This document shows, one piece after another, positions 1-64,000 of a stretch of 64,000 bases of DNA. The notes under the pieces are model-generated. The model was not told where the DNA came from and ran no database searches. It was given only the letters and a program-made list of their open reading frames with translations. The first letter of the stretch is position 1; the number at the start of each line of letters is the position of its first letter. The position numbers were made by a program, and so were the translations under genes. Origin of the DNA: Cognatishimia sp. SS12 (GTDB taxonomy: Bacteria > Pseudomonadota > Alphaproteobacteria > Rhodobacterales > Rhodobacteraceae); the NCBI RefSeq assembly GCF_028369055.1, contig NZ_JAQNCZ010000002.1:248001-312000 (forward strand). Reading direction: 5' to 3'.

Positions 1-2
1 AG

Positions 3-539
3 GCGCTGCATGCCAAGTTTGGCTGTTTTGATATCCTGATCAACAATGCTGGAAACACGATCAAGAAACCTTTTTTGGACTCAACGATCGACGAATTTGA
101 TCAGGTGTTTGATGTCCATGTACGTGGCGCGATTGAACTCAGTCGGGCGATCATCGCAAAAATGCGCGCTGAGCAGCGCGAGGGATCGGTGCAATTCATC
201 TCTTCAATGACCGCCTATATCGGCCAGCCAGATGTATCGGGCTATACGGTGTCAAAAACCGCGATCAACGGGGTGATCCGGGCGTTGTCGGCTGAGGTTG
301 CTCAACACCGTATCCGCGTGAACGGTGTGGCCCCGGGCTGGATTGACACCGATGTTTTTCGGACCGCGACCAGAGGTGATCCTGAACGCAAAGCCAAGAT
401 CATGGGTCGCATCCCGATGGGCGAGCTTGGGCAGCCAGAAGATATCGGCTGGGCCTGCGCCTATCTGGCCTCGCGCGCCGCGCGTTATGTGACGGGCCAG
501 GTCTTGTTGGTGGATGGCGGCGGCGCGACGGGGTTTTAG
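3..539 (+). CDS. SDR family oxidoreductase, N-terminus cut by window edge
   Basis: The reading frame is open from base 3, so this is the C-terminal ~178 residues of a classical short-chain dehydrogenase. Visible family marks are NNAG, the catalytic Ser region (ISSMTAY), the catalytic pair in YTVSKTA and the C-terminal VDGGGATGF. The TGxxxGxG cofactor loop lies outside the window. It is the first visible gene of a sugar-acid operon, 40 nt before the GntR regulator. In an oxidative L-fucose pathway its likely job is the NAD-dependent oxidation of 2-keto-3-deoxy-L-fuconate. The SDR class is certain. The substrate is inferred from context only. Confidence 0.9.
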   Translation, partial: ALHAKFGCFDILINNAGNTIKKPFLDSTIDEFDQVFDVHVRGAIELSRAIIAKMRAEQREGSVQFISSMTAYIGQPDVSGYTVSKTAINGVIRALSAEVAQHRIRVNGVAPGWIDTDVFRTATRGDPERKAKIMGRIPMGELGQPEDIGWACAYLASRAARYVTGQVLLVDGGGATGF

Positions 540-579
540 ATGTTAGTCTTAATGGCACGCATGTTCACGAAGGACCCCC

Positions 580-1479
580 ATGTCGCGAGATAACTCCATC
601 TACAAAGATGCACTTAACCGCAGCCTTGGCTATGTGGCGTCGCTCGGCTTGGGCGGCACTTTGCCTTCAGAGCTGGAATTGACCCAGCGGCTTGGCATCA
701 GCCGCACCACCGTGCGCGCGGTGCTTGCGCATTTGCATGACATCGGCGTGATTGACTGGTCAGGCCGCAGCAAGCGTGTGCTGCGTGCCCCGCGCGACGC
801 AGATTATTTCGCCAAGGAAGAGACGCTGTCCACCAGCGCGCGCGTAGAGACGCAGTTTATGGAATATATCCTGGGCGGGGATCTGAAGCCGGGCGCCATT
901 TTGCACGAAAGCGAGTTGGTGCGCGCGTTCGGGGCCAGCACATCGGTACTACGGGAATTTTTGATCAAGTTCTCGCGCTTTGGATTGATCGACAAGGAAC
1001 CCAACCGCCACTGGGTTTTGCGCGGCTTTACCAAAGACTTTGCGATGGAATTGTTCGATGTCCGCGACATGTTTGAAAAGCGCGCTTTTGATAGGCTGCT
1101 GACCAAAGGCAAGGACAGTCCGGCCTATCAGTCATTGCTAAAGCTCGAAGGCGCGCATAGAGAAATCGCGCGCAATATCGAGGCGGAATATCTGCGGTTC
1201 CCGCGCCTTGATGAGAAATTTCACCGCATTCTGATCCAAGACATGAACAACCGGTTTATCGATGATTTCTTCGAGCTGGTTTCGGTGATCTTCCACTACC
1301 ACTACCGCTGGAACAAACAAGACGAACAAGACCGCAATCTTGCTGCCTGCCAGCAACACCTATCGGTGATTGAGGCCCTGAGAAACGGCGATGACGCCGC
1401 AGCACGCGCGCAGTTTCATGGGCATCTGAATGCAGCGCGCGAAACTTTGCTGGCCTCGGTGACATGGGACTCAGCGTGA
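580..1479 (+). CDS. GntR-family regulator with two N-terminal winged helices and an FCD domain
   Basis: A 299-aa DNA-binding regulator. Residues ~1-70 form a GntR winged helix (LPSELELTQRLGISRTTVR). Residues ~85-150 look like a second one (GDLKPGAILHESELV, then LREFLIKFSRFGLI). Residues ~155-290 resemble the all-helical FCD effector domain with metal-ligand-type Asp/His positions (LFDVRDMFEK, DEKFHRIL, QHLSVIEAL). Usual FadR-type proteins are 220-250 aa with one helix-turn-helix, so this one is long. It lies inside the sugar-acid operon, 12 nt before the dehydratase small part, and probably senses a pathway intermediate such as a sugar acid. Confidence 0.85.
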   Translation: MSRDNSIYKDALNRSLGYVASLGLGGTLPSELELTQRLGISRTTVRAVLAHLHDIGVIDWSGRSKRVLRAPRDADYFAKEETLSTSARVETQFMEYILGGDLKPGAILHESELVRAFGASTSVLREFLIKFSRFGLIDKEPNRHWVLRGFTKDFAMELFDVRDMFEKRAFDRLLTKGKDSPAYQSLLKLEGAHREIARNIEAEYLRFPRLDEKFHRILIQDMNNRFIDDFFELVSVIFHYHYRWNKQDEQDRNLAACQQHLSVIEALRNGDDAAARAQFHGHLNAARETLLASVTWDSA

Positions 1480-1491
1480 GGGAAACAAGCC

Positions 1492-1779
1492 ATGCAACAT
1501 GATCCCCGCCTTCTCGTCTTATCCGGTCAGGATAATGTTGCTGTTCTGACCGCCACGGTGCACGCCGGCGAATGCATTCAGGTCGCAGGGCGCGCGATTG
1601 AAATTGCCAGCACATTGGGCCTTGGTCACAAACTGGCCCTGCGCGCCATTCGGGCCGGGGATGACATTGTCAAATACGGCTTTCCCATTGGCTTTGCCGC
1701 CGAGGATATCGCGCTGGGCGGGCATGTGCATGTCCACAATCTGAGCAGCCGCTACACCACGGTTGAGATCACGGAGTAG
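1492..1779 (+). CDS. UxaA-type dehydratase small part (SAF domain)
   Basis: A 95-aa protein matching the N-terminal SAF domain of altronate/galactarate-type dehydratases (UxaA family), with features such as LGHKLALRAI, GDDIVKYGFPIG and HVHNLSS. In this family the small part works with the large catalytic part, here encoded 3 nt downstream. In E. coli UxaA both are fused. Within this operon the pair is the only visible sugar-acid dehydratase, so it probably dehydrates L-fuconate or a stereochemically related 6-deoxy aldonate. The start is an ATG 12 nt after the regulator stop. The substrate is inferred. Confidence 0.85.
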   Translation: MQHDPRLLVLSGQDNVAVLTATVHAGECIQVAGRAIEIASTLGLGHKLALRAIRAGDDIVKYGFPIGFAAEDIALGGHVHVHNLSSRYTTVEITE

Positions 1780-1782
1780 AGC

Positions 1783-2979
1783 ATGAGCGATATGATGGCC
1801 TGGCCGCGCAAGGATGGCCGCAAGGGGATACGCAATGTGGTGCTCGTCGCCTATCTGGTGGAATGCGCCCATCATGTGTGCAAACAGATCGCGCGGCCAT
1901 TTGCCGAAACGGATGTGCAGGTTATCGGGTTTTCCGGCTGTTTTCCGTCTGACTATGGCCAACAGATGATGGAAGCGCTGTGCACCCATCCCAATGTCGG
2001 TGCGGTGCAATTGGTGTCGCTTGGCTGTGAGAATTTTAAGAAACAGCAGCTTGCCGATGCCATTCGCGCCTCCGGGCGGGCGGTCAATCTGGTGACGATA
2101 CAGGACACGGGCGGCACCGCCGCTGCCGTAGAACAGGGTCGCGCCTGGGTGCACGATCAGCTTGCGGATTTGGCCGCCATGCCCAAAGTGCCCATGTCCG
2201 TTTCAGAACTGGTGATCGGCACCATTTGCGGCGGTTCTGATGCCACATCGGGCATCACTGGTAATCCGGCGGCGGGCGTTGCATTCGATATGCTGATCGC
2301 CGACGGCGCGACCTGCATTTTCGAAGAAACCGGCGAGCTGATCGGATGTGAGCATATCATGGCCGAACGCGCCGCCAGCGCTGCGCTGCGCCCTGAGATC
2401 ATCAAGACCGTCAACAAGGCTGCAACCTACTATGCCAAAATGGGATATGGGTCGTTTTCCAACGGCAATGCCACGGGCGGTTTGTCCACCATCGAAGAAA
2501 AATCCTTGGGGGCCTATGCGAAATCGGGCCAGAGCCAGATCAAGGGCATTCTCCGGCCCGCCCAAGTGCCGCAGACCGGCGGGCTGTACCTACTGGATGT
2601 TGTGCCCGATGGGCCGCCCAAATACGGATATCCCAATATCAATGACAACGCTGAAATCATTGAGCTGATCTCCTGCGGTGCCCACGCGGTGATTTTTGTG
2701 ACCGGGCGTGGATCGGTCGTCGGATCGGCGATATCGCCCGTCCTGAAGGTCTGCGCGAACCCGGAAACCTACGCCCGCATGGCCGCCGATATGGATGTGA
2801 ATGCAGGCCGGATCATGCAGGGCGCAGACACGTTGACCGGGGTCGGTACCGAAATTCGCGACAAGCTTTTGGCGCTGGGCAACGGGGCGCAAACGGCGTC
2901 CGAAGCTCTGGGCCATGTGGAGTTTGTCTTGACCTATAAAACCGCAAGTCCGGCGCAGCCCGGATGCCACCCAGGTTGA
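1783..2979 (+). CDS. UxaA-type dehydratase large part
   Basis: A 398-aa protein matching the C-terminal catalytic part of altronate dehydratase-family enzymes. It carries SLGCENF, GTICGGSDATSGITGNPAAG and GELIGCEHI, whose cysteines fit the metal/Fe-S dependent active site of the family. It lies 3 nt after the small SAF subunit and 9 nt before the aldo/keto reductase, clearly one operon. The predicted reaction is loss of water from an aldonate to a 2-keto-3-deoxy acid. Characterised L-fuconate dehydratases belong to the enolase superfamily and none is seen here, so this pair may replace that enzyme. Confidence 0.87.
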   Translation: MSDMMAWPRKDGRKGIRNVVLVAYLVECAHHVCKQIARPFAETDVQVIGFSGCFPSDYGQQMMEALCTHPNVGAVQLVSLGCENFKKQQLADAIRASGRAVNLVTIQDTGGTAAAVEQGRAWVHDQLADLAAMPKVPMSVSELVIGTICGGSDATSGITGNPAAGVAFDMLIADGATCIFEETGELIGCEHIMAERAASAALRPEIIKTVNKAATYYAKMGYGSFSNGNATGGLSTIEEKSLGAYAKSGQSQIKGILRPAQVPQTGGLYLLDVVPDGPPKYGYPNINDNAEIIELISCGAHAVIFVTGRGSVVGSAISPVLKVCANPETYARMAADMDVNAGRIMQGADTLTGVGTEIRDKLLALGNGAQTASEALGHVEFVLTYKTASPAQPGCHPG

Positions 2980-2988
2980 GGGCACCTT

Positions 2989-3954
2989 ATGCTGAATGAC
3001 ACCCACCGAATTGCGCTGGGCACCGCGGCGCTTGCAGGGCTTTATCGCCCGGTCACGCGCGCCGCGGCCTGGGAGGTGTTGGAAACCGCTTGGGAAAGAG
3101 GCATTCGCTATTTCGACACAGCGCCCCACTATGGAAATGGGGCGGCAGAAAGCTTGGTCGGAGAATTTTTGCGCAGCCGAAATGACTGGGTGCTATCCAC
3201 CAAAGTCGGACGCCTGCTGCGCCCGGATCCGTCCCCGCCCGCGGTGATAAACGGCTTTCACAATGCCTGGCCGTTCCAGCAGCATTTTGACTATTCCTAT
3301 GACGGTATTATGCGCTCTGTTGAGGACAGTTTGCAGCGCCTTGGTCTCAACCGGATCGACATTCTTTTTATCCACGACATTGGCGACGCCCAGGCAGGGA
3401 CCGACACGCCTGAACATCGTGCGCAACTGCTGCAAAGTGGCGTGCGGGCGTTGGACGAGTTGCGCGCTGGCGGCACGGTGCGCGCGGTTGGCCTAGGCGT
3501 CAACACCGTGGAAATCTGCGAAGAGATGATTGGCCAGATGCCGATGGATCTGATCTTGCTTGCGGGGCGATACACCTTGCTGGATCAAGCCGCGCAGCAC
3601 CGTCTTTTTGCGCGGCTCATCGCCGAAGATATCCGGCTCGTCATTGGCGGCGTGTTCAATTCGGGCATTCTGGCCACCGGCCCCAAAGAGGGCGCGCATT
3701 TCAATTACGCCCCGGCTTCCGCCGAGATTCTTGCGCGTACACGGCAGATTGAAGCGATCTGCACCACGCACAATGTGCCCCTGGCGGCAGCGGCTATTCA
3801 ATTTCCCGGCCGCCATCCGGTGGTGGCTTCGACCCTGATCGGCACCGGCAAGGTGACGTCCTTGCTGCGGAACCTTGATCAGGTCGATATGCCACTACCA
3901 GCGGCACTTTGGCAGGACTTGCAGGCATCCGGCTTGATCGAGACAGGCGCATGA
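2989..3954 (+). CDS. Aldo/keto reductase, likely L-fucose (aldose) 1-dehydrogenase
   Basis: A 321-aa aldo/keto reductase. The catalytic tetrad is visible as Asp43, Tyr48 (FDTAPHYG), Lys72 (STKVG) and His129 (ILFIHDIGD). The sequence type is that of D-threo-aldose/L-fucose 1-dehydrogenases, which oxidise the C1 hydroxyl to a lactone. The next gene overlaps its stop by 4 bases and encodes a COG3618-type lactonase, which fits a dehydrogenase-lactonase relay. It is cytoplasmic, with no signal peptide. Substrate assignment depends on operon context and could also be another 6-deoxyhexose. Confidence 0.87.
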   Translation: MLNDTHRIALGTAALAGLYRPVTRAAAWEVLETAWERGIRYFDTAPHYGNGAAESLVGEFLRSRNDWVLSTKVGRLLRPDPSPPAVINGFHNAWPFQQHFDYSYDGIMRSVEDSLQRLGLNRIDILFIHDIGDAQAGTDTPEHRAQLLQSGVRALDELRAGGTVRAVGLGVNTVEICEEMIGQMPMDLILLAGRYTLLDQAAQHRLFARLIAEDIRLVIGGVFNSGILATGPKEGAHFNYAPASAEILARTRQIEAICTTHNVPLAAAAIQFPGRHPVVASTLIGTGKVTSLLRNLDQVDMPLPAALWQDLQASGLIETGA

Positions 3955-4844
3955 GGATTGACGCCCATCAGCATTTCTGGACGCTCGCGCGCGGCGATTA
4001 TCCTTGGCCCAATGCAAGTGTTGCGCCGATTTTTCGCGACTTTGGCCCAAAAGATCTCGCGCCGCTGATCTCTGTCGCGGGGATCGACGAGACCGTGCTC
4101 GTGCAAGCAACAGACACGGTGGCCGAGACTGAGTTTTTGCTGAAAATCGCAACCCAGACACCCTGGGTGGCCGGTGTGGTCGGGTGGGTGGATTTGCAGG
4201 CCGATGGGGCCATCGAAATGATCGACTATTTGCGCGCAAACCCATATCTGAAGGGGCTACGGCCCATGCTGCAAAATATTTCTGAAACGGATTGGATTCT
4301 GAATGCCGCGGCGCAGCCTGCGCTGGCGCATATGGCCGCGCAGAACCTCTGCTTTGATGCGTTGGTACAGCCCCGCCACTTGCCTGTGATCCTAGAGCTC
4401 TCGCAGCGCCATCCCAATCTGAAGATCGTCATCGACCATATCGCCAAACCCACTATGGGCGGCGGCACCATGCCGGCGCGGGACTGGAGCAGGGGCATGT
4501 CGCAATTGGCCGCCCAGCCCAATGTTTACTGCAAGCTGTCAGGCCTGCTGACCGAGGTCGGGCCAAACTGGCGCTCTGACGATGTCGCGCCGTTTGCCGC
4601 CCATGTGCTCAACGCATTCGGCGCATCAAAAGTGATGTTTGGCAGTGATTGGCCGGTGCTTTCACTGGCCGCGACCTACAGTGAATGGTGCGCGCTGGTC
4701 GAAGGATATCTGGCTGGCTTCTCGCCGCATGAGAGGTCGGCCATCATGGGCGAGACCGCCATGCATTTTTATGGGTTGGGTGATGACGCGGAAGGAAAGA
4801 AGAATGACACAACGCATGGGAATGGTGATCGGGATCCATCCTGA
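3951..4844 (+). CDS. Amidohydrolase-2 family lactonase (L-fuconolactonase-like)
   Basis: A 297-aa TIM-barrel amidohydrolase. It starts at the ATG overlapping the aldo/keto reductase stop (ATGA) and opens with the metal motif RIDAHQHFW (His6, His8). IDHIAKP lies mid-protein and MFGSDWPV near the end, as in COG3618 L-fuconolactonase/L-rhamnono-lactonase enzymes. Predicted role is hydrolysis of the sugar lactone to the open aldonate for the UxaA-type dehydratase. Its 3' end overlaps the mutarotase gene by 41 bases. An upstream in-frame start exists but lies inside the previous gene and before the conserved N-terminus. Confidence 0.88.
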   Translation: MRIDAHQHFWTLARGDYPWPNASVAPIFRDFGPKDLAPLISVAGIDETVLVQATDTVAETEFLLKIATQTPWVAGVVGWVDLQADGAIEMIDYLRANPYLKGLRPMLQNISETDWILNAAAQPALAHMAAQNLCFDALVQPRHLPVILELSQRHPNLKIVIDHIAKPTMGGGTMPARDWSRGMSQLAAQPNVYCKLSGLLTEVGPNWRSDDVAPFAAHVLNAFGASKVMFGSDWPVLSLAATYSEWCALVEGYLAGFSPHERSAIMGETAMHFYGLGDDAEGKKNDTTHGNGDRDPS

Positions 4845-5136
4845 CAAAATTGGTGCGTATAAGAAGCTCCACGCTGATGTTTGGCCTGATGTGCTAAAGC
4901 GCCTCAAGCAATCGGGTATTTCAAACTATTCGATTTTTCTGCGGGAGCCCGAAAATCTGATGTTTGGATATTGGGAATATGATGGCGCGGATTTTGAGGC
5001 TGACATGGCGGCCATCGCAGCAGACGAAGTGACGCGGCAATGGTGGGCGCTTTGCGGACCGATGCAAGCCCCGCTGCCGACCCGCAACAGTGATGAGTGG
5101 TGGGCAGACATGCAGCAAGTTTTCTACATGGCGTGA
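4804..5136 (+). CDS. L-rhamnose/L-fucose mutarotase (RhaM family)
   Basis: A 110-aa protein of the RhaM-type sugar mutarotase family, which interconverts alpha and beta anomers. Visible marks are the catalytic-type histidine in KKLHADVWPDVL (His23), the Tyr in NYSIFL (Tyr42) and the C-terminal tryptophan-rich DEWWADMQQVFYM. The ATG at 4804 was chosen because conserved residues begin there. The longer frame upstream is read-through of the overlapping lactonase gene. As the last gene of the operon it would supply the correct anomer to the aldose dehydrogenase. Confidence 0.88.
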   Translation: MTQRMGMVIGIHPDKIGAYKKLHADVWPDVLKRLKQSGISNYSIFLREPENLMFGYWEYDGADFEADMAAIAADEVTRQWWALCGPMQAPLPTRNSDEWWADMQQVFYMA

Positions 5137-5159
5137 TGCCGCCTTGCCCCCCAAAAAAC

Positions 5160-6101
5160 TCAGGCTGAATATTCTCCGCATAGCGGCCGCGTAAGACGCG
5201 CCCTTTCACTGACCGGAAGGGCCAAAACATGATGCAGCTTTGCATAGGCGGCCTCAACCGTCATATCGCGCCCGTCGATCACGCCGTGGGCGCGCAGGAT
5301 TGCCCCGGCCGCATATGTTCCGAGCGCCATGCCGCCCTCGGCGCATTGGCTTACCGCCAGCACGGGAATGTCGCGGCGATTGGCGATCTGCAATGCCATT
5401 GCCAACCCCTGGCTCTCCGGTGCGGTGCCCGATCCGTAGACCCGCAGCAACAGCGCATCGCAATCGCGCGCCGCATGTTGAAACAGATCGGTCGGCATAC
5501 CCGGTGCCATGGCCAAAATGGCGACTTTGGCGCTGCCAAAGCCATGTACGCGCAACGTCTCACCCGGTTGGCAAGGCGGGGCTGTGCCGGGCGTGTCGCG
5601 GAAGGCATCAAATTCGGTTGAGTGTGATTTGCGGGTGCGCACACCATGCAGCCGCTGCCCCGCAAACTGAACCCAGATGCCCGCGGGGGCTGACGGCGCC
5701 GCCGCAATGGCATCTGCAAGATTGCGCATCCCGTCTGACCCCTTCACGGACAGAGGCAGCATGGCGCCGGTCACGATCACCGGCTTATCAAGACCCTGAA
5801 GGGCGAACCCCAATGCCGCGGCACTATACGCCAGCGTATCGGTGCCATGAGTCACGACAAAGCCCGAATACTGCGCGTGATGATCCGCGATGAGTGCAGC
5901 AATACGGCCCCATTCCGCAGGTGTGGCATTGGCGCTGTCAATCAGCGGTGTCAGCAAATGCACATCGACATCGCGCGGGCAGGCCCCACTGTGTTTGAGG
6001 TCGCTTATGGCCTGCTCAACAACACCAGTCTGCGGTGAAAACCCGCTAGGCGTCTGCACCATCCCAATGGTGCCGCCGGTGTGAATCAAAAGAATGCTCA
6101 T
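5160..6101 (-). CDS. Cytoplasmic-type L-asparaginase
   Basis: A 313-aa type I/II asparaginase hydrolysing L-asparagine to aspartate and ammonia. The first active-site motif TGGTIG is at residues 8-13 and the second is THGTDTLAYSA. MLPLSVKGSDG and the C-terminal small domain are present. There is no signal peptide, pointing to a cytoplasmic enzyme. The ATG at 6101 places TGGTIG at its usual distance from the N-terminus, and the longer open frame to 6167 lacks similarity. The gene is convergent with the fucose operon and reads away from the island that follows. Confidence 0.9.
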   Translation of the reverse strand: MSILLIHTGGTIGMVQTPSGFSPQTGVVEQAISDLKHSGACPRDVDVHLLTPLIDSANATPAEWGRIAALIADHHAQYSGFVVTHGTDTLAYSAAALGFALQGLDKPVIVTGAMLPLSVKGSDGMRNLADAIAAAPSAPAGIWVQFAGQRLHGVRTRKSHSTEFDAFRDTPGTAPPCQPGETLRVHGFGSAKVAILAMAPGMPTDLFQHAARDCDALLLRVYGSGTAPESQGLAMALQIANRRDIPVLAVSQCAEGGMALGTYAAGAILRAHGVIDGRDMTVEAAYAKLHHVLALPVSERARLTRPLCGEYSA

Positions 6102-6194
6102 ACCCGGTGCATACGGCAGAAATCCCGTCGGCTCCAGCGTTGTGACTGTGCAGCGCGGCGATCGCACAAGGGTGCGGACCGGAAATAAATTTCA

Positions 6195-6216
6195 GGAAAA
6201 TGGTGCCCAGAAGAGG
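6195..6216. repeat. Distal copy of the tRNA-Leu 3'-end direct repeat (att remnant)
   Basis: A 22-base stretch (core TGGTGCCCAGAAGAGG) identical to 10208-10229, the 3' end of tRNA-Leu(CAG) plus six flanking bases, in the same orientation. The rest of the tRNA is absent here, as expected for the far att site of an element inserted into a tRNA gene. Confidence 0.85.
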
Positions 6217-6340
6217 GCTGAAGATTGTAAAAATTTTTTATTATCAACGTGCTGCATAGCATGCGTTGCTGAAACGTGAAACGCTTGTTAAGCGAAGATG
6301 CCAAAACATGTGTTTCATAGCTGCCCGACCAGCCCCAGCC

Positions 6341-8077
6341 TCACTCACGCAATTTTGCGCAGTCCAAAATCACCGTGTCCCTCTCAAGAAAAAGTGGCTT
6401 GCGAGGTGCAAATTCCGCGGCAACGTCGCAACGATCGTTTAGGTCGCGATAAAATGCGCGCAGCATCAGAGACGAATTTTCAGTCATGGCGTGCGCCAGA
6501 TTTGCGACAACAAAGACATCCACCCCATCGGCGAGCCATCGGTCGAGGGTCCAATCGTTTATTTGTGGCGGCCAAGCATAAGCGCGAACAATGCCAATTA
6601 GATCTTCGTCTGTCGTGTCCTCCAATCCGGACATCGGATTGGGAAGTGGTAAAATAAATTGTTTGTTTGGACTGTCCGCAGGCACGATGCGCTCTTGCGA
6701 TAGAGGCGGCAATTCAACTTGATATTTCTCTGCTGTCTTTTGAAGTCGCGCGAATTCATACTCTTGCGCGGTTTTGGACTGAGGCACCGTGGGTAGTGGT
6801 ATCCCGGTCGCAATCTTGCGATCAGCAAACCGTGCTTCAATCACACTTGCAATCTCAGATGTTATCGGAGCCGCTAAGGTCTGTTGCCAAATCCCAAAGC
6901 AACCCACAAGTGCAACTATATATGTCGCCACGCCGATGGCCCTGCCAGCACTTTGGAACTTGCGTGCCAATTCCACCAGAGTGACGGCTGCAAACATTGC
7001 GACGATGACAAAAAAGGACACCCAAAGGTGTTCGGGCTGACGCAGTTTTACCAGATAGGCAACAAAAACCATTCCGACGATTGTTGCCGCCCAGATTGAT
7101 AGCAACATGCGGCGATATTCATTTCTAGGTGCCGCATAAGGGAGCAAAACGAAAAGGATAGGCAAGATAATCCCAAGGCCACTTTGAAGATGAAGCATCC
7201 TTTCAACAAGCAGAACGAGGGCCTGAAACAGCGTGGGGCCCTGGCTAATTGACATAACCGATTGGATTTTTTGAAAATTAAGAAAATTCTGAAAGTCGAG
7301 CACAATACCAATGTTCAATATAGGCCAGGCAATTGCCCCAACGAGGAAAATGCGGCCAACTGATTTGAATGTACCTTTCAAACCGAGAAGTGGAAAAACT
7401 GAATATAGATAGGCAAGAGCGAGTGGCCCCATAAGCAAGGCAAACGAATGCTTGAAGCTCAGTGCGAGCGCCATAGACACTGCCAAAAGGACATCGGTTC
7501 GCACTGAATTCACATCTGCAATTTTCCGAACCATCAAGCAGACGGTCAAAAGTGAAAACGTCGCTAAAGCCGGGTCGCCCTTGTACATAAACGACAAATA
7601 GACGGTAATCGGTGCCAACACTATAAGCGTTGATATCACTAGGGCTTCACGCGCGGAGTAGCGCAGTTGGCGCGCAAATACATAGGCAATCGGGGCTGAA
7701 AGCGCACTCAAAGCGGCCACCAAACAACGGCCCGCGACAGAGAACACCGTTGGATCTTGGAAGTATTGTTCCCGAAACGCAGTTGCGTCGGCCCACACGC
7801 CAAATACCTTTCCAATTGCAAACATCGCCCCGTACACAATCGCAGTTATGTAATTCAGCAATGGCGGATAAAAATGTTGGTCTGGGACAAGCTGCCCCGT
7901 CAGAACTTTGGCCGCTTCATTGATACGCTCATCAGCAATCACAGCCCCATGATCGACGCCAATAAGTCGGATAAGAAATGCAAATAGAAAGAGCGCAATC
8001 AGACGTCCCCAACCGGCATATCGAACTTTAAACTGTTTCATAAAGCTGTGTACCTTTCGTACCACAATACGGTTCAA
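6341..8077 (-). CDS. GT39/ArnT-like membrane glycosyltransferase
   Basis: A 578-aa polytopic protein with about 10-12 hydrophobic segments and a charged C-terminal third. The first extracytoplasmic loop has the acidic pair of GT-C enzymes (IADERINEAA) followed by FYPPLLNYI, as in dolichyl/undecaprenyl-phosphate sugar transferases of the GT39/PMT group. Such enzymes transfer a sugar from a polyprenyl-phosphate donor on the outer face of the membrane. It is divergent from the HAD-UbiA gene in the island. A start at 8041 (MKQFKVRYAG) is also possible. The acceptor is unknown. Confidence 0.75.
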   Translation of the reverse strand: MNRIVVRKVHSFMKQFKVRYAGWGRLIALFLFAFLIRLIGVDHGAVIADERINEAAKVLTGQLVPDQHFYPPLLNYITAIVYGAMFAIGKVFGVWADATAFREQYFQDPTVFSVAGRCLVAALSALSAPIAYVFARQLRYSAREALVISTLIVLAPITVYLSFMYKGDPALATFSLLTVCLMVRKIADVNSVRTDVLLAVSMALALSFKHSFALLMGPLALAYLYSVFPLLGLKGTFKSVGRIFLVGAIAWPILNIGIVLDFQNFLNFQKIQSVMSISQGPTLFQALVLLVERMLHLQSGLGIILPILFVLLPYAAPRNEYRRMLLSIWAATIVGMVFVAYLVKLRQPEHLWVSFFVIVAMFAAVTLVELARKFQSAGRAIGVATYIVALVGCFGIWQQTLAAPITSEIASVIEARFADRKIATGIPLPTVPQSKTAQEYEFARLQKTAEKYQVELPPLSQERIVPADSPNKQFILPLPNPMSGLEDTTDEDLIGIVRAYAWPPQINDWTLDRWLADGVDVFVVANLAHAMTENSSLMLRAFYRDLNDRCDVAAEFAPRKPLFLERDTVILDCAKLRE

Positions 8078-8163
8078 TCAAAATTCAACCTTATTTGGGT
8101 CAATATTTAGCAATCAAATGCCAGTAATCTGCGACCAAATTACGAAATTGATGTGAGCGATTA

Positions 8164-9615
8164 ATGCAACGCGACCAATCTAAAATCAATATTCCACTTT
8201 ATGTGGATCTGGACGGAACATTGGTGAAAACGGATGTTGCGCAAGAACTTCTTTGCCAGGTTGCTGCCAAGCCGATGCATTGGATCGGTTTGTTACAGTC
8301 CTCGAAACTCGGTCGTTCTGGAGTCAAAGCGTTTGTGTCTGAAAGAGCGGAGTTTGACCCCGCGAACCTCCCATATCGCGACGACGTTCTTGATTACATT
8401 CGTAATGAAAAAAGCAGAGGCCGCAAAGTTTTTCTCGCAACTGCGACGGATGCGCGGATCGCGAAAAAGATTTTTGATTATATCGGCGTTTTTGACGGCG
8501 TCATCGCCTCGGACGAAGGCAATAACCTCAAAGGTCAGGCGAAGTTGGAAGCGATCCAAAGCGCCAGCCCGGCGTTTGAGTACGTGGGAGATTCAAAAGC
8601 GGATATTCCCATCTGGAACGCGGCGCGTATCTCCGGGTTTGTAAATGCTCCTAACTCAGCGATGACTTCACTTTCGCAGACCCATGCACCTTCATTAAAT
8701 GTGCATGACGCGGTGCCTTTTGCCAAGGGCCTTTTTCGGGCCATGCGCCCACACCAATGGGCAAAGAACGCTTTGATATTATTGCCCTTATTTTTCTCGC
8801 ATCAGTACGGTCAACCGGATTTGGTTGCCCGGGCGATGTTGGCAACTTTCATGTTCTGCCTCTGCGCATCTGCGGTTTACATCGTAAATGACTTGCTAGA
8901 CATCGAGGCCGACCGAAACCATAACACCAAGAAGCATCGCCCTTTCGCCTCAGGTGAGCTGCGCCCAGCTGCGGGCGTGGGGTTTGCCCTTGTTTTGCTT
9001 TTGACGTCATTGATCATCAGCAGCCTGGCTTTTGGTTTCGCGCTTACTTTTTTGCTACTTTTGTATCTGTTTTCAACAAGTCTCTATTCGGGCTGGCTGA
9101 AACATAAGCCGATTTTCGACGTCATTGTTCTGACCTGCCTTTACACCTTGAGGGTCTTTATTGGTGGTGTTGCTATCGGCGCGGCACTCTCACCTTGGCT
9201 ACTGAATTTTTCATTGTTCTTTTTCGCGAGTTTGGCATTCATGAAACGCTTCATCGAAATGCGCAAAGTGAAAGCGGAAGGAAAAGTCATGGCCCGAGGT
9301 TATCTTGTGTCTGACCTTGAGGCGATTTTGCCCATGGGGATTGCCACCGGAGCTTTGTCTGTACTGACCCTTACGCTCTACCTAAATAGTAGATTTGTCG
9401 CTGAAACCTACGGCGCAGTTCAAATACTCTGGCTCATTGCGCCACTGACGATGTTTTGGATTTTCAGAACATGGCTAAAAGCACTGCGAGACGAAATTGA
9501 CGATGACCCGGTTGTGTTTGCGCTGCGTGACACCGTCAGCCGCATCACACTTGTCGCAACAATCTGCGTAGTGCTCACGTCGCGATTTTCGACTTTAGAG
9601 GGGCTATTGCTATGA
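8164..9615 (+). CDS. HAD phosphatase-UbiA fusion, polyprenyl-phosphate phosphoribosyltransferase type
   Basis: A 483-aa fusion. Residues ~10-185 form a HAD phosphatase (VDLDGTL, Asp15/Asp17; GDSKADIP, Asp143/Asp147). Residues ~190-480 form a UbiA-superfamily membrane domain with MRPHQWAKN and NDxxDxxxD at 242-250 followed by KKHRPFASG. These UbiA motifs match decaprenyl-phosphate 5-phosphoribosyltransferase (Rv3806c type) rather than quinone prenyltransferases. The HAD half could remove the 5-phosphate, as the separate Rv3807c-type phosphatase is thought to. The predicted product is a polyprenyl-phospho-ribose lipid. It overlaps the SMR gene by 4 bases. Confidence 0.82.
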   Translation: MQRDQSKINIPLYVDLDGTLVKTDVAQELLCQVAAKPMHWIGLLQSSKLGRSGVKAFVSERAEFDPANLPYRDDVLDYIRNEKSRGRKVFLATATDARIAKKIFDYIGVFDGVIASDEGNNLKGQAKLEAIQSASPAFEYVGDSKADIPIWNAARISGFVNAPNSAMTSLSQTHAPSLNVHDAVPFAKGLFRAMRPHQWAKNALILLPLFFSHQYGQPDLVARAMLATFMFCLCASAVYIVNDLLDIEADRNHNTKKHRPFASGELRPAAGVGFALVLLLTSLIISSLAFGFALTFLLLLYLFSTSLYSGWLKHKPIFDVIVLTCLYTLRVFIGGVAIGAALSPWLLNFSLFFFASLAFMKRFIEMRKVKAEGKVMARGYLVSDLEAILPMGIATGALSVLTLTLYLNSRFVAETYGAVQILWLIAPLTMFWIFRTWLKALRDEIDDDPVVFALRDTVSRITLVATICVVLTSRFSTLEGLLL

Positions 9616-9977
9616 GCCTAAGTGCCTTTTTACTGGTGTTTGTTTCAGTCAGCTTATCTGCTGTCGGCCAGGTTGCATTCAAACTCGGGGTGTCTGATCA
9701 GGAGCCCACAGATAGTGATGGGGTGATCAACACATTGCTTGCCTTTGCTGCATCCCCCTTCATTTGGGGCGGGATCGTAGCATATGGACTTGGGACTATT
9801 TTCTGGCTCTTTGCCCTGCAAAGGCTGGACCTGTCCCTCGCCTACCCCTTTGTCGCGATAAGTTTCATAGTGGTTTTCGCAGTTGGAATTTTCGGTCTAG
9901 GCGAGCCCTGGAACAGCACGCGCGCTTTGGGATTGATCATTATTTCGATCGGACTTGTCGTGATGGCGCGAGCCTAG
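9612..9977 (+). CDS. Small EamA/SMR-type membrane transporter (ArnE-like)
   Basis: A 121-aa protein with four transmembrane segments in the small multidrug resistance/ArnE fold. Conserved features are VGQVAFKLGV in the first helix region and LDLSLAYPFVAISFIVV in the third. Proteins of this size beside polyprenyl-phosphate sugar genes act as flippases (as ArnE/ArnF for undecaprenyl-phospho-aminoarabinose). It overlaps the HAD-UbiA gene (ATGAGC), implying translational coupling. It would move the lipid-linked pentose to the outer face for the GT39-type enzyme. Flippase function is inferred. Confidence 0.8.
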   Translation: MSLSAFLLVFVSVSLSAVGQVAFKLGVSDQEPTDSDGVINTLLAFAASPFIWGGIVAYGLGTIFWLFALQRLDLSLAYPFVAISFIVVFAVGIFGLGEPWNSTRALGLIIISIGLVVMARA

Positions 9978-10207
9978 CCCCGCGTTACCGCAAAAGCTGA
10001 ACTCAGAAGGATTTTCTGAACTCGTGGCGAGTCTTCAGCAATTACTCGAAAATAAGTTCAACGGATTCATGAACTTTGTTGCGAGGTCGAACAGCTATAG
10101 CTCGCTTGTCGTATCCAAGGCTTGATCGACACGGCTATCCTCATCGCAACTTCATCCGGAGTGAAGCGATATTCCGGCTAACCGACTGTTTTCTCTTTGT
10201 TTTCAAG

Positions 10208-10229
10208 GGAAAATGGTGCCCAGAAGAGG
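10208..10229. repeat. Proximal copy of the direct repeat, in tRNA-Leu 3' end
   Basis: A 22-base copy identical to 6195-6216. It covers the CCA end and acceptor/T-arm 3' bases of tRNA-Leu plus six bases beyond it. This is the tRNA-side att site of the island. Confidence 0.85.
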
Positions 10230-10300
10230 ACTCGAACCTCCACGTCCATACGGACACTAGCACCTGAAGCTAGCGCGTCTACCAATTCCGCCATCTGGGC
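10214..10300 (-). tRNA. tRNA-Leu(CAG)
   Basis: An 87-nt class II tRNA with encoded CCA. Read on the minus strand it begins GCCCAGATGGCGGAATTGG. The anticodon stem-loop CTAGC-TTCAGGT-GCTAG puts CAG at the anticodon. A long variable arm, the T loop GTTCGAGTC and the acceptor GCCCAGA/TCTGGGC follow. It is intact and serves as the island insertion site. Confidence 0.95.
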
Positions 10301-10577
10301 TTAGATGTCGTGAGGGGGGATTTAGAGATGTGCCGGGGGGGAGTCAACGCGATTTTTCAAGTTTTTGAAAAAATTATGTCAGCGCCATGAAAGCCCATTT
10401 TGAGGCAGGCACTGAGCAGATTTTTGGCGCAAACAAAAGCATGGTGCCTTCGGGTGCCAAAGCGTGGATCTGCGCAAAGAAACCACGATTTATTGCGCAT
10501 ATGCCGCATTTTTGAGGCTTGTTCCCAGATCGTGTGGCGGGTATTTCTCGGGGGAATTCAGGTTGCGGAGGCTTCCC

Positions 10578-11558
10578 ATGTCGAAACTCGTCACGATCTA
10601 TGGCGGTTCTGGTTTTGTCGGGCGCTATATTGCGCGTCGCATGGCCAAAGAAGGCTGGCGCGTGCGCGTCGCCGTGCGTCGCCCCAATGAGGCGATGTTT
10701 GTGAAGCCCTACGGCGCTGTTGGTCAAGTTGAACCGGTGCTCTGCAACATCCGGGATGATGCTTCGGTGGCGCGGGCGATGGCGGGCGCTGATGCTGTCA
10801 TCAATTGTGTTGGCATATTGGCCGAGGACGGGAAGAACAGCTTTGAAGCCGTTCAGACCGAAGGCGCAGCGCGCATCGCGCGCAGTGCGGCCGAGGCCGG
10901 CATCACACGTTTGGTCCACCTCTCAGCGCTGGGCGCGGATGCGGATTCTGACAGCGAATATGCCCGGACCAAGGCTGCGGGCGAGGCGGCGGTGCAAGAG
11001 CATATGCCAAGCGCCGTTATCTTGCGGCCCTCGGTGATCTTTGGCCCAGAAGATCAATTCTTTAACAAATTTGCCAGCATGTCCCGCCTGAGCCCGCTGT
11101 TGCCGCTGGTGGGGGGCAATAGCAAATTCCAACCTGTTTACGTCGATGATGTTGCCCAGGCAGCGGTCAATGCCGTGCTTGGGGATGCAAGCGGGATTTA
11201 CGAGTTGGGCGGGCCAGAGGTGAAAACCCTGAGCGCGCTGATCAAAGACATGCTGGCGGTGATCAACCGCCGCAAGCTGGTTCTCAATCTGCCGTTCTTT
11301 GTCGGTGGTCTGCTGGGCTTTGGCTTTGACCTGCTGCAGAAAATCACGCTTGGGCTCTTCAATAACTCGGTTCTCACACGTGATCAGGTCAAGCTGCTGC
11401 GCAGCGACAATATCGTGTCTGGGGCGCAGCCCGGCCTGACAGATTTGGGCGTGACGCCAACGCCTGCGGAATTGGTGATGCCAGATTACCTCTGGCGCTT
11501 CCGCCCCAACGGTCAGTTTGATGCGATCAAGCAATCTGCCAAGAACCTGCAGGTCTAA
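10578..11558 (+). CDS. NAD(P)-binding epimerase, complex I NDUFA9-like
   Basis: A 326-aa extended/atypical SDR. The Rossmann motif is at the very start (IYGGSGFVGRYIARRM). VINCVGIL and VHLSALGAD follow, with the YARTKAAGE segment holding the Tyr/Lys positions, then RPSVIFGPEDQFFNKFA, which is characteristic of the NDUFA9-type complex I-associated family. Alphaproteobacterial homologues are often single genes of uncertain role, thought to bind NADPH and assist complex I or quinone metabolism. The ATG at 10578 follows a CGGAGG ribosome site. A terminator hairpin follows at 11582. Confidence 0.88.
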   Translation: MSKLVTIYGGSGFVGRYIARRMAKEGWRVRVAVRRPNEAMFVKPYGAVGQVEPVLCNIRDDASVARAMAGADAVINCVGILAEDGKNSFEAVQTEGAARIARSAAEAGITRLVHLSALGADADSDSEYARTKAAGEAAVQEHMPSAVILRPSVIFGPEDQFFNKFASMSRLSPLLPLVGGNSKFQPVYVDDVAQAAVNAVLGDASGIYELGGPEVKTLSALIKDMLAVINRRKLVLNLPFFVGGLLGFGFDLLQKITLGLFNNSVLTRDQVKLLRSDNIVSGAQPGLTDLGVTPTPAELVMPDYLWRFRPNGQFDAIKQSAKNLQV

Positions 11559-11581
11559 GGCACGCTGCTGATCACCAAAAC

Positions 11582-11606
11582 AAAACGGGCCTGCGGGCCC
11601 GTTTTT
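11582..11606 (+). terminator. Rho-independent terminator after the NDUFA9-like gene
   Basis: An inverted repeat with 9-bp stem AAAACGGGC / GCCCGTTTT, a six-base loop and a T run on the 3' side. It lies 23 nt after the stop. The A run on the other side lets it also serve the convergent uppP gene. Confidence 0.85.
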
Positions 11607-11610
11607 TGTG

Positions 11611-12414
11611 TCAGCTATAGGCGATGAACAGCAGGGCCGCGCCGAGGATAACGCGATAAATCACATAGGGCGTAAAGCTGACGGTGCGCAGGAGCATCAT
11701 CATGAATTTCAACGCCAGCAACGCCGCCCCAAACGACAGGGCCACCGCAATCGCGGCGTCCAAGGCCTGTCGCGCGGTCAAATCAAATCCGGTGTCCAGC
11801 AGCAGATAGCCACCGCTGGCCAAAATGGCCGGGATGCTCATCAGCATGGCAATGCGCGCTGCGGATTCGCGGTCATAGCCAAGGGCGCGCGCGCCGGTGA
11901 TGGTAATGCCCGAGCGCGAGGTGCCGGGGATCAGCGCAATCGCCTGCCAGAGGCCAAGAAGGATGGCGTCTTTCAGGGTCCAGTCTGCCATGTCTTTCTG
12001 CAGACCTCCGCGTCGGTCCATCCACCAAAGCAGCAGGCCAAAGCCCAGCATGGTCCAGCCAATGGTCTTGATCGACCGCAGCTGATCATTCAATCCGCTG
12101 GCGGCAAGGAACACGCCAAACAGGACAACCGGGATTGTTGCGATCATCAAGAGGAGCGCCAGACGTGCGCCCGGGTCCTGGGTGTCGCCACGCGCGAGTT
12201 TTGGCAGCCCGATCAGGCCCAGACGCACATCGCGCCAAAAGAACAGGACAACCGCGCCAAGCGTGCCGATGTGTACGGCCACATCGAGAAACTGCCCCTG
12301 ATCCTCTGTGCCGATGGCGGCGGGCAACAAGATGAGATGCCCAGAGGATGAAATTGGCAAAAACTCGGTAATACCTTGGATCAAGGCGAGAAGAATCAGG
12401 TGATAAAGGGTCAT
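11611..12414 (-). CDS. uppP: Undecaprenyl-diphosphate phosphatase UppP (BacA)
   Basis: A 267-aa integral membrane enzyme that dephosphorylates undecaprenyl diphosphate to recycle the lipid carrier for peptidoglycan and other envelope glycans. Both active-site motifs are visible: GITEFLPISSSGHLIL near the N-terminus and PGTSRSGITITGA mid-protein. About eight hydrophobic segments follow. The ATG at 12414 gives the canonical short N-terminus before the first motif, so the longer open frame to 12477 is not used. The gene is monocistronic and convergent with the NDUFA9-like gene. Confidence 0.95.
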   Translation of the reverse strand: MTLYHLILLALIQGITEFLPISSSGHLILLPAAIGTEDQGQFLDVAVHIGTLGAVVLFFWRDVRLGLIGLPKLARGDTQDPGARLALLLMIATIPVVLFGVFLAASGLNDQLRSIKTIGWTMLGFGLLLWWMDRRGGLQKDMADWTLKDAILLGLWQAIALIPGTSRSGITITGARALGYDRESAARIAMLMSIPAILASGGYLLLDTGFDLTARQALDAAIAVALSFGAALLALKFMMMLLRTVSFTPYVIYRVILGAALLFIAYS

Positions 12415-12631
12415 GAAAAATGTCCAACTGCTCTGACTTTGGGTATAAACCAGCGGGAAATGATTTCCAGAACCCATTTAGGGCCGGATCGGAATTACTT
12501 TTTTGAAATTTTTTGACAATAGCGACCCGGAAGTCTCAAAAAAGTGAATTTAGGTAAACTCTGCTGACTTTTATGTCCGGATGGCTTTGTTTACACAGGC
12601 CCGACGAATTGAATTTGCGGGAGGTCGCCCC

Positions 12632-14065
12632 ATGGCCAAGCAGCCAATGCTGAAATTTGTGTCTGTTGATCGGGATATGCCCGAGAAACGCGCAGCTGAC
12701 GAGCGTAACAAAGACTATAATGAAATTTACGCCGCCTACGCGACGGCCAAGGCCGAAGAACAGGCAAGCCGCTGTTCGCAGTGCGGCGTGCCGTATTGCC
12801 AGTCCCATTGCCCCTTGCACAACAACATTCCCGATTGGCTGCGCCTTACCGCGACCGGGCGTTTGCAAGAAGCCTATGAAGTTTCGCAAGCCACCAATAC
12901 CTTTCCCGAGATCTGCGGGCGGATCTGCCCGCAGGACCGTCTCTGCGAAGGCAACTGCGTGATCGAACAATCCGGCCACGGCACCGTGACCATCGGCTCT
13001 GTCGAAAAATACATCACCGACACCGCTTGGGAAAACGGCTGGGTCAAACCGGCCGCGCCAACAGTTGAGCGCAGCGAAAGCGTGGGTATCATCGGGGCCG
13101 GCCCCGGTGGTCTGGCGGCTGCAGACATGTTGCGCCGCGCGGGCGTTCAAGTGACGGTCTATGATCGCTACGATCGCTCCGGCGGCCTGCTGACCTACGG
13201 TATTCCGGGCTTTAAGCTGGAAAAAGACATCGTGATGCGCCGCCATGACCAGCTGGTTGCTGGTGGCGTGACCTTCAAACTGAACACTGAGGTCGGCAAG
13301 GACATTTCCTTTGACGACATCCGCAAGGCCCATGATGCGGTGATCATCGCGACCGGCGTCTATAAATCGCGCGACCTGAAAGGGCCGGGCGCGGGGGCCG
13401 AAGGTATTGTGAAGGCGCTGGATTATCTGACTGCCTCCAACCGCCTTAGCTTTGGCGACGCCGTGCCAGAAATCGACAGCGGCGCGCTGAATGCCAAAGG
13501 CAAGAAAGTTGTGGTGATCGGCGGCGGCGACACGGCGATGGATTGCGTGCGCACCGCCATCCGTCAGGGTGCCGACAGCGTCAAATGTCTCTATCGTCGC
13601 GACCGCGCCAATATGCCCGGCTCGCAGCGCGAAACCCAGAACGCCGAAGAAGAAGGCGTGGTCTTTGAATGGCTCGCTGCGCCCAAAGGGTTCGCGGGCG
13701 ATCCTGTCACTGGCGTCATGGTGCAGCGTATGCGGTTGGGCCAGCCAGATGCCTCCGGGCGCCAAAGCCCCGAGGTCATCGAAGGCGCAGATTACGTTGA
13801 AGAGGCTGATCTGGTAATCAAGGCCTTGGGCTTTGAACCAGAAGACCTGCCAACCCTTTGGGATCAACCAGAGCTGGAGGTGACGCGCTGGGGCACCGTA
13901 AAGGCCGAATTTACCACCGGGGCAACCGCGCTGGAAGGTGTCTATGCCGTGGGCGACATCGTGCGCGGTGCATCGCTTGTGGTTTGGGCAATCCGCGATG
14001 GCCGTGATTGCGCCGAGGCGATCCTGACCAAGCTGAACGCCGCGCAAACCGTCGCAGCCGAATAA
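12632..14065 (+). CDS. gltD: Glutamate synthase small subunit GltD
   Basis: A 477-aa beta subunit of NADPH-dependent glutamate synthase, passing electrons from NAD(P)H through FAD to the large subunit. Low-potential 4Fe-4S ligands are visible as Cys48, Cys51, Cys56, Cys60 (RCSQCGVPYCQSHC) and CGRICPQDRLCEGNC. The FAD site is GAGPGGLAAA and the NADPH site is VVVIGGGDTAMD. The C-terminal GDIVRGASLVVWAIRDG is typical. The ATG at 12632 has a GGGAGG ribosome site. It precedes gltB by 108 nt, the reverse of the common gltB-gltD order. Together they assimilate ammonia with glutamine synthetase. Confidence 0.96.
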   Translation: MAKQPMLKFVSVDRDMPEKRAADERNKDYNEIYAAYATAKAEEQASRCSQCGVPYCQSHCPLHNNIPDWLRLTATGRLQEAYEVSQATNTFPEICGRICPQDRLCEGNCVIEQSGHGTVTIGSVEKYITDTAWENGWVKPAAPTVERSESVGIIGAGPGGLAAADMLRRAGVQVTVYDRYDRSGGLLTYGIPGFKLEKDIVMRRHDQLVAGGVTFKLNTEVGKDISFDDIRKAHDAVIIATGVYKSRDLKGPGAGAEGIVKALDYLTASNRLSFGDAVPEIDSGALNAKGKKVVVIGGGDTAMDCVRTAIRQGADSVKCLYRRDRANMPGSQRETQNAEEEGVVFEWLAAPKGFAGDPVTGVMVQRMRLGQPDASGRQSPEVIEGADYVEEADLVIKALGFEPEDLPTLWDQPELEVTRWGTVKAEFTTGATALEGVYAVGDIVRGASLVVWAIRDGRDCAEAILTKLNAAQTVAAE

Positions 14066-14173
14066 GCCATTTGGCGTGCGGCCCCGCGCCGCCGCCGTCC
14101 CCAATATCGCCCAAGCTGGAACCATCCGCTTTGGTGCACCGAATGACCTGCCGAGTGAGGGAAGGGTTAAGAC

Positions 14174-17100
14174 ATGACAAAATTTGATGAAAACTGGGTC
14201 CGCTCAGAGGAAGCAAAGCGCAAATATCTGGCCGAAAATGGTCTTTATGACGAAAGCGAAGAGCATTCGTCCTGTGGCGTTGGCCTCGTTGTTGCGGTGG
14301 ATGGCAAAAAAAGCCGCAAGGTTGTCGAAGCGGGTATCAACGCCCTGAAAGCAATCTGGCACCGCGGTGCTGTCGACGCAGATGGCAAGACCGGCGATGG
14401 CGCAGGTATTCACGTTCAGATCCCTGTACCATTTTTCTACGATCAGATCCGCCGCACCGGGCATGAGCCCAAGAAAGATGAACTGATCGCAGTGGGTCAG
14501 GTGTTTTTGCCGCGCACGGATTTCGGCAAACAGGAAACCTGCCGTACCATCGTTGAATCCGAAGTGCTGCGGATGGGCTACCGCATTTATGGCTGGCGTC
14601 ACGTGCCGGTCGATGTGACCTGCCTGGGCGAAAAAGCCAATGCAACCCGCCCCGAGATTGAGCAGATCCTGATCTCAAATTCCAAAGGCGTCGACGAAGA
14701 AACCTTTGAGCGCGAGCTTTACGTGATCCGCCGCCGGATCGAAAAGAAAGCCGCCGCTGCCGGTGTTGGTGAGCTTTATATCGCTTCACTCTCTTGCCGC
14801 TCGATCATCTACAAAGGCATGATGCTGGCCGAGCAGGTTGCTGTATTTTACCCGGACCTGCAGGACGAACGCTTTGAAAGCTCCTTTGCGATCTATCACC
14901 AGCGGTATTCGACCAATACCTTCCCGCAATGGTGGCTGGCGCAGCCGTTCCGCATGTTGGCGCATAACGGTGAAATCAACACGCTCAAGGGCAACGTCAA
15001 CTGGATGAAGTCCCATGAAATCCGCATGGCGTCGGATTATTTCGGCGATCTCGCGGATGACATCAAACCTATTGTTCCAAGCGGTGCCTCGGATTCTGCG
15101 GCGCTGGATGGTGTGTTCGAAGTTTTCGTGCGCGCCGGGCGTTCTGCACCCATGGCAAAAACCATGCTGGTGCCTGAAAGCTGGTCCAAACAGGCGGTGG
15201 AATTGCCGCAAAGCTGGATCGACATGTATTCCTACTGCAATTCCGTGATGGAACCTTGGGACGGTCCGGCCGCATTGGCGATGACCGATGGCCGCTGGGT
15301 CTGCGCCGGTCTTGACCGCAATGGCCTGCGTCCCATGCGTTACGTCGTCACCGGCGATGGCCTGCTGATCTCAGGCTCCGAAGCGGGCATGGTGCCGATT
15401 GAAGAATCCCAAGTGGTGGAAAAAGGCGCGCTTGGCCCCGGTCAGATGATTGCCGTCGATATGGCCGAAGGCAAACTCTACCATGATACTGAAATTAAAG
15501 ATAAACTTGCCAACGCCCGCCCCTATGGCGAATGGGTTGGCAAGATCCGCAACCTGGATACAGAGCTGAGCAAGGTCACAGAAAAGCCGATTTTTACAGG
15601 CGATGAATTGCGCCAGCGTCAGATCGCGGCAGGCTATTCCATCGAAGAGCTGGAGCAGATCCTCGCGCCGATGGCCGAGGACGCAAAAGAAGCCTTGGCT
15701 TCGATGGGCGATGACACGCCAAGTGCGGTTCTGTCCAACAAATATCGTCCGCTGAGCCATTTCTTCCGCCAGAACTTTAGCCAGGTGACAAACCCGCCGA
15801 TCGACAGTCTGCGCGAATTCCGCGTGATGTCTTTGAAGACGCGGTTTGGCAACCTCAAGAACGTGCTGGACGAAGACGGCTCGCAAACCGAAATCATCAT
15901 GCTGGACAGCCCCTTTGTGGGCAATGCGCAGTTTGATGCGTTGCTGGATGCCTTTGACGATACGGTTGTGCATATCGACTGTACCTTCCCCGTTGGCGGC
16001 AAAGACGGCGCACTGCGCGACGCACTGGAGCGGATTCGGGCTGAGACCGAAGATGCTGTCCGGTCCGGGGCCGGTCACATCATTCTGAGTGACAAGGGCC
16101 AGAACGCGGAGCGCGTGGCGATGCCAATGATCCTGGCGACCTCTGCGGTCCACAGCCATCTGACGCGCAAAGGCCTGCGCACCTTCTGTTCGCTGAACGT
16201 ACAATCCGCAGAATGCATCGACCCGCATTACTTTGCGGTGCTGATCGGGGCTGGCGCGACCGTCGTCAACGCCTATCTGGCCGAAGACTCCCTGGCAGAT
16301 CGCATTCAGCGTGGCCTGCTGGATATTGACCTGACAACCGCAATTGCGCGCTATCGCGAAGCGATTGATGCCGGCTTGCTCAAGATCATGGCCAAGATGG
16401 GGATCTCGGTGATCTCCTCCTATCGCGGGGGTCTGAACTTCGAAGCTGTCGGCCTGTCACGCGCAATGTGCGCCGAATATTTCCCCGGCATGACCTCGCG
16501 GATTTCCGGCATTGGTGTGTCGGGTATTCAGAAGAAATCCGAAAGCGTGCATGCCCGCGGTTTCCAAGCTGAAAGCAAAGTGCTGCCGATTGGTGGGTTT
16601 TATAAGGCGCGCAAATCCGGCGAGACCCACGCCTGGGAAGCGCAGACCATGCATATGATGCAGGCCGCCTGTAACCGCGCCTCTTACGAGTTGTGGAAAC
16701 AGTATTCGGCCAAGATGCGGTCCAACCCGCCAATCCATCTGCGCGACCTTCTGGATATCAAACCGCTGGGCAAATCGATCCCGATTGAAGAGGTGGAATC
16801 CATCACGTCCATCCGCAAACGCTTTGTCACGCCTGGCATGAGCCTTGGCGCGCTGAGCCCGGAGGCCCACAAAACGCTGAACGTCGCGATGAACCGCATC
16901 GGGGCGAAATCAGACTCAGGTGAGGGCGGCGAAGATCCGGCGCATTTCGTGCCAGAGCCAAATGGCGACAACCCGTCTGCGAAAATCAAACAGGTGGCTT
17001 CCGGCCGTTTTGGCGTGACGGCCGAATACCTCAACCAGTGTGAAGAGCTGGAAATCAAGGTTGCGCAAGGTGCAAAACCGGGTGAGGGCGGCCAGCTGCC

Positions 17101-18712
17101 GGGCATGAAAGTGACCGATCTGATCGCGCGCCTGCGTCACTCTACCAAAGGCGTGACCTTGATTTCGCCACCGCCACACCACGATATCTATTCGATCGAG
17201 GATCTGGCGCAGCTGATCTATGACCTCAAGCAGATCAACCCGCGCTGCAAAGTCACCGTGAAACTGGTGGCCTCCTCGGGTGTTGGCACCATTGCGGCGG
17301 GCGTGGCCAAGGCGAAAGCAGATGTGATCCTGATTTCGGGCCACAATGGCGGCACTGGCGCCTCCCCGGCCACCTCGATCAAATATGCAGGTCTGCCATG
17401 GGAAATGGGCCTCACCGAGGCGCATCAGGTTCTGGCGATGAACAACCTGCGCGAACGTGTGACCCTGCGGACCGACGGTGGCCTGCGCACCGGGCGTGAC
17501 ATTGTGATGGCAGCGATGCTGGGCGCGGAAGAATACGGCATCGGCACCGCCGCGCTGATCGCCATGGGCTGTATCATGGTGCGTCAGTGCCAAAGCAACA
17601 CCTGCCCTGTGGGTGTCTGTACCCAGGATCAGGCGCTGCGCGATAAGTTCACGGGCAATGCCGACAAGGTTGTGAACCTGATCACCTTCTATGCGCAGGA
17701 AGTGCGCGAAATCCTCGCGTCGATTGGCGCACGTTCCATCGAAGAGGTGATTGGTCGTGCGGATCTGCTGGCGCAGGTGTCGCGGGGGTCTGCGCACCTT
17801 GATGATCTGGACCTGAACCCACTGCTCATCACGGTGAACGGTGCGGCGGAAATCGCCTATGATCGCGAAAAGCCGCGCAATGCGGTGCCAGATACGCTGG
17901 ATGCAGAAATCGTGCGCGATGCGGCGCGGTTCCTCAAGGATGGTGAGAAAATGCAGTTGTCCTACGCGGTGCAGAACACGCATCGCACCGTGGGAACCCG
18001 CACCTCAAGCCACATTGTGCAGAACTTTGGCATGCGCAACATGCTGCAAGAGGATCACCTGACCGTGAAACTCAGCGGCTCCGCAGGCCAGTCCCTTGGT
18101 GCTTTTGCTGCGCCGGGCCTCAAGATCGAAGTTACGGGCGACGCCAACGATTATGTTGGCAAAGGTCTGTCCGGGGGCACGGTTGTGGTGCGTCCTGCGA
18201 TGAACTCTCCGCTGGTGGCTGCTGAAAACACCATCATCGGCAACACCGTGCTTTACGGGGCCACAGATGGGCATCTCTTTGCCGCTGGCCGCGCAGGTGA
18301 ACGCTTTGCCGTGCGTAACTCTGGCGCCAAGGTGGTGATCGAGGGCTGCGGGGCCTGCGGTTGTGAATATATGACCGGCGGCGTCGCCGTGATCCTTGGC
18401 CGGATCGGGGCCAACTTTGGGGCCGGTATGACCGGCGGTATGGCCTATCTTTATGACCCGGATGGCACAAGCGCGCCGGTGATGAATATGGAAACCCTGG
18501 TCACGGTCCCCGTCACGGTCGATCACTGGGAGGCACAGCTGAAAGGGCTGGTGGAACGCCACCTTGCTGAGACCGGATCGCGCAAAGCTGCGGATATCTT
18601 GCAGCATTGGGATTTGGAAAAGGCCAATTTCGTGCAGGTTTGCCCGAAAGAAATGTTGCCACATCTTCCGCACCCGCTGAGCGCGGAGCCAGAGGCGATA
18701 CCCGCCGAATAA
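14174..18712 (+). CDS. gltB: Glutamate synthase large subunit GltB
   Basis: A 1512-aa alpha subunit converting glutamine plus 2-oxoglutarate to two glutamates. The class II amidotransferase domain begins at Cys34 (HSSCGVGL), the mature N-terminus after propeptide removal. The central domain and the FMN-binding synthase domain follow (TGASPATSIKYAGLPWE; 3Fe-4S cysteines in RQCQSNTCPVGVC). The C-terminal GXGXG beta-helix repeats are present (GGVAVILGRIGANFGAGMTGG). Full family length with no frameshift. It is preceded by gltD and closed by a strong terminator. Confidence 0.97.
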   Translation: MTKFDENWVRSEEAKRKYLAENGLYDESEEHSSCGVGLVVAVDGKKSRKVVEAGINALKAIWHRGAVDADGKTGDGAGIHVQIPVPFFYDQIRRTGHEPKKDELIAVGQVFLPRTDFGKQETCRTIVESEVLRMGYRIYGWRHVPVDVTCLGEKANATRPEIEQILISNSKGVDEETFERELYVIRRRIEKKAAAAGVGELYIASLSCRSIIYKGMMLAEQVAVFYPDLQDERFESSFAIYHQRYSTNTFPQWWLAQPFRMLAHNGEINTLKGNVNWMKSHEIRMASDYFGDLADDIKPIVPSGASDSAALDGVFEVFVRAGRSAPMAKTMLVPESWSKQAVELPQSWIDMYSYCNSVMEPWDGPAALAMTDGRWVCAGLDRNGLRPMRYVVTGDGLLISGSEAGMVPIEESQVVEKGALGPGQMIAVDMAEGKLYHDTEIKDKLANARPYGEWVGKIRNLDTELSKVTEKPIFTGDELRQRQIAAGYSIEELEQILAPMAEDAKEALASMGDDTPSAVLSNKYRPLSHFFRQNFSQVTNPPIDSLREFRVMSLKTRFGNLKNVLDEDGSQTEIIMLDSPFVGNAQFDALLDAFDDTVVHIDCTFPVGGKDGALRDALERIRAETEDAVRSGAGHIILSDKGQNAERVAMPMILATSAVHSHLTRKGLRTFCSLNVQSAECIDPHYFAVLIGAGATVVNAYLAEDSLADRIQRGLLDIDLTTAIARYREAIDAGLLKIMAKMGISVISSYRGGLNFEAVGLSRAMCAEYFPGMTSRISGIGVSGIQKKSESVHARGFQAESKVLPIGGFYKARKSGETHAWEAQTMHMMQAACNRASYELWKQYSAKMRSNPPIHLRDLLDIKPLGKSIPIEEVESITSIRKRFVTPGMSLGALSPEAHKTLNVAMNRIGAKSDSGEGGEDPAHFVPEPNGDNPSAKIKQVASGRFGVTAEYLNQCEELEIKVAQGAKPGEGGQLPGMKVTDLIARLRHSTKGVTLISPPPHHDIYSIEDLAQLIYDLKQINPRCKVTVKLVASSGVGTIAAGVAKAKADVILISGHNGGTGASPATSIKYAGLPWEMGLTEAHQVLAMNNLRERVTLRTDGGLRTGRDIVMAAMLGAEEYGIGTAALIAMGCIMVRQCQSNTCPVGVCTQDQALRDKFTGNADKVVNLITFYAQEVREILASIGARSIEEVIGRADLLAQVSRGSAHLDDLDLNPLLITVNGAAEIAYDREKPRNAVPDTLDAEIVRDAARFLKDGEKMQLSYAVQNTHRTVGTRTSSHIVQNFGMRNMLQEDHLTVKLSGSAGQSLGAFAAPGLKIEVTGDANDYVGKGLSGGTVVVRPAMNSPLVAAENTIIGNTVLYGATDGHLFAAGRAGERFAVRNSGAKVVIEGCGACGCEYMTGGVAVILGRIGANFGAGMTGGMAYLYDPDGTSAPVMNMETLVTVPVTVDHWEAQLKGLVERHLAETGSRKAADILQHWDLEKANFVQVCPKEMLPHLPHPLSAEPEAIPAE

Positions 18713-18727
18713 GGCAAACAACCCTGA

Positions 18728-18755
18728 AAAACCCCGCGCCATCGCGGGGTTTTTT
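18728..18755 (+). terminator. Rho-independent terminator after gltB
   Basis: A GC-rich hairpin (stem AAAACCCCGCG / CGCGGGGTTTT, short loop) with a T run, 15 nt after the gltB stop. Confidence 0.88.
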
Positions 18756-18850
18756 GTTGCAGGCGCGACACAGCAATAACAACCAAGCCGGGAAGTATTT
18801 GAAAAATACAATCATTGACTGCACTCTTTTGAACGAGGCAGGTCAATGTA

Positions 18851-19219
18851 ATGCATGTGTTTCAATCTTTTGTCGTTGGGGTATCACTGATGATTGCGCC
18901 TGTCGTGTCATCAGCGGGCCAATGCGGATACGAAACATGTTGGGGCGCGCTGGGGTTTTCCTCGGATGGGGGCACCGCCACGTCGGTTGCGCAATGGTCC
19001 CAAGAGGCCGCCTACCGAAATCTCCAGGAAAACTGCGATTGGGATTGCGGCGAGGTGCGGATGTTCAGCAACGCCTGCGCCGCCATGGCCCGTGGGGAAC
19101 GCGGCAGCTGGAGTTGGGCCGAAGCAGACAGCGTGCGCCGCGCCAAGGCGACGGCCGTGCAGCTTTGCGGCGACCGCACCATCAATTGCAAAGTCATCGT
19201 CGCGGCCTGCTCTCGTTAA
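18851..19219 (+). CDS. Small secreted DUF4189-like protein
   Basis: A 122-aa protein with a signal peptide (residues 1-22, cleavage near SSAGQ). The mature part has paired cysteines and the alternating small/aromatic pattern of DUF4189 proteins: CWGALGFSSDGGTATS, AAYRNLQENCDWDCG, FSNACAAMARGE, CKVIVAACS. Such proteins are extracytoplasmic, disulfide-rich and of unknown function. It stands alone between the gltB terminator and mtgA. Family assignment is by pattern and is moderately secure. No function can be stated. Confidence 0.75.
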   Translation: MHVFQSFVVGVSLMIAPVVSSAGQCGYETCWGALGFSSDGGTATSVAQWSQEAAYRNLQENCDWDCGEVRMFSNACAAMARGERGSWSWAEADSVRRAKATAVQLCGDRTINCKVIVAACSR

Positions 19220-19285
19220 CGGATAGAAGAGTTGCGCCGCGCGCCGGACCTGCTTATTCCGAAAGGCAGGGGCAGAGCAGAGACT

Positions 19286-20002
19286 ATGGCCAAGAAAAAG
19301 AGCGCAAAAAAACAGAAACTCAGCTGGCGCGCGCGCCAGACCCAACGTCTACGCCGCTGGGGCCTGCGCACTGCGATCTGGGCGGTGTCGTTGTTTATTT
19401 TTGCGGTCCTGATTTTCACGGTGATCAACCCGCCAACCACCTACACCATGCTATCGGAAAAACGCCGCCTGGGCGCGATTGATCAAGATTGGGTGCCGAT
19501 GGAAGCGATCGCCCCGGTTATGGCCCGCGCTGTTGTGGCAGCGGAAGATGCGAATTTTTGCGATCATTGGGGGTTTGACGTCAAGGCGATCCGCGCCGCG
19601 ATTGAGGCCGGAGGCGCACGCGGTGCCTCGACCATCAGTCAGCAAACCGTCAAGAATGTCTATCTCTGGCAAGGGCGCAGCTGGCTGCGCAAAGCGCTGG
19701 AGGCCAGCATCACCCCGGTTGTCGAATTGGCCTGGAGCAAGCGGCGCATTTTGGAAATCTATCTGAATATCGCGGAATTTGACGAGGGCGTGTTTGGCGT
19801 CGAAGCCGCCGCGCAGCATTATTTCGGCGTGCCGCCCGATCGGTTGAGCGCCCGGCAGGCGGCGCGGCTTGCTTCGGTCTTGCCGGCCCCAAAGCAGCGC
19901 TCTGCCAGCCGCCCGACAACGTCACAGGTGCGGCGCATTGCGGCGATCATGGATGGCGCCGCCACCATCGACCGCGACGGGCGCGCGCGCTGTTTTCAGT
20001 GA
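19286..20002 (+). CDS. mtgA: Monofunctional peptidoglycan glycosyltransferase MtgA
   Basis: A 238-aa GT51 transglycosylase that polymerises lipid II glycan strands. A basic N-terminus (KKKSAKKQK) and one membrane helix (residues ~28-50) are followed by the family motifs: AAEDANFCDHWGFD with the catalytic Glu, GASTISQQTVKN, and KRRILEIYLNIAEF. No transpeptidase domain follows, so it is the monofunctional type. The ATG at 19286 was chosen because it gives the usual short cytoplasmic tail. The frame upstream lacks similarity. Function complements class A penicillin-binding proteins. Confidence 0.94.
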   Translation: MAKKKSAKKQKLSWRARQTQRLRRWGLRTAIWAVSLFIFAVLIFTVINPPTTYTMLSEKRRLGAIDQDWVPMEAIAPVMARAVVAAEDANFCDHWGFDVKAIRAAIEAGGARGASTISQQTVKNVYLWQGRSWLRKALEASITPVVELAWSKRRILEIYLNIAEFDEGVFGVEAAAQHYFGVPPDRLSARQAARLASVLPAPKQRSASRPTTSQVRRIAAIMDGAATIDRDGRARCFQ

Positions 20003-20102
20003 TCGCACTGTGCCAATTCCCGCGCGCGGATCATTCGCGTGTTGAAACCCCGCGATGATTTCGGCAATTAAGAGATAGCTCCTTTCACTTTTGGATTTCG
20101 CA

Positions 20103-20768
20103 ATGGCCCGCTTGTTTCATGTTCCGCTGTCCCCGTTTTGCCGCAAGGTCCGGCTGAGCCTTGCCGAAAAGAAGATCGAATGCGAGTTGGTGGAAGAGCG
20201 GTACTGGGAGCAGGACCCAGATTTTCTGCGCCGTAATCCCGCGGGCAAAGTGCCGGTTCTGAAACTTGACGATATCATGATGGCCGAAAGCGCCGCGATC
20301 TGTGAATATCTGGAAGAGGCGTATCCAGAGCCCTCGTTGATGCCCAAAGGCAGCGCCGCCCGCTTGGAAGTGCGCCGCCTGGTCAGCTGGTTTGATGACA
20401 AATTTCACAACGAAGTCACCAGCAAGCTGCTGTATGAGCGGGTGAACCGAAAGGTGCAGGGCACCGGGTATCCGGACAGTGCCAATGTCAAAGCCGGTGC
20501 CAAAGCGATCAAATATCATCTGGATTATCTCGCCTGGCTGCTGGATCATCGCCGTTGGCTCGCCGGGGATTCCATGACTTTGGCGGATTTTGCAGCCGCG
20601 GCGCATCTGTCCTCGCTGGATTACATCAGCGATGTGGATTGGAACCGATCGGAGGCGGTCAAGGATTGGTACGCAAAAATCAAATCGCGCCCCGCCTTTC
20701 GTTCCATTCTGGCCGATCAGGTGCCGGGTTTCCCGCCGCCGCCGCATTATGCTGACCTTGATTTCTAA
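20103..20768 (+). CDS. Glutathione S-transferase family protein
   Basis: A 221-aa cytosolic GST fold. The N-terminal thioredoxin-like half carries the catalytic-type SPFCRKVRLSL and the cis-proline/glutathione region KVPVLKLDDIMMAESAAICEYLEE. The helical C-terminal half carries MTLADFAAAAHLSSLDYI. It probably conjugates or reduces small electrophiles or disulfides with glutathione. The ATG at 20103 is preferred over an in-frame TTG four codons upstream. It lies 48 nt before queG and is probably co-transcribed with it. Confidence 0.9.
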   Translation: MARLFHVPLSPFCRKVRLSLAEKKIECELVEERYWEQDPDFLRRNPAGKVPVLKLDDIMMAESAAICEYLEEAYPEPSLMPKGSAARLEVRRLVSWFDDKFHNEVTSKLLYERVNRKVQGTGYPDSANVKAGAKAIKYHLDYLAWLLDHRRWLAGDSMTLADFAAAAHLSSLDYISDVDWNRSEAVKDWYAKIKSRPAFRSILADQVPGFPPPPHYADLDF

Positions 20769-20816
20769 AGCGCGCCGCTTGCGCCGTGTTGTTGTGCTCG
20801 TCGCGGGCGGCGTTCG

Positions 20817-21875
20817 ATGAGCGGCGGCGTATTGAACCTGAAGGCACGTCTGATCAAAGAAGCCGATGCCATCGGCTTTGATCTCTGCCGGATCTGTCGC
20901 CCCGATGCGGTGCCGCAAGTGCCGGCGGATCTCGATGGGTTTCTGGCCAAAGGGTATCACGGGCAGATGGGCTGGCTGGCCGAACGCACCCAATGGCGCG
21001 CCAATCCGGCCGCGCTCTGGCCCGAGGCGCGCTCGGTCATCATGCTGGGGGAAAGCTACACACCCAAACACGACCCGCGCGCGGTGCACAGCAGGGCGGA
21101 TCGCGGCGCAATATCGGTCTATGCGCAGAACAAGGATTACCACGACCTTGTCAAGAAACGTCTCAAACGGCTGGCGCGCTGGCTGATCGCAGAAACCAAT
21201 CCGGAGGTTGCGGTCAAGGTTTTCGTCGATACGGCCCCCGTGCCGGAAAAGCCGCTCGGGCAGGCCGCAGGGCTCGGCTGGCAGGGCAAACATACCAATC
21301 TTGTCAGCCGCGAATTGGGATCCTGGTTCTTTATTGGTTCTGTGTTCACAACGCTGGAAATCGACCCTGATCCTGCGGAAATTGACCATTGCGGGTCGTG
21401 CAGGGCCTGTCTGGATGCTTGCCCAACCAAGGCCTTTCCCGCGCCCTACCAGATTGATGCGCGGCGCTGCATTTCGTATCTTACCATTGAGCATCACGGC
21501 CCGGTGGACGAAGATCTGCGGCCCCTTTTGGGCAATCGCATCTATGGGTGTGATGATTGTCTGGCCGCCTGTCCCTGGAACAAATTCGCCGTTGATGCTC
21601 GCGAGATACGGTATCACGCGCGCGATGATCTGATCGCGCCGCCGCTTGCAGAATTGGCGGCGCTGGACGATGCGGCGTTCCGTGCGAAATTTGCCGGCTC
21701 GCCGATCAAACGCATCGGGCGCGGACGCTTTGTGCGCAACGTTCTCTATGCGATGGGCAACTCTGGCGACCGGGCGCATATGGCGCAAGCCACGGCGCTG
21801 ATTGCAGACGACGACCCGGTTGTCGCGGATGCGGCCCGCTGGGCTGCGGCGCAGCTTTCCCGCGCCGCAGACTAA
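20817..21875 (+). CDS. queG: Epoxyqueuosine reductase QueG
   Basis: A 352-aa enzyme that reduces epoxyqueuosine to queuosine in tRNA, using cobalamin and two 4Fe-4S clusters. Both ferredoxin motifs are present: [16 protein letters not shown] and [14 protein letters not shown], with the shared-cysteine arrangement typical of QueG. The N-terminal cobalamin-binding part ([21 protein letters not shown]) and a C-terminal HEAT-like segment are intact. It follows the GST gene and is convergent with msrA (no gap). Confidence 0.95.
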
Positions 21876-22376
21876 TCAGGCGTCGCGCTTTGGCAGTTTC
21901 CAATCAGGCCGGGGGAAGTGGCAGGTGTAACCGCCCCTGTTCTTTTCCAGATAATCCTGGTGATAGTCTTCTGCTTCCCAGAAATCGCCGACTGGTGCCA
22001 ATTCCGTCACGACCTTGCCCGGCCATAGCCCGGAGGCGTCCACATCGGCAATGGTGTCTTCGGCCACGGATTTCTGCGAGTCATCTTCATAGAAAATCGC
22101 AGAGCGATAGGACGTGCCGATATCGTTGCCTTGCCGGTTGACGGTTGTCGGGTCATGGATCTGAAAGAAAAACTCCAGAATGTCGCGATAGCTCGTTTTG
22201 GCCGGATCAAACAGGATCTCGATCGCTTCGGCATGGGTGCCATGATTGCGATAGGTGGCGTTTTCCACGTCGCCACCAGAATAGCCGACACGGGTGCTGA
22301 TCACACCGGGTTGCCGCCGGATGAGATCCTGCATACCCCAGAAACATCCCCCGGCCAGAACTGCGCGTTCGCTCAT
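21876..22376 (-). CDS. msrA: Peptide methionine-S-sulfoxide reductase MsrA
   Basis: A 166-aa enzyme reducing the S-epimer of methionine sulfoxide. The active-site motif GGCFWG places the catalytic cysteine at Cys11. [20 protein letters not shown] and the QIHDPT segment are conserved. There is no signal peptide, so it acts in the cytoplasm. Its start overlaps the msrB stop by 4 bases, so the pair is translationally coupled and covers both sulfoxide epimers. Confidence 0.96.
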
Positions 22377-22816
22377 GTCACGTCCTCAACTTGGTTCAGA
22401 TAGGCACCGTAGCCCTCGGCCTCCATATCATCGCGATGAATGAAGCGGAGTGCAGCCGAGTTGATGCAATAGCGCAGCCCGCCGCGATCGGCTGGGCCAT
22501 CGGGGAATACATGGCCCAGATGGCTGTCCCCGTGTTTAGAGCGAACCTCAGTGCGCACCATCCCGTGCGATCTGTCGTGATGTTCGGTGACATTCTCGAT
22601 CGGCTTTGTGAAGCTAGGCCAGCCACAGCCAGAATCGTATTTGTCACCGCTTGCAAACAGCGGCTCGCCGGACACGACATCAACATAGATGCCCGGTTCC
22701 TTGTTGCGCAGCAATCGGCCGCTGCCGGGGCGCTCTGTTCCATTTTCCTGAGTGACCCAGCGCTGTTCATCCGTAAGGGCGGCAATCGCTGCCGGATCTT
22801 TGGTATATTTGGTCAC
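22373..22816 (-). CDS. msrB: Peptide methionine-R-sulfoxide reductase MsrB (zinc-less type)
   Basis: A 147-aa MsrB. The catalytic cysteine is in [11 protein letters not shown], the substrate pocket is GWPSF and [10 protein letters not shown] is conserved. The two CxxC zinc motifs of the structural-zinc class are missing: the positions read VVSG before EPLF and RSKHG before DSHLGH. The Cys in DSGCGWPSF is available as a recycling residue. It is the first gene of the msrB-msrA unit. Loss of the zinc site is known in part of the family, so this is a variant rather than damage. Confidence 0.94.
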
Positions 22817-22908
22817 TTGGCACTCCTTCGGTTGGGTCTGCCAGCACTAAATGGTGTGGTGGTTCGAAATTCAAACCTATATTTCAACCCGCTGACCCAA
22901 GCGTGAAC

Positions 22909-23316
22909 TTAGGCCAGCGCTGCCGTCAATGCCGCATCCATCAACGCTTTGATCTGTGACGTGCTGGTCCCGGCCACGATGCGCCCCAGTTCGCGATCCC
23001 CTTTCAGCGCCACCAGGGTCGAGCGGCGCGGAATACGCAAGTCGCGCACCAGATCTGAGCGCCCATATTCATCCCAATCAACATCAATGAAAACGATCTG
23101 GTCTTCGTAAGCGGCATTTTCGGCCTTCAAGGCAGAGATCACCTTTTCCTGCGCCCGGCAGGTGGTGCACCAGCTGGCTTTGAAATCCAGAAATACCGTG
23201 TCGCCGGCGGCCAAATGTTTGCGCACCAAGCCGGGCGTATAGGCGGTGGACGACCCCGCAATTTGTGGCGCGATCAGCGCGCCGGTTGCAAGTATGCAAA
23301 ATTGACGTCGGTCCAT
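22909..23316 (-). CDS. Exported thioredoxin-like protein, DsbD-gamma type
   Basis: A 135-aa protein with an N-terminal twin-arginine-like signal (MDRRQFCILATGALIA) and a thioredoxin fold with the redox motif ASWCTTC (Cys50, Cys53). The sequence around the motif resembles the C-terminal gamma domain of DsbD more than general thioredoxin. It lies 12 nt downstream of a CcdA-type electron transporter on the same strand. Together they look like a split DsbD system passing reducing power to the periplasm. Tat export is inferred from the RRxF motif alone. Confidence 0.82.
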   Translation of the reverse strand: MDRRQFCILATGALIAPQIAGSSTAYTPGLVRKHLAAGDTVFLDFKASWCTTCRAQEKVISALKAENAAYEDQIVFIDVDWDEYGRSDLVRDLRIPRRSTLVALKGDRELGRIVAGTSTSQIKALMDAALTAALA

Positions 23317-23328
23317 GAGGAACCTCCT

Positions 23329-24042
23329 TTACAGCGAAACAGACAAATCCAATAGCCAAAGCGGCATGTGATCCAGCAGCCAGGCTTCGATAACGTGGTG
23401 CCAGCCCAAAAATAGCGCGAGGCCCACCAAGACAAAAACGCCCCCCATCACAGGCCGGGCGATCAGTGCGAGCTTTTGCATCGTGGCGCGCCGGTTCACA
23501 AGAAACCCGCGTGCGCCATATCCAAGCGCAAGGATAAGCGTTGAAACACCAAGCGCGAAAAACCCCATAATTGTCGCCGCCCGCGCGAGGCTCTCGCCTT
23601 GACTGGCAAGCGCAATGGCCCCGCCCAGGGTCGGGCCGATACAGGGGCTCCAGACCGCACCGAGCAGTAGCCCGCTGACAAACTGGCCGGAGCTGCGCGC
23701 AGGATCGACATGGTTAAGCTGCCCATCTGCCCGCGCCGATACGCCAGCGGTTGCGCTGGCAAACCGCGCGGACAATTGCGGGATCAAAAGTATCGCCCCA
23801 AACCCGATCATCATTAGCGCGCCGGCCTGCGCCAGATCATCCACCGAAATGCCAAGCGTATAGCCCAGGGTGGTCACGGCCATGCCCAGAACCACAAAAG
23901 AGAGGCTCATTCCTGCCGCAAGCAAGAGCGGGCCGCGTGGGCTGGCCTGCAACGCCGTCGCCAGCACAATGGGCAGCACCGGCACGACGCAGGGGTTTAT
24001 CAGGGTCAAAAGACCCGCCAGATATGCAAAAATGAACTCCAC
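23329..24042 (-). CDS. CcdA/DsbD-beta type thiol-disulfide electron transporter
   Basis: A 237-aa polytopic protein with six hydrophobic segments. It carries the two conserved redox cysteines in proline contexts (INPCVVPVLPI near the N-terminus; WSPCIGPTLGG mid-protein), as in CcdA and the DsbD membrane domain. These move electrons from cytoplasmic thioredoxin across the membrane. The GTG at 24042 begins the conserved EFIFAYLAGLL segment. The longer open frame to 24144 reads basic, non-membrane sequence and is not favoured. Paired with the exported thioredoxin downstream. Confidence 0.88.
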   Translation of the reverse strand: MEFIFAYLAGLLTLINPCVVPVLPIVLATALQASPRGPLLLAAGMSLSFVVLGMAVTTLGYTLGISVDDLAQAGALMMIGFGAILLIPQLSARFASATAGVSARADGQLNHVDPARSSGQFVSGLLLGAVWSPCIGPTLGGAIALASQGESLARAATIMGFFALGVSTLILALGYGARGFLVNRRATMQKLALIARPVMGGVFVLVGLALFLGWHHVIEAWLLDHMPLWLLDLSVSL

Positions 24043-24252
24043 GCCTGTAAGATGACGGTCTGGACGTGAAAATCCATGACAAATGCGGTGCCACCCGGTC
24101 AACATTCTGTGTTTGCGCGCTGGGTCGATCCTATGTGGGCGCAAAGTGGGCGCAAAAATTGGTATGCTCAGTTTTATCGATTTTGGTCATTTCAACATGA
24201 CCAGAGGCGGGATAGCCTTGTTTCGCAGCTGTCAGCAGCAAGGAGCGCGCGC

Positions 24253-26268
24253 ATGTCCCAACCGATCACGACAAAGCCCAGTGTTTGCCCGTTGGATTGC
24301 CCTGATACCTGTAGCCTTTCGGTCGACATTGCCGATGGGCAGATCGTCAAGCTGCGCGGCTCGCATGCCAACCCTTATACGGCGGGCGTGATTTGCAACA
24401 AAGTGGCGCGCTATTACCCCGATTTCGTACACGGCCCACATCGGCTGCGTCATCCCTTGCGGAAAACGCCCAAGGGGTTTGCGCGGATCAGTTGGGAAGA
24501 GGCATTGGATCTGGTCCATGCCGGCTTTTCCAAAGCCATCGCGCAGCACGGGCCGCAAAGCGTGTTGCCGTTTAACTACGCCGGCCCCCATGGTGAATTG
24601 GCCGGTGCCTCGATGGACCGGCGGTTTTTCAACCGTCTTGGCGCATCAGAGCTGGCGCGTGGGCCGCTGTGTGGCGGGGTGCGTGGCGCGGCCTACGAAA
24701 GCCTCTATGGCGCTGTTCCGGGCATGCCCCCGGCGCAGGCCGTTGACAGCGATCTGATTGTGATCTGGGGCAGCAACATTTCGGTGTCCAGCTTGCATGT
24801 GATGCGCGTTCTGAAAGCGGCGCGCCAGAAAGGCGCGCGCGTTGTGGTGATTGACCCCAAGTGTACGAAAGTGGCCGAACAGGCCGACATGTTTTTGCAG
24901 GTGCAGCCCGGCACAGATGTGGTGTTGGGACTGGCGCTGGCCGCAGAGCTTGCCCGTCGCGATGCGCTGGATCAGGACTTCATCGCCGCCTGGGTTCACG
25001 AGAGCGCGGCCTATTTACGCCATGCGGCACAGTATTCATCGGCGCATGCCGCGCAGATCTGTGGTGTATCCGAGACTGATTTTGCAAAGCTGGTCGATTG
25101 GATTAGCACGGCGCGCGCCATGGCGACTGCGGTGGGCGTCGGCCTTGAGCGCAGCGCTTCGGGTGGGGCTGCTTTGCGCGCGGCGATGGCGCTCAATGCT
25201 CTGACCGGACAACATGGACGGCCCGGTGCCGGGGTGATTGCAAAATCCGGTGCCCATGTTCCCAAAACCTCCGCGCGGTTGCAGGCCCCGCATCTGCGCC
25301 GCGATCCGGCGCGGGTGATCAACATTTTGGACGTCCCGAACGAGATTCTCGATCGCGCACAGCAGGTGCCGATCTCTGCGGTCATGGTCTACAACCACAA
25401 CCCGGTTGCCACCCACCCAGATCAGGACAATGTCATGCGCGCGCTCAGTCACCCTGACGTGTTTGTTGTGGGCTGCGATGTCGTGATGACCAACACGATG
25501 GCGCTGTGTGATGTTGTTTTGCCCGCGGCGAGCCATTTTGAACATCATGATATCTTTGGTGCCTACGGGCAGAACTATCTGCAACGTGCGGCCCCGGTGA
25601 TGGACCCGGTGGGTGAGAGCCTGCCGAACACCGAGATTTTCCGCCGTCTTGCGGCTCGATTTGCTTTTTTAGAGCCTAATTTTCAGGACAGTGATGCGGC
25701 TCTGATGACGCAGGCGTTCGCGATTTCAGGCCCCGATAACGCGGCGCTTGATCAGGGTCTTGCGGTTGCGTTTGGCGGCTCTGATGGCAGGGATCAGATC
25801 CTGTGCCGCGATCTTGCGCCAAAGACACCAACCGGCAAGATAGAGTTGTTTTCTGCTGAATTAGAGTCGAAATTTGCGGCCGGATTGCCAAACCACCGTG
25901 TCGTGCCTCGGCCTTATCCTTTGCGGGTGATTTCCCCGTCTTCGGAAAAACGCATTAACGCGACCTTTGGCGGGCATGCGGCCTCTTCCGGGGTCGAAAT
26001 GATGGAGATGCACCCAGAGGATGCGGCAGTCCGGGGCCTGCAGGATGGCGATAGTATTGCCGTATGGAATGCGCTGGCGGAAATTCGGTTGCGGGTGAAG
26101 ATCACCGATAAGGTTCAGCCCGGCGTGACATATGTCGCCAAAGGCGCATGGCGACATAATGGCGGCGGGACCATCAATGCATTGATCGCCTCTGATCAAC
26201 GATGTGACCTGATTTCAGGGGCGGCCTATAACGACACCTTTGTGGATGTCCGCGCCGTGCAGGAGTGA
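24253..26268 (+). CDS. Molybdopterin (bis-MGD) oxidoreductase
   Basis: A 671-aa enzyme of the DMSO reductase superfamily. The N-terminal 4Fe-4S ligands are visible in CPLDCPDTC with a fourth Cys in GVICNKVARY. Cofactor-binding segments include DLIVIWGSNISVSSLHVMR, VVIDPKCTKVAEQAD and the C-terminal molydopterin dinucleotide-binding domain (ARGLQDGD-like region, WRHNGGGTINAL). No Tat signal is present, so it is cytoplasmic. The ATG at 24253 follows an AAGGAG ribosome site. No partner Fe-S or membrane subunit is adjacent. The substrate is unknown. Confidence 0.9.
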   Translation: MSQPITTKPSVCPLDCPDTCSLSVDIADGQIVKLRGSHANPYTAGVICNKVARYYPDFVHGPHRLRHPLRKTPKGFARISWEEALDLVHAGFSKAIAQHGPQSVLPFNYAGPHGELAGASMDRRFFNRLGASELARGPLCGGVRGAAYESLYGAVPGMPPAQAVDSDLIVIWGSNISVSSLHVMRVLKAARQKGARVVVIDPKCTKVAEQADMFLQVQPGTDVVLGLALAAELARRDALDQDFIAAWVHESAAYLRHAAQYSSAHAAQICGVSETDFAKLVDWISTARAMATAVGVGLERSASGGAALRAAMALNALTGQHGRPGAGVIAKSGAHVPKTSARLQAPHLRRDPARVINILDVPNEILDRAQQVPISAVMVYNHNPVATHPDQDNVMRALSHPDVFVVGCDVVMTNTMALCDVVLPAASHFEHHDIFGAYGQNYLQRAAPVMDPVGESLPNTEIFRRLAARFAFLEPNFQDSDAALMTQAFAISGPDNAALDQGLAVAFGGSDGRDQILCRDLAPKTPTGKIELFSAELESKFAAGLPNHRVVPRPYPLRVISPSSEKRINATFGGHAASSGVEMMEMHPEDAAVRGLQDGDSIAVWNALAEIRLRVKITDKVQPGVTYVAKGAWRHNGGGTINALIASDQRCDLISGAAYNDTFVDVRAVQE

Positions 26269-26271
26269 TAT

Positions 26272-27663
26272 GTGACCCGTCCTGTGACGCCACACCTGAG
26301 ATTGGACCGGGCGGCGGCCACGCCGCTGTTTGAGCAACTGGCCAGCGGCCTGCGCCAACAGGTGACGCAGGGCGATTTGCCGGCGGGCACGCGGCTGCCG
26401 CCAACCCGCAGCTATGCAGTAGACTTGGGCGTTTCACGCGCGACGGTGATGACCGCCTATGACCAGCTGGTGGCCGAGGGCTACCTCATGGCGCAGCGCG
26501 GCGCTGGCTATCAGGTGGCTGATCTGGGCGGTGCGGCACCTCCGACTGGCAGCCCAACGGCAAAACCCCTTGGGGCCGCGCCGGTCAGGCCGTCGGCGGT
26601 TTTTACGCCCGGTCAGCCTGATATGGCGCTATTTCCGCATCGGGCTTGGGCCAAGACGGTGGCGCGGCTGTGCCGTCAGAACCCTGACGCTTTGCTGGCG
26701 GACACAGCTGCGTTTGGGCATGATGGCCTGCGCCGCACTATTGCCCAGCACGTCGCAGATTGGCGCGGATTTGCGCCGGACCCGGAGCAGGTCATTGTGA
26801 CCGCCGGTGCGGCAGATGCGCTGGAGATGACCTTGCGGGTGCTGTGCGCAGGCGGCGAAACTGTCGCTATCGAAGACCCTGGCTATCGCCCGCTGCGCAG
26901 GTTCATCGACGCTCAGGGGCTGCAAACAGAGTATCTGTCATTGGACGGTCAGGGGGCTCTGCTGCCGACCCGTGCAGCGGCAACGGTCCTGACGCCATCA
27001 CATCAATTCCCGCTGGGCGGGGCAATGACACCCCAGAGGCGGCTGCAGTTTTTGCATTGGGCCAATGAAACCAAAGCCTGGGTTGTCGAGGATGATTACG
27101 ATAGCGAGTTTCGCTATTCCGGCCATCCCATTCCGGCGATGGCGGGTATGGATGGGTTGCGGCGCACAATCTATATCGGCAGCTTTTCCAAAATCTTTTC
27201 AAACACCCTGCGCATTGGATATGTGATTGTGCCGCATGCGTTGCGCGCGCGCTATGCCGAGGTGATCGCGCGATTTGGACGCCGCGCCAGCGTGATGCCG
27301 CAGGCCCCATTGGCGGCCTTTATGCAGACCGGAGAATTTTACCGCCACCTGCGCCGCATGCGCCGCATTTACGGGCAGCGCCGCGCCGCTGTGATTGACC
27401 AGCTGCGCACGGATTTTTCGGATGTGCTTTCGTTTCAAGATGCTGAGGCCGGGATGCAGTTGGCCCTGCATCTGCACGACGGGTTTGCCGATCACGACAT
27501 CGCGGCTCGGGCGGGGGATCACGGCCTAGCGGTCGAACCGCTTTCGGCCTATTGCCTTGGGCCGGCGTGCTACAATGGTCTGCTGCTGGGATTTTGCGGC
27601 CAAGATGAAGAGGCCGCGCGCCAGGGGCTGGCAACATTGGCGCGGATCATCAAGCAGACATAA
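26272..27663 (+). CDS. MocR-family regulator (GntR helix-turn-helix plus aminotransferase fold)
   Basis: A 463-aa MocR-type protein. The GntR winged helix is at residues ~15-80 (LPAGTRLPPTRSYAVDLGVSRATV). A fold-type I aminotransferase domain follows from ~105, with the PLP lysine in IGSFSKIFSNTLRIGYV and the Asp/Tyr region VVEDDYDSEFRY. Such regulators sense PLP or amino-compound adducts. It starts with GTG only 3 nt after the molybdoenzyme stop, so it is probably co-transcribed with it. Its target is not evident. Confidence 0.92.
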   Translation: MTRPVTPHLRLDRAAATPLFEQLASGLRQQVTQGDLPAGTRLPPTRSYAVDLGVSRATVMTAYDQLVAEGYLMAQRGAGYQVADLGGAAPPTGSPTAKPLGAAPVRPSAVFTPGQPDMALFPHRAWAKTVARLCRQNPDALLADTAAFGHDGLRRTIAQHVADWRGFAPDPEQVIVTAGAADALEMTLRVLCAGGETVAIEDPGYRPLRRFIDAQGLQTEYLSLDGQGALLPTRAAATVLTPSHQFPLGGAMTPQRRLQFLHWANETKAWVVEDDYDSEFRYSGHPIPAMAGMDGLRRTIYIGSFSKIFSNTLRIGYVIVPHALRARYAEVIARFGRRASVMPQAPLAAFMQTGEFYRHLRRMRRIYGQRRAAVIDQLRTDFSDVLSFQDAEAGMQLALHLHDGFADHDIAARAGDHGLAVEPLSAYCLGPACYNGLLLGFCGQDEEAARQGLATLARIIKQT

Positions 27664-27676
27664 AGTGGGCGCCAAT

Positions 27677-27704
27677 AAAAAAGGGCCGCATCCGCGACCC
27701 TTTT
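27677..27704 (-). terminator. Terminator between mocR-type gene and HU gene
   Basis: A hairpin with A-rich left and T-rich right flanks (AAAAGGG / CCCTTTT arms, CGC/GCG inner pairs with one mismatch). It lies downstream of both convergent genes and can act in both directions. Confidence 0.75.
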
Positions 27705-27729
27705 CAAATCTCGGTTCAAGAGGACCGGA

Positions 27730-28017
27730 TCAGCCGTTCACGCTGTCTTTCAGCGCTTTGGCGATGGTCATTTTCACGACCTTGTCCGCGTCTTTCTTGA
27801 TTTGCTCACCCGTTGCGGGGTTACGTACCATGCGCTCAGGACGCTCACGGCAATAGATCTTGCCAACACCCGGCAGGGTCACAGCACCACCAGCGGATAC
27901 TTCGCGTGTGATCAGCGCGCAAACTGCGTCCAGCGCAGCGCTTGCGGATTTCTTGTCGGCATCCATTTCCTCGGCCAGTGCGGCAACGAGTTGGGTCTTG
28001 GTCATCGGCTTTGCCAT
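27730..28017 (-). CDS. HU-family DNA-binding protein
   Basis: A 95-aa HU/IHF-family nucleoid protein. The helical N-terminus MTKTQLVAALAEEMDADKKSASAALDAVCALI is preceded by MAKP. The DNA-binding arm region contains the conserved RPERMVRNPATGEQI, with the intercalating proline in NPATG. C-terminal KDADKVVKMTIAKALKD completes the fold. It is monocistronic with its own terminator. It bends or compacts DNA as a dimer. HU versus IHF subunit cannot be fixed from this alone, but the sequence is HU-like. Confidence 0.92.
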   Translation of the reverse strand: MAKPMTKTQLVAALAEEMDADKKSASAALDAVCALITREVSAGGAVTLPGVGKIYCRERPERMVRNPATGEQIKKDADKVVKMTIAKALKDSVNG

Positions 28018-28147
28018 TTATTGGTCTCCTTATCTTGCCCGTCGTTTTGGGCCTCATGAGCGGCATTTAACGGAAGTTAGCGTCCAAAGACAACGAATTG
28101 CTGAGTGTTTCTTGGGATTTTCGCGTTTTTTTTGGGGATAACCACGC

Positions 28148-29626
28148 CTATAGGAAGGCCGTTTCGTCAAAAGAGCGCAATTTTCGAGAATGGAGCTGCG
28201 CCAGGGGCATTTCGCGCAGAGTTTCCATCGCGCGAATTCCGATCATCAAATGCCGCGCAACTTGGGTTTTATAGAAGTCAGAGGCCATGCCCGGCAGCTT
28301 GAGTTCCCCGTGCAGCGGCTTGTCAGAGACGCAGAGCAGCGTGCCGTATGGCACCCGGAAGCGAAAGCCATTGGCTGCGATTGTGGCGCTTTCCATATCC
28401 AGCGCGATGGCGCGGGATTGGGACAGGCGCTGCACCGGGCCAGCATGTTCGCGCAATTCCCAATTGCGGTTGTCGATTGTGGCGACGGTGCCGGTGCGCA
28501 TCACGCGCTTTAGGTCATAGTCTTTTAGCTCGGTCACATCCGCCACCGCGCGTTCCAGCGCGATCTGCACCTCGGCCAGCGCCGGGATCGGCACCCAGAC
28601 CGGCAGATCGTCGTCCAGAACGTGATCTTCGCGTAGATAGGCATGGGCGAGGACAAAATCGCCAAGGCTCTGAGAATTGCGCAGCCCGGCGCAGTGCCCC
28701 ACCATCAACCAGGCGTGGGGACGCAGAACCGCAATATGGTCTGTCGCCGTTTTGGCGTTTGACGGACCGACGCCGATGTTCACCAATGTGATCCCGGAAT
28801 CGTCGGCGCGTTTCAGGTGGTAGGTCGGCATCTGCGGTTGTTTTTCAACCGCAGGAATGGGCGCATCTGGGTCGGTGATTTCGACATTCCCGGTCGACAC
28901 AAAGCTGGTATAGCCGCTGTCCGGATCCGCGAGCATCTGACGCGCATAGGCTTCGAATTCGGCGACGTAGAATTGATAGTTGGTAAAGAGCACGTGGTTC
29001 TGAAAATGCTCGGCGTTGGTCGCAGTGTAATGCGCCAGCCGCGCCAGCGAATAATCCACGCGCTGGGCGGTAAACGGGGCGAGCGGCCGGATGTCGCGAT
29101 CAAAGGTGCTGAGCACACCATTGACGATATCATCATTGGTGGTCGATAGGTCGGGCACGTCAAACACATCGCGCAGGGTAAAACTGGCAGCGCCCTCTTG
29201 CGGGACCGAGACCGTGTCATCGTTTGCCACGGCAAAATGCACCGGAATGGGCGTGGTTGAAACACCGACAACCACCGGCACATTGTGATTTTCCAGCAAA
29301 AGGCCGATTTGCTGCACCAGATAATTGCGGAAAAGATCGGGGCGCGTGATGGTAGCGGCATAGACGCCCGGTTCGGCCACATGCCCAAAGGACAGGCGGC
29401 TGTCCACCTGGGCAAAGCTTGTCGTGACGATACGCAATTCTGGATAAAAGGCGCGAATGCGCGCCCCGTTCGGGCCGTTTTTCAGCGCGTTGGAAAACTC
29501 GCGGCACAGAAACCCGGTTGCGGTTTCATAAAGTTCACACAGCCGGTCGACCGCAGCAGTGGCGTCGGTGAAGGCTTCGGGGGTTTTCACGGAGGGGCTG
29601 TCGACGCGCAATTCGGTTGGGGTCAT
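28148..29626 (-). CDS. amn: AMP nucleosidase
   Basis: A 492-aa AMP nucleosidase splitting AMP into adenine and ribose 5-phosphate. The N-terminal regulatory domain (residues ~1-180) is followed by a nucleoside phosphorylase-type catalytic domain (ITLVNIGVGPSNAKTATDHIAVLRPHAWLMVGHCAGLR) with ALDMESATIAANGFRFRVPYGTLLCVSDKPLHGELKLPGM, where Asp/Glu contact the nucleoside. Length matches E. coli Amn (~484). Its start overlaps the adenine deaminase stop by 4 bases, so the two are translationally coupled in purine salvage. Confidence 0.95.
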   Translation of the reverse strand: MTPTELRVDSPSVKTPEAFTDATAAVDRLCELYETATGFLCREFSNALKNGPNGARIRAFYPELRIVTTSFAQVDSRLSFGHVAEPGVYAATITRPDLFRNYLVQQIGLLLENHNVPVVVGVSTTPIPVHFAVANDDTVSVPQEGAASFTLRDVFDVPDLSTTNDDIVNGVLSTFDRDIRPLAPFTAQRVDYSLARLAHYTATNAEHFQNHVLFTNYQFYVAEFEAYARQMLADPDSGYTSFVSTGNVEITDPDAPIPAVEKQPQMPTYHLKRADDSGITLVNIGVGPSNAKTATDHIAVLRPHAWLMVGHCAGLRNSQSLGDFVLAHAYLREDHVLDDDLPVWVPIPALAEVQIALERAVADVTELKDYDLKRVMRTGTVATIDNRNWELREHAGPVQRLSQSRAIALDMESATIAANGFRFRVPYGTLLCVSDKPLHGELKLPGMASDFYKTQVARHLMIGIRAMETLREMPLAQLHSRKLRSFDETAFL

Positions 29627-31431
29627 GTATGGGCCTGTATAAGATCGGTCATTTCAAATTTTGTCACATCCACCAGGCCAAGATCTGAGATCCGCAACTC
29701 GGGGATCACCACGAGGGCCAAAAGGGAATGCTGCATATAGGCATTGTTGAGGGTGCAACCACAACGCTGCATCGCTTCGACCATCTTCTGGGCCTTGGCT
29801 GCGACCTCAGTGGCGGGGCGGTCTGACATCAACCCGGCAATCGGCAACTCAACCAGTGCAATTTCCTTGCCGTCTTTAAAGACGGTGACACCACCGCCAA
29901 CCTCGCCGAGGCGATTGGCGGCCAGGGCCATATCCTCACGGCTGGTGCCCACCACAATCATGTGGTGACTGTCATGTGCCACGGTGGAGGCCATCGCCAT
30001 AGTGCCGGTATAGCCAAAGCCGCTGACAAAGGCATTGGTGGTGGTTCCCAGCGCGCGGTGACGTTCGACCAATGCGATCTGGCAGACGTCGTTTTCAAGA
30101 TCCATCTGCACCTTGCCATCCACCACGGGCAGATCGGCGGTCAGCGCCTTGGTCGGCGCCTGATTTTCGACGACGCCAATGACGTTGGCGGTCACGCGGT
30201 TGGCCCCGTCAGGCGCGGTGATGACAAAATCTGCGGCAGAGCGTGCTTTGCCCATGTTCACAGTCTGGCGCGCATGATCCGGCCAGCTGAGGTGCGGGCA
30301 GTCCACCAGACAGGTACCGTCCTGCGCGATGGTTTTTCCACCTGCGATGACATGCTCGATCGGCAGGCTGCGCAGATCGCTGGTCAGGATGACATCTGCC
30401 CGCCGTCCCGGCGTGACGGAGCCAAGCTCGCGCTCAAGGCCAAAATGTGTGGCGGTATTCAGTGTCGCCATTTGCAGCGCCACCAGCGGGTCACAGCCAC
30501 AGTCGATGGCATGCCGCACCACACGGTTCATGTGCCCGTCGTTCACCAAGGTGCCGCTGTGGCTGTCATCGGTGCACAGGATGAAATTGCGCGGATCAAG
30601 CCCCTTTTCGGTCACGGCGGTGATCTGTGTTTCAACATCATACCAGGCAGAGCCAAGCCGCATCATGCTGCGCATACCTTGGCGCACACGCGCGATGGCA
30701 TCTGCCTCGCAGGTACCTTCGTGATCATCTGCCGGGCCGCCCGCCGCATAGGCGTGAAACGCGGGGCCAAGATCGGGCGAGGCATAATGCCCGCCGACGG
30801 TCTTGCCAGCATTTTGCGTCGCCGCGATTTCCGCCAGCATTTTGGCGTCGCCATGGATCACGCCGGGAAAGTTCATCATCTCGCCCAGACCGATGATGCC
30901 GGGCCAGCTCATCGCTTCGGCGACATCCTCGGGCGTGATCTCAAACCCCGTGGTTTCCAGACCCGGCGCGGAGGGTGCGCAGCTGGGCATCTGGGTAAAG
31001 ATGTTGATGGGCTGCATCAGCGCCTCATCATGCATCAGGCGCACGCCCTCTAGCCCCAGAACATTGGCAATTTCATGCGGATCGGTGAACATGGTGGTGG
31101 TGCCGTGGCCAATCACGGCCCGGGCAAATTCGGCTGGGGTCAGCATGCCGCTTTCGATGTGCATATGCCCGTCACAAAGGCCGGGGATCATGTAGCGGCC
31201 TGCGGCCTCAATCACCTCGGTGGCACTGCCGTGGCAATGGCTGGCGTCCGGCCCGACATAGGCAATACGCCCGTCGGCAATGGCGATATCATGGTCTGGC
31301 AAAACTTCGCGTGTGTGCACATTGACCCAATGGCCACCGCGAATGATCAGATCTGCCTGCTCGCGCCCAGCCGCAACCGCCACAAGTCGCGCCGCGCATT
31401 CGGGCCAGGTTTTCAAACTGTTGTGTTCCAT
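29623..31431 (-). CDS. ade: Adenine deaminase
   Basis: A 602-aa amidohydrolase-superfamily adenine deaminase (Ade/YicP type) converting adenine to hypoxanthine and ammonia. The metal-binding motif GHMHIES, TTTMFTDPHEIANVLG, CTDDSHSGTLV and the C-terminal adenine deaminase domain (VAHDSHHMIVVGTSREDMALA) are intact. The ATG at 31431 is preferred over a GTG five codons upstream. It is the first gene of a two-gene unit with amn: AMP to adenine and then hypoxanthine. Confidence 0.94.
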   Translation of the reverse strand: MEHNSLKTWPECAARLVAVAAGREQADLIIRGGHWVNVHTREVLPDHDIAIADGRIAYVGPDASHCHGSATEVIEAAGRYMIPGLCDGHMHIESGMLTPAEFARAVIGHGTTTMFTDPHEIANVLGLEGVRLMHDEALMQPINIFTQMPSCAPSAPGLETTGFEITPEDVAEAMSWPGIIGLGEMMNFPGVIHGDAKMLAEIAATQNAGKTVGGHYASPDLGPAFHAYAAGGPADDHEGTCEADAIARVRQGMRSMMRLGSAWYDVETQITAVTEKGLDPRNFILCTDDSHSGTLVNDGHMNRVVRHAIDCGCDPLVALQMATLNTATHFGLERELGSVTPGRRADVILTSDLRSLPIEHVIAGGKTIAQDGTCLVDCPHLSWPDHARQTVNMGKARSAADFVITAPDGANRVTANVIGVVENQAPTKALTADLPVVDGKVQMDLENDVCQIALVERHRALGTTTNAFVSGFGYTGTMAMASTVAHDSHHMIVVGTSREDMALAANRLGEVGGGVTVFKDGKEIALVELPIAGLMSDRPATEVAAKAQKMVEAMQRCGCTLNNAYMQHSLLALVVIPELRISDLGLVDVTKFEMTDLIQAHT

Positions 31432-31576
31432 AACCCAAGGTGGCACGCAGGTTCGGCATGATCAAGCGGCACGCTGATGAAGTTTGTGCTAAAAGCGGCT
31501 CGGGCCGCCGACGTCACATACACGCCATACGTGTGCTCTACCATGGCGGGACAGAGACGACATAGCTGGAAGAAAC

Positions 31577-32260
31577 ATGACATCAAACGATTATCCCAAA
31601 GCTGTTCTGTTCGATATGGACGGGCTTTTGCTAGATACAGAGCGCGTCGCGATGAAAGCCTTTGTCGCCGCCCGGCGCACCTTTGGGCTGAGTGATGGCG
31701 AAGATATTTTCATGCGTACAGTTGGGGTGCGCAGTGATCTGTCAAATGCGTTGATTGCCGAAAGCCTGAATGGCGTGGTGCATCCGCAAATTTTCCGCAA
31801 CCTCTGGGATATGATGTTTGACGAGGCACTGGAGGCGGCGGTGCCTTTGCGACCTGGGGCCGTTGAATTGCTGTCATCCTTGGCCGCGCGTCAGTTGCTC
31901 ATCGGGCTGGTGACGTCCACACGGGCGAGCCGCGCCAAGAAGCATTTGAAACAGGCCGGAATTCGAGACTATTTCACCATCATCGTGGGCGGCGACCAAG
32001 TGGACAACCCCAAGCCCGACCCCGAACCCTATCTGACAGCCGCCCGGCTTTTGGGTGTCGACGCCACCTGTTGTGTGGTGTTTGAAGACAGCGATCCTGG
32101 GGCGACAGCGGCGGTGCGCGCGGGCGCGCAGGTGGTGCAAATCCCTGACCTCAAATCACCCTCTGGCGCGACACGCGCGCTGGGCCATATGATTGCGCCG
32201 GATCTTATCAGCGGTGCAACCGCGATTGGTCTCTTGACCGGCACCGCAACAAATCCCTGA
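31577..32260 (+). CDS. HAD-superfamily phosphatase/phosphoglucomutase-like hydrolase
   Basis: A 227-aa HAD hydrolase of the beta-phosphoglucomutase/Gph type. Motif I is FDMDGLLLDTE (Asp13, Asp15), motif II is TSTRAS, the motif III lysine is in AKKHL and motif IV is VFEDSDPGATAA. A helical cap lies between motifs I and II. It is a cytoplasmic phosphatase acting on a small phosphorylated metabolite, and the substrate cannot be told. A GGAAG ribosome site precedes the ATG. Confidence 0.9.
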   Translation: MTSNDYPKAVLFDMDGLLLDTERVAMKAFVAARRTFGLSDGEDIFMRTVGVRSDLSNALIAESLNGVVHPQIFRNLWDMMFDEALEAAVPLRPGAVELLSSLAARQLLIGLVTSTRASRAKKHLKQAGIRDYFTIIVGGDQVDNPKPDPEPYLTAARLLGVDATCCVVFEDSDPGATAAVRAGAQVVQIPDLKSPSGATRALGHMIAPDLISGATAIGLLTGTATNP

Positions 32261-32322
32261 GCCGCACTGGCCTTTTTCAGCCAGGCTTGTCACACTTGGC
32301 CCATAGAGGGGATGGGCCGCGA

Positions 32323-32643
32323 ATGAACACAGACAAACCGCATGTCGAAATCGCTTATTGTGTCGGCTGCAATTGGTTGCTGCGGGCCGGATGGATGGCG
32401 CAGGAACTGCTGTCGACCTTTCAGCACGACCTCGCGGGGGTATCCTTGGTGCCCGCCGAAGTGGGTGGCACCTTTACGGTGCATGCTGACGGTGCGTTGA
32501 TCTGGGAACGCAAGCGCGATGGCGGGTTCCCGGACGCCAAAGAGCTGAAGCGCCGCGTGCGGGATATCATCAACCCTGAGCAGACCCTGGGCCATATCGA
32601 CCGCGCGGCCGGGCCGGGGGGCGATGATGATGCCGGAGCTTGA
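32323..32643 (+). CDS. SelT/SelW/SelH-family thioredoxin-like protein
   Basis: A 106-aa protein of the Rdx/SelW family. It has the redox motif CVGC (Cys13, Cys16) after the first beta strand, followed by CNWLLRAGWMAQELLSTF, and the later FTVHADGALIWERKRDGGFPDAKELKRRVRD typical of the family. The selenocysteine of animal SelW is a cysteine here. Probably a small cytoplasmic thiol redox protein. The ATG at 32323 follows GAGGGG. The 3' end overlaps the next gene by 20 bases. Confidence 0.88.
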   Translation: MNTDKPHVEIAYCVGCNWLLRAGWMAQELLSTFQHDLAGVSLVPAEVGGTFTVHADGALIWERKRDGGFPDAKELKRRVRDIINPEQTLGHIDRAAGPGGDDDAGA

Positions 32644-33058
32644 TCGCTTTCTCACGCCGCAGGCGCTGACCCATGAAAAAGCATTGGGCGAAGTGCGTAT
32701 GGGGCTGAAGCTGAGCCATTGGATCTGGTGGGAGATGCCACAGCTGCGGGGGCTCGGGCGGTCCGCAAAATCAGTCAAATACGGTCTGCAAGATCTCGAA
32801 GAGGCCACCGCCTATTTGGCGCATCCTGTCCTTGGCCCGCGTCTGGTGGCGCTTTGCATGGCGTTGCTGGCCCATCGCAACAAGCCGATTGAGGCGATCC
32901 TCGGCCCGGTTGATGCACAAAAGGCCCGCAGCATGGCGACGCTCTTTGCAGCTGTGCCCGGCGCGCCGCTGGTGTTTGAGGACGTGTTAAAGGCCTTTTT
33001 CATGGGGATGACCTGCCCCCAAACAAAAGCGGCGCTGGGGGACGGGCCCGTGCCCTGA
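32624..33058 (+). CDS. DUF1810-family protein
   Basis: A 144-aa protein of the DUF1810 family. The conserved pattern EVRMGLKLSHWIWWEMPQLRGLGRS, then YGLQDLEEATAYLAHPVLGPRL, and LKAFFMGM near the end are unmistakable. Homologues are widespread in proteobacteria and plants, and no biochemical role is established that I can name. It overlaps the SelW-like gene by 20 bases and precedes an epimerase by 54 nt, suggesting one transcription unit. Confidence 0.85.
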   Translation: MMMPELDRFLTPQALTHEKALGEVRMGLKLSHWIWWEMPQLRGLGRSAKSVKYGLQDLEEATAYLAHPVLGPRLVALCMALLAHRNKPIEAILGPVDAQKARSMATLFAAVPGAPLVFEDVLKAFFMGMTCPQTKAALGDGPVP

Positions 33059-33112
33059 TCAAGCGACAAACTGGCGCTTGCATGTTGGTCAGCGCCTGCG
33101 CAAATTGGCCGC

Positions 33113-33985
33113 ATGACGGACCCCATACAGAAAACTTTGCTCTCCCTTGGACACGGCTATTCAGCCAGCGCCTTGGCCAAACTTCTTATACCGCAGGGCT
33201 GGCGCGTGATTGGCACAACACGCAAGCCGGAAAAATTCGCGGCGCTCAAGGCCGCCGGCATCACGCCGATGCTGTGGCCTTGCGATCTGACTGAGGTGCT
33301 GGGCCGCGTCAGCCATGTGTTGACCTCCGCCGGACCTGACGCCGAGGGCGACCCGATCCTGCGCCATGCCAGGGATCAGATCATCGCGCGTAAAGATCAC
33401 CTGACGTGGGTCGGCTATCTGTCCACGACCGGCGTTTACGGCGACCGCGACGGCGGATGGGTTCATGAGGACTCGGTGCTTGACCCCGCAACCCTGCGCG
33501 GTCAGCGCCGGGTCAAGGCCGAACAGGAATGGCTGACGATACCGGGGCTGCCGGTGCATGTCTTTCGTCTGGCGGGCATCTACGGGGCTGGGCGCGGGCC
33601 GTTTGCCAAATTGCGCAAGGGCATCGCGCATCGGGTGATCAAGAAAAATCAGGTGTTCAGCCGCACGCATGTGGATGACATCGCGCAGGTGCTTCACGCC
33701 TCGATGAACGCTCCAAATCCGGGCCGCATTTATAACGTCTGCGATGATGACCCGCAGCCGCCCGAAGTGGTGATTGAATATGCGGCAAAACTGTTGGGGA
33801 TGGCACCGCCCCCTGCCGTGCCTTTTGAAAAGGCCGAGATGAGCCCGATGGCGCGCAGCTTTTATTCAGACAGCAAGCGCGTGCGCAATGACCGGATCAA
33901 AGACGAATTGGGCGTAAAGCTGAAATACCCGACCTTCAAGGCTGCACTGCAGGCCATGTTGGCTGAGGAACAAGCGCAGCCCTAG
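33113..33985 (+). CDS. NAD-dependent epimerase/SDR family (YeeZ-like)
   Basis: A 290-aa atypical extended SDR. The nucleotide-binding motif is the variant [11 protein letters not shown] near the N-terminus. [19 protein letters not shown] and [20 protein letters not shown] follow, then the late [11 protein letters not shown]. The pattern is that of YeeZ-type epimerases of unknown substrate. The classical YxxxK is not evident at the usual place ([10 protein letters not shown] occupies that region). It is convergent with dxs, the stops overlapping by 4 bases. Confidence 0.85.
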
Positions 33986-35910
33986 GCGCGTTTGCTGCCA
34001 ATCTGGGCAATCCCCAAGACGTCCAGAACCTTGGCTTCGATATGCTCTGCGTTCAACGCCGCAGTGGCATACATGTCGCTTGGGCTGGATTGGTCCAGAA
34101 ATACATCGGGCAGCACCATGGATCGGAATTTGAGGCCGCCGTCAAACACCGCATTCTCTGCCAAAAGCTGCGCAACATGTGAGCCAAACCCGCCCACGGC
34201 CCCTTCTTCGATGGTGATCAGCGCCTCATGGGTCTGTGCCAGCTGCAGGATCATGTCGGCATCCAGCGGTTTGGCGAAACGCGCATCGGCAATGGTGGGG
34301 GTGATGCCCTTGGCCGCGAGGTTTTCGGCGGCCTGCCGCACCTCGCCGAGACGGGTGCCAAAGGACAGGATCGCGACGCGCTTGCCCTCTTGGATCAGGC
34401 GGCCCTTGCCGATTTCGAGGATCTCGCCGGTTTCTGGCAGCTCGACGCCGACGCCTTCACCGCGCGGGTATCGAAATGCAATCGGCCCGTCGTCATAGGC
34501 AGCGGCGGTCGCCACCATGTGCTTCAGCTCGGCTTCATCGGCGGCGGCCATCACCACCATACCGGGCAGGTTGGCGAGATAGGCGATGTCAAAAGACCCG
34601 GCATGGGTTGCGCCATCGGCGCCGACCAGACCGGCACGGTCGATGGCAAAGCGCACGGGCAGCCCTTGGATGGCGACATCATGCACCACCTGATCATAGC
34701 CGCGTTGCAAGAAGGTCGAGTACATGGCGCAGAAGGGTTTCATCCCGCCCGCTGCGAGGGCGGCGCAAAATGTCACGCCATGCTGCTCGGCGATTGCGAC
34801 ATCAAAGCAGCGGCTGGGATATCGTTCTGCAAATAGGTTGAGGCCAGTGCCATCAGGCATGGCGGCGGTCACAGCAACGATCTTGTCGTCCTTGGCGGCC
34901 AGTTCGGTCAGTGTTTGACCAAACACGTTGGTATAGCTGGGCGCATTTGAGGGCGCTTTTTTCTGCTCGCCCGTGATCACATCAAATTTCGCGGTGGCGT
35001 GGCCCTTGTCGCGGGCGCGCTCTGCCGGGGCGTAGCCTTTGCCCTTTTTGGTGACGATATGCAGCAGTACCGGCCCGGTGGCGCGATCATGCACCGTGCG
35101 CAGAACCGGCAGCAGCTGGGTCATGTCGTGGCCGTCAATGGGACCAAGATAGGAAAAGCCCAGCTCTTCAAACAGGGTGCCGCCCACGGCCATGCCTTTC
35201 AGCATTTCTTTCGCGCGTTTGGCCCCTTCGCGGAAGGGTTCCGGCAGCAGCGACACTGCGCCTTTGGCGGCGGCTTTGAGTTCCTGAAAGGGCTCACCTG
35301 AATAAAGGCGCGACAGGTAGGAAGACATCGCGCCAACCGGCGGGGCAATCGACATGTCGTTGTCATTCAGGATCACAAACAGACGCTTGCCCAGATGCCC
35401 GGCATTGTTCATCGCCTCATAGGCCATGCCCGCGCTGATCGACCCGTCGCCAATGACCGCAATGGCATCGCCCAGCCCGCCGTCGCAGTGACCGCCCAGA
35501 TCGCGCGCCACGGCAAAGCCAAGCGCCGCAGAGATCGAGGTCGAGCTATGCGCCGCCCCAAAGGGGTCATAGACAGATTCCGCGCGTTTGGTGAAACCGG
35601 ATAGCCCGTCTTTCATCCGCAGCGTGCGAATACGGTCGCGGCGACCGGTCAGGATCTTATGCGGGTAACATTGGTGGCCGACGTCCCAGATAATCTTGTC
35701 GCGCGGCGTGTCAAAAACAGCATGCAGCGCGGTCGTCAACTCGACAACACCCAGACCCGCACCGAGGTGGCCGCCGGTTTCCGAAACAGCCGAAATCGTT
35801 TCAAGCCGCAGTTCATGCGCCAATTCGGTGAGTTCGGCGTCAGAGAACTTCTTGAGGTCTTCGGGTGTGTTCACCCGGTCCAAAAGCGGTGTTTCTGGTC
35901 TGACAGACAT
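33982..35910 (-). CDS. dxs: 1-deoxy-D-xylulose-5-phosphate synthase Dxs
   Basis: A 642-aa thiamine diphosphate enzyme condensing pyruvate and glyceraldehyde 3-phosphate, the entry step of the MEP isoprenoid pathway. Visible are [15 protein letters not shown], the ThDP motif [18 protein letters not shown] with downstream [13 protein letters not shown], the transketolase domain ([21 protein letters not shown]) and the C-terminal domain. It is the last gene of a unit xseB-ispA-dxs, which groups precursor synthesis with prenyl chain elongation. Confidence 0.97.
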
Positions 35911-35924
35911 GGCGCGTTCTTTCG

Positions 35925-36794
35925 TTAGCTTTCCCGCGAGATAACGAAGCGCGCCGCTTCTCGCAAGGTGTCGGCGCGCGGGCCATAGGGATCAAGCGCA
36001 GTGCAGCTTTCTTCGATCAACGCGCGGGCGCGGGCCTTGGCGGCCTCCATCCCGAGCAAGGAAACAAAGGTGGCCTTGCCCGCGACGGTGTCTTTTCCAA
36101 GCGTTTTGCCAACTTTGCTCACGTCGCCTTCGATGTCCAGAACGTCATCCCAGATCTGAAAGGCCAGGCCGAGGCCCTTGGCATAGAGTTCCAGCGGGGC
36201 GGTTTCGGCCTGTGCCAGTCGCGCACCACATTGTGCGGACCAGCTGATGAGCGCGCCGGTTTTGCCCTCTTGCAACGCGATGATTTCATCAAGCGTCAGC
36301 GGGGTTTCGGCGGTTTCGGCGGCCATATCCAGCGCCTGGCCGAGCACCATGCCGCTCGCGCCGGCCGCGCGGGCGAAACTGTGGACCAGATTGGCGCGCA
36401 CTTCGGCCACTGGTGAACATCCAGCGTGGCTGACGAGTTCAAACGCCATGGTCTGAAGCGCATCCCCTGCCAGCACGGCCGTGGCATAGTCCCATTTTAC
36501 GTGCACCGTTGGCTGACCGCGCCGCATGTCGTCATCGTCCATACAGGGAAGGTCATCATGCACCAGCGAATAGGCGTGCATCGCCTCGATCGCGGCGGCA
36601 GGCCAAATCGCCTGGCTTTGCGGGATGTCATGCAGCTGGGCGCTTTCCAGCACCAAAAAGGCGCGCAGGCGTTTGCCGCCCGCGCTGGCATAGCGCATGG
36701 CCTGCACAACTGGCAGGTCGCCCATCGGGGCAATGACGCCATCCAGATGCGTTTGCACCGCAGCTGCGGTCTCTGCCAGCCGGGATCTGAACAT
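35925..36794 (-). CDS. ispA: Short-chain polyprenyl (farnesyl) diphosphate synthase
   Basis: A 289-aa trans-prenyltransferase. The first Asp-rich motif is in [15 protein letters not shown] and the second in [12 protein letters not shown], with the GKTLGKD spacer typical of farnesyl/geranyl synthases. It extends DMAPP with IPP to feed quinone, carotenoid and undecaprenyl synthesis. The ATG at 36794 lies 1 nt after the xseB stop and gives [12 protein letters not shown] further upstream overlaps xseB and is less likely. It precedes dxs by 14 nt. Confidence 0.93.
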
Positions 36795-36795
36795 G

Positions 36796-37038
36796 TTAGT
36801 GCCCGTCAACAGGCGTCAGGCCAGTTGGTGTGCCTGCACTGTCCAATGTAATGGCGGCGACTTTTTCTTCGGCTTCTTTCAGCTTGGTTTCGCAACGCGC
36901 TTTCAGGGCCGCGCCGCGTTCATAAAGCTTGATGGAATCCTCTAGTGCAACGTCGCCACGTTCCAGTTGACCCACGACCTGTTCCAGTTCGGCCATGGCC
37001 TGTTCAAAGCTCATTTCTGCAACGGGTGTCTCGCTCAT
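36796..37038 (-). CDS. xseB: Exodeoxyribonuclease VII small subunit XseB
   Basis: An 80-aa XseB with the family core MSFEQAMAELEQVVGQLERGDVALEDSIKLYERGAALKARCE, a two-helix coiled-coil that binds the XseA catalytic subunit. It overlaps the stop of the HDAC-like gene by 4 bases and abuts ispA. The xseB-ispA-dxs order is conserved in many proteobacteria. Confidence 0.94.
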   Translation of the reverse strand: MSETPVAEMSFEQAMAELEQVVGQLERGDVALEDSIKLYERGAALKARCETKLKEAEEKVAAITLDSAGTPTGLTPVDGH

Positions 37039-37970
37039 GCGGCGCTCTCCATCAAAACCTTAACATGGGCAGCGGTTGCGGCTGCCAAAGCCCTCAGATC
37101 ATATCCACCCTCAAGAGTCGAGACAACGCGCCCGTCGCAATGCACTGACGCGAGGTCGCAGATCTGCTGGGTGAGCCATGCAAAATCTTCGGTCTGCCAA
37201 TTGAGCTGCGCCAGCGGGTCGGCGGCATGGGCGTCAAATCCCGCCGAAATCAGGATCAACTGCGGGTTAAAGCGCGAGATTGAGGGGAAAATCTCGTCCT
37301 CATATACTTTGCGCATGTGGGCCCCGTCTGAATGCGGGGGCAGCGGGTAATTCCAGATGTTGTTATGCCCGCCGGTTTCGTTTTCAGAACCGCTGCCCGG
37401 CCATAGCGGGCTTTGGTGGCTGGAGATGAACTGCGCGCGCCGCTCGTTCCACAACAGCGCTTGGGTCCCATTGCCGTGATGTACGTCAAAATCGACAATG
37501 GTGACGCGCTCCAGCCCGTGGCGCTCCATCGCATGGCGGGCTGCGATGGCGACATTGCCAAATAGGCAGAACCCCATTGGTGTGGCCTGTTCAGCGTGGT
37601 GGCCCGGCGGGCGCGTCGCAACAAAGGCGTTGCGGGCATCCCCGGACAGAACGGCATCGACCGCCGCAATATTGCCCCCGACAGCGCGCTGCGCCGCTTC
37701 GAATGTGCCCGCTGACATATGGGTGTCGGCATCCAGCGCAATCAGCCCGGCAGCGGGGGCATTGGCGCGCAGCCGGTCCAGATAGTGCGCCGGGTGGCAC
37801 AGCAAGATGTCATCATCTTTGCACAGCGGGGCCGACCGCATCGACAACCCAGCAAAGCTGTCATCGTCAAGCGCGTCATAAATGCTTTCCAGCCGCGCGA
37901 TCTGTTCTGGGTGCCCATCAGGCATCACGTGATGAAGGCAGGCGTCATGCCTGTAGACTGCTGTTGTCAT
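37035..37970 (-). CDS. Histone deacetylase-like (acetylpolyamine amidohydrolase) family protein
   Basis: A 311-aa zinc deacetylase fold. Catalytic features are RPPGHHAEQ (His-His pair), DFDVHHGNGTQ (zinc-ligand Asp/His region) and LISAGFDAHAADPLAQLNW (third zinc ligand Asp). The C-terminal GGYDLRALA is conserved. Bacterial members deacetylate polyamines, acetoin-related compounds or proteins. The substrate here is not determinable. It is the first gene of the unit reaching xseB, ispA and dxs, overlapping xseB by 4 bases. Confidence 0.92.
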   Translation of the reverse strand: MTTAVYRHDACLHHVMPDGHPEQIARLESIYDALDDDSFAGLSMRSAPLCKDDDILLCHPAHYLDRLRANAPAAGLIALDADTHMSAGTFEAAQRAVGGNIAAVDAVLSGDARNAFVATRPPGHHAEQATPMGFCLFGNVAIAARHAMERHGLERVTIVDFDVHHGNGTQALLWNERRAQFISSHQSPLWPGSGSENETGGHNNIWNYPLPPHSDGAHMRKVYEDEIFPSISRFNPQLILISAGFDAHAADPLAQLNWQTEDFAWLTQQICDLASVHCDGRVVSTLEGGYDLRALAAATAAHVKVLMESAA

Positions 37971-37996
37971 GGCGGACCTTTTCAGGTTTGGGCGGT

Positions 37997-38695
37997 TTAG
38001 TCGGGGGCTAGCATATAGCCCGCACCGCGTACGGTCTGAAGGTAACGCGGTTGTTTGGGATCGGTTTCAATCTTGCGCCGCAGCCGCGTGATTTGAACGT
38101 CCACCGCGCGTTCTTGCGCTTGTCCGCGGTCCCGCCCAAGGTCTTCGACGAGCTTTGCTCGGCTGATCGGTTCACCCGGGGTGGCCGAGAAGATTTTCAT
38201 CAGCTGGCTCTCGGTGGCGGTCAGCCGCACAAGGTCATCGCCCTGCCACATCTCGCCGCGTTCGATATCATAGCGGATCGGGCCAAGTTTCAGAATTTTC
38301 GGCGCGGCATCACTTGTATCCGCCTCGGGGATGCGGCGCAGGATCGCGTTGATCCGCAAAAGCAATTCTTTTGGTTCAAATGGTTTGGCCAGATAGTCAT
38401 CAGCCCCGGCTTCCAGCCCGGTAATCCGATCTTCGGTTTCGCCCTTGGCGGTCAGCAACATGATCGGCGTGCTGGAGGTTTCGCGGATCGCGCGGGTCAG
38501 GCTGATGCCATCTTCGCCCGGCATCATCACATCAAGCACGATCATGTCAAAATCCAACCCCTCCAAAATGCGGCGCGCATGGGCAGCATCGCGGGCGGCG
38601 GACACCAGAAAGCCGCTGCGGATCAGGAATTTTTGCAAAAGACCGCGAATGCGCTCATCATCGTCGACGATCAAAAGGTGCGGCTGAAGATCCAT
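37997..38695 (-). CDS. petR: OmpR-family response regulator, PetR-like
   Basis: A 232-aa response regulator. The receiver domain has the acidic pocket DDD (11-13), the phospho-acceptor Asp55 (IVLDVMMPG) and the KPFEP lysine. The C-terminal OmpR/PhoB winged helix has TATESQLMKI and QITRLRRKIETDPKQPRYLQTVRGAGYML. No sensor kinase is adjacent. Its start overlaps the stop of a MarR gene by 1 base, the arrangement described for petP-petR in Rhodobacter capsulatus. The name rests on that arrangement plus length. Confidence 0.82.
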   Translation of the reverse strand: MDLQPHLLIVDDDERIRGLLQKFLIRSGFLVSAARDAAHARRILEGLDFDMIVLDVMMPGEDGISLTRAIRETSSTPIMLLTAKGETEDRITGLEAGADDYLAKPFEPKELLLRINAILRRIPEADTSDAAPKILKLGPIRYDIERGEMWQGDDLVRLTATESQLMKIFSATPGEPISRAKLVEDLGRDRGQAQERAVDVQITRLRRKIETDPKQPRYLQTVRGAGYMLAPD

Positions 38696-39192
38696 CAGGT
38701 GTTTGCCTCGCGAAGAGATGCGTATTTTTGGCGGAGCTCTTTATCCATCATCGCCTCGAGCACTTTTCGAAAGCCCGACACTGCCTCTGGCCCGGCCTCG
38801 CGATAGGCGGCGCGCATGCGCGTGCGCTGCGCGTCCGAGAGCCGTGCTTCAAGCGCAGTTCCGGCTTCTGTCAGAAAGAGGTTGCGCTCGCGTTTGTCGA
38901 TCTTGCCGACCCGGCTTTCCACCAGACCGTCCTCGATCAAGGTGCGCAAAACACGGTTCAGCGACTGTTTTGTGACGCCCAGAATTTCCAGCAGATTGGT
39001 GACAGTGGTGCCCGGGGCGCGATTGATAAAGTGGATGGCCCGATGATGCGCCCGCCCATAGGCCAGTGTCGCAAGAATGCGGTCCGGCTCTGAGGTCAAT
39101 CCGCGATAGGCGAAATACATACCTTCAATTCCTTGCCGAATCTGTTCGTCGGTGAGGAAGAGAAGACTGTCACTGCCGAGGGTGTCACCCAT
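38695..39192 (-). CDS. petP: MarR-family regulator, PetP-like
   Basis: A 165-aa MarR-type winged-helix protein. The recognition region is TVTNLLEILGVTKQSLNRVLRTLIEDGLVESRVGKIDKRERNLFLTEAG, with the DxRxR-type wing seen as DKRER. N- and C-terminal helices should form the dimer interface. It overlaps the downstream response regulator by one base, implying coupled translation. The pair is divergent from ilvE, across a 168-nt gap. Ligand and targets are unknown here. Confidence 0.82.
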   Translation of the reverse strand: MGDTLGSDSLLFLTDEQIRQGIEGMYFAYRGLTSEPDRILATLAYGRAHHRAIHFINRAPGTTVTNLLEILGVTKQSLNRVLRTLIEDGLVESRVGKIDKRERNLFLTEAGTALEARLSDAQRTRMRAAYREAGPEAVSGFRKVLEAMMDKELRQKYASLREANT

Positions 39193-39360
39193 TGCGATTT
39201 TCCACCTGTTTTGCCATTGTTTGGCTGTACATTAAGTCAGCCTTGTTGACACTCCAATAGCGAATTGGTAGCGAGCAGCAGTTTTCACGAAACTTTGTGG
39301 CGACGACTGACCTGGTTGCGCAACAAATGAAAAATCACCTGTGCTGAGAAGGAATAGAGC

Positions 39361-40230
39361 ATGGCCGGTTCCTATGATGATCGCGATGGTAAAATCTGGC
39401 TGGATGGCCAGCTGGTAGAATGGCGCGATGCCAACGTGCACATTCTTTCGCATGCATTGCATTATGCGAGTTCCGTTTTTGAAGGCGAGCGTGCGTATAA
39501 TGGCAAAATTTTCAAAAGCGTCGCGCATTCTGAGCGCCTGTTGAAATCTGGCGAGCTGCTGGACATGCCGATCCCATATACTGTCGATGAGCTTGAAAAA
39601 GCGAAATACGACGCGCTGGCGGCCAATGGGTTCAAAGACGCCTATGTGCGCGTCGTTGCTTGGCGCGGGGCGGGCGAAGATATGGGGGTGGCCTCGGCCA
39701 AGAACCCGGTGCGCGTGGCTGTCGCGTGCTGGGAATGGGGCGCTTATTATGGCGACGCCAAGATGAAGGGTGCCAAGCTCGACATCGCCAAATGGAAACG
39801 CCCCAGCCCGGAAACCATCCCAACGGCTGCAAAGGCTGCGGGTCTTTACATGATCTGCACCATGTCCAAACACGCGGCTGAAGCGAAAGGTTGCTCTGAC
39901 GCGCTGTTTTACGACTATCGCGGTTATGTCGCTGAGGCGACCGGCGCAAATGTGTTCTTTGTCAAAGACGGCGAAGTGCACACGCCGATCCCGGATGCGA
40001 TCCTGAATGGCATCACCCGCCAGACCATCATCGAGATGCTGAAAGACAAGGGCATCACAGTGCATGAGCGCCACATCATGCCCGAAGAACTGGCAAGCTT
40101 TGAGCAATGCTGGCTGACCGGGACCGCCGCCGAAGTGACCCCAGTTGGACAGATCGGTGAACATACTTTTGAGGTCGGGGCGCTGACGCGCGATATCGCC
40201 GAAAGCTATGAAGCGCTAGTTCGCGCTTAA
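39361..40230 (+). CDS. ilvE: Branched-chain amino acid aminotransferase IlvE
   Basis: A 289-aa fold-type IV PLP aminotransferase making leucine, isoleucine and valine from their keto acids. The early motif HALHYASSVFEGERAY, the PLP lysine region (KAAGLYMICTMSKHAAEAKG), EATGANVFFVKDG and the C-terminal CWLTGTAAEVTPV are all present. It lies divergent from petP-petR and ends at a terminator hairpin. Confidence 0.93.
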   Translation: MAGSYDDRDGKIWLDGQLVEWRDANVHILSHALHYASSVFEGERAYNGKIFKSVAHSERLLKSGELLDMPIPYTVDELEKAKYDALAANGFKDAYVRVVAWRGAGEDMGVASAKNPVRVAVACWEWGAYYGDAKMKGAKLDIAKWKRPSPETIPTAAKAAGLYMICTMSKHAAEAKGCSDALFYDYRGYVAEATGANVFFVKDGEVHTPIPDAILNGITRQTIIEMLKDKGITVHERHIMPEELASFEQCWLTGTAAEVTPVGQIGEHTFEVGALTRDIAESYEALVRA

Positions 40231-40251
40231 GCGAACCGAACAGCAAATCAT

Positions 40252-40283
40252 CAAGCCCGGTGCCAACTGCGCCGGGCTTTTTG
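40252..40283 (+). terminator. Rho-independent terminator after ilvE
   Basis: A hairpin with arms AAGCCCGG and CCGGGCTT and a T run, 22 nt after the ilvE stop. It probably serves the convergent EamA gene in the other direction as well. Confidence 0.85.
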
Positions 40284-40295
40284 TTTGGGTCTGCC

Positions 40296-41222
40296 TTAGC
40301 CCTGCGGCGTCATGGTTTGGCGGGCATTGCCGCGCTTGAGACCCAATTTCTGTTCGCGCCAAATGATGACGACGCCTGCGCCAATGATCAAGGCGGCACC
40401 CATCAGCGTGCTGAGGGTTGGAATTTCGCTGAACACGAAATAGCCGATCAGGATCGCAAACAGCATCGAAGCATAGTCAAAGGGGGCAAGCAAAGACGCC
40501 TCGGCATAGCGATACCCCGTCGTGAGGAAGATTTGCGCCACCCCACCGATCAGCCCGGCCAAGATCAGAAACAGGGTTTCCTGCGCGCTTGGGATCACCC
40601 AGCCCAGCGGCAGGGTCAACAATGACAAAAGCGACGCGGTGAGCGAAAAGTAGAACACGATCGCCGACGTCTGATCAGTTTGCACCAGCTTGCGGATATG
40701 GATCTGCGCCATGGCCCGGAAGAGCGCCGAGCCAAGCGCAAGCATCACCCCAAGCAGCGCCACTGTCGCCGGACCCCCAGACAGGTCAAAGACGGTGATG
40801 CGTGGGTAAAGGATCACGCCGACGCCCAGCAACCCGACCGCCAATGCGCTGAGGCGGAACACGCGAATGCGTTCGCCCAAAAACATCGCCGCGAAAATGA
40901 CAATTAATAGCGGCGAGGTGAAGCCAATCGCCGTCACCTCAGGAAAGGGCAAGAGCCCCAGCGCGCCAAAGCCGAGTGCCATGGCCGTGGTGCCGATGAA
41001 GCCGCGCCAGAAATGGCCCATCGGGTTGGTGATTTTTAGGCCGGTCTGCAATTCTTTCCGGTGGATCAGCCAAGCGATAATGATGAACATCGCGAAAAAC
41101 GACCGAAAGAATACCGCCTGCCAAGGCGGAACATGCGCGCTGGTCGCTTTGATCAGTGACGCCATGATGGCGAACAGAAATAGCGCTGTGACTTTGAAAA
41201 ATATGCCACGGAGTGGGTTCAT
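40296..41222 (-). CDS. EamA-family (DMT) transporter
   Basis: A 308-aa protein with ten hydrophobic segments in two EamA repeats: SLIKATSAHVPPWQAVFFRS in the first half, and RYAEASLLAPFDYASMLFAILIGYFVFSEIP in the second, typical of drug/metabolite transporters. Roseobacters carry many paralogues exporting amino acids or other metabolites. The substrate is not predictable. The ATG at 41222 was chosen over one eight codons upstream because it better fits the family N-terminus. Convergent with ilvE. Confidence 0.88.
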   Translation of the reverse strand: MNPLRGIFFKVTALFLFAIMASLIKATSAHVPPWQAVFFRSFFAMFIIIAWLIHRKELQTGLKITNPMGHFWRGFIGTTAMALGFGALGLLPFPEVTAIGFTSPLLIVIFAAMFLGERIRVFRLSALAVGLLGVGVILYPRITVFDLSGGPATVALLGVMLALGSALFRAMAQIHIRKLVQTDQTSAIVFYFSLTASLLSLLTLPLGWVIPSAQETLFLILAGLIGGVAQIFLTTGYRYAEASLLAPFDYASMLFAILIGYFVFSEIPTLSTLMGAALIIGAGVVIIWREQKLGLKRGNARQTMTPQG

Positions 41223-41390
41223 GAATCGTCTCTTTGGGTTCCGCAAATCGTGACGGGTGCATCACGAAATGGCAAGCAGGACAAACTGTATTGGCTGAAC
41301 AACACCAGCCGTTAGTTCATTAAATTGCGCCGCTTCAAGCTGCATTAGGGTCGAAAGCCCGCGATGTTTGTCCCCGCACGCCAAGCGGTT

Positions 41391-42056
41391 TTATCTTAGC
41401 AGATTCGACCAATGCTCTGGCAGATCGCAATCCATTTCTTTGGCCAATTGTTCAAGATAGGCCAACATCAACCGGGCGCGTTTGCGCGCGATCTTGCGGC
41501 CCTTGCGCGTCACCATCGCCTGCGGCAATTGCAAAAGTTTCAGATGCCAGTGATCAATCGACCAAAGTTGATCATCAAGCGGGCGCTGCGCGGCAAACGG
41601 ATCATTGTGATCGGCCAGCGCCCGGTTCATCGTGCCCGCCACCATGAAGGTGCGGGCGATGCCCACAGCGCCCAAGGCATCCAGCCGATCTGCATCGCGC
41701 AAAATTTCCGCTTCGGCGCTTTCTGGTGGAATACCAGCTGAATAACTATGGGCCGTAATGGCATGGGCCGTGGCCGCAATTTCATCTGCGGAAAAGCCAA
41801 GTTGAGCCAAAATAGGCTCTGCTTTTTGCGCCGAGAGACGCGAAGCGTCTTTGCGATTGGGGGCATCTTTGGGCAGGTTCACCAAATCATGCAGATAGGC
41901 CGCCGCCATCAAGACGCGCAGATTGGCGTTGCCTTCGTCTTTGGCAATGCGGCGCGCGTTTGCCCAGACACGATCCAGATGGCCCATGTCATGCGCGGCA
42001 TCTTGCACCATTTCTTGGCTGATCACATCGCGCAGCTGTGCTCTTAGGGATTTCAT
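41391..42056 (-). CDS. HD-domain phosphohydrolase (YedJ-like)
   Basis: A 221-aa HD-domain protein. The metal-binding pattern is visible: the first His in DMGHLDRVWANARRIA, the His-Asp pair in AAAYLHDLVNLPKDAPNRKDAS, and a later Asp in ILRDADRLDALGAVGIARTF. Homologues such as YedJ hydrolyse nucleotides or other phosphates. The exact substrate is unknown. Its start overlaps the aroC stop by one base, so it is translated from the aroC transcript. Confidence 0.87.
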   Translation of the reverse strand: MKSLRAQLRDVISQEMVQDAAHDMGHLDRVWANARRIAKDEGNANLRVLMAAAYLHDLVNLPKDAPNRKDASRLSAQKAEPILAQLGFSADEIAATAHAITAHSYSAGIPPESAEAEILRDADRLDALGAVGIARTFMVAGTMNRALADHNDPFAAQRPLDDQLWSIDHWHLKLLQLPQAMVTRKGRKIARKRARLMLAYLEQLAKEMDCDLPEHWSNLLR

Positions 42057-43162
42057 CAGCCAATGCGACCCTGATTTTCGCCGATCTGACCGCGGTGCAG
42101 CAGAAGATGATCAAGCACGACACAGGCCATCATCGCCTCGGCGACCGGAACGGCGCGAATGCCCACACATGGGTCATGGCGCCCTTTGGTGATCACCTCT
42201 GTGGCGCTGCCGTCAATGCGGATGGATTTGCGTGGGCTAAGAATCGACGAGGTCGGTTTGACCGCAAAGCGCACAACCACATCCTGCCCGGTTGAGATAC
42301 CCCCCAAAATGCCGCCCGCATGGTTTGAGGAATAGACTGGCTGGCCATCGTCGCCGAGGAAAATTTCGTCGGCATTCTCGGTGCCCTTCAGGCGTGCAGC
42401 GGCCATGCCCTCGCCAATCTCAACACCTTTGACAGCATTGATCGACATCATGGCTGCGGCAAGATCCGTGTCGAGTTTGCCATAGATCGGCGCACCCAGA
42501 CCCGCCGGCAGCCCGCGGGCCACGACCTCGATCTCAGCCCCAACGGAATCATGGGCCTTGCGCAGCGCCTGAAGATATTCCTCCCAGGTCTGGGCGGTTG
42601 CGGCACCATTTGGAATCCAGAAATCATTCTGATCGATCGCATCCCAGTCAAAGGTGCTGCGATCAATGCCCATCTCGCCCATGCGGGTCATATAGCCTTT
42701 GATCTCAAGACCAGGCACGAGGGTTTTGATTGCTGCGCGCGCAACCCCGCCTGCAGCCACACGGGCCGCTGTTTCGCGCGCCGATGACCGGCCGCCGCCG
42801 CGATAGTCGCGATTGCCATATTTTTGATGATAGGTGATATCCGCATGGCCAGGCCGAAAGGTTTGGGAAATCTCGCCGTAATCCCGGCTGCGTTGATCGG
42901 TGTTTTCGATCATCAGCTGAATGGGCGTGCCCGTCGTTTTCCCCTCAAAAACACCAGACAGGATCTTAACCGCATCCGGCTCATTGCGCTGCGTGGTGTT
43001 CTTGTTCTGCCCCGGGCGCCGCTTATCGAGCCAGACCTGCAACATTTCCGGTGTGACCGGCACATTGGGCGGGCAGCCGTCAACGGTGGCCCCCAGGGCA
43101 GGCCCATGGCTTTCGCCCCAGGTGGTAACGCGGAAAAGATGGCCAAAACTGTTGAGTGACAT
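42056..43162 (-). CDS. aroC: Chorismate synthase AroC
   Basis: A 368-aa enzyme making chorismate from EPSP with reduced FMN, the last shikimate step. Signatures are [17 protein letters not shown] at the N-terminus, the [23 protein letters not shown] segment and the late [21 protein letters not shown]. Full length and intact. First gene of the aroC-HD unit. Confidence 0.96.
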
Positions 43163-43225
43163 GGGGGACTCCTGTTTCAGTCCCCTTTATCTGACAACGC
43201 AACGATGGAAAAGCCTTTCGCCGGC

Positions 43226-43513
43226 CTATTGCGCGCTCTTCTGGGCACTGCGCGTTGTTGGCACCTGCGCCTCGGGATGGATCACCGCTTCGTAGTGAAA
43301 CAACGGCCACAATGGCCCCGGATAGGGCCCCAGTTCATCCGGGGCAAGGCCGTGCCCCTTGCGGGCAAGTTCAACCGGGCTGAAGCCGGTGAGGGTCACA
43401 TGGGTTTCAAATCGCTGATGGGCTGAATGGGCGGACACTGCGGTTGCGAGTGCGAGAGGAAGCAAAGCAGTCGTTAGCGCAGCACCTTTGAAAAGCGAAC
43501 TGAGGCAGGTCAT
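43226..43513 (-). CDS. Small secreted protein of unknown function
   Basis: A 95-aa protein with a clear signal peptide (residues ~1-28, a hydrophobic AALTTALLPLALATAV core, cleavage near VSA-HS). The mature part is ~65 residues with a proline-rich segment (GPYPGPLWPLFHYEAV). No family is recognised. It is monocistronic between aroC and tRNA-Arg. Coding is supported by the signal peptide and the absence of a better overlapping frame. Confidence 0.6.
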   Translation of the reverse strand: MTCLSSLFKGAALTTALLPLALATAVSAHSAHQRFETHVTLTGFSPVELARKGHGLAPDELGPYPGPLWPLFHYEAVIHPEAQVPTTRSAQKSAQ

Positions 43514-43698
43514 GCTGTGTCCTTTCGATCGTGACTGTCGGGATAACGCCTATGTGGGGAAATGGTTGCAAACTTCCATATGCAGGCCGATCATTTCCTG
43601 TCACGCTTTCGGCAATGGCGCGGGCGTTTCCGTGACCTTTGCGCATTTGCAAAACCGCTTTGAATTTGCGGCGTGATTGATTTAACCAATCAGCACGC

Positions 43699-43775
43699 GG
43701 CCCCGTGGCTCAACTGGATAGAGCAGCCCCCTCCTAAGGGGCAGGTTGCAGGTTCGAATCCTGCCGGGGTCGCCA
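43699..43775 (+). tRNA. tRNA-Arg(CCT)
   Basis: A 77-nt tRNA with encoded CCA. The acceptor GGCCCCG pairs with CGGGGTC (one G-T wobble). The anticodon arm GCCCC-CTCCTAA-GGGGC gives CCT, and the T loop is GTTCGAATC. No att-like duplication of its 3' end was seen nearby. Confidence 0.95.
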
Positions 43776-43824
43776 GGAACTGCTAGTTTCGCAAACCCAA
43801 GTCAAAGCGTCACCCTAAGCACCA

Positions 43825-45195
43825 CTACGCCCCTTTGGAGAGTTGCCACAGCTGATTGTTCAAGTGAGTCAGTGTCTGCGGCAGCACATTGCGGTGCAGT
43901 CTACCGCCGAGACAGATTCTGACAAAACGGTCTTGATTGCCCGTCGTTCTGAACGCGCTTTCCGGTGAGATGCCGATTTCCTGATTGGACATGTTTGACA
44001 TCAGCGCGGCACAGGTCACGTTGTCTGGCAGGCGCAGCCAGATGTTAAAGGCGTGGGGATTTGAAACGAACACGACTTCGGTGATTGTCTTGGCGGCGAT
44101 TTCTTGGCGGATCGCCGTTTCGCTGCGGATGAACCGCCGGATTTGATCGGCTGTGCCATCCAGCACCCAGCGTGTGGCCAAGGCCATGGACACCGGGGAG
44201 GCCATGACAGAGACAGCCCGAATGCCGTTTTCCATGGCAAAACATCCACGGGCGCTCGGCGCGATGGCATAGGCCAGGCGCAACCCGGCCCCGATACATT
44301 TTGCCAGACCGCCGATGTACCACGTGAGTTCTGGGGCGCTTGCAGCCATGGGCGGTGGCGCATCGGGCAGCACAAACCCATAGGCATCATCTTCGATCAG
44401 CGGCAGATCATGGCGCTTCATGACGTTGGTGATTTCAAGCCTGCGATCTTGAGGCACGATCAACGTCGAGGGGTTGTGCAAGGTCGGATTGAGATAGAGC
44501 GCCTTGGGATGATGCTCTTTGATTGCCGCTTCAAGCGCGTCTGGAAGGATACCGTCCGCATCCATCGGCAGGCCGATCAAACGAAGGCCAAGCTGCGCTG
44601 CAATTTTTTTGAAACCTGCATAGGTGATGTCTTCGCAGAGAATGCAATCTCCGGGTCGCGAAAGGATGGTTAGAATGGCAAGCATCGTGGCATGGGCACC
44701 CGGGGTGACGGCAACACGGTCCAGATTGGGGACAAGCCCGCGCATGGACAGCCATATTGAGGCAGCTTCCTTGTCGATCTCCCCGCCGATCGGGTTTTGG
44801 TATCGCAGCAGGTGCACCAGATCGTTTGAAACAGCGGACAGGCCTGAACGCATCCGCTCGATCAGCTCCGGGTCGGTGGGTTCGGGCGGCGCATTCATGG
44901 TGAGGTCATGTGCAAGCGCGCGGCGTTCGTCGCTGATCGCGCTGTAGCTTTGCTGCGGTAGGACAAATGTCCCCTTGCCGACATGAGATTCAATCAAGCC
45001 TCGGCTGATGGCTTCGGTGTACCCGCGCGAGACGGTCGTAAAATCCACACCAATCAAATCGGCCAACTTGCGCTGAGGGGGCAGACGATCTCCGGGCAGT
45101 AAGACGCGGTCTTTCATGTCCTGTGCAATGCAGTCGGCAATTGCCAGGTAGCGCGGTTTTGCCGATCTCTCGATTCGTTGGGTCCAGTTTTCCAT
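43825..45195 (-). CDS. MocR-family regulator divergent from the Nit1C cluster
   Basis: A 456-aa MocR-type protein. The GntR winged helix is at residues ~15-80 (LPPQRKLADLIGVDFTTVSRGYTEAISRGLIESHVGKGTFVLP). A linker then leads to a fold-type I aminotransferase domain with VTPGAHATMLAIL, EDDAYGFVLPD and the PLP-lysine region GGLAKCIGAGLRLAY. The ATG at 45195 follows AGGTGA. It is transcribed away from the nitrilase cluster across 267 nt containing repeated ATACAAT palindromes, so it is the obvious candidate regulator of that cluster. The effector is unknown. Confidence 0.9.
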   Translation of the reverse strand: MENWTQRIERSAKPRYLAIADCIAQDMKDRVLLPGDRLPPQRKLADLIGVDFTTVSRGYTEAISRGLIESHVGKGTFVLPQQSYSAISDERRALAHDLTMNAPPEPTDPELIERMRSGLSAVSNDLVHLLRYQNPIGGEIDKEAASIWLSMRGLVPNLDRVAVTPGAHATMLAILTILSRPGDCILCEDITYAGFKKIAAQLGLRLIGLPMDADGILPDALEAAIKEHHPKALYLNPTLHNPSTLIVPQDRRLEITNVMKRHDLPLIEDDAYGFVLPDAPPPMAASAPELTWYIGGLAKCIGAGLRLAYAIAPSARGCFAMENGIRAVSVMASPVSMALATRWVLDGTADQIRRFIRSETAIRQEIAAKTITEVVFVSNPHAFNIWLRLPDNVTCAALMSNMSNQEIGISPESAFRTTGNQDRFVRICLGGRLHRNVLPQTLTHLNNQLWQLSKGA

Positions 45196-45349
45196 TGTTT
45201 CACCTAGAGGGAGGTTACGGGTCCGACATATTGTATGCATCTTTTGCGGACAATGTGTTGGGGGCTGAAAGAGGCGAAAATAGCGGTCTCAGGCAATCTT
45301 TGTGCAATAAATTACCATAAAGGCGCAGGATTGCTCACGCATTAAGCGC

Positions 45350-45395
45350 ATTCATACAATCAATACAATTACATTGTATGTAAATTTGTATGAAT
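45350..45395. promoter_or_regulatory. Nested inverted repeats, candidate MocR operator
   Basis: An outer perfect 10-bp inverted repeat (ATTCATACAA at 45350-45359, TTGTATGAAT at 45386-45395) encloses an inner 7-bp one (ATACAAT at 45363-45369, ATTGTAT at 45373-45379). A further ATTGTAT is at 45230-45236 in the regulator leader. The A/T-rich block lies between the divergent MocR-type and Nit1C genes. The operator role is inferred from position and symmetry. Confidence 0.65.
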
Positions 45396-45462
45396 CAATG
45401 GTGGTCCTTTCGAACTCCGGTCTAGCAATGATCAACATCACTGCGACTGACAGGAGAACGCA

Positions 45463-45945
45463 ATGCCAGCAGTAACCACACCCGCCCACAAAGACGGTGA
45501 CTTTTTCGTCGACTATGAAGAGAAGCTGTTTGAAGACGTGCAGGCCGAAGAGGGCCAGAAAGCACTTGTGACATTCCACACGGTTGCCTTTGAAGGCTCC
45601 ATTGGTTTGGTCAATATCCTGCAAGCCATCCGCCTGCAGCGCAAAGGGTTTGAGACCTCGATCCTGCTGTATGGTCCGGGGGTCTCGCTTGGCATTCAGC
45701 GGGGCTTCCCAACGCTTGGGGATGAGGCGTTTCCAGGCGCGCAAAACTTTGCGAACAACCTAAAGAAGTTCATGAAGGAAGGCGGCAAAGTCTATGCCTG
45801 CCGCTTTGCCCTGCAGATGTTGATGGGCCATGGCGAACCCTCCTTGTTGCCGGGCATCACGCCAATCGCGCCACAAGATGTCCTGGATCTCAAACTGCTT
45901 CACGTGCGCGATGATGCCGTCATCGTCGACACTTGGACGCTGTAA
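45463..45945 (+). CDS. MSMEG_0572-type protein, first gene of Nit1C cluster
   Basis: A 160-aa protein of the MSMEG_0572/Sll0783 family, found almost only in Nit1C nitrilase clusters and linked to nitrogen starvation. It has a DsrE-like look: [42 protein letters not shown], then [19 protein letters not shown] with one conserved-type Cys. No signal peptide. Its biochemical role is unproven. It heads the cluster with a good GGAG ribosome site and is separated from the nitrilase by a strong hairpin. Confidence 0.88.
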
Positions 45946-45955
45946 CAATCCATCA

Positions 45956-45981
45956 CCGAGGTGGCGACAGCGCCACCTCGG
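45956..45981 (+). promoter_or_regulatory. Intercistronic hairpin between the first Nit1C gene and nitrilase
   Basis: A perfect 11-bp stem (CCGAGGTGGCG / CGCCACCTCGG) with a four-base ACAG loop, 10 nt after the stop. No T run follows directly, so it is more likely an RNA-stability or partial-attenuation element than a full terminator. The nitrilase start is 71 nt further on. Confidence 0.75.
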
Positions 45982-46052
45982 CATGATCATTCTTTTCCCT
46001 AATCCCGGCGGGCGGCACAGGTGTCGCGCAGTCTTTCACAAAGGATGACACA

Positions 46053-47033
46053 ATGACCGATCAAATTGTTCGCGCCGCTGCTGTGCAGATTGCCCCGGAT
46101 CTGACCAGCCGCGCAGGTACAATCGAACGGGTTCTGAACGCGATTGCCGACGCGGCCGACAAGGGCGCAGAGCTGATTGTGTTTCCGGAAACCTTTGTGC
46201 CGTACTACCCATATTTTTCCTTCGTTTTGCCACCGATCCAGCAAGGTCCGGAACACCTGCGACTTTATGAAGAAGCGGTTGTTGTCCCCTCGGCGGAAAC
46301 GCAGGCTGTGGCCGATGCAGCGCGCAAGCGCGGCGTGGTTGTCGTGCTTGGGGTCAACGAGCGCGACAATGGGTCTTTGTTCAACACGCAATTGATCTTT
46401 GATGCTGATGGCACCCTGGCACTCAAGCGTCGCAAGATCACCCCGACGTATCATGAGCGCATGATCTGGGGCCAAGGCGATGGCGCAGGCCTTAAGGTTG
46501 TCGAGACCAAAATTGGCCGCGTTGGTGCCCTGGCGTGCTGGGAACACTACAATCCGCTGGCGCGCTATGCGCTGATGTCGCAGCACGAAGAGATTCACGT
46601 CGGTCACTTCCCCGGCAGCCTTGTCGGCCCGATCTTTGCCGAGCAAATCGAAGTCACCATGCGTCACCATGCGCTTGAGGCGGGATGCTTTGTGGTGAAC
46701 TCCACGGGCTGGCTGACCGAAGAGCAAATCAACGCCGTCACCGAAGATCTAAAGCTGCAAAAGGGTCTGCGCGATGGCTGCATGACCTGCATCATCTCGC
46801 CGGAAGGTCGCCATGTTGTGCCCCCTTTGACCGAGGGCGAAGGCATTCTGATTGCGGATCTCGACATGAAACTGGTGACAAAACGCAAGCGTATGATGGA
46901 CAGCGTTGGCCATTATGCGCGGCCTGAGTTGCTGCATTTGGTGCATGATGCACGACCGGCGCAACCCGTGCGCCGTATCGAGGAAGCGCAAGACATTTCG
47001 CTCGCGCCTGAAGTGGAGGCCGACAATGTCTGA
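46053..47033 (+). CDS. Nit1C-type nitrilase
   Basis: A 326-aa C-N hydrolase of the nitrilase branch. The catalytic triad is Glu46 ([11 protein letters not shown]), Lys128 ([12 protein letters not shown]) and Cys162 ([17 protein letters not shown]), the last being the nitrilase-type CWE context. It converts a nitrile to a carboxylate and ammonia. Nit1C clusters have been tied to bacterial growth on cyanide as nitrogen source in Pseudomonas. The ATG follows AAGGAT. Its end overlaps the radical SAM gene by 8 bases. Confidence 0.95.
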
Positions 47034-48126
47034 AGCCACGTTGATCAATGAATTGCAGACCCATGGCATGCGGATGGTTGACCCATCTGTCGGCATGGAA
47101 AGCCGCCGGGGCGGTGCAGGTCCAACGGATCACAAAGCGGTCACGATCGGCGGATCAACCGTGATGGTTCCGGTGCATACAGCCCCGGCGTTTGATAGCC
47201 CCTATCTGGTGCAGGCCCCTGATGCAGAGGGCATGGCAGAAGTCACCAAATCCGGCGTGTCTCTGGGCCAAGTGAAATTCCCCATGCGGCCAAAGTTCTA
47301 CGATCTGAAAACTGCGGATGGGATCGCGTATCACAAGATTGCCACCTTGCATTCAAAGGATGTCTTGGCGACCACGGTTCTTCAGGATTGTATCCGCTAC
47401 GCAAGCCGTAAAAAGACCTGTCAATTTTGCTCAATCGGGCAATCTCTGGCGGCGGGTCGCACCATCGCGCACAAGACCCCGCAGCAACTGGCAGAGGTCG
47501 CAAAGGCCGCCGTTGACTTGGATGGCGTCAAGCACATGGTCATGACAACGGGAACGCCTGCAGGCAAAGATCGCGGCGCTTTGGTCATGACTGAAAGCGC
47601 CAAAGCCATCAAAGCAGCGGTAGCTTTGCCGATCCAAGGGCAATGTGAACCACCCGAAGACGACATCTGGCACGAACATATGTTCGCTGCGGGGATCGAC
47701 AATCTTGGTATGCACCTAGAGGCCGTCACACCCGAAGTGCGCGAACGTGTCATGCCGGGCAAAGCGCAGGTTGGTCTGGAGAAATATTTCGACAGCTTCA
47801 AAGCCGCCGTCAAAGTCTTTGGGCGTGGGCAAGTCTCGACCTATATCATTGCGGGTCTTGGCGATACGCCAGAAGCGATTTTGGAAACCTCACAAGAGCT
47901 TTGCAAAATCGGGGTTTATCCCTTTGTGGTTCCATTTGTCCCGGTTTCAGGCACGCCAATGGAAAGCCACCCGGCGCCAAATGCAGATTTTATGTCCCGC
48001 ATTCTAAAGCCTTTGTCAGGCATGATCCTGCGCGCCGGCATGAGCGCTGAGAGTGCAAAAGCAGGCTGCGCCAAATGCGGTGCCTGCTCAGCCCTTTCTG
48101 TTTACGAAAAGCTGAGGGTGTCATGA
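47026..48126 (+). CDS. MSMEG_0568-type radical SAM protein of Nit1C cluster
   Basis: A 366-aa radical SAM enzyme related to the biotin synthase group. The cluster cysteines appear to be Cys122, Cys132, Cys135 ([17 protein letters not shown]), a CX9CX2C spacing rather than CX3CX2C. A second cysteine set, Cys348, Cys351, Cys354 (CAKCGAC), lies at the C-terminus and could hold an auxiliary cluster. The substrate is unknown. The family is strongly linked to Nit1C clusters. It overlaps the nitrilase by 8 bases and the GNAT gene by 4. Confidence 0.92.
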
Positions 48127-48671
48127 GTTTTCAGAGCCACAAAGCCTTTCTGTCGCCAGATTTTATCATCCGCGCCGCAGCACACCCCTGGGAGCACGAA
48201 GGCATCAAAACCCTGCGGCAGCAGGTGTTCGTTGAGGAGCAGGGTATCTTTGAAACGCATGATCGTGATGCAATTGATCAGATTGCCATGCCTTTGGCCG
48301 CGATCAGCACCTTTGCCTCTGAGGCTGATCAGGTGGTCGGGACTGTGCGCATCCATGAGGACGCCCCTCGCGTCTGGCGCGGCTCTCGGTTGGCGGTTGC
48401 CAAAAGTCATCGCCGCATGGGTCGTCTTGGCGCAGAGCTGATCCGTTTGGCCGTCTGCACCGCTCATGGTCGCGGCTGTGAGCGGTTTCTGGCGCAGGTA
48501 CAGCTGCAGAACGTACCCCTCTTCAAACGCCTGCGCTGGGCGCCGCTGCGCGAGATCGAAGTGCACGGGGTGCGGCATATGGAAATGCAGGCTGATTTGG
48601 CAGCCTATCCGCCAATTCCCGATCCTTTCTGTGGCTGGAAAGCGCTCGCGCCAAGACGGAGGACCCTGTGA
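48123..48671 (+). CDS. GNAT-family protein of Nit1C cluster (MSMEG_0567 N-terminal type)
   Basis: A 182-aa GNAT fold. The early IKTLRQQVFVEEQGIFETHDRDAIDQIA resembles acyl-homoserine/ElaA-like acceptor regions. VVGTVRIHED and LAVAKSHRRMGRLGAELIRLAV (the acetyl-CoA pyrophosphate loop R-x-x-G-x-G/A type) mark the cofactor site. In some genomes this domain is fused to the following AIR synthase-like domain. Here they are separate genes. Start overlaps the radical SAM stop (ATGA). Substrate unknown. Confidence 0.9.
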   Translation: MSFQSHKAFLSPDFIIRAAAHPWEHEGIKTLRQQVFVEEQGIFETHDRDAIDQIAMPLAAISTFASEADQVVGTVRIHEDAPRVWRGSRLAVAKSHRRMGRLGAELIRLAVCTAHGRGCERFLAQVQLQNVPLFKRLRWAPLREIEVHGVRHMEMQADLAAYPPIPDPFCGWKALAPRRRTL

Positions 48672-49654
48672 TGAAACCGCATCTTCCCCTGCGCACCCTG
48701 GTGCGCGACCTGCGTGAACACCCCTCTATTCGCAGCAAACTTGATATTGCCCAAAGTACAGAAACCCTTGGGCTGACGGCGCAGAGCGTGGGCCAACCGG
48801 GCGATGATTGCGCTGTTCTGCCAAACCAAAGCGGCTTTGATCTGTTTTCTTGCGAAGGTTTTATCAATGCCTTCGTCAAAGCCGACCCTTGGTTCGCGGG
48901 GTGGTGCGGCGTGATGGTGAATATATCGGATATTCTGTCCATGGGCGGGCGGCCACGTGCGATCACCAATGCAATATGGGCCCCGAACGCAAAGCAGGCG
49001 CAACCTGTTTTGGCCGGTATGAAAGCGGCATCTCAGGCCTATGGTGTTCCGATTGTTGGCGGGCATACCAACCTGCACACGGATGAATTGCAGCTCTCGG
49101 TGTCGATCATCGGTCAGGCCAGAAAACTTATCTCAAGCTTTGAGGCGCAGCCAGGTGACGTCTTGATCTGCGCAATCGACCTGCGCGGCAGTTATCGGGA
49201 GCCGTTTGACAATTGGAACGCCGCGTTGACCACACCGCCCGCGACATTGCGGGCCTGTATGGACATTCTGCCCACACTCGCCGAGGCGGGTTTGGTCGCG
49301 GCAGGGAAGGACATCAGCCAAGGTGGTATCGCTGGCACGGCATTGATGCTGGCAGAGGCCTCGGGCGTTGCAATTGAAATCCAACTTGAAGCTTTGCCAA
49401 AACCGGCAGGCGTCGACATGGCGCGCTGGCTGCGCAGCTTTCCGAGCTATGGTTTCTTGCTTTCGGTCAGGCCGGAAAATGCCGCCGCTGTTTGCGCTGC
49501 CTTCGCACAGTCCGGCATCGCCGCGACGGCCTGTGGCGACATCCGCGCGGGCAGCGCCCTGCATCTGACGGGGCGCGATGGAACGGCCTTGTTCTGGGAC
49601 CACGACCGCACCCCATATCTTAACCTATCGTCAAAAGGGACCGCTCATGCCTGA
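48671..49654 (+). CDS. AIR synthase-like protein of Nit1C cluster (Sll0787 type)
   Basis: A 327-aa member of the PurM/SelD/ThiL ATP-binding superfamily. The Gly/Asp-rich GQPGDDCAVLPNQSG and WCGVMVNISDILSMGGRPRAI match the N-terminal dimer and ATP region, with GGHTNLHTDELQLSVSIIG and DISQGGIAGTALMLAEASGV further on. It presumably activates a substrate by phosphorylation. The substrate is unknown. The ATG overlaps the GNAT stop (TGATG). A GTG one codon earlier is also possible. Confidence 0.9.
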   Translation: MKPHLPLRTLVRDLREHPSIRSKLDIAQSTETLGLTAQSVGQPGDDCAVLPNQSGFDLFSCEGFINAFVKADPWFAGWCGVMVNISDILSMGGRPRAITNAIWAPNAKQAQPVLAGMKAASQAYGVPIVGGHTNLHTDELQLSVSIIGQARKLISSFEAQPGDVLICAIDLRGSYREPFDNWNAALTTPPATLRACMDILPTLAEAGLVAAGKDISQGGIAGTALMLAEASGVAIEIQLEALPKPAGVDMARWLRSFPSYGFLLSVRPENAAAVCAAFAQSGIAATACGDIRAGSALHLTGRDGTALFWDHDRTPYLNLSSKGTAHA

Positions 49655-49925
49655 GACCCGCTTTACCGTGCGTTGGCCCGATGGCCAGGTCGCGCAATGC
49701 TATTCGCCCTCAACCGTGGTGCAGGAGTTCCTATCCGCTGAGACCACATACCCGCTGGACGAGTTTGTGACCCGCTGCCGCATTGCTTTGGAAAAAGCCA
49801 GCGGGCGCGTCGAAGCCAAGTTCGGCTATCGCTGCACCAGTGCCGAGGCACAGCTTGCGGCGATCGAGCAGAAAGCCAGCACATTCACCAGCCCGGCGGA
49901 TGTGACCTGCCTCTCCATTTCTTAA
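49647..49925 (+). CDS. MSMEG_0570-type small protein of Nit1C cluster
   Basis: A 92-aa protein of the MSMEG_0570 family: MPETRFTVRWPDGQVAQCYSPSTVV, then the motif FVTRCRIALEKASGRVEAKFGYRCTSAEAQ. It occurs with Nit1C clusters and is associated with nitrogen-starvation response. Two cysteines (Cys in VTRCRIA and GYRCTS) are notable. The ATG at 49647 overlaps the previous gene by 8 bases. Biochemical role not established. Confidence 0.9.
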   Translation: MPETRFTVRWPDGQVAQCYSPSTVVQEFLSAETTYPLDEFVTRCRIALEKASGRVEAKFGYRCTSAEAQLAAIEQKASTFTSPADVTCLSIS

Positions 49926-49935
49926 GGAACGCACC

Positions 49936-51192
49936 ATGATTCATCGCGAACATAAATCGGCCGTCATCGTTGGCGGCGGTCAGGCCGGATTGTCTGTCAG
50001 CTATTACCTTTGCCAAGCGGGATTGGATCACGTTGTTCTGGAGCGCCACCAAAAATTCCATTCATGGCGCGTAAACCGCTGGGATACGTTTTGTCTTGTG
50101 ACACCGAACTGGCAATGCCGCCTCCCGGAATTTCCCTACAAAGGCAACGATCCTGAGGGCTTTATGGTGAAGGAGGAGATCACGGATTATCTTGATGCCT
50201 TCGCCGAGACGTTCAACCCGCCGATCATCGAAAACTGCGTCGTGACAAAGATCACCAAACGTCCGGGTGGCGGGTATCTGGTTGATAGTAGCCAGGGGCA
50301 CTTTTCTGCTGATCAAGTTGTGATCGCGACCGGCGGCTATGATAACCCGATTGTGCCGCCTTATGCAGATCAACTGGATCCATCGATTTTGCAGATGCAC
50401 TCGGTGGATTATCGCCGCCCCGAGCAGATGCCAGATGGTGGCACGCTTGTGGTCGGAACGGGTCAATCTGGTGTGCAGTTGATGGAGGATTTGCACCTCA
50501 AGGGGCGCGATGTGCATCTGGCGGTTGGCCCTGCTCCGCGTGCGCCGCGCATGTACCGGGGGCGCGATAGCACCGATTGGCTTTATGATATGGGGCAGTA
50601 TGCCATCACGATCGACCAGCATCCCAATCCCGAACATGCTGTGACCAAAACCAATCACTACATGACCGGTCGCGACGGTGGGCATGAGATCGACCTGCGC
50701 AAATTCGCGCGGCAAGGCGTTTCTCTTTATGGCTCCGTATGCGGAATGGATGGAAAGACCATACAATTCCTGCCGGACCTTGAGAAAAACCTCGATGATG
50801 CGGATGACGCCTATGTTGGCATCCGCGATGCCATCGACGCCTATATCGCGCAGAACAACATTGCTGCGCCCCTTGAGCCCGCATTTGAAAAAGTGTGGCG
50901 GCCTGAACGCGAGATCACGGAAATCGACTGCGAGAAGGAAGGCATCACATCCATTCTTTGGGCCATTGGTTTCCGTCCCGACTACAGCTGGATTGACGTT
51001 GATGTATTCGACGAACGCGGGCGCCCGGTTTATCAGCGCGGTGTCTGTCAGGAAGATGGGTTCTATTTCATCGGTCTTGGGTGGTTGAACACTTGGGGAT
51101 CCGGGCGCTTCCTTGGGATTGACGAAGACTCCCGCCACTTGGTGGCGCATATCGCGGCCAAGGCAAAATCAGAGCTTCAGGTCGCGTCATGA
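49936..51192 (+). CDS. MSMEG_0569-type flavin-dependent oxidoreductase
   Basis: A 418-aa flavoprotein monooxygenase-like enzyme. The FAD Rossmann motif is VGGGQAGLSVSYYL near the N-terminus and the NADPH motif is VVGTGQSGVQLMEDL mid-protein, as in the FMO/BVMO group. NRWDTFCLVTPNWQ is typical of this Nit1C-linked family. GLGWLNTWGSGRFLGI marks the C-terminal FAD region. It may oxidise an organic precursor to a nitrile-level compound or act on the nitrilase substrate. This is not proven. It overlaps the next gene by 4 bases. Confidence 0.93.
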   Translation: MIHREHKSAVIVGGGQAGLSVSYYLCQAGLDHVVLERHQKFHSWRVNRWDTFCLVTPNWQCRLPEFPYKGNDPEGFMVKEEITDYLDAFAETFNPPIIENCVVTKITKRPGGGYLVDSSQGHFSADQVVIATGGYDNPIVPPYADQLDPSILQMHSVDYRRPEQMPDGGTLVVGTGQSGVQLMEDLHLKGRDVHLAVGPAPRAPRMYRGRDSTDWLYDMGQYAITIDQHPNPEHAVTKTNHYMTGRDGGHEIDLRKFARQGVSLYGSVCGMDGKTIQFLPDLEKNLDDADDAYVGIRDAIDAYIAQNNIAAPLEPAFEKVWRPEREITEIDCEKEGITSILWAIGFRPDYSWIDVDVFDERGRPVYQRGVCQEDGFYFIGLGWLNTWGSGRFLGIDEDSRHLVAHIAAKAKSELQVAS

Positions 51193-52004
51193 CTCGCGCC
51201 GCATTTGCGCAAAACAGCCCATCGCTTGCACGCCGCAGCACCATGACACTTGGCATGGCGCAGCTTGCCCCAAGAGGCATATCAGAAGACTGGTGGCTCA
51301 AACACTGCGGCGATGTGCATTGGCAATTGATCGCGGCGGCCGTCGGGCAAAATACAACCGTGTTTCGCGACGCGCAGGGGCGGCAGCTCTACGCCGCGTT
51401 CTGCGCGAGCGAGTTTACGCAGGTCCAGCCCGACTTGGTGGGGCTCGGGCAGGCTTTGGATGTGCAATCCGAGCTTTGGGCCGCTGGAAGGAGCCGAATA
51501 CAGTCTAACCATCGCCTTTTTGTCGGCGGGGTCGAAGTGGCGCGTATTCAGCTCGTCTCGACCTTCGTGGCCCATATGGAGGCCGGCATCAACGCCAGTG
51601 TCAGGCGCGCGACACCCTATTTGATCCCCGTGCTTGAGCCTGCGCCAGATGATTTTGCAAAACGGGCGTCCGCGGCGGCAAAGCGTGATCGGCAGTCGAT
51701 TTACCATGCCAAAAACAAAGTTGTTTTGCCCACCCATATCGGGATGGATTTTAACGCCGTGGGTTTGTTGTACTTTCCCAGTTTCACCCGGTTGTTTGAG
51801 CAAACTGAAGCGGTCCTCTGCGATGCATTGGGGTGGCGTCCGGTGATGCAGCGCAGCGTTCTTTATTTTGGGAATATCGAAGCTGGCGACGCAGTCATCG
51901 GTGGGGTGCCCCGTGCCCATGGCCATGCCTTTGAGCTTTGGAAAACTGAGACAGCAGAAACAGCGCCCATCATTCTTGCAAATTGCACGCTAACCCGTTT
52001 CTGA
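51189..52004 (+). CDS. LnmK-like (Pnap_2097-type) double-hotdog protein
   Basis: A 271-aa protein whose two halves look like hotdog domains. TLGMAQLAPRGISEDWWLKHCGDVHWQLIAAAVG and the later GMDFNAVGLLYFPSFTRLFEQTEA match the LnmK N-terminal type seen in bifunctional acyltransferase/decarboxylases of polyketide clusters and in the Pnap_2097 group. Such enzymes act on acyl-CoA or acyl-carrier-protein thioesters. It starts inside the flavoprotein stop (ATGA), so it is translated as the last member of this operon. No acyl carrier protein is nearby. Family call by motif memory, function open. Confidence 0.72.
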   Translation: MTRAAFAQNSPSLARRSTMTLGMAQLAPRGISEDWWLKHCGDVHWQLIAAAVGQNTTVFRDAQGRQLYAAFCASEFTQVQPDLVGLGQALDVQSELWAAGRSRIQSNHRLFVGGVEVARIQLVSTFVAHMEAGINASVRRATPYLIPVLEPAPDDFAKRASAAAKRDRQSIYHAKNKVVLPTHIGMDFNAVGLLYFPSFTRLFEQTEAVLCDALGWRPVMQRSVLYFGNIEAGDAVIGGVPRAHGHAFELWKTETAETAPIILANCTLTRF

Positions 52005-52205
52005 GGCGCTCGCAAAGAATCGAGCCTCCGTAAATTGGACAAAAGCGACGTGACACTTCACCAATGTGCGGTAACAATGTGGCCGAAAATACGTGTGATT
52101 TGCCTCAAGCGTCGCGAAAACCGGACCTTCATATGTCATAGTACATAAACGGCCAGCTGACTTGTGCTACATTTGGGTATCACCACTCATGAATTGGAGG
52201 GTGAA

Positions 52206-52802
52206 TTGGCCGGAGAGGGATGTCAGAGCCTGCGCGCGCGGTTGCGGCAGGACACCCAAGACAGTCATAAAATTCTGGATGCGCAGATCACGCAGTTGTG
52301 CCAGGAGGGCGCTGCGGGGTATCGGCGTTTTATCGTGACGCAATGGCAATTGTTTTCAGCGCTCAGTCAGGTGAGCGGGGCGAAAACCCAACCGGTGAGC
52401 ATGGAACTGGCTGCGCGGGCGTTGGCGGACCTGCGGGTGATGAAAATCAACGCTGATGAACGACCTTTGCCCTTCGCGCCGCATCCTTTGGCTGTTGACT
52501 ACTTGGTTGCGGGATCTCGCCTCGGCAATCAGATTCTACGGCGCATGTGGCGCGACGCTGGTGTCACAAGCCAATCGACAGCGGATGCCTATTTGTCGGC
52601 ACCCGATTATCTTGAACATTGGCGCGGGTTTCTGGCAGCGGCGGAAACCATGCCGCCTGAACCCGAAGTGGTGCTGAATATTGTTGAGAACGCTATACAA
52701 CTTTTTAATTTTTGTGCAGATTTGCTGAATGCCCAATCGACCGAGGAGGGCTTGGAATGTCGGATCATAACACCTCAGGACCTGAGCCCGAGTACGACCT
52801 GA
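52206..52802 (+). CDS. bphO: Heme oxygenase-like protein (biliverdin source for phytochrome)
   Basis: A 198-aa bacteriophytochrome-associated heme oxygenase. The proximal-heme His is in LRQDTQDSHKILD (His21 from the chosen start). The helical fold continues with AVDYLVAGSRLGNQILRRMW in place of the distal GxxxG helix. It opens heme to biliverdin, the chromophore of the phytochrome encoded by the overlapping next gene (46 bases). Start: a TTG at 52206 with GGAGG five bases upstream. A GTG at 52164 would add 14 residues. Confidence 0.87.
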   Translation: MAGEGCQSLRARLRQDTQDSHKILDAQITQLCQEGAAGYRRFIVTQWQLFSALSQVSGAKTQPVSMELAARALADLRVMKINADERPLPFAPHPLAVDYLVAGSRLGNQILRRMWRDAGVTSQSTADAYLSAPDYLEHWRGFLAAAETMPPEPEVVLNIVENAIQLFNFCADLLNAQSTEEGLECRIITPQDLSPSTT

Positions 52803-55345
52803 CCACATGTGATCAGGAGCCGATCCATATTATCGGCACGGTGCAGGATTTCGGCTGCCTGTTGGCGGTGTCCACCGATTGGATTGTGACGCATTTTTCC
52901 GCCAACTGCCCAGAGATCCTGGGCTGTGATGGCGATATGCTGGGCCGACCGATCAGCGAATTTCTGACACCGCAGGCCCTGCACGATTTGCGCACGCGCA
53001 TGCAGATGTTGCAGATCGACGACAAACCGGTGCGGGTATTTGCTTATGACCTCAAAGGTGATGGGCAGCTGTTTGATATCTCTGTGCACACCTCTGAACG
53101 GCGGTTCGTTTTTGAATTCGAACCTCGGGGCACGTCGCCGCAGGATGTTTACGATCCGGCCTTGGTGCAGGCCTTGATTGCGCGGGTGCAGCGGCACGAC
53201 ACACTGGACGCTTTGGCGCATGAGGCCGCGCGCGGCTTGCGCAACCTCAGTGGGTTTGACCGGGTGATGGTGTATAAATTCGAAGAGGACGGCAGCGGCC
53301 ATGTGATTGCCGAAGCCCGCAAGCCGGATGTGGAACCGTTTTTGGGGCTGCGCTATCCGGCCAGTGATATTCCCAAACAAGCGCGCGAACTTTATAAACG
53401 CAGCCTTCTGCGGATCATACCAGATGTCGATGCCCCAGTGCATCCGGTCCGGCCCGAACGTGACCCGATGGGCGCGCCTTTGGATATGTCCTTGGCGGTG
53501 ACGCGGGCCGTGTCACCGATTCATTTGGAATATTTGGGGAACATGGGCGTGGCGGCGTCCATGTCAGTGTCTATTCTGCGCAATGGGGAGCTATGGGGGC
53601 TGTTGGCCTGCCACCATTATGCGCCGCATTACATCAGCTACGAAAAACGCACTTCGGTGGAATTGTTTGCGCAACTCTTCAACTACGAACTTGCGCAGCT
53701 GGAAATGCAGGATGAATTGGGCGATGTCGAACGCGCCCGCGGCATGCATGATCGTCTATTGCCGCAATTCTCCAGCGGGCGCGGGCTGGTCGACGTCTTC
53801 AAGGATCTCTGCCGTGAGATGAGTGGCGCCGTGGCGTTTGATGGGGCGGTGATCTACTCTGACGGTGACTATCGCCACACCGGAACGGTGCCGACTCTGG
53901 CCGAGATGGACGCGCTTGCGCGGTTTCTCAATGCCTGCCCTCCAGGGCAAATCTATACGACCGATCAGCTCGGGGCGTTCTATGACGGCGCAGGTGCCAT
54001 TGCCGACCGTGTTGCCGGGCTACTGGCGATCCCAATCTCACGCAAGCCCCGCGATTATCTTGTGCTGTTCCGGCGCGAGGTGGTGAAATCGGTTGTCTGG
54101 GCCGGCAATCCAACAAAACCCGTTGAGACCAATGAAAATGGTCGCCGCCTGACGCCGCGCAAAAGCTTTCAGGCCTGGAAAGAAATGGCGCGTGGTCAAA
54201 GCCAGCCGTGGCATCCGCGCGAACTGCGCATTGCTGAGGCCCTGCGCACCACGTTGATCGAAGCGGTGCTGAAACAAGCGGACGAGACAAACGCTGAACG
54301 CAAGCGCGCGCAGGACCAGCAGGAACTGCTGATTGCGGAATTAAACCACCGGGTGCGCAACATTCTGAACCTCATCCGCGGGCTTGTCTCGCAAGGGCGT
54401 GAGACCGAAGGCAGCGTCGAAAAATTCGGTGCGGTGCTTGATGAACGCATTCACGCCTTGGCGCGGGCGCATGATCAGCTGAACCAATCGGAATGGGATT
54501 GGAGCCCGTTGGCTGGGCTGATTGCTGCCGAAACGGATGCTTTTCTTGCTGGGAAGGCAAGCCGCGTGCGCGTGACCGGCAGCGCCGTGGAATTGTCGCC
54601 CGATGCCTTCACCTGCCTTGCGCTTGTCGTGCATGAATTGGTGACGAACTCGGCCAAATATGGCGCGCTGAGTGACTCCTCCGGTCAGGTGAATATCTCA
54701 ATTGACATGTTGCCGAATGGCGCAGTGTCATTGACGTGGCGCGAGCGTGATGGCCCAGCAGTTGCCCCTCCTAAGCGCAAGGGGTTTGGCACGACCATCA
54801 TTGAAAAATCCATTCCCTTTGAACTCGGCGGTACGGCTGAGGTGCGATATGAAACCACTGGACTTGAAGCAGACTTCACGATCCCCAAGGCGCAAGCGCG
54901 GCCGGCGGAAGGGGAAGTCACAGTGCCCAGAGATTCCGCGCAAGAGGTAGACCATATGCCGGTGAAGTTTCACGGAAACGCCCTGGTGATCGAAGACAAT
55001 ATGATCATTGCCCTGGATGTCGTGGATATGTTGACCCATCTAGGGGCGCGCAGCGTTGAAACCGCGAGCCGCGTTTCAACCGCGCGGGATATTCTAGCAA
55101 ACGGACAAGTGGATTTTGTGCTGGCGGACCTCAACCTTGGCAGTGAAACCTCGCTGCCTGTTGTTGAAGAGTGCGTTGCCTCGGGTGTCCCTGTGGTGCT
55201 GGCCACGGGTTATGCGGATACCGATGAAATCACCGCTTCGGTACGCGCAAGCTATAAAGACCTGAAAATTCTGAAAAAGCCCTACACAATTGAGCAACTG
55301 TCCTCAGTGCTGTCGCAGGTCTTGGGGACGGACAACACCACCTGA
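52757..55345 (+). CDS. bphP: Bacteriophytochrome HWE histidine kinase with C-terminal receiver
   Basis: An 862-aa red/far-red photoreceptor kinase. Cys18 (TTCDQEPIHIIG) is the biliverdin attachment site. PAS (~20-120), GAF (~140-310) with PASDIP at 201-206 and PHY (~330-505) domains follow. The HWE/HisKA_2-type kinase has phospho-acceptor His531 (ELNHRVRN), and the ATPase lobe is LVTNSAKYGALS. A receiver domain follows (VIEDNMIIALD, Asp791 in LADLNLG, KKPYT). The ATG at 52757 has GAGGAGGG upstream and lies inside bphO. The full photosensory core is intact. Confidence 0.95.
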   Translation: MSDHNTSGPEPEYDLTTCDQEPIHIIGTVQDFGCLLAVSTDWIVTHFSANCPEILGCDGDMLGRPISEFLTPQALHDLRTRMQMLQIDDKPVRVFAYDLKGDGQLFDISVHTSERRFVFEFEPRGTSPQDVYDPALVQALIARVQRHDTLDALAHEAARGLRNLSGFDRVMVYKFEEDGSGHVIAEARKPDVEPFLGLRYPASDIPKQARELYKRSLLRIIPDVDAPVHPVRPERDPMGAPLDMSLAVTRAVSPIHLEYLGNMGVAASMSVSILRNGELWGLLACHHYAPHYISYEKRTSVELFAQLFNYELAQLEMQDELGDVERARGMHDRLLPQFSSGRGLVDVFKDLCREMSGAVAFDGAVIYSDGDYRHTGTVPTLAEMDALARFLNACPPGQIYTTDQLGAFYDGAGAIADRVAGLLAIPISRKPRDYLVLFRREVVKSVVWAGNPTKPVETNENGRRLTPRKSFQAWKEMARGQSQPWHPRELRIAEALRTTLIEAVLKQADETNAERKRAQDQQELLIAELNHRVRNILNLIRGLVSQGRETEGSVEKFGAVLDERIHALARAHDQLNQSEWDWSPLAGLIAAETDAFLAGKASRVRVTGSAVELSPDAFTCLALVVHELVTNSAKYGALSDSSGQVNISIDMLPNGAVSLTWRERDGPAVAPPKRKGFGTTIIEKSIPFELGGTAEVRYETTGLEADFTIPKAQARPAEGEVTVPRDSAQEVDHMPVKFHGNALVIEDNMIIALDVVDMLTHLGARSVETASRVSTARDILANGQVDFVLADLNLGSETSLPVVEECVASGVPVVLATGYADTDEITASVRASYKDLKILKKPYTIEQLSSVLSQVLGTDNTT

Positions 55346-55370
55346 CCTATCGCCGGATGCTGAAAATGCG

Positions 55371-55402
55371 ACGGGCCCGCCAGTGATTGGCGCGCCCGTT
55401 TC
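55371..55402. terminator. Convergent terminator between bphP and PPOX-like gene
   Basis: An inverted repeat with arms ACGGGC-CGCCA and TGGCG-GCCCGT (one C-C mismatch) and a five-base loop, 25 nt after the bphP stop. T bases follow the plus-strand arm. It suits both converging transcripts. Confidence 0.7.
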
Positions 55403-55420
55403 TCGTTCACAGATATTGGG

Positions 55421-55936
55421 TCAGGCGAGTTTGGTGAAATCAATGACCCTCGAAATCCCGACATCAGGTTCATGCACATCGTCGCGCATCGCCGCGTTGA
55501 TCATCTTCAGTCCGACCAGAACGGGATTGCCGTCCGAGGCCCAGATCGCGGCCTTGCGCGGCGTAAACTGCAAGAGCGTCACTTTGGGATCATCGCGCCC
55601 TTGTTCAAACCAGGCCGCAAGCGGGACGCTCCACAACTCATCCAGCTTCTCTTCGCTTTTGTGCAGCACAAGCGGGCCACGGATGGAAGCGTGGTAATCG
55701 CCCTTTTGCGACTGATAGCAATAGGTCGCATCCGCCCCGGCCTTCAGCGCTTCCACAAGCTCGGTGTCTTGCGAGGTAATGAACCAAATCACCTCCCCCT
55801 CTGGGTCGATGAAATGGGTCATCGGCTGCGGCAGCATGCTGTCGTCATCAACCGACAGCATGCCGGTGCGCGTATCTTCAAGCCGCTTCCAAAGCTGCTT
55901 GGCCGCGTCGGCGTCTGTTTCCGGTTTGTGGGCCAT
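55421..55936 (-). CDS. Pyridoxamine 5'-phosphate oxidase-like stress protein (GsP26 family)
   Basis: A 171-aa split-barrel flavin-binding protein of the general stress protein 26 group. LWKRLEDTRTGMLSVDD and QPMTHFIDPEGEVIWFITSQDTELVEAL are family-typical, with the later WFEQGRDDPKVTLLQFTPRKAAIW. It may bind FMN/FAD or F420-like cofactor, and the reaction is unknown. The ATG at 55936 was chosen because similarity begins there. The extended frame runs into csbD. It lies 1 nt after csbD and is presumably transcribed from its EcfG promoter. Confidence 0.9.
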   Translation of the reverse strand: MAHKPETDADAAKQLWKRLEDTRTGMLSVDDDSMLPQPMTHFIDPEGEVIWFITSQDTELVEALKAGADATYCYQSQKGDYHASIRGPLVLHKSEEKLDELWSVPLAAWFEQGRDDPKVTLLQFTPRKAAIWASDGNPVLVGLKMINAAMRDDVHEPDVGISRVIDFTKLA

Positions 55937-55937
55937 A

Positions 55938-56135
55938 TCAGACCTTATCCAAGAAACGGTCGATGGTCTGGCGCACCTCATCCTTGGTTTTGCCAAGCTT
56001 TTGTTCCAACAGACCTTCCAGCTGTTCGCGTTCGCCTTTGGTCTGCTCCAGCTCATCGTCGGTCAAGTCGCCGTAGGTCTCGCGCAATTGGCCTTTGAGT
56101 TCTGTCCATTTGCCGCTGATACGATCGTCGTCCAT
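55938..56135 (-). CDS. CsbD-family stress protein
   Basis: A 65-aa CsbD-like protein: the family core RISGKWTELKGQLRETYGDLTDDELEQTKGEREQLEGLLEQKLG is plain. It is small, acidic, helical and cytoplasmic. CsbD proteins are classical general-stress proteins with unknown activity. A GGAAC-16-CGTT promoter lies 55 nt upstream (56190-56214). Confidence 0.93.
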   Translation of the reverse strand: MDDDRISGKWTELKGQLRETYGDLTDDELEQTKGEREQLEGLLEQKLGKTKDEVRQTIDRFLDKV

Positions 56136-56189
56136 GTGAAATTCTCCTCTGAATTAGCGTTTTGCTGCAGGTGCAGCCTCTGTGGAGTC

Positions 56190-56214
56190 AACGCAGCCCC
56201 GGCTGCGAAGTTCC
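56190..56214 (-). promoter_or_regulatory. EcfG-type promoter for csbD-PPOX unit
   Basis: On the minus strand GGAAC (56210-56214), a 16-nt spacer and CGTT (56190-56193), an exact match to the alphaproteobacterial general stress sigma factor consensus. The -10 is 55 nt before the csbD start. Confidence 0.8.
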
Positions 56215-56218
56215 GTAC

Positions 56219-56683
56219 TCAGGCGGCGTTTTCCATTTCGCGTGCGATGGCTTTTTCAATTTCATCAAGCGGATGGTTGGTCAGCACTTTGGGCACATCC
56301 AGCAGCAGCTTGTCTGTCACCTCCATGTGCATTTCTGCGCGCAGCTCACTCAGCACCGGGCGACTGGCCGCGATGACCAGTTTGTCAAATTTGCCCGCAT
56401 GGGCCGCCTGGTAGAGATCTTCTGCGACGGTCTTGGCAAAACGCGCTTTCTCTAGCTCATGCCAATCGGTGTCATCGACGGCAGAGCGATGTACGCTCGG
56501 CCCATCATTGAACCGGCCAGGCCGGTTGGCGGCCCAGTCCTGCGCTTTCGGATTGTCCTGTTCTTCTTTGCGGCGCACGGTCAGGTGCATGTCCTGCTCG
56601 TCGCCTTTGTTTTCCAGAAAGAGCGCTTTTTCGCCATCGGCGATCAGCACCCAAGTGCCGTGGGGGAGGCCATTAACTGCCAT
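56219..56683 (-). CDS. Host-attachment family protein
   Basis: A 154-aa protein of the host_attach (AtsE-like) family: WVLIADGEKALFLENKGDEQDMHL at the N-terminus, GRFNDGPSVHRSAVDDTDWHELEKARFAKTVAEDL in the middle and KLVIAASRPVLSELRAEM, resembling eRF1-like folds. The name comes from an Agrobacterium gene implicated in plant attachment. Homologues commonly sit in stress regulons. It overlaps the small gene upstream by 11 bases. Confidence 0.88.
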   Translation of the reverse strand: MAVNGLPHGTWVLIADGEKALFLENKGDEQDMHLTVRRKEEQDNPKAQDWAANRPGRFNDGPSVHRSAVDDTDWHELEKARFAKTVAEDLYQAAHAGKFDKLVIAASRPVLSELRAEMHMEVTDKLLLDVPKVLTNHPLDEIEKAIAREMENAA

Positions 56684-56885
56684 GGTTGCCGCCCTCCCGT
56701 TCTTTTGATTTGGTCACGCGGGTCGCCCCGGCCGGGCGCTCTTCGGCGCGTTTCAATTCATCTTCTGTGCCAACATCGCGCGCCAAGGTGCCGCCCGTGC
56801 GCCCCTGATGGGAGATCTTGCCCTCGGCACCGAGGATTTCTTCGGTTTCTTTGCGTCCATCTTTGGACCTGTGGCGTTCGGCCAT
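56673..56885 (-). CDS. Small hydrophilic protein of unknown function
   Basis: A 70-aa, highly charged protein without hydrophobic segments (RHRSKDGRKETEEILGAEGK, then DELKRAEERPAGATRVTKSKERE). It is probably disordered. No family is recognised. Its 3' end overlaps the host-attachment gene by 11 bases and it lies 43 nt after the YihY gene, so it appears to belong to that stress operon. The ATG at 56885 is preferred to one six codons upstream. Confidence 0.65.
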   Translation of the reverse strand: MAERHRSKDGRKETEEILGAEGKISHQGRTGGTLARDVGTEDELKRAEERPAGATRVTKSKEREGGNHGS

Positions 56886-56928
56886 GGCTTTTGCTCCTTT
56901 CATTGATGTTGCGATTTGCGGGGCTGGG

Positions 56929-57789
56929 TCAGCTCTGACCTTTGATCAGCTCCGCGTCCAAGGCTGCACCCAGCAAAACGGCATATGCCGAAAGCCACAG
57001 CCAAGTGAGTAAGATGATGACACCGCCAAGGGCCCCAAACACCTGATTGTAAGATCCAAAGGATTCCGCGTAGATCGTGAAACCGACGCTCGCCGCAAAC
57101 CAAAGCAGACATGCCACGATTGCGCCAATCGTCACCCAGCGGTGTGTGCGCTTGTCTCGGTCCGGCCCATAGCGATAAAGAATGGTGACGCCAAAGGCCC
57201 CAACCAGCAGCAGAATTGGCCAGCGAATAAGCTCAAGAACAGTTTCCAGCTGTGCATTGCCAAACCAATCGGCGAGTGCAGGCAAAGGCCCCGTCACACT
57301 CACGGCAAGCACCAACAGCAGAATGGCAAACAGCGTCAGCCCGACCTTGAGAACGGTCAGCATAATAAAGCCGCGGGATTCCTCGAGATCAAAAATTTCA
57401 TTGAGGCCAGTCATGGCCTGACCTGTCGCCTTTGAGGCACTGAAAAGCGCCATGCCCAGAGTGATCAGCGCAGCAAAGCCCAGTGTTTTGTTATCTGCGT
57501 TCAGCACATCACGCAGTTGATCAAATATGATGGCGCTGGCGTCCTCTGGCAGGACTTGGGCCAGCTCCTGCGAATTCTCGGACAGCACCTGTGGTGAAAT
57601 GGTCATCCCGGCCAGTGCGGCCCCGGCGGTAATTGCCGGAAAGAGCGACAGCAGCGCATAAAATGCGATCCCAGCGGCCAGTAGACCGGCATTTGCATCG
57701 CCCTGACGCGCCCAGACCCGCCGCAACAGATCATATCCTGCTTTGAGCTGGAGTTTGCTGTTGCTTGCTTTGGTCTCTTGTACGGCCAT
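56929..57789 (-). CDS. YihY/BrkB-family inner membrane protein
   Basis: A 286-aa YihY/virulence factor BrkB family protein with six transmembrane segments. The family opening AGIAFYALLSLFPAITAGAAL and the C-terminal GALGGVIILLTWLWLSAYAVLLGAALDAEL are unmistakable. Despite older annotation it is not RNase BN. Its role is unclear (proposed transport or envelope stress). An EcfG-type promoter lies 35 nt upstream. Confidence 0.93.
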   Translation of the reverse strand: MAVQETKASNSKLQLKAGYDLLRRVWARQGDANAGLLAAGIAFYALLSLFPAITAGAALAGMTISPQVLSENSQELAQVLPEDASAIIFDQLRDVLNADNKTLGFAALITLGMALFSASKATGQAMTGLNEIFDLEESRGFIMLTVLKVGLTLFAILLLVLAVSVTGPLPALADWFGNAQLETVLELIRWPILLLVGAFGVTILYRYGPDRDKRTHRWVTIGAIVACLLWFAASVGFTIYAESFGSYNQVFGALGGVIILLTWLWLSAYAVLLGAALDAELIKGQS

Positions 57790-57823
57790 GGCGTGCTCCC
57801 ATCGTTGTTGGGTTCACGTAATC

Positions 57824-57849
57824 AACGCGCAGACAGCGGTGTCGGTTCC
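57824..57849 (-). promoter_or_regulatory. EcfG-type promoter for YihY unit
   Basis: On the minus strand GGAAC (57845-57849), a 17-nt spacer and CGTT (57824-57827). The -10 is about 35 nt before the YihY start. The unit probably includes the small gene and the host-attachment gene. Confidence 0.8.
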
Positions 57850-57865
57850 GGTCTTGCTGGCACCG

Positions 57866-59311
57866 TCAGACGATGTCTTCGGTCACGCCCGGCAGGGGTT
57901 GCTCCAACTCAGCGTTGGCCGTCAGATCATATGGCACCAGATAGCCTGAGCGTTTCTCAGGCAGCATATGGCCGTTTTTGATGATCCGGTCTTTCCACCA
58001 ATCAAAGGCCGTCTCAGGGTCACGTGCCACATCCGGCAAAGGGTCAAACCACCAATGCTGCGCCAGCTTGCGGCGCGCGGCATCGACCGCTGCAGGATCG
58101 GTGGTTGCAATTGCCAGTTCGGTATCCCACCGCATTGAGCGCCCATTCAAATTGGCAGAGCCAATCAGCACATAGTCCCTGTCTTTGACGAGAACTTTGT
58201 TGTGCACATGAATGAGCGGAGAGCCGGCCAGCGTAGCCCGTGTTTCCCGCGCGGCCATGACCGGGCGCACTGGCGCGCATAGCAAGAGACGCTCGCCCAG
58301 ACTATCGCGCAGCCGGTCCAGCGCGGACCGCGCCTGTGCCAGCCCATAGCGTACGTCAAGGCCAGTGTGTTCCTCATAGGCAAGTTCCATCGGCGTGCCC
58401 GGCAAAACGATGATGGCGCGCAGATGGGGGTTTGTTTCGGCCGCCTTTGCCAGCGCCTCGGCGATAGGGGCTGAGCGTAGGAACTGGGTTTCAATATGGA
58501 TCAGATGCCGCGCGTTGCGAAAGGCGTCGATGTGCGCCTGTTCGATTTCTCGCAGCAAAGTGCGCGGGGACAGAAACGGTATCTGCACTTTGCGCGGCGT
58601 GGATAGCGTGCGCATAAGATGCCGCGCGGGTGACGGGGCGGCCTTACCTGCGACCACATCTTCGAAACTTTCCAAATGCAGACGGGTTTCGCGCGCCGCA
58701 GGTCCGCGCGCGATCACTTGCACGTCAGACCACGACAGATGCGCCGGAAGTTCGTGATCTTTGGTGTCAAAGCGACGTTCATTCAAATCCAAACCGCCTG
58801 CATACAGGATTTCGTCGTCGATCACGGCGACCTTCTGGTGGTGTGAAACCGTGTGCAATTCCGGCAGGCCGCTGGTCTGCGCCTCTCCATCGTCCTGATA
58901 TTTGCGGCGATACCGCAGCGCAGCGGGTGCAAAGAAGAGACGCGGCAACAGACCCGCGCGCGCCGGGTGCAAATGGCTGCGTACGCGCAATTGGTTATCG
59001 TCAGCTCCGGTCGCCTTGGCCAGATCGCGCCCCTGCTGAACCGTCTGCGCCGCGGTACGGTGCAGATCTGACGCCATGTCCGGATCAAAATCGCTCACGA
59101 CCAGATCAAACCGCACCCCTTTGCCGACCACATAGGCCAGCAGATCAAACCAGGTCTCGCCAATTTTCTGCGCTTCGGGGCTGCGCAATTTGGTGCGCAT
59201 GTCAAAGATCCGAAATCCCGCAATAATATGCGCGCGCGCGCCCAATACCGCCCGCTCAAATGCAGGAAAGGCCTCTTCAGCCGTAACCAAAACGGTAAAA
59301 TCGGACTGCAT
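57866..59311 (-). CDS. Phospholipase D-like protein
   Basis: A 481-aa protein of the PLD superfamily. Both catalytic HKD motifs are visible: HHQKVAVIDDEILYAGGLDLNERRFD in the first half, and HVHNKVLVKDRDYVLIGSANLNGRSMRWDTE in the second. No signal peptide or membrane segment is evident. Likely a cytoplasmic or peripheral phospholipase or cardiolipin synthase-like transferase remodelling membranes under stress. It lies 17 nt after the sensor kinase and is probably co-transcribed with it. Confidence 0.93.
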   Translation of the reverse strand: MQSDFTVLVTAEEAFPAFERAVLGARAHIIAGFRIFDMRTKLRSPEAQKIGETWFDLLAYVVGKGVRFDLVVSDFDPDMASDLHRTAAQTVQQGRDLAKATGADDNQLRVRSHLHPARAGLLPRLFFAPAALRYRRKYQDDGEAQTSGLPELHTVSHHQKVAVIDDEILYAGGLDLNERRFDTKDHELPAHLSWSDVQVIARGPAARETRLHLESFEDVVAGKAAPSPARHLMRTLSTPRKVQIPFLSPRTLLREIEQAHIDAFRNARHLIHIETQFLRSAPIAEALAKAAETNPHLRAIIVLPGTPMELAYEEHTGLDVRYGLAQARSALDRLRDSLGERLLLCAPVRPVMAARETRATLAGSPLIHVHNKVLVKDRDYVLIGSANLNGRSMRWDTELAIATTDPAAVDAARRKLAQHWWFDPLPDVARDPETAFDWWKDRIIKNGHMLPEKRSGYLVPYDLTANAELEQPLPGVTEDIV

Positions 59312-59328
59312 GAGTCCCCCTTCGTCGG

Positions 59329-61002
59329 CTATCCTTGGCGCGGAAACGCCACTGTATAAGAATAACCCGAAGCTCCGCTGTTTGTTTCAACTTTTCCATC
59401 GAGTTGACGTGCAAACGCCCGGATCAGCTGTTGTGTGATCGGGTCTGGGTCGGCGGGCGGCGTTGCGCCGGGCGCTGTCACGCTGAGCAAAACAGTGCTG
59501 TCACTCTCTTCGCGCAACGAGACTGACACGCCGCGATCCCCGGCGCTCTGCCCGTCCGGGCCAAAGACTTCGGTCATCAGTTCCTGGGTCAAGAGTGACA
59601 GCGGTATCGCCTGATCTGGATAAAGTGGCGTGTTGTCCAGATCCGTCGAAATTTCCGCCAAGTCGGTGGCTCCAAAGGAATCACGCAGATCGGCGATGAC
59701 CGCTTCGACCAGCGCTGCGGCATCCACAGTGGCGGTATTGGGCGTATTGAACAGCGACCGATGCAAAACCGCCAGCCCCCGAATACGTCGGTTGAGACCC
59801 GTCAGAAAATCGCGCACCTCGTCGGAACGGGTTTTACGCGCCTGCAAATTCACCAACGACGCGATATGCTGCAGGTTGTTTTTGACGCGGTGGTGCACTT
59901 CGCGCAGCAGGACTTCTTTGTCCTGCAGGTCGCTTTCACGCTGCGCTTCTGCATCACTCAGCAAGAGCGCCATCCGATTGAATGCACGTTCTGCTTCTTC
60001 GAGTTCAATGGGGGGGTTGCTCATAGCAAGTTGCGCGCCACCGCGTTCACCCAATGCGAAACGCCGCATCGCGGACCGAAGCTCTGTGATATGGCGGGTG
60101 ACAATGCGTTGCATCCCGAACATGGCAACACCCACGCCCGCAACCCACATGAGCAGTGGGAAGGATATCGCTGTCAGGACCTGCAATCGCTGCTTTTCGG
60201 CGGGCATCGTGTCGCTGGGCCAGCTGCCCACCAAAAATAGGGCCTCATCGATCATCGGCACAACAGCATAAAAACGGTCTTCGCCTGTGCGACTGGTCGC
60301 GCGAAAGCTTTGGCCCATGCGAATGGGCAGATATGTGACAGGCTGATCCATCGGCAGGAAACTCTGCGCATTCTCACGGCCTGTGCTGGCGGCGATAATG
60401 TCGCCTTCCAGGTTGATGGAGGCCAAGGTCAGCCCCGCTTCGGTCTCTGGCACCTGCAGTGCGCCATTCGCTTCAGAGTGCGGGATCGACAGTGTCAAAA
60501 ACCCTTCAATCTCGTCATCGGATGAGATTGGCTGGGTGACAAGCGTGATGAATTGCCCCGGAATGTTGATGGCCGGAAGCAGGCTGACAAAAGGTTCACT
60601 GCGCCCGAGCACATCCTCAAAAATGGGAGAGAGGGAAAAATCAGCCTCTTGTCGGGTTGAGCGGCAGGCGGTTTCTCCATCGGTATCCGTAACCCGCGCC
60701 CCGATGACCAGAGGATGTTCGTCCACCAGTGCATCCAAAACATTGCGGCAGCGCTCTGTTGCGGTTTCGGGCAAGATCGACGCCAGCCCTTCGGCCACGC
60801 CGAGCGTGTTTTTGATCAACTCGCGTTCTTCCGCGGCGGAGGCCACTGTGCGGGCAAGCAGCGCGGAACTGGACAGCGCATGCGCGTCGTTCAAAACAAC
60901 GCGGGTTTGATAGACTGCAATAAACGCCAAAGGCAGCATCGCCAGGGTCATCAGCCCTGCGAGTCTGAAAAAAATGGTTTTGTAGAAACGTTTGAACGTC
61001 AT
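59329..61002 (-). CDS. Membrane sensor histidine kinase, HisKA_2 type
   Basis: A 557-aa kinase. A transmembrane helix (residues ~10-30), a ~230-residue periplasmic sensor region, a second helix (~255-275), a HAMP-like segment (RIVTRHITELRSAMRRFALG) and then the HisKA_2 core EVHHRVKNNLQH with the acceptor at His370/371 follow in order. The ATPase lobe is reduced in appearance (LLTQELMTEVFGPDGQSAG in place of a clear N box). Kinases of this type feed the PhyR-NepR-EcfG general stress switch. The ATG at 61002 begins the first helix. Confidence 0.9.
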   Translation of the reverse strand: MTFKRFYKTIFFRLAGLMTLAMLPLAFIAVYQTRVVLNDAHALSSSALLARTVASAAEERELIKNTLGVAEGLASILPETATERCRNVLDALVDEHPLVIGARVTDTDGETACRSTRQEADFSLSPIFEDVLGRSEPFVSLLPAINIPGQFITLVTQPISSDDEIEGFLTLSIPHSEANGALQVPETEAGLTLASINLEGDIIAASTGRENAQSFLPMDQPVTYLPIRMGQSFRATSRTGEDRFYAVVPMIDEALFLVGSWPSDTMPAEKQRLQVLTAISFPLLMWVAGVGVAMFGMQRIVTRHITELRSAMRRFALGERGGAQLAMSNPPIELEEAERAFNRMALLLSDAEAQRESDLQDKEVLLREVHHRVKNNLQHIASLVNLQARKTRSDEVRDFLTGLNRRIRGLAVLHRSLFNTPNTATVDAAALVEAVIADLRDSFGATDLAEISTDLDNTPLYPDQAIPLSLLTQELMTEVFGPDGQSAGDRGVSVSLREESDSTVLLSVTAPGATPPADPDPITQQLIRAFARQLDGKVETNSGASGYSYTVAFPRQG

Positions 61003-61114
61003 GGCGAAAGTGCGTTGTTTCCTGATTTTTAACTGGTCCGGAAACTTATGGACAGTTGGTGGCCTCAATCTCATGGCGCACTGTAGCGAATGTGCACGCC
61101 TATTTACGGAGGGT

Positions 61115-61140
61115 AACGCGCCATGCAAACACTTTGTTCC
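61115..61140 (-). promoter_or_regulatory. EcfG-type promoter for the sensor kinase-PLD unit
   Basis: On the minus strand GGAAC (61136-61140), a 17-nt spacer and CGTT (61115-61118), 113 nt before the kinase start. Exact consensus for the alphaproteobacterial general stress sigma factor. Confidence 0.78.
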
Positions 61141-61201
61141 AAAATTTATTGATGCCCGAAATAGGAATTGCGACGACGCAGGTCGCGCCGCCGCCAGCGC
61201 A

Positions 61202-61567
61202 TTACTCTCCGATGTCTTTCATCAGAGCATCCAGGTGCGGTGTATCAAACGGGCGGCTCAGCATGGGCAGGGATTGCAGCTCAGGTTCAGTTGTGTCGCC
61301 ATTAATCAAAACAATGCGCCAGCCTTTGTTGATCGCGCTCATCAACCAATCACGCGCGCCGGCCGCCTCCAATGGAAATGCGAAAAACACCAAACGCGGC
61401 TTGTCGGTCGCAGTGCTGAGGCGCGCTGCGAGGCCGTCTAAACGCGTCTCGCTGATGACAATGGGAAAGCCGCGCCGCAACAAATAGTCGCTGACATCAG
61501 CCAGCTCCAGCGCATTGGGTGAGAGGACAACGACAGGCGCATTCACGCCAACTTCATGGGTATTCAT
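61202..61567 (-). CDS. Degenerate response-regulator receiver-like protein
   Basis: A 121-aa single-domain protein with the strand-helix rhythm of a receiver: VVVLSPNALELADVSDYLLRRGF, LVFFAFPLEAAG, WRIVLINGD, and the final SRPFDTPHLDALMKDI corresponding to the usual KPF segment. The acidic pocket (reads SPN), the phospho-acceptor Asp (reads FAFP) and the lysine (Arg) are all replaced, so it should not be phosphorylated normally. It lies 199 nt upstream of the sensor kinase on the same strand. A PhyR/NepR-like scaffold role is only a guess. Confidence 0.7.
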   Translation of the reverse strand: MNTHEVGVNAPVVVLSPNALELADVSDYLLRRGFPIVISETRLDGLAARLSTATDKPRLVFFAFPLEAAGARDWLMSAINKGWRIVLINGDTTEPELQSLPMLSRPFDTPHLDALMKDIGE

Positions 61568-61777
61568 AGGTCTTCCTGTTATTGAGCCGCTGTCATCTCA
61601 CCCATGCGGCGGCCCGGCATTAATCTATGACATACCGCGTTGAATTATTTGACGAACCATCGTCATGGCCTATGTTTTGGCTGGATGGGCGTAACCGTGG
61701 TATCGCACCCGTTTAAGCTGCATATTTTCGCGTAATCAGGGCGCGCATCGCCGCGCTTTCGAAAGGGAGACCATGCC

Positions 61778-63202
61778 GTGCGCACCAGCAAACCTCAGCC
61801 CGACAATGAAAAACCATATGTCGTGGTTCATACCGTGCATTTTTTGCGCAGGTATGTGTCTCTGATCCTGCTCGTTTGGATTGTGGCTTGGGCTGGCGTT
61901 GTGCAGGCCCAGACCACAAGCGATCCGGTTCAGACTGAGGCCCCGATCGAGGTCGGTGACGCCACCGTTGGCGACGCCGAAATTTTGCAGCGCATCGATA
62001 ACCTATTGGCGGAGATCGAGGGCTACGGTCAGATCGGCGTGACCGTCTCCGAAGGGGTGGTGCGCCTGCAAGGGGACGTGATTGACAATACCGCGCAAGA
62101 CCGCCTGACCCAGATCGTCAACCGCGTGTCCGGGGTGGTGGCCATTGAAAACGAAACCCGTATTGCTGGCACGCTTGAGGAACGGTTGGCCCCGGCCATG
62201 GAGCGCATATCTGACCGCGTGCAGAATATTCTGGCCAATGGGCCTATTTTCCTGGTGGCGCTGGTGGCGTTTCTGGTGACCGCGCTTGGCGGCTGGCTTT
62301 TGACCACGCGCATCGGGATCTGGACGTGGATCGCGCCCAACGCCTTCATCGCCGATGTGTACCGCGCGGTTGCGCGTATCTTGTTCATCTTGGTCGGCGT
62401 GGTCTTGGCGCTTGATATCCTGAATGCCACGGCGCTGATCGGCGCGGTACTGGGCGCAGCTGGCGTGGTTGGCCTGGCGCTTGGCTTTGCCGTGCGCGAC
62501 ACGGTTGAAAATTTCATCGCTTCGATTTTGCTGAGTCTGCGCCAGCCCTTTCGCCCCAATGACTATGTGAATATTCAGGGCGAGGAAGGCACCGTGGCGC
62601 GCCTGACATCGCGGGCGACGATTCTGATTTCGCCAGAGGGCAATCATATACGCATTCCCAATGCCACGGTCTTCAAAGGGCGGATCGTGAATTTCACCCG
62701 CGATCCGCGGCGGCGGTTTGATTTTGACCTTGGTGTGGACGCGGATGCGGATCTGGCCGGTGCGCTGGCGACAGCGGTGACGGCACTTCAAGCGCAGGAG
62801 TTTGTTCTGGATGATCCCGAAGTGGGGGCATGGATCACTGAGGTGGGCGATTCAAATGTGGTGCTGACCTTCACAGGTTGGGTGGATCAAAGCGTTGTGC
62901 ATTTCGCCAAGGCACGCGGCGAGGCGATCCGGGCTGCCAAAACGGCACTGGAATCAGCGGGCTTTGGTCTGCCCGAACCAATCTATCGCGTGCGTCTGGA
63001 CGGCGGGCCTGCGCTTGCAAATGCGGGTGAGCATACAGCGCCAGCGACTGGGCCTGCACCCGCCGCAAAGCCGCAAGCGGCCTTGCCCGAGGCTGCAGAC
63101 CCGCAGTCGACCGATGACGAAACCACCCGCGCCGCAGAGCGTGAGCGCCGCGATGCGGATGGCGGTGAAAACCTTCTTGATGAAAGCCAAAAGGCCGAGT
63201 GA
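61778..63202 (+). CDS. MscS-family mechanosensitive channel with N-terminal BON-like domain
   Basis: A 474-aa protein starting with GTG. A signal peptide or first helix (residues ~25-45) is followed by a BON-like domain (~60-125: GYGQIGVTVSEGVVRLQGDVIDN, then VNRVSGVVAIENETRI). Three transmembrane helices (~150-260) follow, including the pore-lining GAVLGAAGVVGLALGFAVRDTVENFIA, then the MscS beta domain (FRPNDYVNIQGEEGTVARLTSRATIL) and an Ala/Pro-rich acidic tail (~410-474). It probably releases solutes on hypo-osmotic shock. Convergent with the next gene, with no gap. Confidence 0.92.
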   Translation: MRTSKPQPDNEKPYVVVHTVHFLRRYVSLILLVWIVAWAGVVQAQTTSDPVQTEAPIEVGDATVGDAEILQRIDNLLAEIEGYGQIGVTVSEGVVRLQGDVIDNTAQDRLTQIVNRVSGVVAIENETRIAGTLEERLAPAMERISDRVQNILANGPIFLVALVAFLVTALGGWLLTTRIGIWTWIAPNAFIADVYRAVARILFILVGVVLALDILNATALIGAVLGAAGVVGLALGFAVRDTVENFIASILLSLRQPFRPNDYVNIQGEEGTVARLTSRATILISPEGNHIRIPNATVFKGRIVNFTRDPRRRFDFDLGVDADADLAGALATAVTALQAQEFVLDDPEVGAWITEVGDSNVVLTFTGWVDQSVVHFAKARGEAIRAAKTALESAGFGLPEPIYRVRLDGGPALANAGEHTAPATGPAPAAKPQAALPEAADPQSTDDETTRAAERERRDADGGENLLDESQKAE

Positions 63203-64000
63203 TCACATCACGCGCCGCGCGGCCTCTCGTGGATCTGTGACCGCGGCGTCTGGCATGGGCTCCATCAATACCCCAAGCCACAGCAGCAAAGGCAGCGCGA
63301 CAAACGCCCCGAGCGGACCCCAAAGCCACAGGCCAAACACGATTGCCAGAAAGATCAGCAGCGGGTTCATCGCCATATGCCGGCCGACAAACAGCGGTGT
63401 GACCACATTGGCCTCTGTGAGGTTGATCAGCAAAAATGTGATCGGCGGCAGCACGGCGTAAACCCCGCTGAATTGCAGCATGCCTGCCAGGGCAAGCCCG
63501 ACCGCGATCAACAGCGGGCCGAGGTAGAGCACATAGTTCATCAGCCCGGCTGCCAATCCCCAGAGGATGGCATATTCAACTCCCAGTGCCATCATGGCCA
63601 GGGCCGTTACGGTGCCCAGACAGGCGTTTACCAATGTGATCGCCGCGAAATAACGCGATACAATTTTGTCAGCACGTTTCAGGCGGTGCTCATATGCGCC
63701 AGCTTGCTGATAAAGTTGATTGCGGGTCAGCGTAAAGAAAAACAATGTCCCGATGAAGGTAAACACCTGCGATACAAAACTGGGTGCAAGCCACAGCGCA
63801 TCGCTGACCGTGGGCAAAGCTGTTTCTTTGCCAGCGTCCTCGCCAGCGCCGTTGCCGCCGACGGTTTCTTCCAGTTCCTGACTGATCGCCTCGATGCCGC
63901 GCAACAGCGATGCCGCGCGATCAATAAGGGACTGCATCACCGCTTTAATGCGTGGCAGCTCCGAAATCAGCACGTTCACCAGCGGCTCTATCAACAGCAT
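63203..64000 (-). CDS. AI-2E family transporter, 5' end beyond window
   Basis: The C-terminal ~265 residues of an AI-2E/PerM-family permease; the family is usually ~340-370 aa and the first helices are off the right edge, so the gene is cut. Visible are the amphipathic region with a Gly/Ala-rich acidic insert (ETVGGNGAGEDAGKETA), then five hydrophobic segments with YLGPLLIAVGLALAGMLQF and NVVTPLFVGRHMAMNPLLIFLAIVFGLWLWGPLGAFVALPLL. Family members export small molecules or act as Na/H antiporters. The function here is open. Confidence 0.9.
   Translation of the reverse strand: MLLIEPLVNVLISELPRIKAVMQSLIDRAASLLRGIEAISQELEETVGGNGAGEDAGKETALPTVSDALWLAPSFVSQVFTFIGTLFFFTLTRNQLYQQAGAYEHRLKRADKIVSRYFAAITLVNACLGTVTALAMMALGVEYAILWGLAAGLMNYVLYLGPLLIAVGLALAGMLQFSGVYAVLPPITFLLINLTEANVVTPLFVGRHMAMNPLLIFLAIVFGLWLWGPLGAFVALPLLLWLGVLMEPMPDAAVTDPREAARRVM

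Follow-up and report, generated by a model that had tools for sequence, protein, structure and literature searches.

The three neighbouring genes between 6341 and 9977 of the window (the whole 64,000-nucleotide stretch of Cognatishimia sp. SS12 DNA that was analysed) raise the question of whether a pentose can be made ready on a lipid carrier, flipped and transferred by one compact locus and, if so, which sugar is added and to what. A module of this kind had been proposed in a preliminary description, and its basis holds: all three open reading frames, their coordinates and their families are borne out, with a GT-C gene on the minus strand and HAD-UbiA and SMR genes on the plus strand. We consider it highly probable that they form a self-contained three-component ribofuranosylation cassette, inserted here at the 3′ end of a tRNA-Leu(cag) gene. 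The features are:

6195-6216, no strand: left 22-bp direct repeat, including a partial copy of the tRNA-Leu 3′ end; exact match to 10208-10229
6341-8041, minus: GT-C glycosyltransferase, PMT/ArnT-like, 566 aa, proposed pentofuranosyltransferase (PF02366, fold, invariant residues)
8042-8163, no strand: divergent intergenic region, 122 bp, presumed promoters (119-228 bp long across 18 triads)
8164-8712, plus: HAD phosphatase domain, residues 1-183, proposed 5-phosphoribose phosphatase (PF12710, fold, D15/D17)
8719-9594, plus: UbiA domain, residues 186-477, proposed polyprenyl-phosphate phosphoribosyltransferase (8j8j match, invariant residues)
9612-9977, plus: EmrE/ArnF-like SMR protein, 121 aa, proposed polyprenyl-phosphoribose flippase (family matches, 4-bp overlap)
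10208-10229, no strand: right direct repeat, overlapping the tRNA-Leu 3′ end; exact 22-bp match to the left repeat
10214-10300, minus: tRNA-Leu(cag), intact, 3′ end towards the cassette

The HAD-UbiA fusion is a single open reading frame (8164-9615, plus strand), and the SMR start overlaps its stop by 4 bp. For the GT-C gene, alignment with relatives favours the ATG at 8041 over the listed TTG at 8077. No sigma-70-like site was listed by the promoter scan within the 122-bp divergent region; the promoter and terminator scan returned 4 and 9 sites, against 3.8 (sd 1.9) and 5.2 (sd 2.4) in shuffled sequence.

Predicted activities of the three proteins

The fusion protein matches the NCBIfam fusion model PRK08238 at 523 bits (cut-off 351), and scores 156 bits with the phosphoribosyltransferase model PRK12324, under the cut-off of 234. 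The HAD domain matches Pfam PF12710 and, below that family's cut-off, PF00702; in the predicted structure it has a HAD/SerB-type fold, and D15 and D17 are invariant in the 19 sequences aligned. Invariant too, across 19 sequences, are N242, D243, D246 and D250 of the UbiA domain (the NDxxDxxxD of loop II) and R362 and E365 of loop IV. Comparison with the mycobacterial decaprenyl-phosphate phosphoribosyltransferase 8j8j gives an E value of 9e-27 by sequence, and the same protein is the top structural match to the UbiA model (Z 28.1 over 285 residues, 27% identity), the next-best other UbiA enzyme lying 8 Z units lower, at Z 20.0. The fold is nearer to the phosphoribosyltransferase than to prenyltransferases, and both the motif residues and the HAD nucleophile Asp are present. 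Sequence, fold and active-site residues together mark the UbiA half as a predicted polyprenyl-phosphate phosphoribosyltransferase, as its motifs had suggested in the preliminary description; the positions probed by mutation in the Citrobacter enzyme are conserved, and the grouping with quinone or heme enzymes that had been named as the adverse outcome did not occur (Z 28.1 versus 20.0). That the domain is an ordinary quinone, heme or lipid prenyltransferase and the triad a coincidence is scarcely credible: its weak secondary matches, to models of heme o synthase and of 4-hydroxybenzoate polyprenyltransferase, fall far under the cut-offs set for them, while PRK08238 is matched at 523 bits, the phosphoribosyltransferase leads the fold matches by 8 Z units, and the domain is fused to a HAD phosphatase within a recurrent, co-diverging triad, so that the quinone/heme reading is ruled out as far as sequence and fold tell.

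The SMR protein matches the SMR/EamA-like family. Its best NCBIfam match is ArnF, at 53 bits (cut-off 99), with ArnE at 26.3 bits (cut-off 92), and since both lie below their cut-offs we regard it as a relative of these proteins and not as an assigned member of either. A search of the PDB with the SMR profile returned EmrE only, at E 0.34. The protein is a candidate polyprenyl-phosphoribose flippase, and this is the weakest step of the scheme.

The GT-C protein matches the Pfam PMT family PF02366 at 37.9 bits (cut-off 22.7); PF02366 is matched in 12 of the 14 members compared. Residues D37, E38, R39, H56, K154, D156 and R334 are invariant in 14 sequences, and the conserved motif reads D37 E38 R39 x N41. 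Its AlphaFold model (pLDDT 86) has a GT-C fold and a C-terminal part of mixed helix and strand. Structure comparison gives Z 24.7-25.6 with ArnT, 26.6 with Pmt4 and 27.2 with ALG12; the structure lists do not separate the PMT, OST, ALG12 and ArnT types, and a sequence search of the PDB with the GT-C profile found nothing relevant. The D37 E38 pair we take to be the periplasmic Asp-Glu loop pair of PMT/ArnT-type enzymes. With this pair and the modelled GT-C fold, the protein is predicted to be a glycosyltransferase of PMT/ArnT type.

From the homology and conserved catalytic residues, the UbiA domain would transfer 5-phosphoribose from PRPP to polyprenyl phosphate, and the fused HAD domain would remove the 5-phosphate, giving polyprenyl-phospho-ribofuranose. 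The SMR protein, which probably works as a homodimer, would bring the lipid-linked ribose to the periplasmic face. There the PMT/ArnT-like GT-C would attach the pentose to an acceptor outside the cytoplasm, most likely an exopolysaccharide, to judge from the position of the genes in congeners.

A three-component pentofuranose system has been characterised biochemically in Citrobacter youngae O1/O2, where ORF12 is the GT-C enzyme, ORF14 the flippase and ORF15 the HAD-UbiA protein (PMC11127046). The cassette resembles it in having the same three activities (here by homology), a fusion of N-terminal HAD with C-terminal UbiA, a flippase of the EmrE/ArnE-like class and, in the ribose form, no DprE1. 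The spacing of ORF15 residues N247, D248, D251 and D255, R366 and E369, and D18 is matched here, with D15 in place of D18. It differs in being a stand-alone, divergent three-gene cassette. ORF12 (GT136) has D31/E34/Y35 and a C-terminal carbohydrate-binding module, and we compared the window GT-C with it by description only; ORF12 was reported without similarity to glycosyltransferase families known then (PMC11127046), whereas the window GT-C matches PF02366. This kind of pathway is thus already known from Citrobacter, HAD-UbiA fusion included; the compact roseobacter version occurs at many genome positions.

The mycobacterial decaprenyl-phosphoryl-arabinose pathway (Rv3806c, Rv3807c, DprE1/E2, Emb/Aft) shares a homologous first enzyme (8j8j) and the use of a lipid-linked pentose by GT-C enzymes. 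There, however, the phosphatase is Rv3807c, whereas here a HAD phosphatase is fused to UbiA; DprE1 and DprE2, moreover, were not found, the cassette has one GT-C and the transporter is of the EmrE/ArnF kind. The ArnT/ArnE/ArnF system for lipid A aminoarabinose follows the same flip-and-transfer logic, the GT-C model resembles ArnT, and ArnF and ArnE are the best models for the SMR protein, both below cut-off. The donor here would nevertheless come from UbiA/HAD and not from the Arn cytosolic pathway, and there is one SMR gene.

Recurrence of the triad and its likely acceptor

Intact copies of the triad occur in the 18 loci compared, which represent 10 genomic contexts. A divergent arrangement like that in the window recurs in 13 of the 14 loci that stand closest among the 80 fetched, and the 4-bp HAD-UbiA/SMR overlap in 17 of the 18 triads as computed, or in all 18 once the SMR start in L118 is corrected; the cassette is therefore not a chance grouping. 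The three proteins also co-diverge (Mantel r 0.94, 0.81 and 0.85, each equalled in 0 of 2000 permutations). In the high-GC loci, the SMR gene of L010 and the glycosyltransferase genes of L007 and L009 were located by tblastn. By homology, a PPPRS, a small flippase and a GT-C are encoded together, as in a three-component system.

The triad is rare in Rhodobacteraceae: the GT-C occurs in 5 of 295 genomes, and strong SMR matches are found in those very five. UbiA of the HAD-UbiA kind, at a threshold of our own choice (E <= 1e-39), is present in 115 of the 295, in eight of which the best match is to the UbiA half only. The suggestion that such a cassette is not well described in roseobacters needs this correction: the kind of pathway is known from Citrobacter, and the UbiA is common in the family. 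If the proposed scheme is true, the lipid-linked ribose pathway reaches into a major marine group. The three genes would then form a unit for which having or lacking DprE1/DprE2 foretells the sugar added, and congeners with the cassette (G311, G312 and G314-G316) and without it (G310 and G313) would make natural pairs for the effects of ribosylation on surface recognition.

The GT-C had been described as a GT39-type enzyme that could use the lipid-linked pentose. By family and fold a PMT/ArnT-like GT-C is upheld, and its acceptor is better sought in an exopolysaccharide cluster. In five of eight congeners, and also in Shimia, the triad adjoins such a cluster (Wzz/WecG/GT2/GT4), whose product is by analogy the most likely acceptor; the analogy is needed because the cassette of the present genome lies away from its exopolysaccharide cluster. 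It is less likely that the pentose goes to a protein or to lipid A and that the GT-C works like PMT or ArnT. The match to the PMT family and the similar scores of Pmt4 (Z 26.6) and ArnT (Z 25.6), about 1 Z apart, are consistent with this, as is its setting in the other genera examined (L005, L007-L015), where the cassette stands apart from polysaccharide genes, among unrelated neighbours. Against it stand the clusters beside the triad in congeners and Shimia and the closest characterised system, which modifies a polysaccharide (PMC11127046); the fold alone, moreover, does not allow the acceptor to be read.

The likely pentose

Profile searches for DprE1 and DprE2 covered the present genome and 13 other triad genomes, with two positive controls. 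For DprE1 these 14 genomes gave no match, or N-terminal matches only, with E no better than 1.3e-13, against full-length matches at E 9.5e-222 and 5.0e-198 in the controls. In calibration, solved DprE1 scored E 9e-119, and unrelated FAD oxidases matched along this N-terminal stretch at 1e-11 to 1e-14. At E 1e-60 there is no DprE1 in the present assembly, which is 91.3% complete. For DprE2 the 14 genomes reached at most 82.7 bits, against 181 bits in both controls, which themselves score under the cut-off of the NCBIfam DprE2 model. The DprE1 + DprE2 pair of the D-arabinofuranose pathway is thus not found in this 91.3%-complete assembly, and the absence of both genes at control level, which the preliminary description could state for the window only, extends to all 13 other triad genomes. 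The claim for DprE1 rests on the profile searches. A further search for the ALO domain PF04030, absent from the present genome and matched in the control Corynebacterium glutamicum, carries no weight, since the DprE1-like proteins of L031 and L115 match PF01565 only and not ALO.

With no DprE1 or DprE2, the sugar most likely stays D-ribofuranose. The preference for ribofuranose over arabinofuranose is to that extent retained, as the likeliest reading. A competing account, which we think improbable, has the cassette adding D-arabinofuranose or some other epimer, with enzymes encoded elsewhere epimerising the lipid-linked ribose before transfer. A DprE1-like gene does occur in 25 of the 80 fetched HAD-UbiA loci (the name reflects scores of 325 and 389 bits for the proteins of the relatives L031 and L115, under the NCBIfam DprE1 cut-off of 500), and DprE1 in 97 of the 111 genomes that have this UbiA but no triad. 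Included in both the 111 and the 97 is G258, which has a GT-C and SMR pair with no HAD-UbiA adjacent and, elsewhere, a HAD-UbiA/GtrA/DprE1/DprE2-like operon; were it taken as a triad genome, the DprE1 split would be 1 of 5 versus 96 of 110. Its gene content suggests that such a GT-C may take other pentoses. Moreover, a single-SDR C3-epimerase like Citrobacter ORF13, which gives xylofuranose (PMC11127046), could hide among the many SDR genes. Plain D-ribofuranose is nevertheless favoured by the lack of DprE1/DprE2 at control level in triad genomes and of any epimerase gene in the triad itself. DprE1 absence is not peculiar to the triad, because 14 of the 111 non-triad genomes lack it too. Rhodobacteraceae HAD-UbiA/DprE1 loci such as L115 (HAD-UbiA, GtrA, DprE1-like, DprE2-like) have a homologous HAD-UbiA (35% identity); unlike the cassette, they have a GtrA-family protein and lack, over the 15 kb fetched, a GT-C of this family, and as they carry the epimerase pair, arabinose is expected there.

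Insertion at tRNA-Leu(cag) and possible mobility

The 4.0-kb insert carries the cassette and nothing else; it is bounded by the 22-bp direct repeats and has a G+C content of 0.488 versus 0.584. The left repeat is the only extra occurrence in the window of any 22-mer of the tRNA region, and the likely start codon of an asparaginase gene (ATG, 6101) is 100 bp away from it; in the congener G310 an asparaginase gene lies 100 bp after the tRNA, the same distance. The tRNA-Leu(cag) gene adjoins the same epimerase-family gene in eight of eight congeners, none of which has cassette genes at this site within the fetched stretches, and the far side of the site varies among them. Two marks of a tRNA-site island, border repeats and an empty site in relatives, are present, but the third, an internal integrase, is not: between the repeats (6217-10207) none is encoded, and the three genes leave no room for one. 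Elsewhere, direct repeats of at least 18 bases bracketing the cassette are absent from all nine regions inspected (L114, L116-L123); repeats do occur in L117, L119 and L121 but do not bracket it.

These arrangements suggest that the cassette may be mobile. As a tentative and rather doubtful extension, the triad may be a minimal cassette for surface-glycan conversion that, with no integrase of its own, spreads as a unit among roseobacters, moved in trans by integrases of tRNA-Leu islands or phages, or by recombination at exopolysaccharide loci; it would switch the envelope between ribosylated and plain, perhaps hiding a phage receptor, like the enterobacterial gtr glucose cassettes. That the cassette here is instead a decayed remnant of a larger island, now inactive, we regard as quite improbable. 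The missing integrase, an integrase gene that adjoins this tRNA-Leu(cag) in the congener G316 and an orphan, diverged glycosyltransferase at the G317 exopolysaccharide locus would fit such decay; three open frames with all invariant residues kept do not.

An origin in phages was considered and rejected, since in viral contigs the 44 pattern matches to the GT-C alignment and two to HAD-UbiA yielded no confirmed case; a phage collection contained a single partial match, to UbiA alone, in a 6.6-kb record that carries no annotation. On plasmids, 102 records have a HAD-UbiA relative, all below 60% identity (30 of the 102 are listed). One plasmid, of Vibrio alfacsensis, carries a UbiA gene and an overlapping EamA gene, followed by a gene without a family match, amid glycan genes.

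Enzymes encoded by the cassette

All three open reading frames at 6341-9977 of the window were confirmed as real, in the layout given in the preliminary description, in which a divergent glycosyltransferase gene and an overlapping SMR gene surround a HAD-UbiA fusion.

6341-8041, minus strand: GT-C, a PMT-type membrane glycosyltransferase (PF02366)
8164-9615, plus strand: HAD-UbiA fusion (NCBIfam PRK08238)
9612-9977: SMR gene, 121 amino acids, its start overlapping the HAD-UbiA stop

The GT-C and HAD-UbiA genes diverge across 122 bp; for the former, a start at 8041 is favoured and the listed TTG at 8077 is less likely. The fusion scores 523 bits against PRK08238 (cut-off 351), and its residues 187-469 match the sequence of a solved decaprenyl-phosphate phosphoribosyltransferase with an E-value of 9e-27. 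The best structural match of its AlphaFold model (19-row alignment, mean pLDDT 90.4) is 8j8j, with a Z-score of 28.1 and an rmsd of 3.1 over 285 residues, compared with a Z-score of 20.0 for the best UbiA enzyme structure that is not a phosphoribosyltransferase. Comparison by profile and by structure thus agrees with the earlier assignment of the UbiA half as a polyprenyl-phosphate phosphoribosyltransferase. Residues N242, D243, D246, D250, R362 and E365 of this half are invariant in 19 aligned relatives, as are the HAD aspartates D15 and D17.

The AlphaFold model of the glycosyltransferase (14-row alignment, pLDDT 86.1) resembles ALG12, oligosaccharyltransferase, Pmt4 and ArnT with tied or nearly tied Z-scores of 24.7-27.2, and the arabinosyltransferases AftA and AftD with Z-scores of about 20. 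PF02366 matches 12 of 14 members of the family. D37-E38-R39, H56, K154, D156 and R334 are invariant in the 14 sequences and presumably have the catalytic roles described in the PMT and ArnT literature. For the SMR protein, the closest models are ArnF and ArnE, with scores below both cut-offs.

The spacing of the conserved UbiA residues is that of N247/D248/D251/D255 and R366/E369 in ORF15 of the Citrobacter youngae pentofuranose system, and D15 is the counterpart of its D18; changes to the loop II residues or to D18 are reported to have altered ORF15 activity, and the R366A and E369A mutants retained it (PMC11127046). According to the same report, the pathway is established in Citrobacter: ORF15 converts PRPP to farnesyl-phospho-ribose, ORF12 is the transferase for this product, ORF14 is a predicted flippase and epimerases diversify the sugar; relatives are described as widespread, one of them within a phage (PMC11127046). 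The main text of that paper contains no word starting with Roseo or Rhodobacter, and none of the papers listed by searches on Rhodobacteraceae, Cognatishimia and Roseobacter, in a library with few subscription journals, was named as describing a cassette of this kind in the group. On sequence and fold, the proposal of a lipid-linked ribose cassette stands, and we infer the individual pathway steps by homology and gene context. The new element is the roseobacter form of the system, which has a GT-C of the PMT type and is compact, relocating and, in the window, bounded by a tRNA.

The likely sugar

DprE1 and DprE2 are markers of arabinose. A DprE1 profile built from nine DprE1-like proteins of other loci recovered the solved DprE1 with an E-value of 9e-119; FAD oxidases of no close kinship matched it at 1e-11 to 1e-14, through the N-terminal part only. 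In the SS12 genome and 13 further genomes carrying the triad of GT-C, HAD-UbiA and SMR genes, this profile gave nothing (one genome) or N-terminal matches (14-213 of 451) with a best E-value of 1.3e-13, whereas the two positive controls gave 9.5e-222 and 5.0e-198. A DprE2 search of these genomes reached at most 82.7 bits versus 181 in two positive controls. The lack of both genes noted in the preliminary description extends to the SS12 assembly, which is 91.3% complete and in which neither is found at control level.

Among 295 Rhodobacteraceae genomes, 104 contain DprE1 at E <= 1e-60. A UbiA of this kind, counted at a best E-value <= 1e-39, a threshold chosen in the present analysis, occurs in 115 genomes, 97 with DprE1 and 18 without, and all four complete-triad genomes are among the 18. 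DprE1 is thus present in none of the four triad genomes versus 97 of the 111 other UbiA genomes (Fisher p 0.0004, a value that ignores genome kinship and depends on our own threshold). Since the triad genomes have no DprE1 or DprE2 at control level and the survey divides in this way, ribofuranose would be the likeliest sugar. An SDR epimerase may act on it, as in Citrobacter O2.

Conservation of the triad and a candidate acceptor

The best 80 of 105 HAD-UbiA loci were fetched. Of the 14 nearest (L002-L015), 13 share the arrangement of the window, with a GT-C gene diverging from HAD-UbiA and an SMR gene overlapping it; the other, L006 from Pseudomonadales, has the SMR gene without such a GT-C. 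The remaining 66 gave no GT-C match in a search over called ORFs only, which is less sensitive, two glycosyltransferases among the nearest loci having been missed. For 18 triads (the window, the 13 loci and L116, L118, L120 and L123), the three proteins vary together in pairwise identity, with Mantel r values of 0.94, 0.81 and 0.85, each reached by none of 2000 permutations. Their neighbours within about 4.5 kb per side form 10 groups without any shared gene by the criterion used.

Strong GT-C matches occur in five of the 295 genomes, with a weak one in a sixth (G137), and the SMR profile scores at least 150 bits in the same five and at most 77 elsewhere. By gene positions, four of the five have the complete triad. 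The fifth, G258, has its GT-C and SMR genes about 300-365 bp apart beside a tRNA-Ser gene, with no HAD-UbiA gene between them (L114:7600-9995), and a HAD-UbiA/GtrA/DprE1-like/DprE2-like operon is found elsewhere (L115:4085-7987); this may be a naturally occurring example of a donor supplied by a second locus. The congener G312 has a second GT-C gene (L116:13265-14926), 42% identical to that of the window, about 2 kb from its triad and near tRNA-Leu(gag). On the Vibrio alfacsensis plasmid pVa1 (L137:5980-9237), a HAD-UbiA gene and an overlapping EamA-family gene sit within a glycan cluster, followed by hypothetical genes, the first of which has no Pfam or NCBIfam match.

In five of the eight congeners, the triad adjoins a cluster encoding a tyrosine-autokinase-like protein, an epimerase-oxidoreductase fusion, GT2, GT4, a second oxidoreductase and WecG; the same neighbours stand beside the triad in Shimia (L004). 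The genus is taken as Cognatishimia on the ground that L117 and L119, stretches from genomes of the same genus, agree letter for letter with the named records L002 and L003 in all 400-base blocks compared (47 of 47 and 39 of 39). These families were assigned on the SS12 copy (L131), the kinase with a match below cut-offs, and this copy additionally holds Wzz and a bacterial sugar transferase. No triad remnant is present in the SS12, G310 or G313 copies of this exopolysaccharide cluster. The G317 exopolysaccharide locus contains an orphan, diverged glycosyltransferase of 518 amino acids (L134:6248-7804), its PMT match just below cut-off and, by eye, its D-E pair missing; HAD-UbiA and SMR genes do not adjoin it. 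The cluster suggests exopolysaccharide as acceptor, for SS12 by analogy with these genomes, and this is only a suggestion because the triad neighbours in other genera look, by eye, unrelated.

A tRNA-bounded insert

Two exact copies of a 22-bp sequence that includes the 3' end of tRNA-Leu(cag) lie at 6195-6216 and 10208-10229, 4,013 bp apart; no further 22-mer of the tRNA region recurs within the window. The G+C content between the repeats is 0.488 versus 0.584 outside, the lowest value among 104 other overlapping 4-kb windows being 0.559. No integrase gene is present within 6195-10229. In all eight congeners, tRNA-Leu(cag) adjoins the same epimerase-family gene, which we take to be NDUFA9-like, and no cassette gene lies near the tRNA in the fetched stretches, that of G316 running about 1.5 kb past it to the contig end. 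What lies on the other side of the tRNA differs among congeners: an asparaginase gene is found there in three of seven stretches searched (G310, G312 and G315), with another gene intervening in G312 and G315, and in G310 its start is 100 bp from the tRNA end, the same as its distance from the left repeat in the window. In G316, a phage-type integrase gene (L136:12778-13632) stands beside the tRNA, near the contig end. We infer from these sequence features that the 4.0-kb low-G+C insert, itself without an integrase, is mobile.

Ahead of the asparaginase gene in the window, 75-5136 holds a run of genes resembling those of sugar-acid catabolism, the remainder of which, named by eye, are an SDR, a GntR regulator, an aldo-keto reductase and a mutarotase-like gene.

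1783-2979: galactarate/altronate dehydratase type
3909-4844: amidohydrolase
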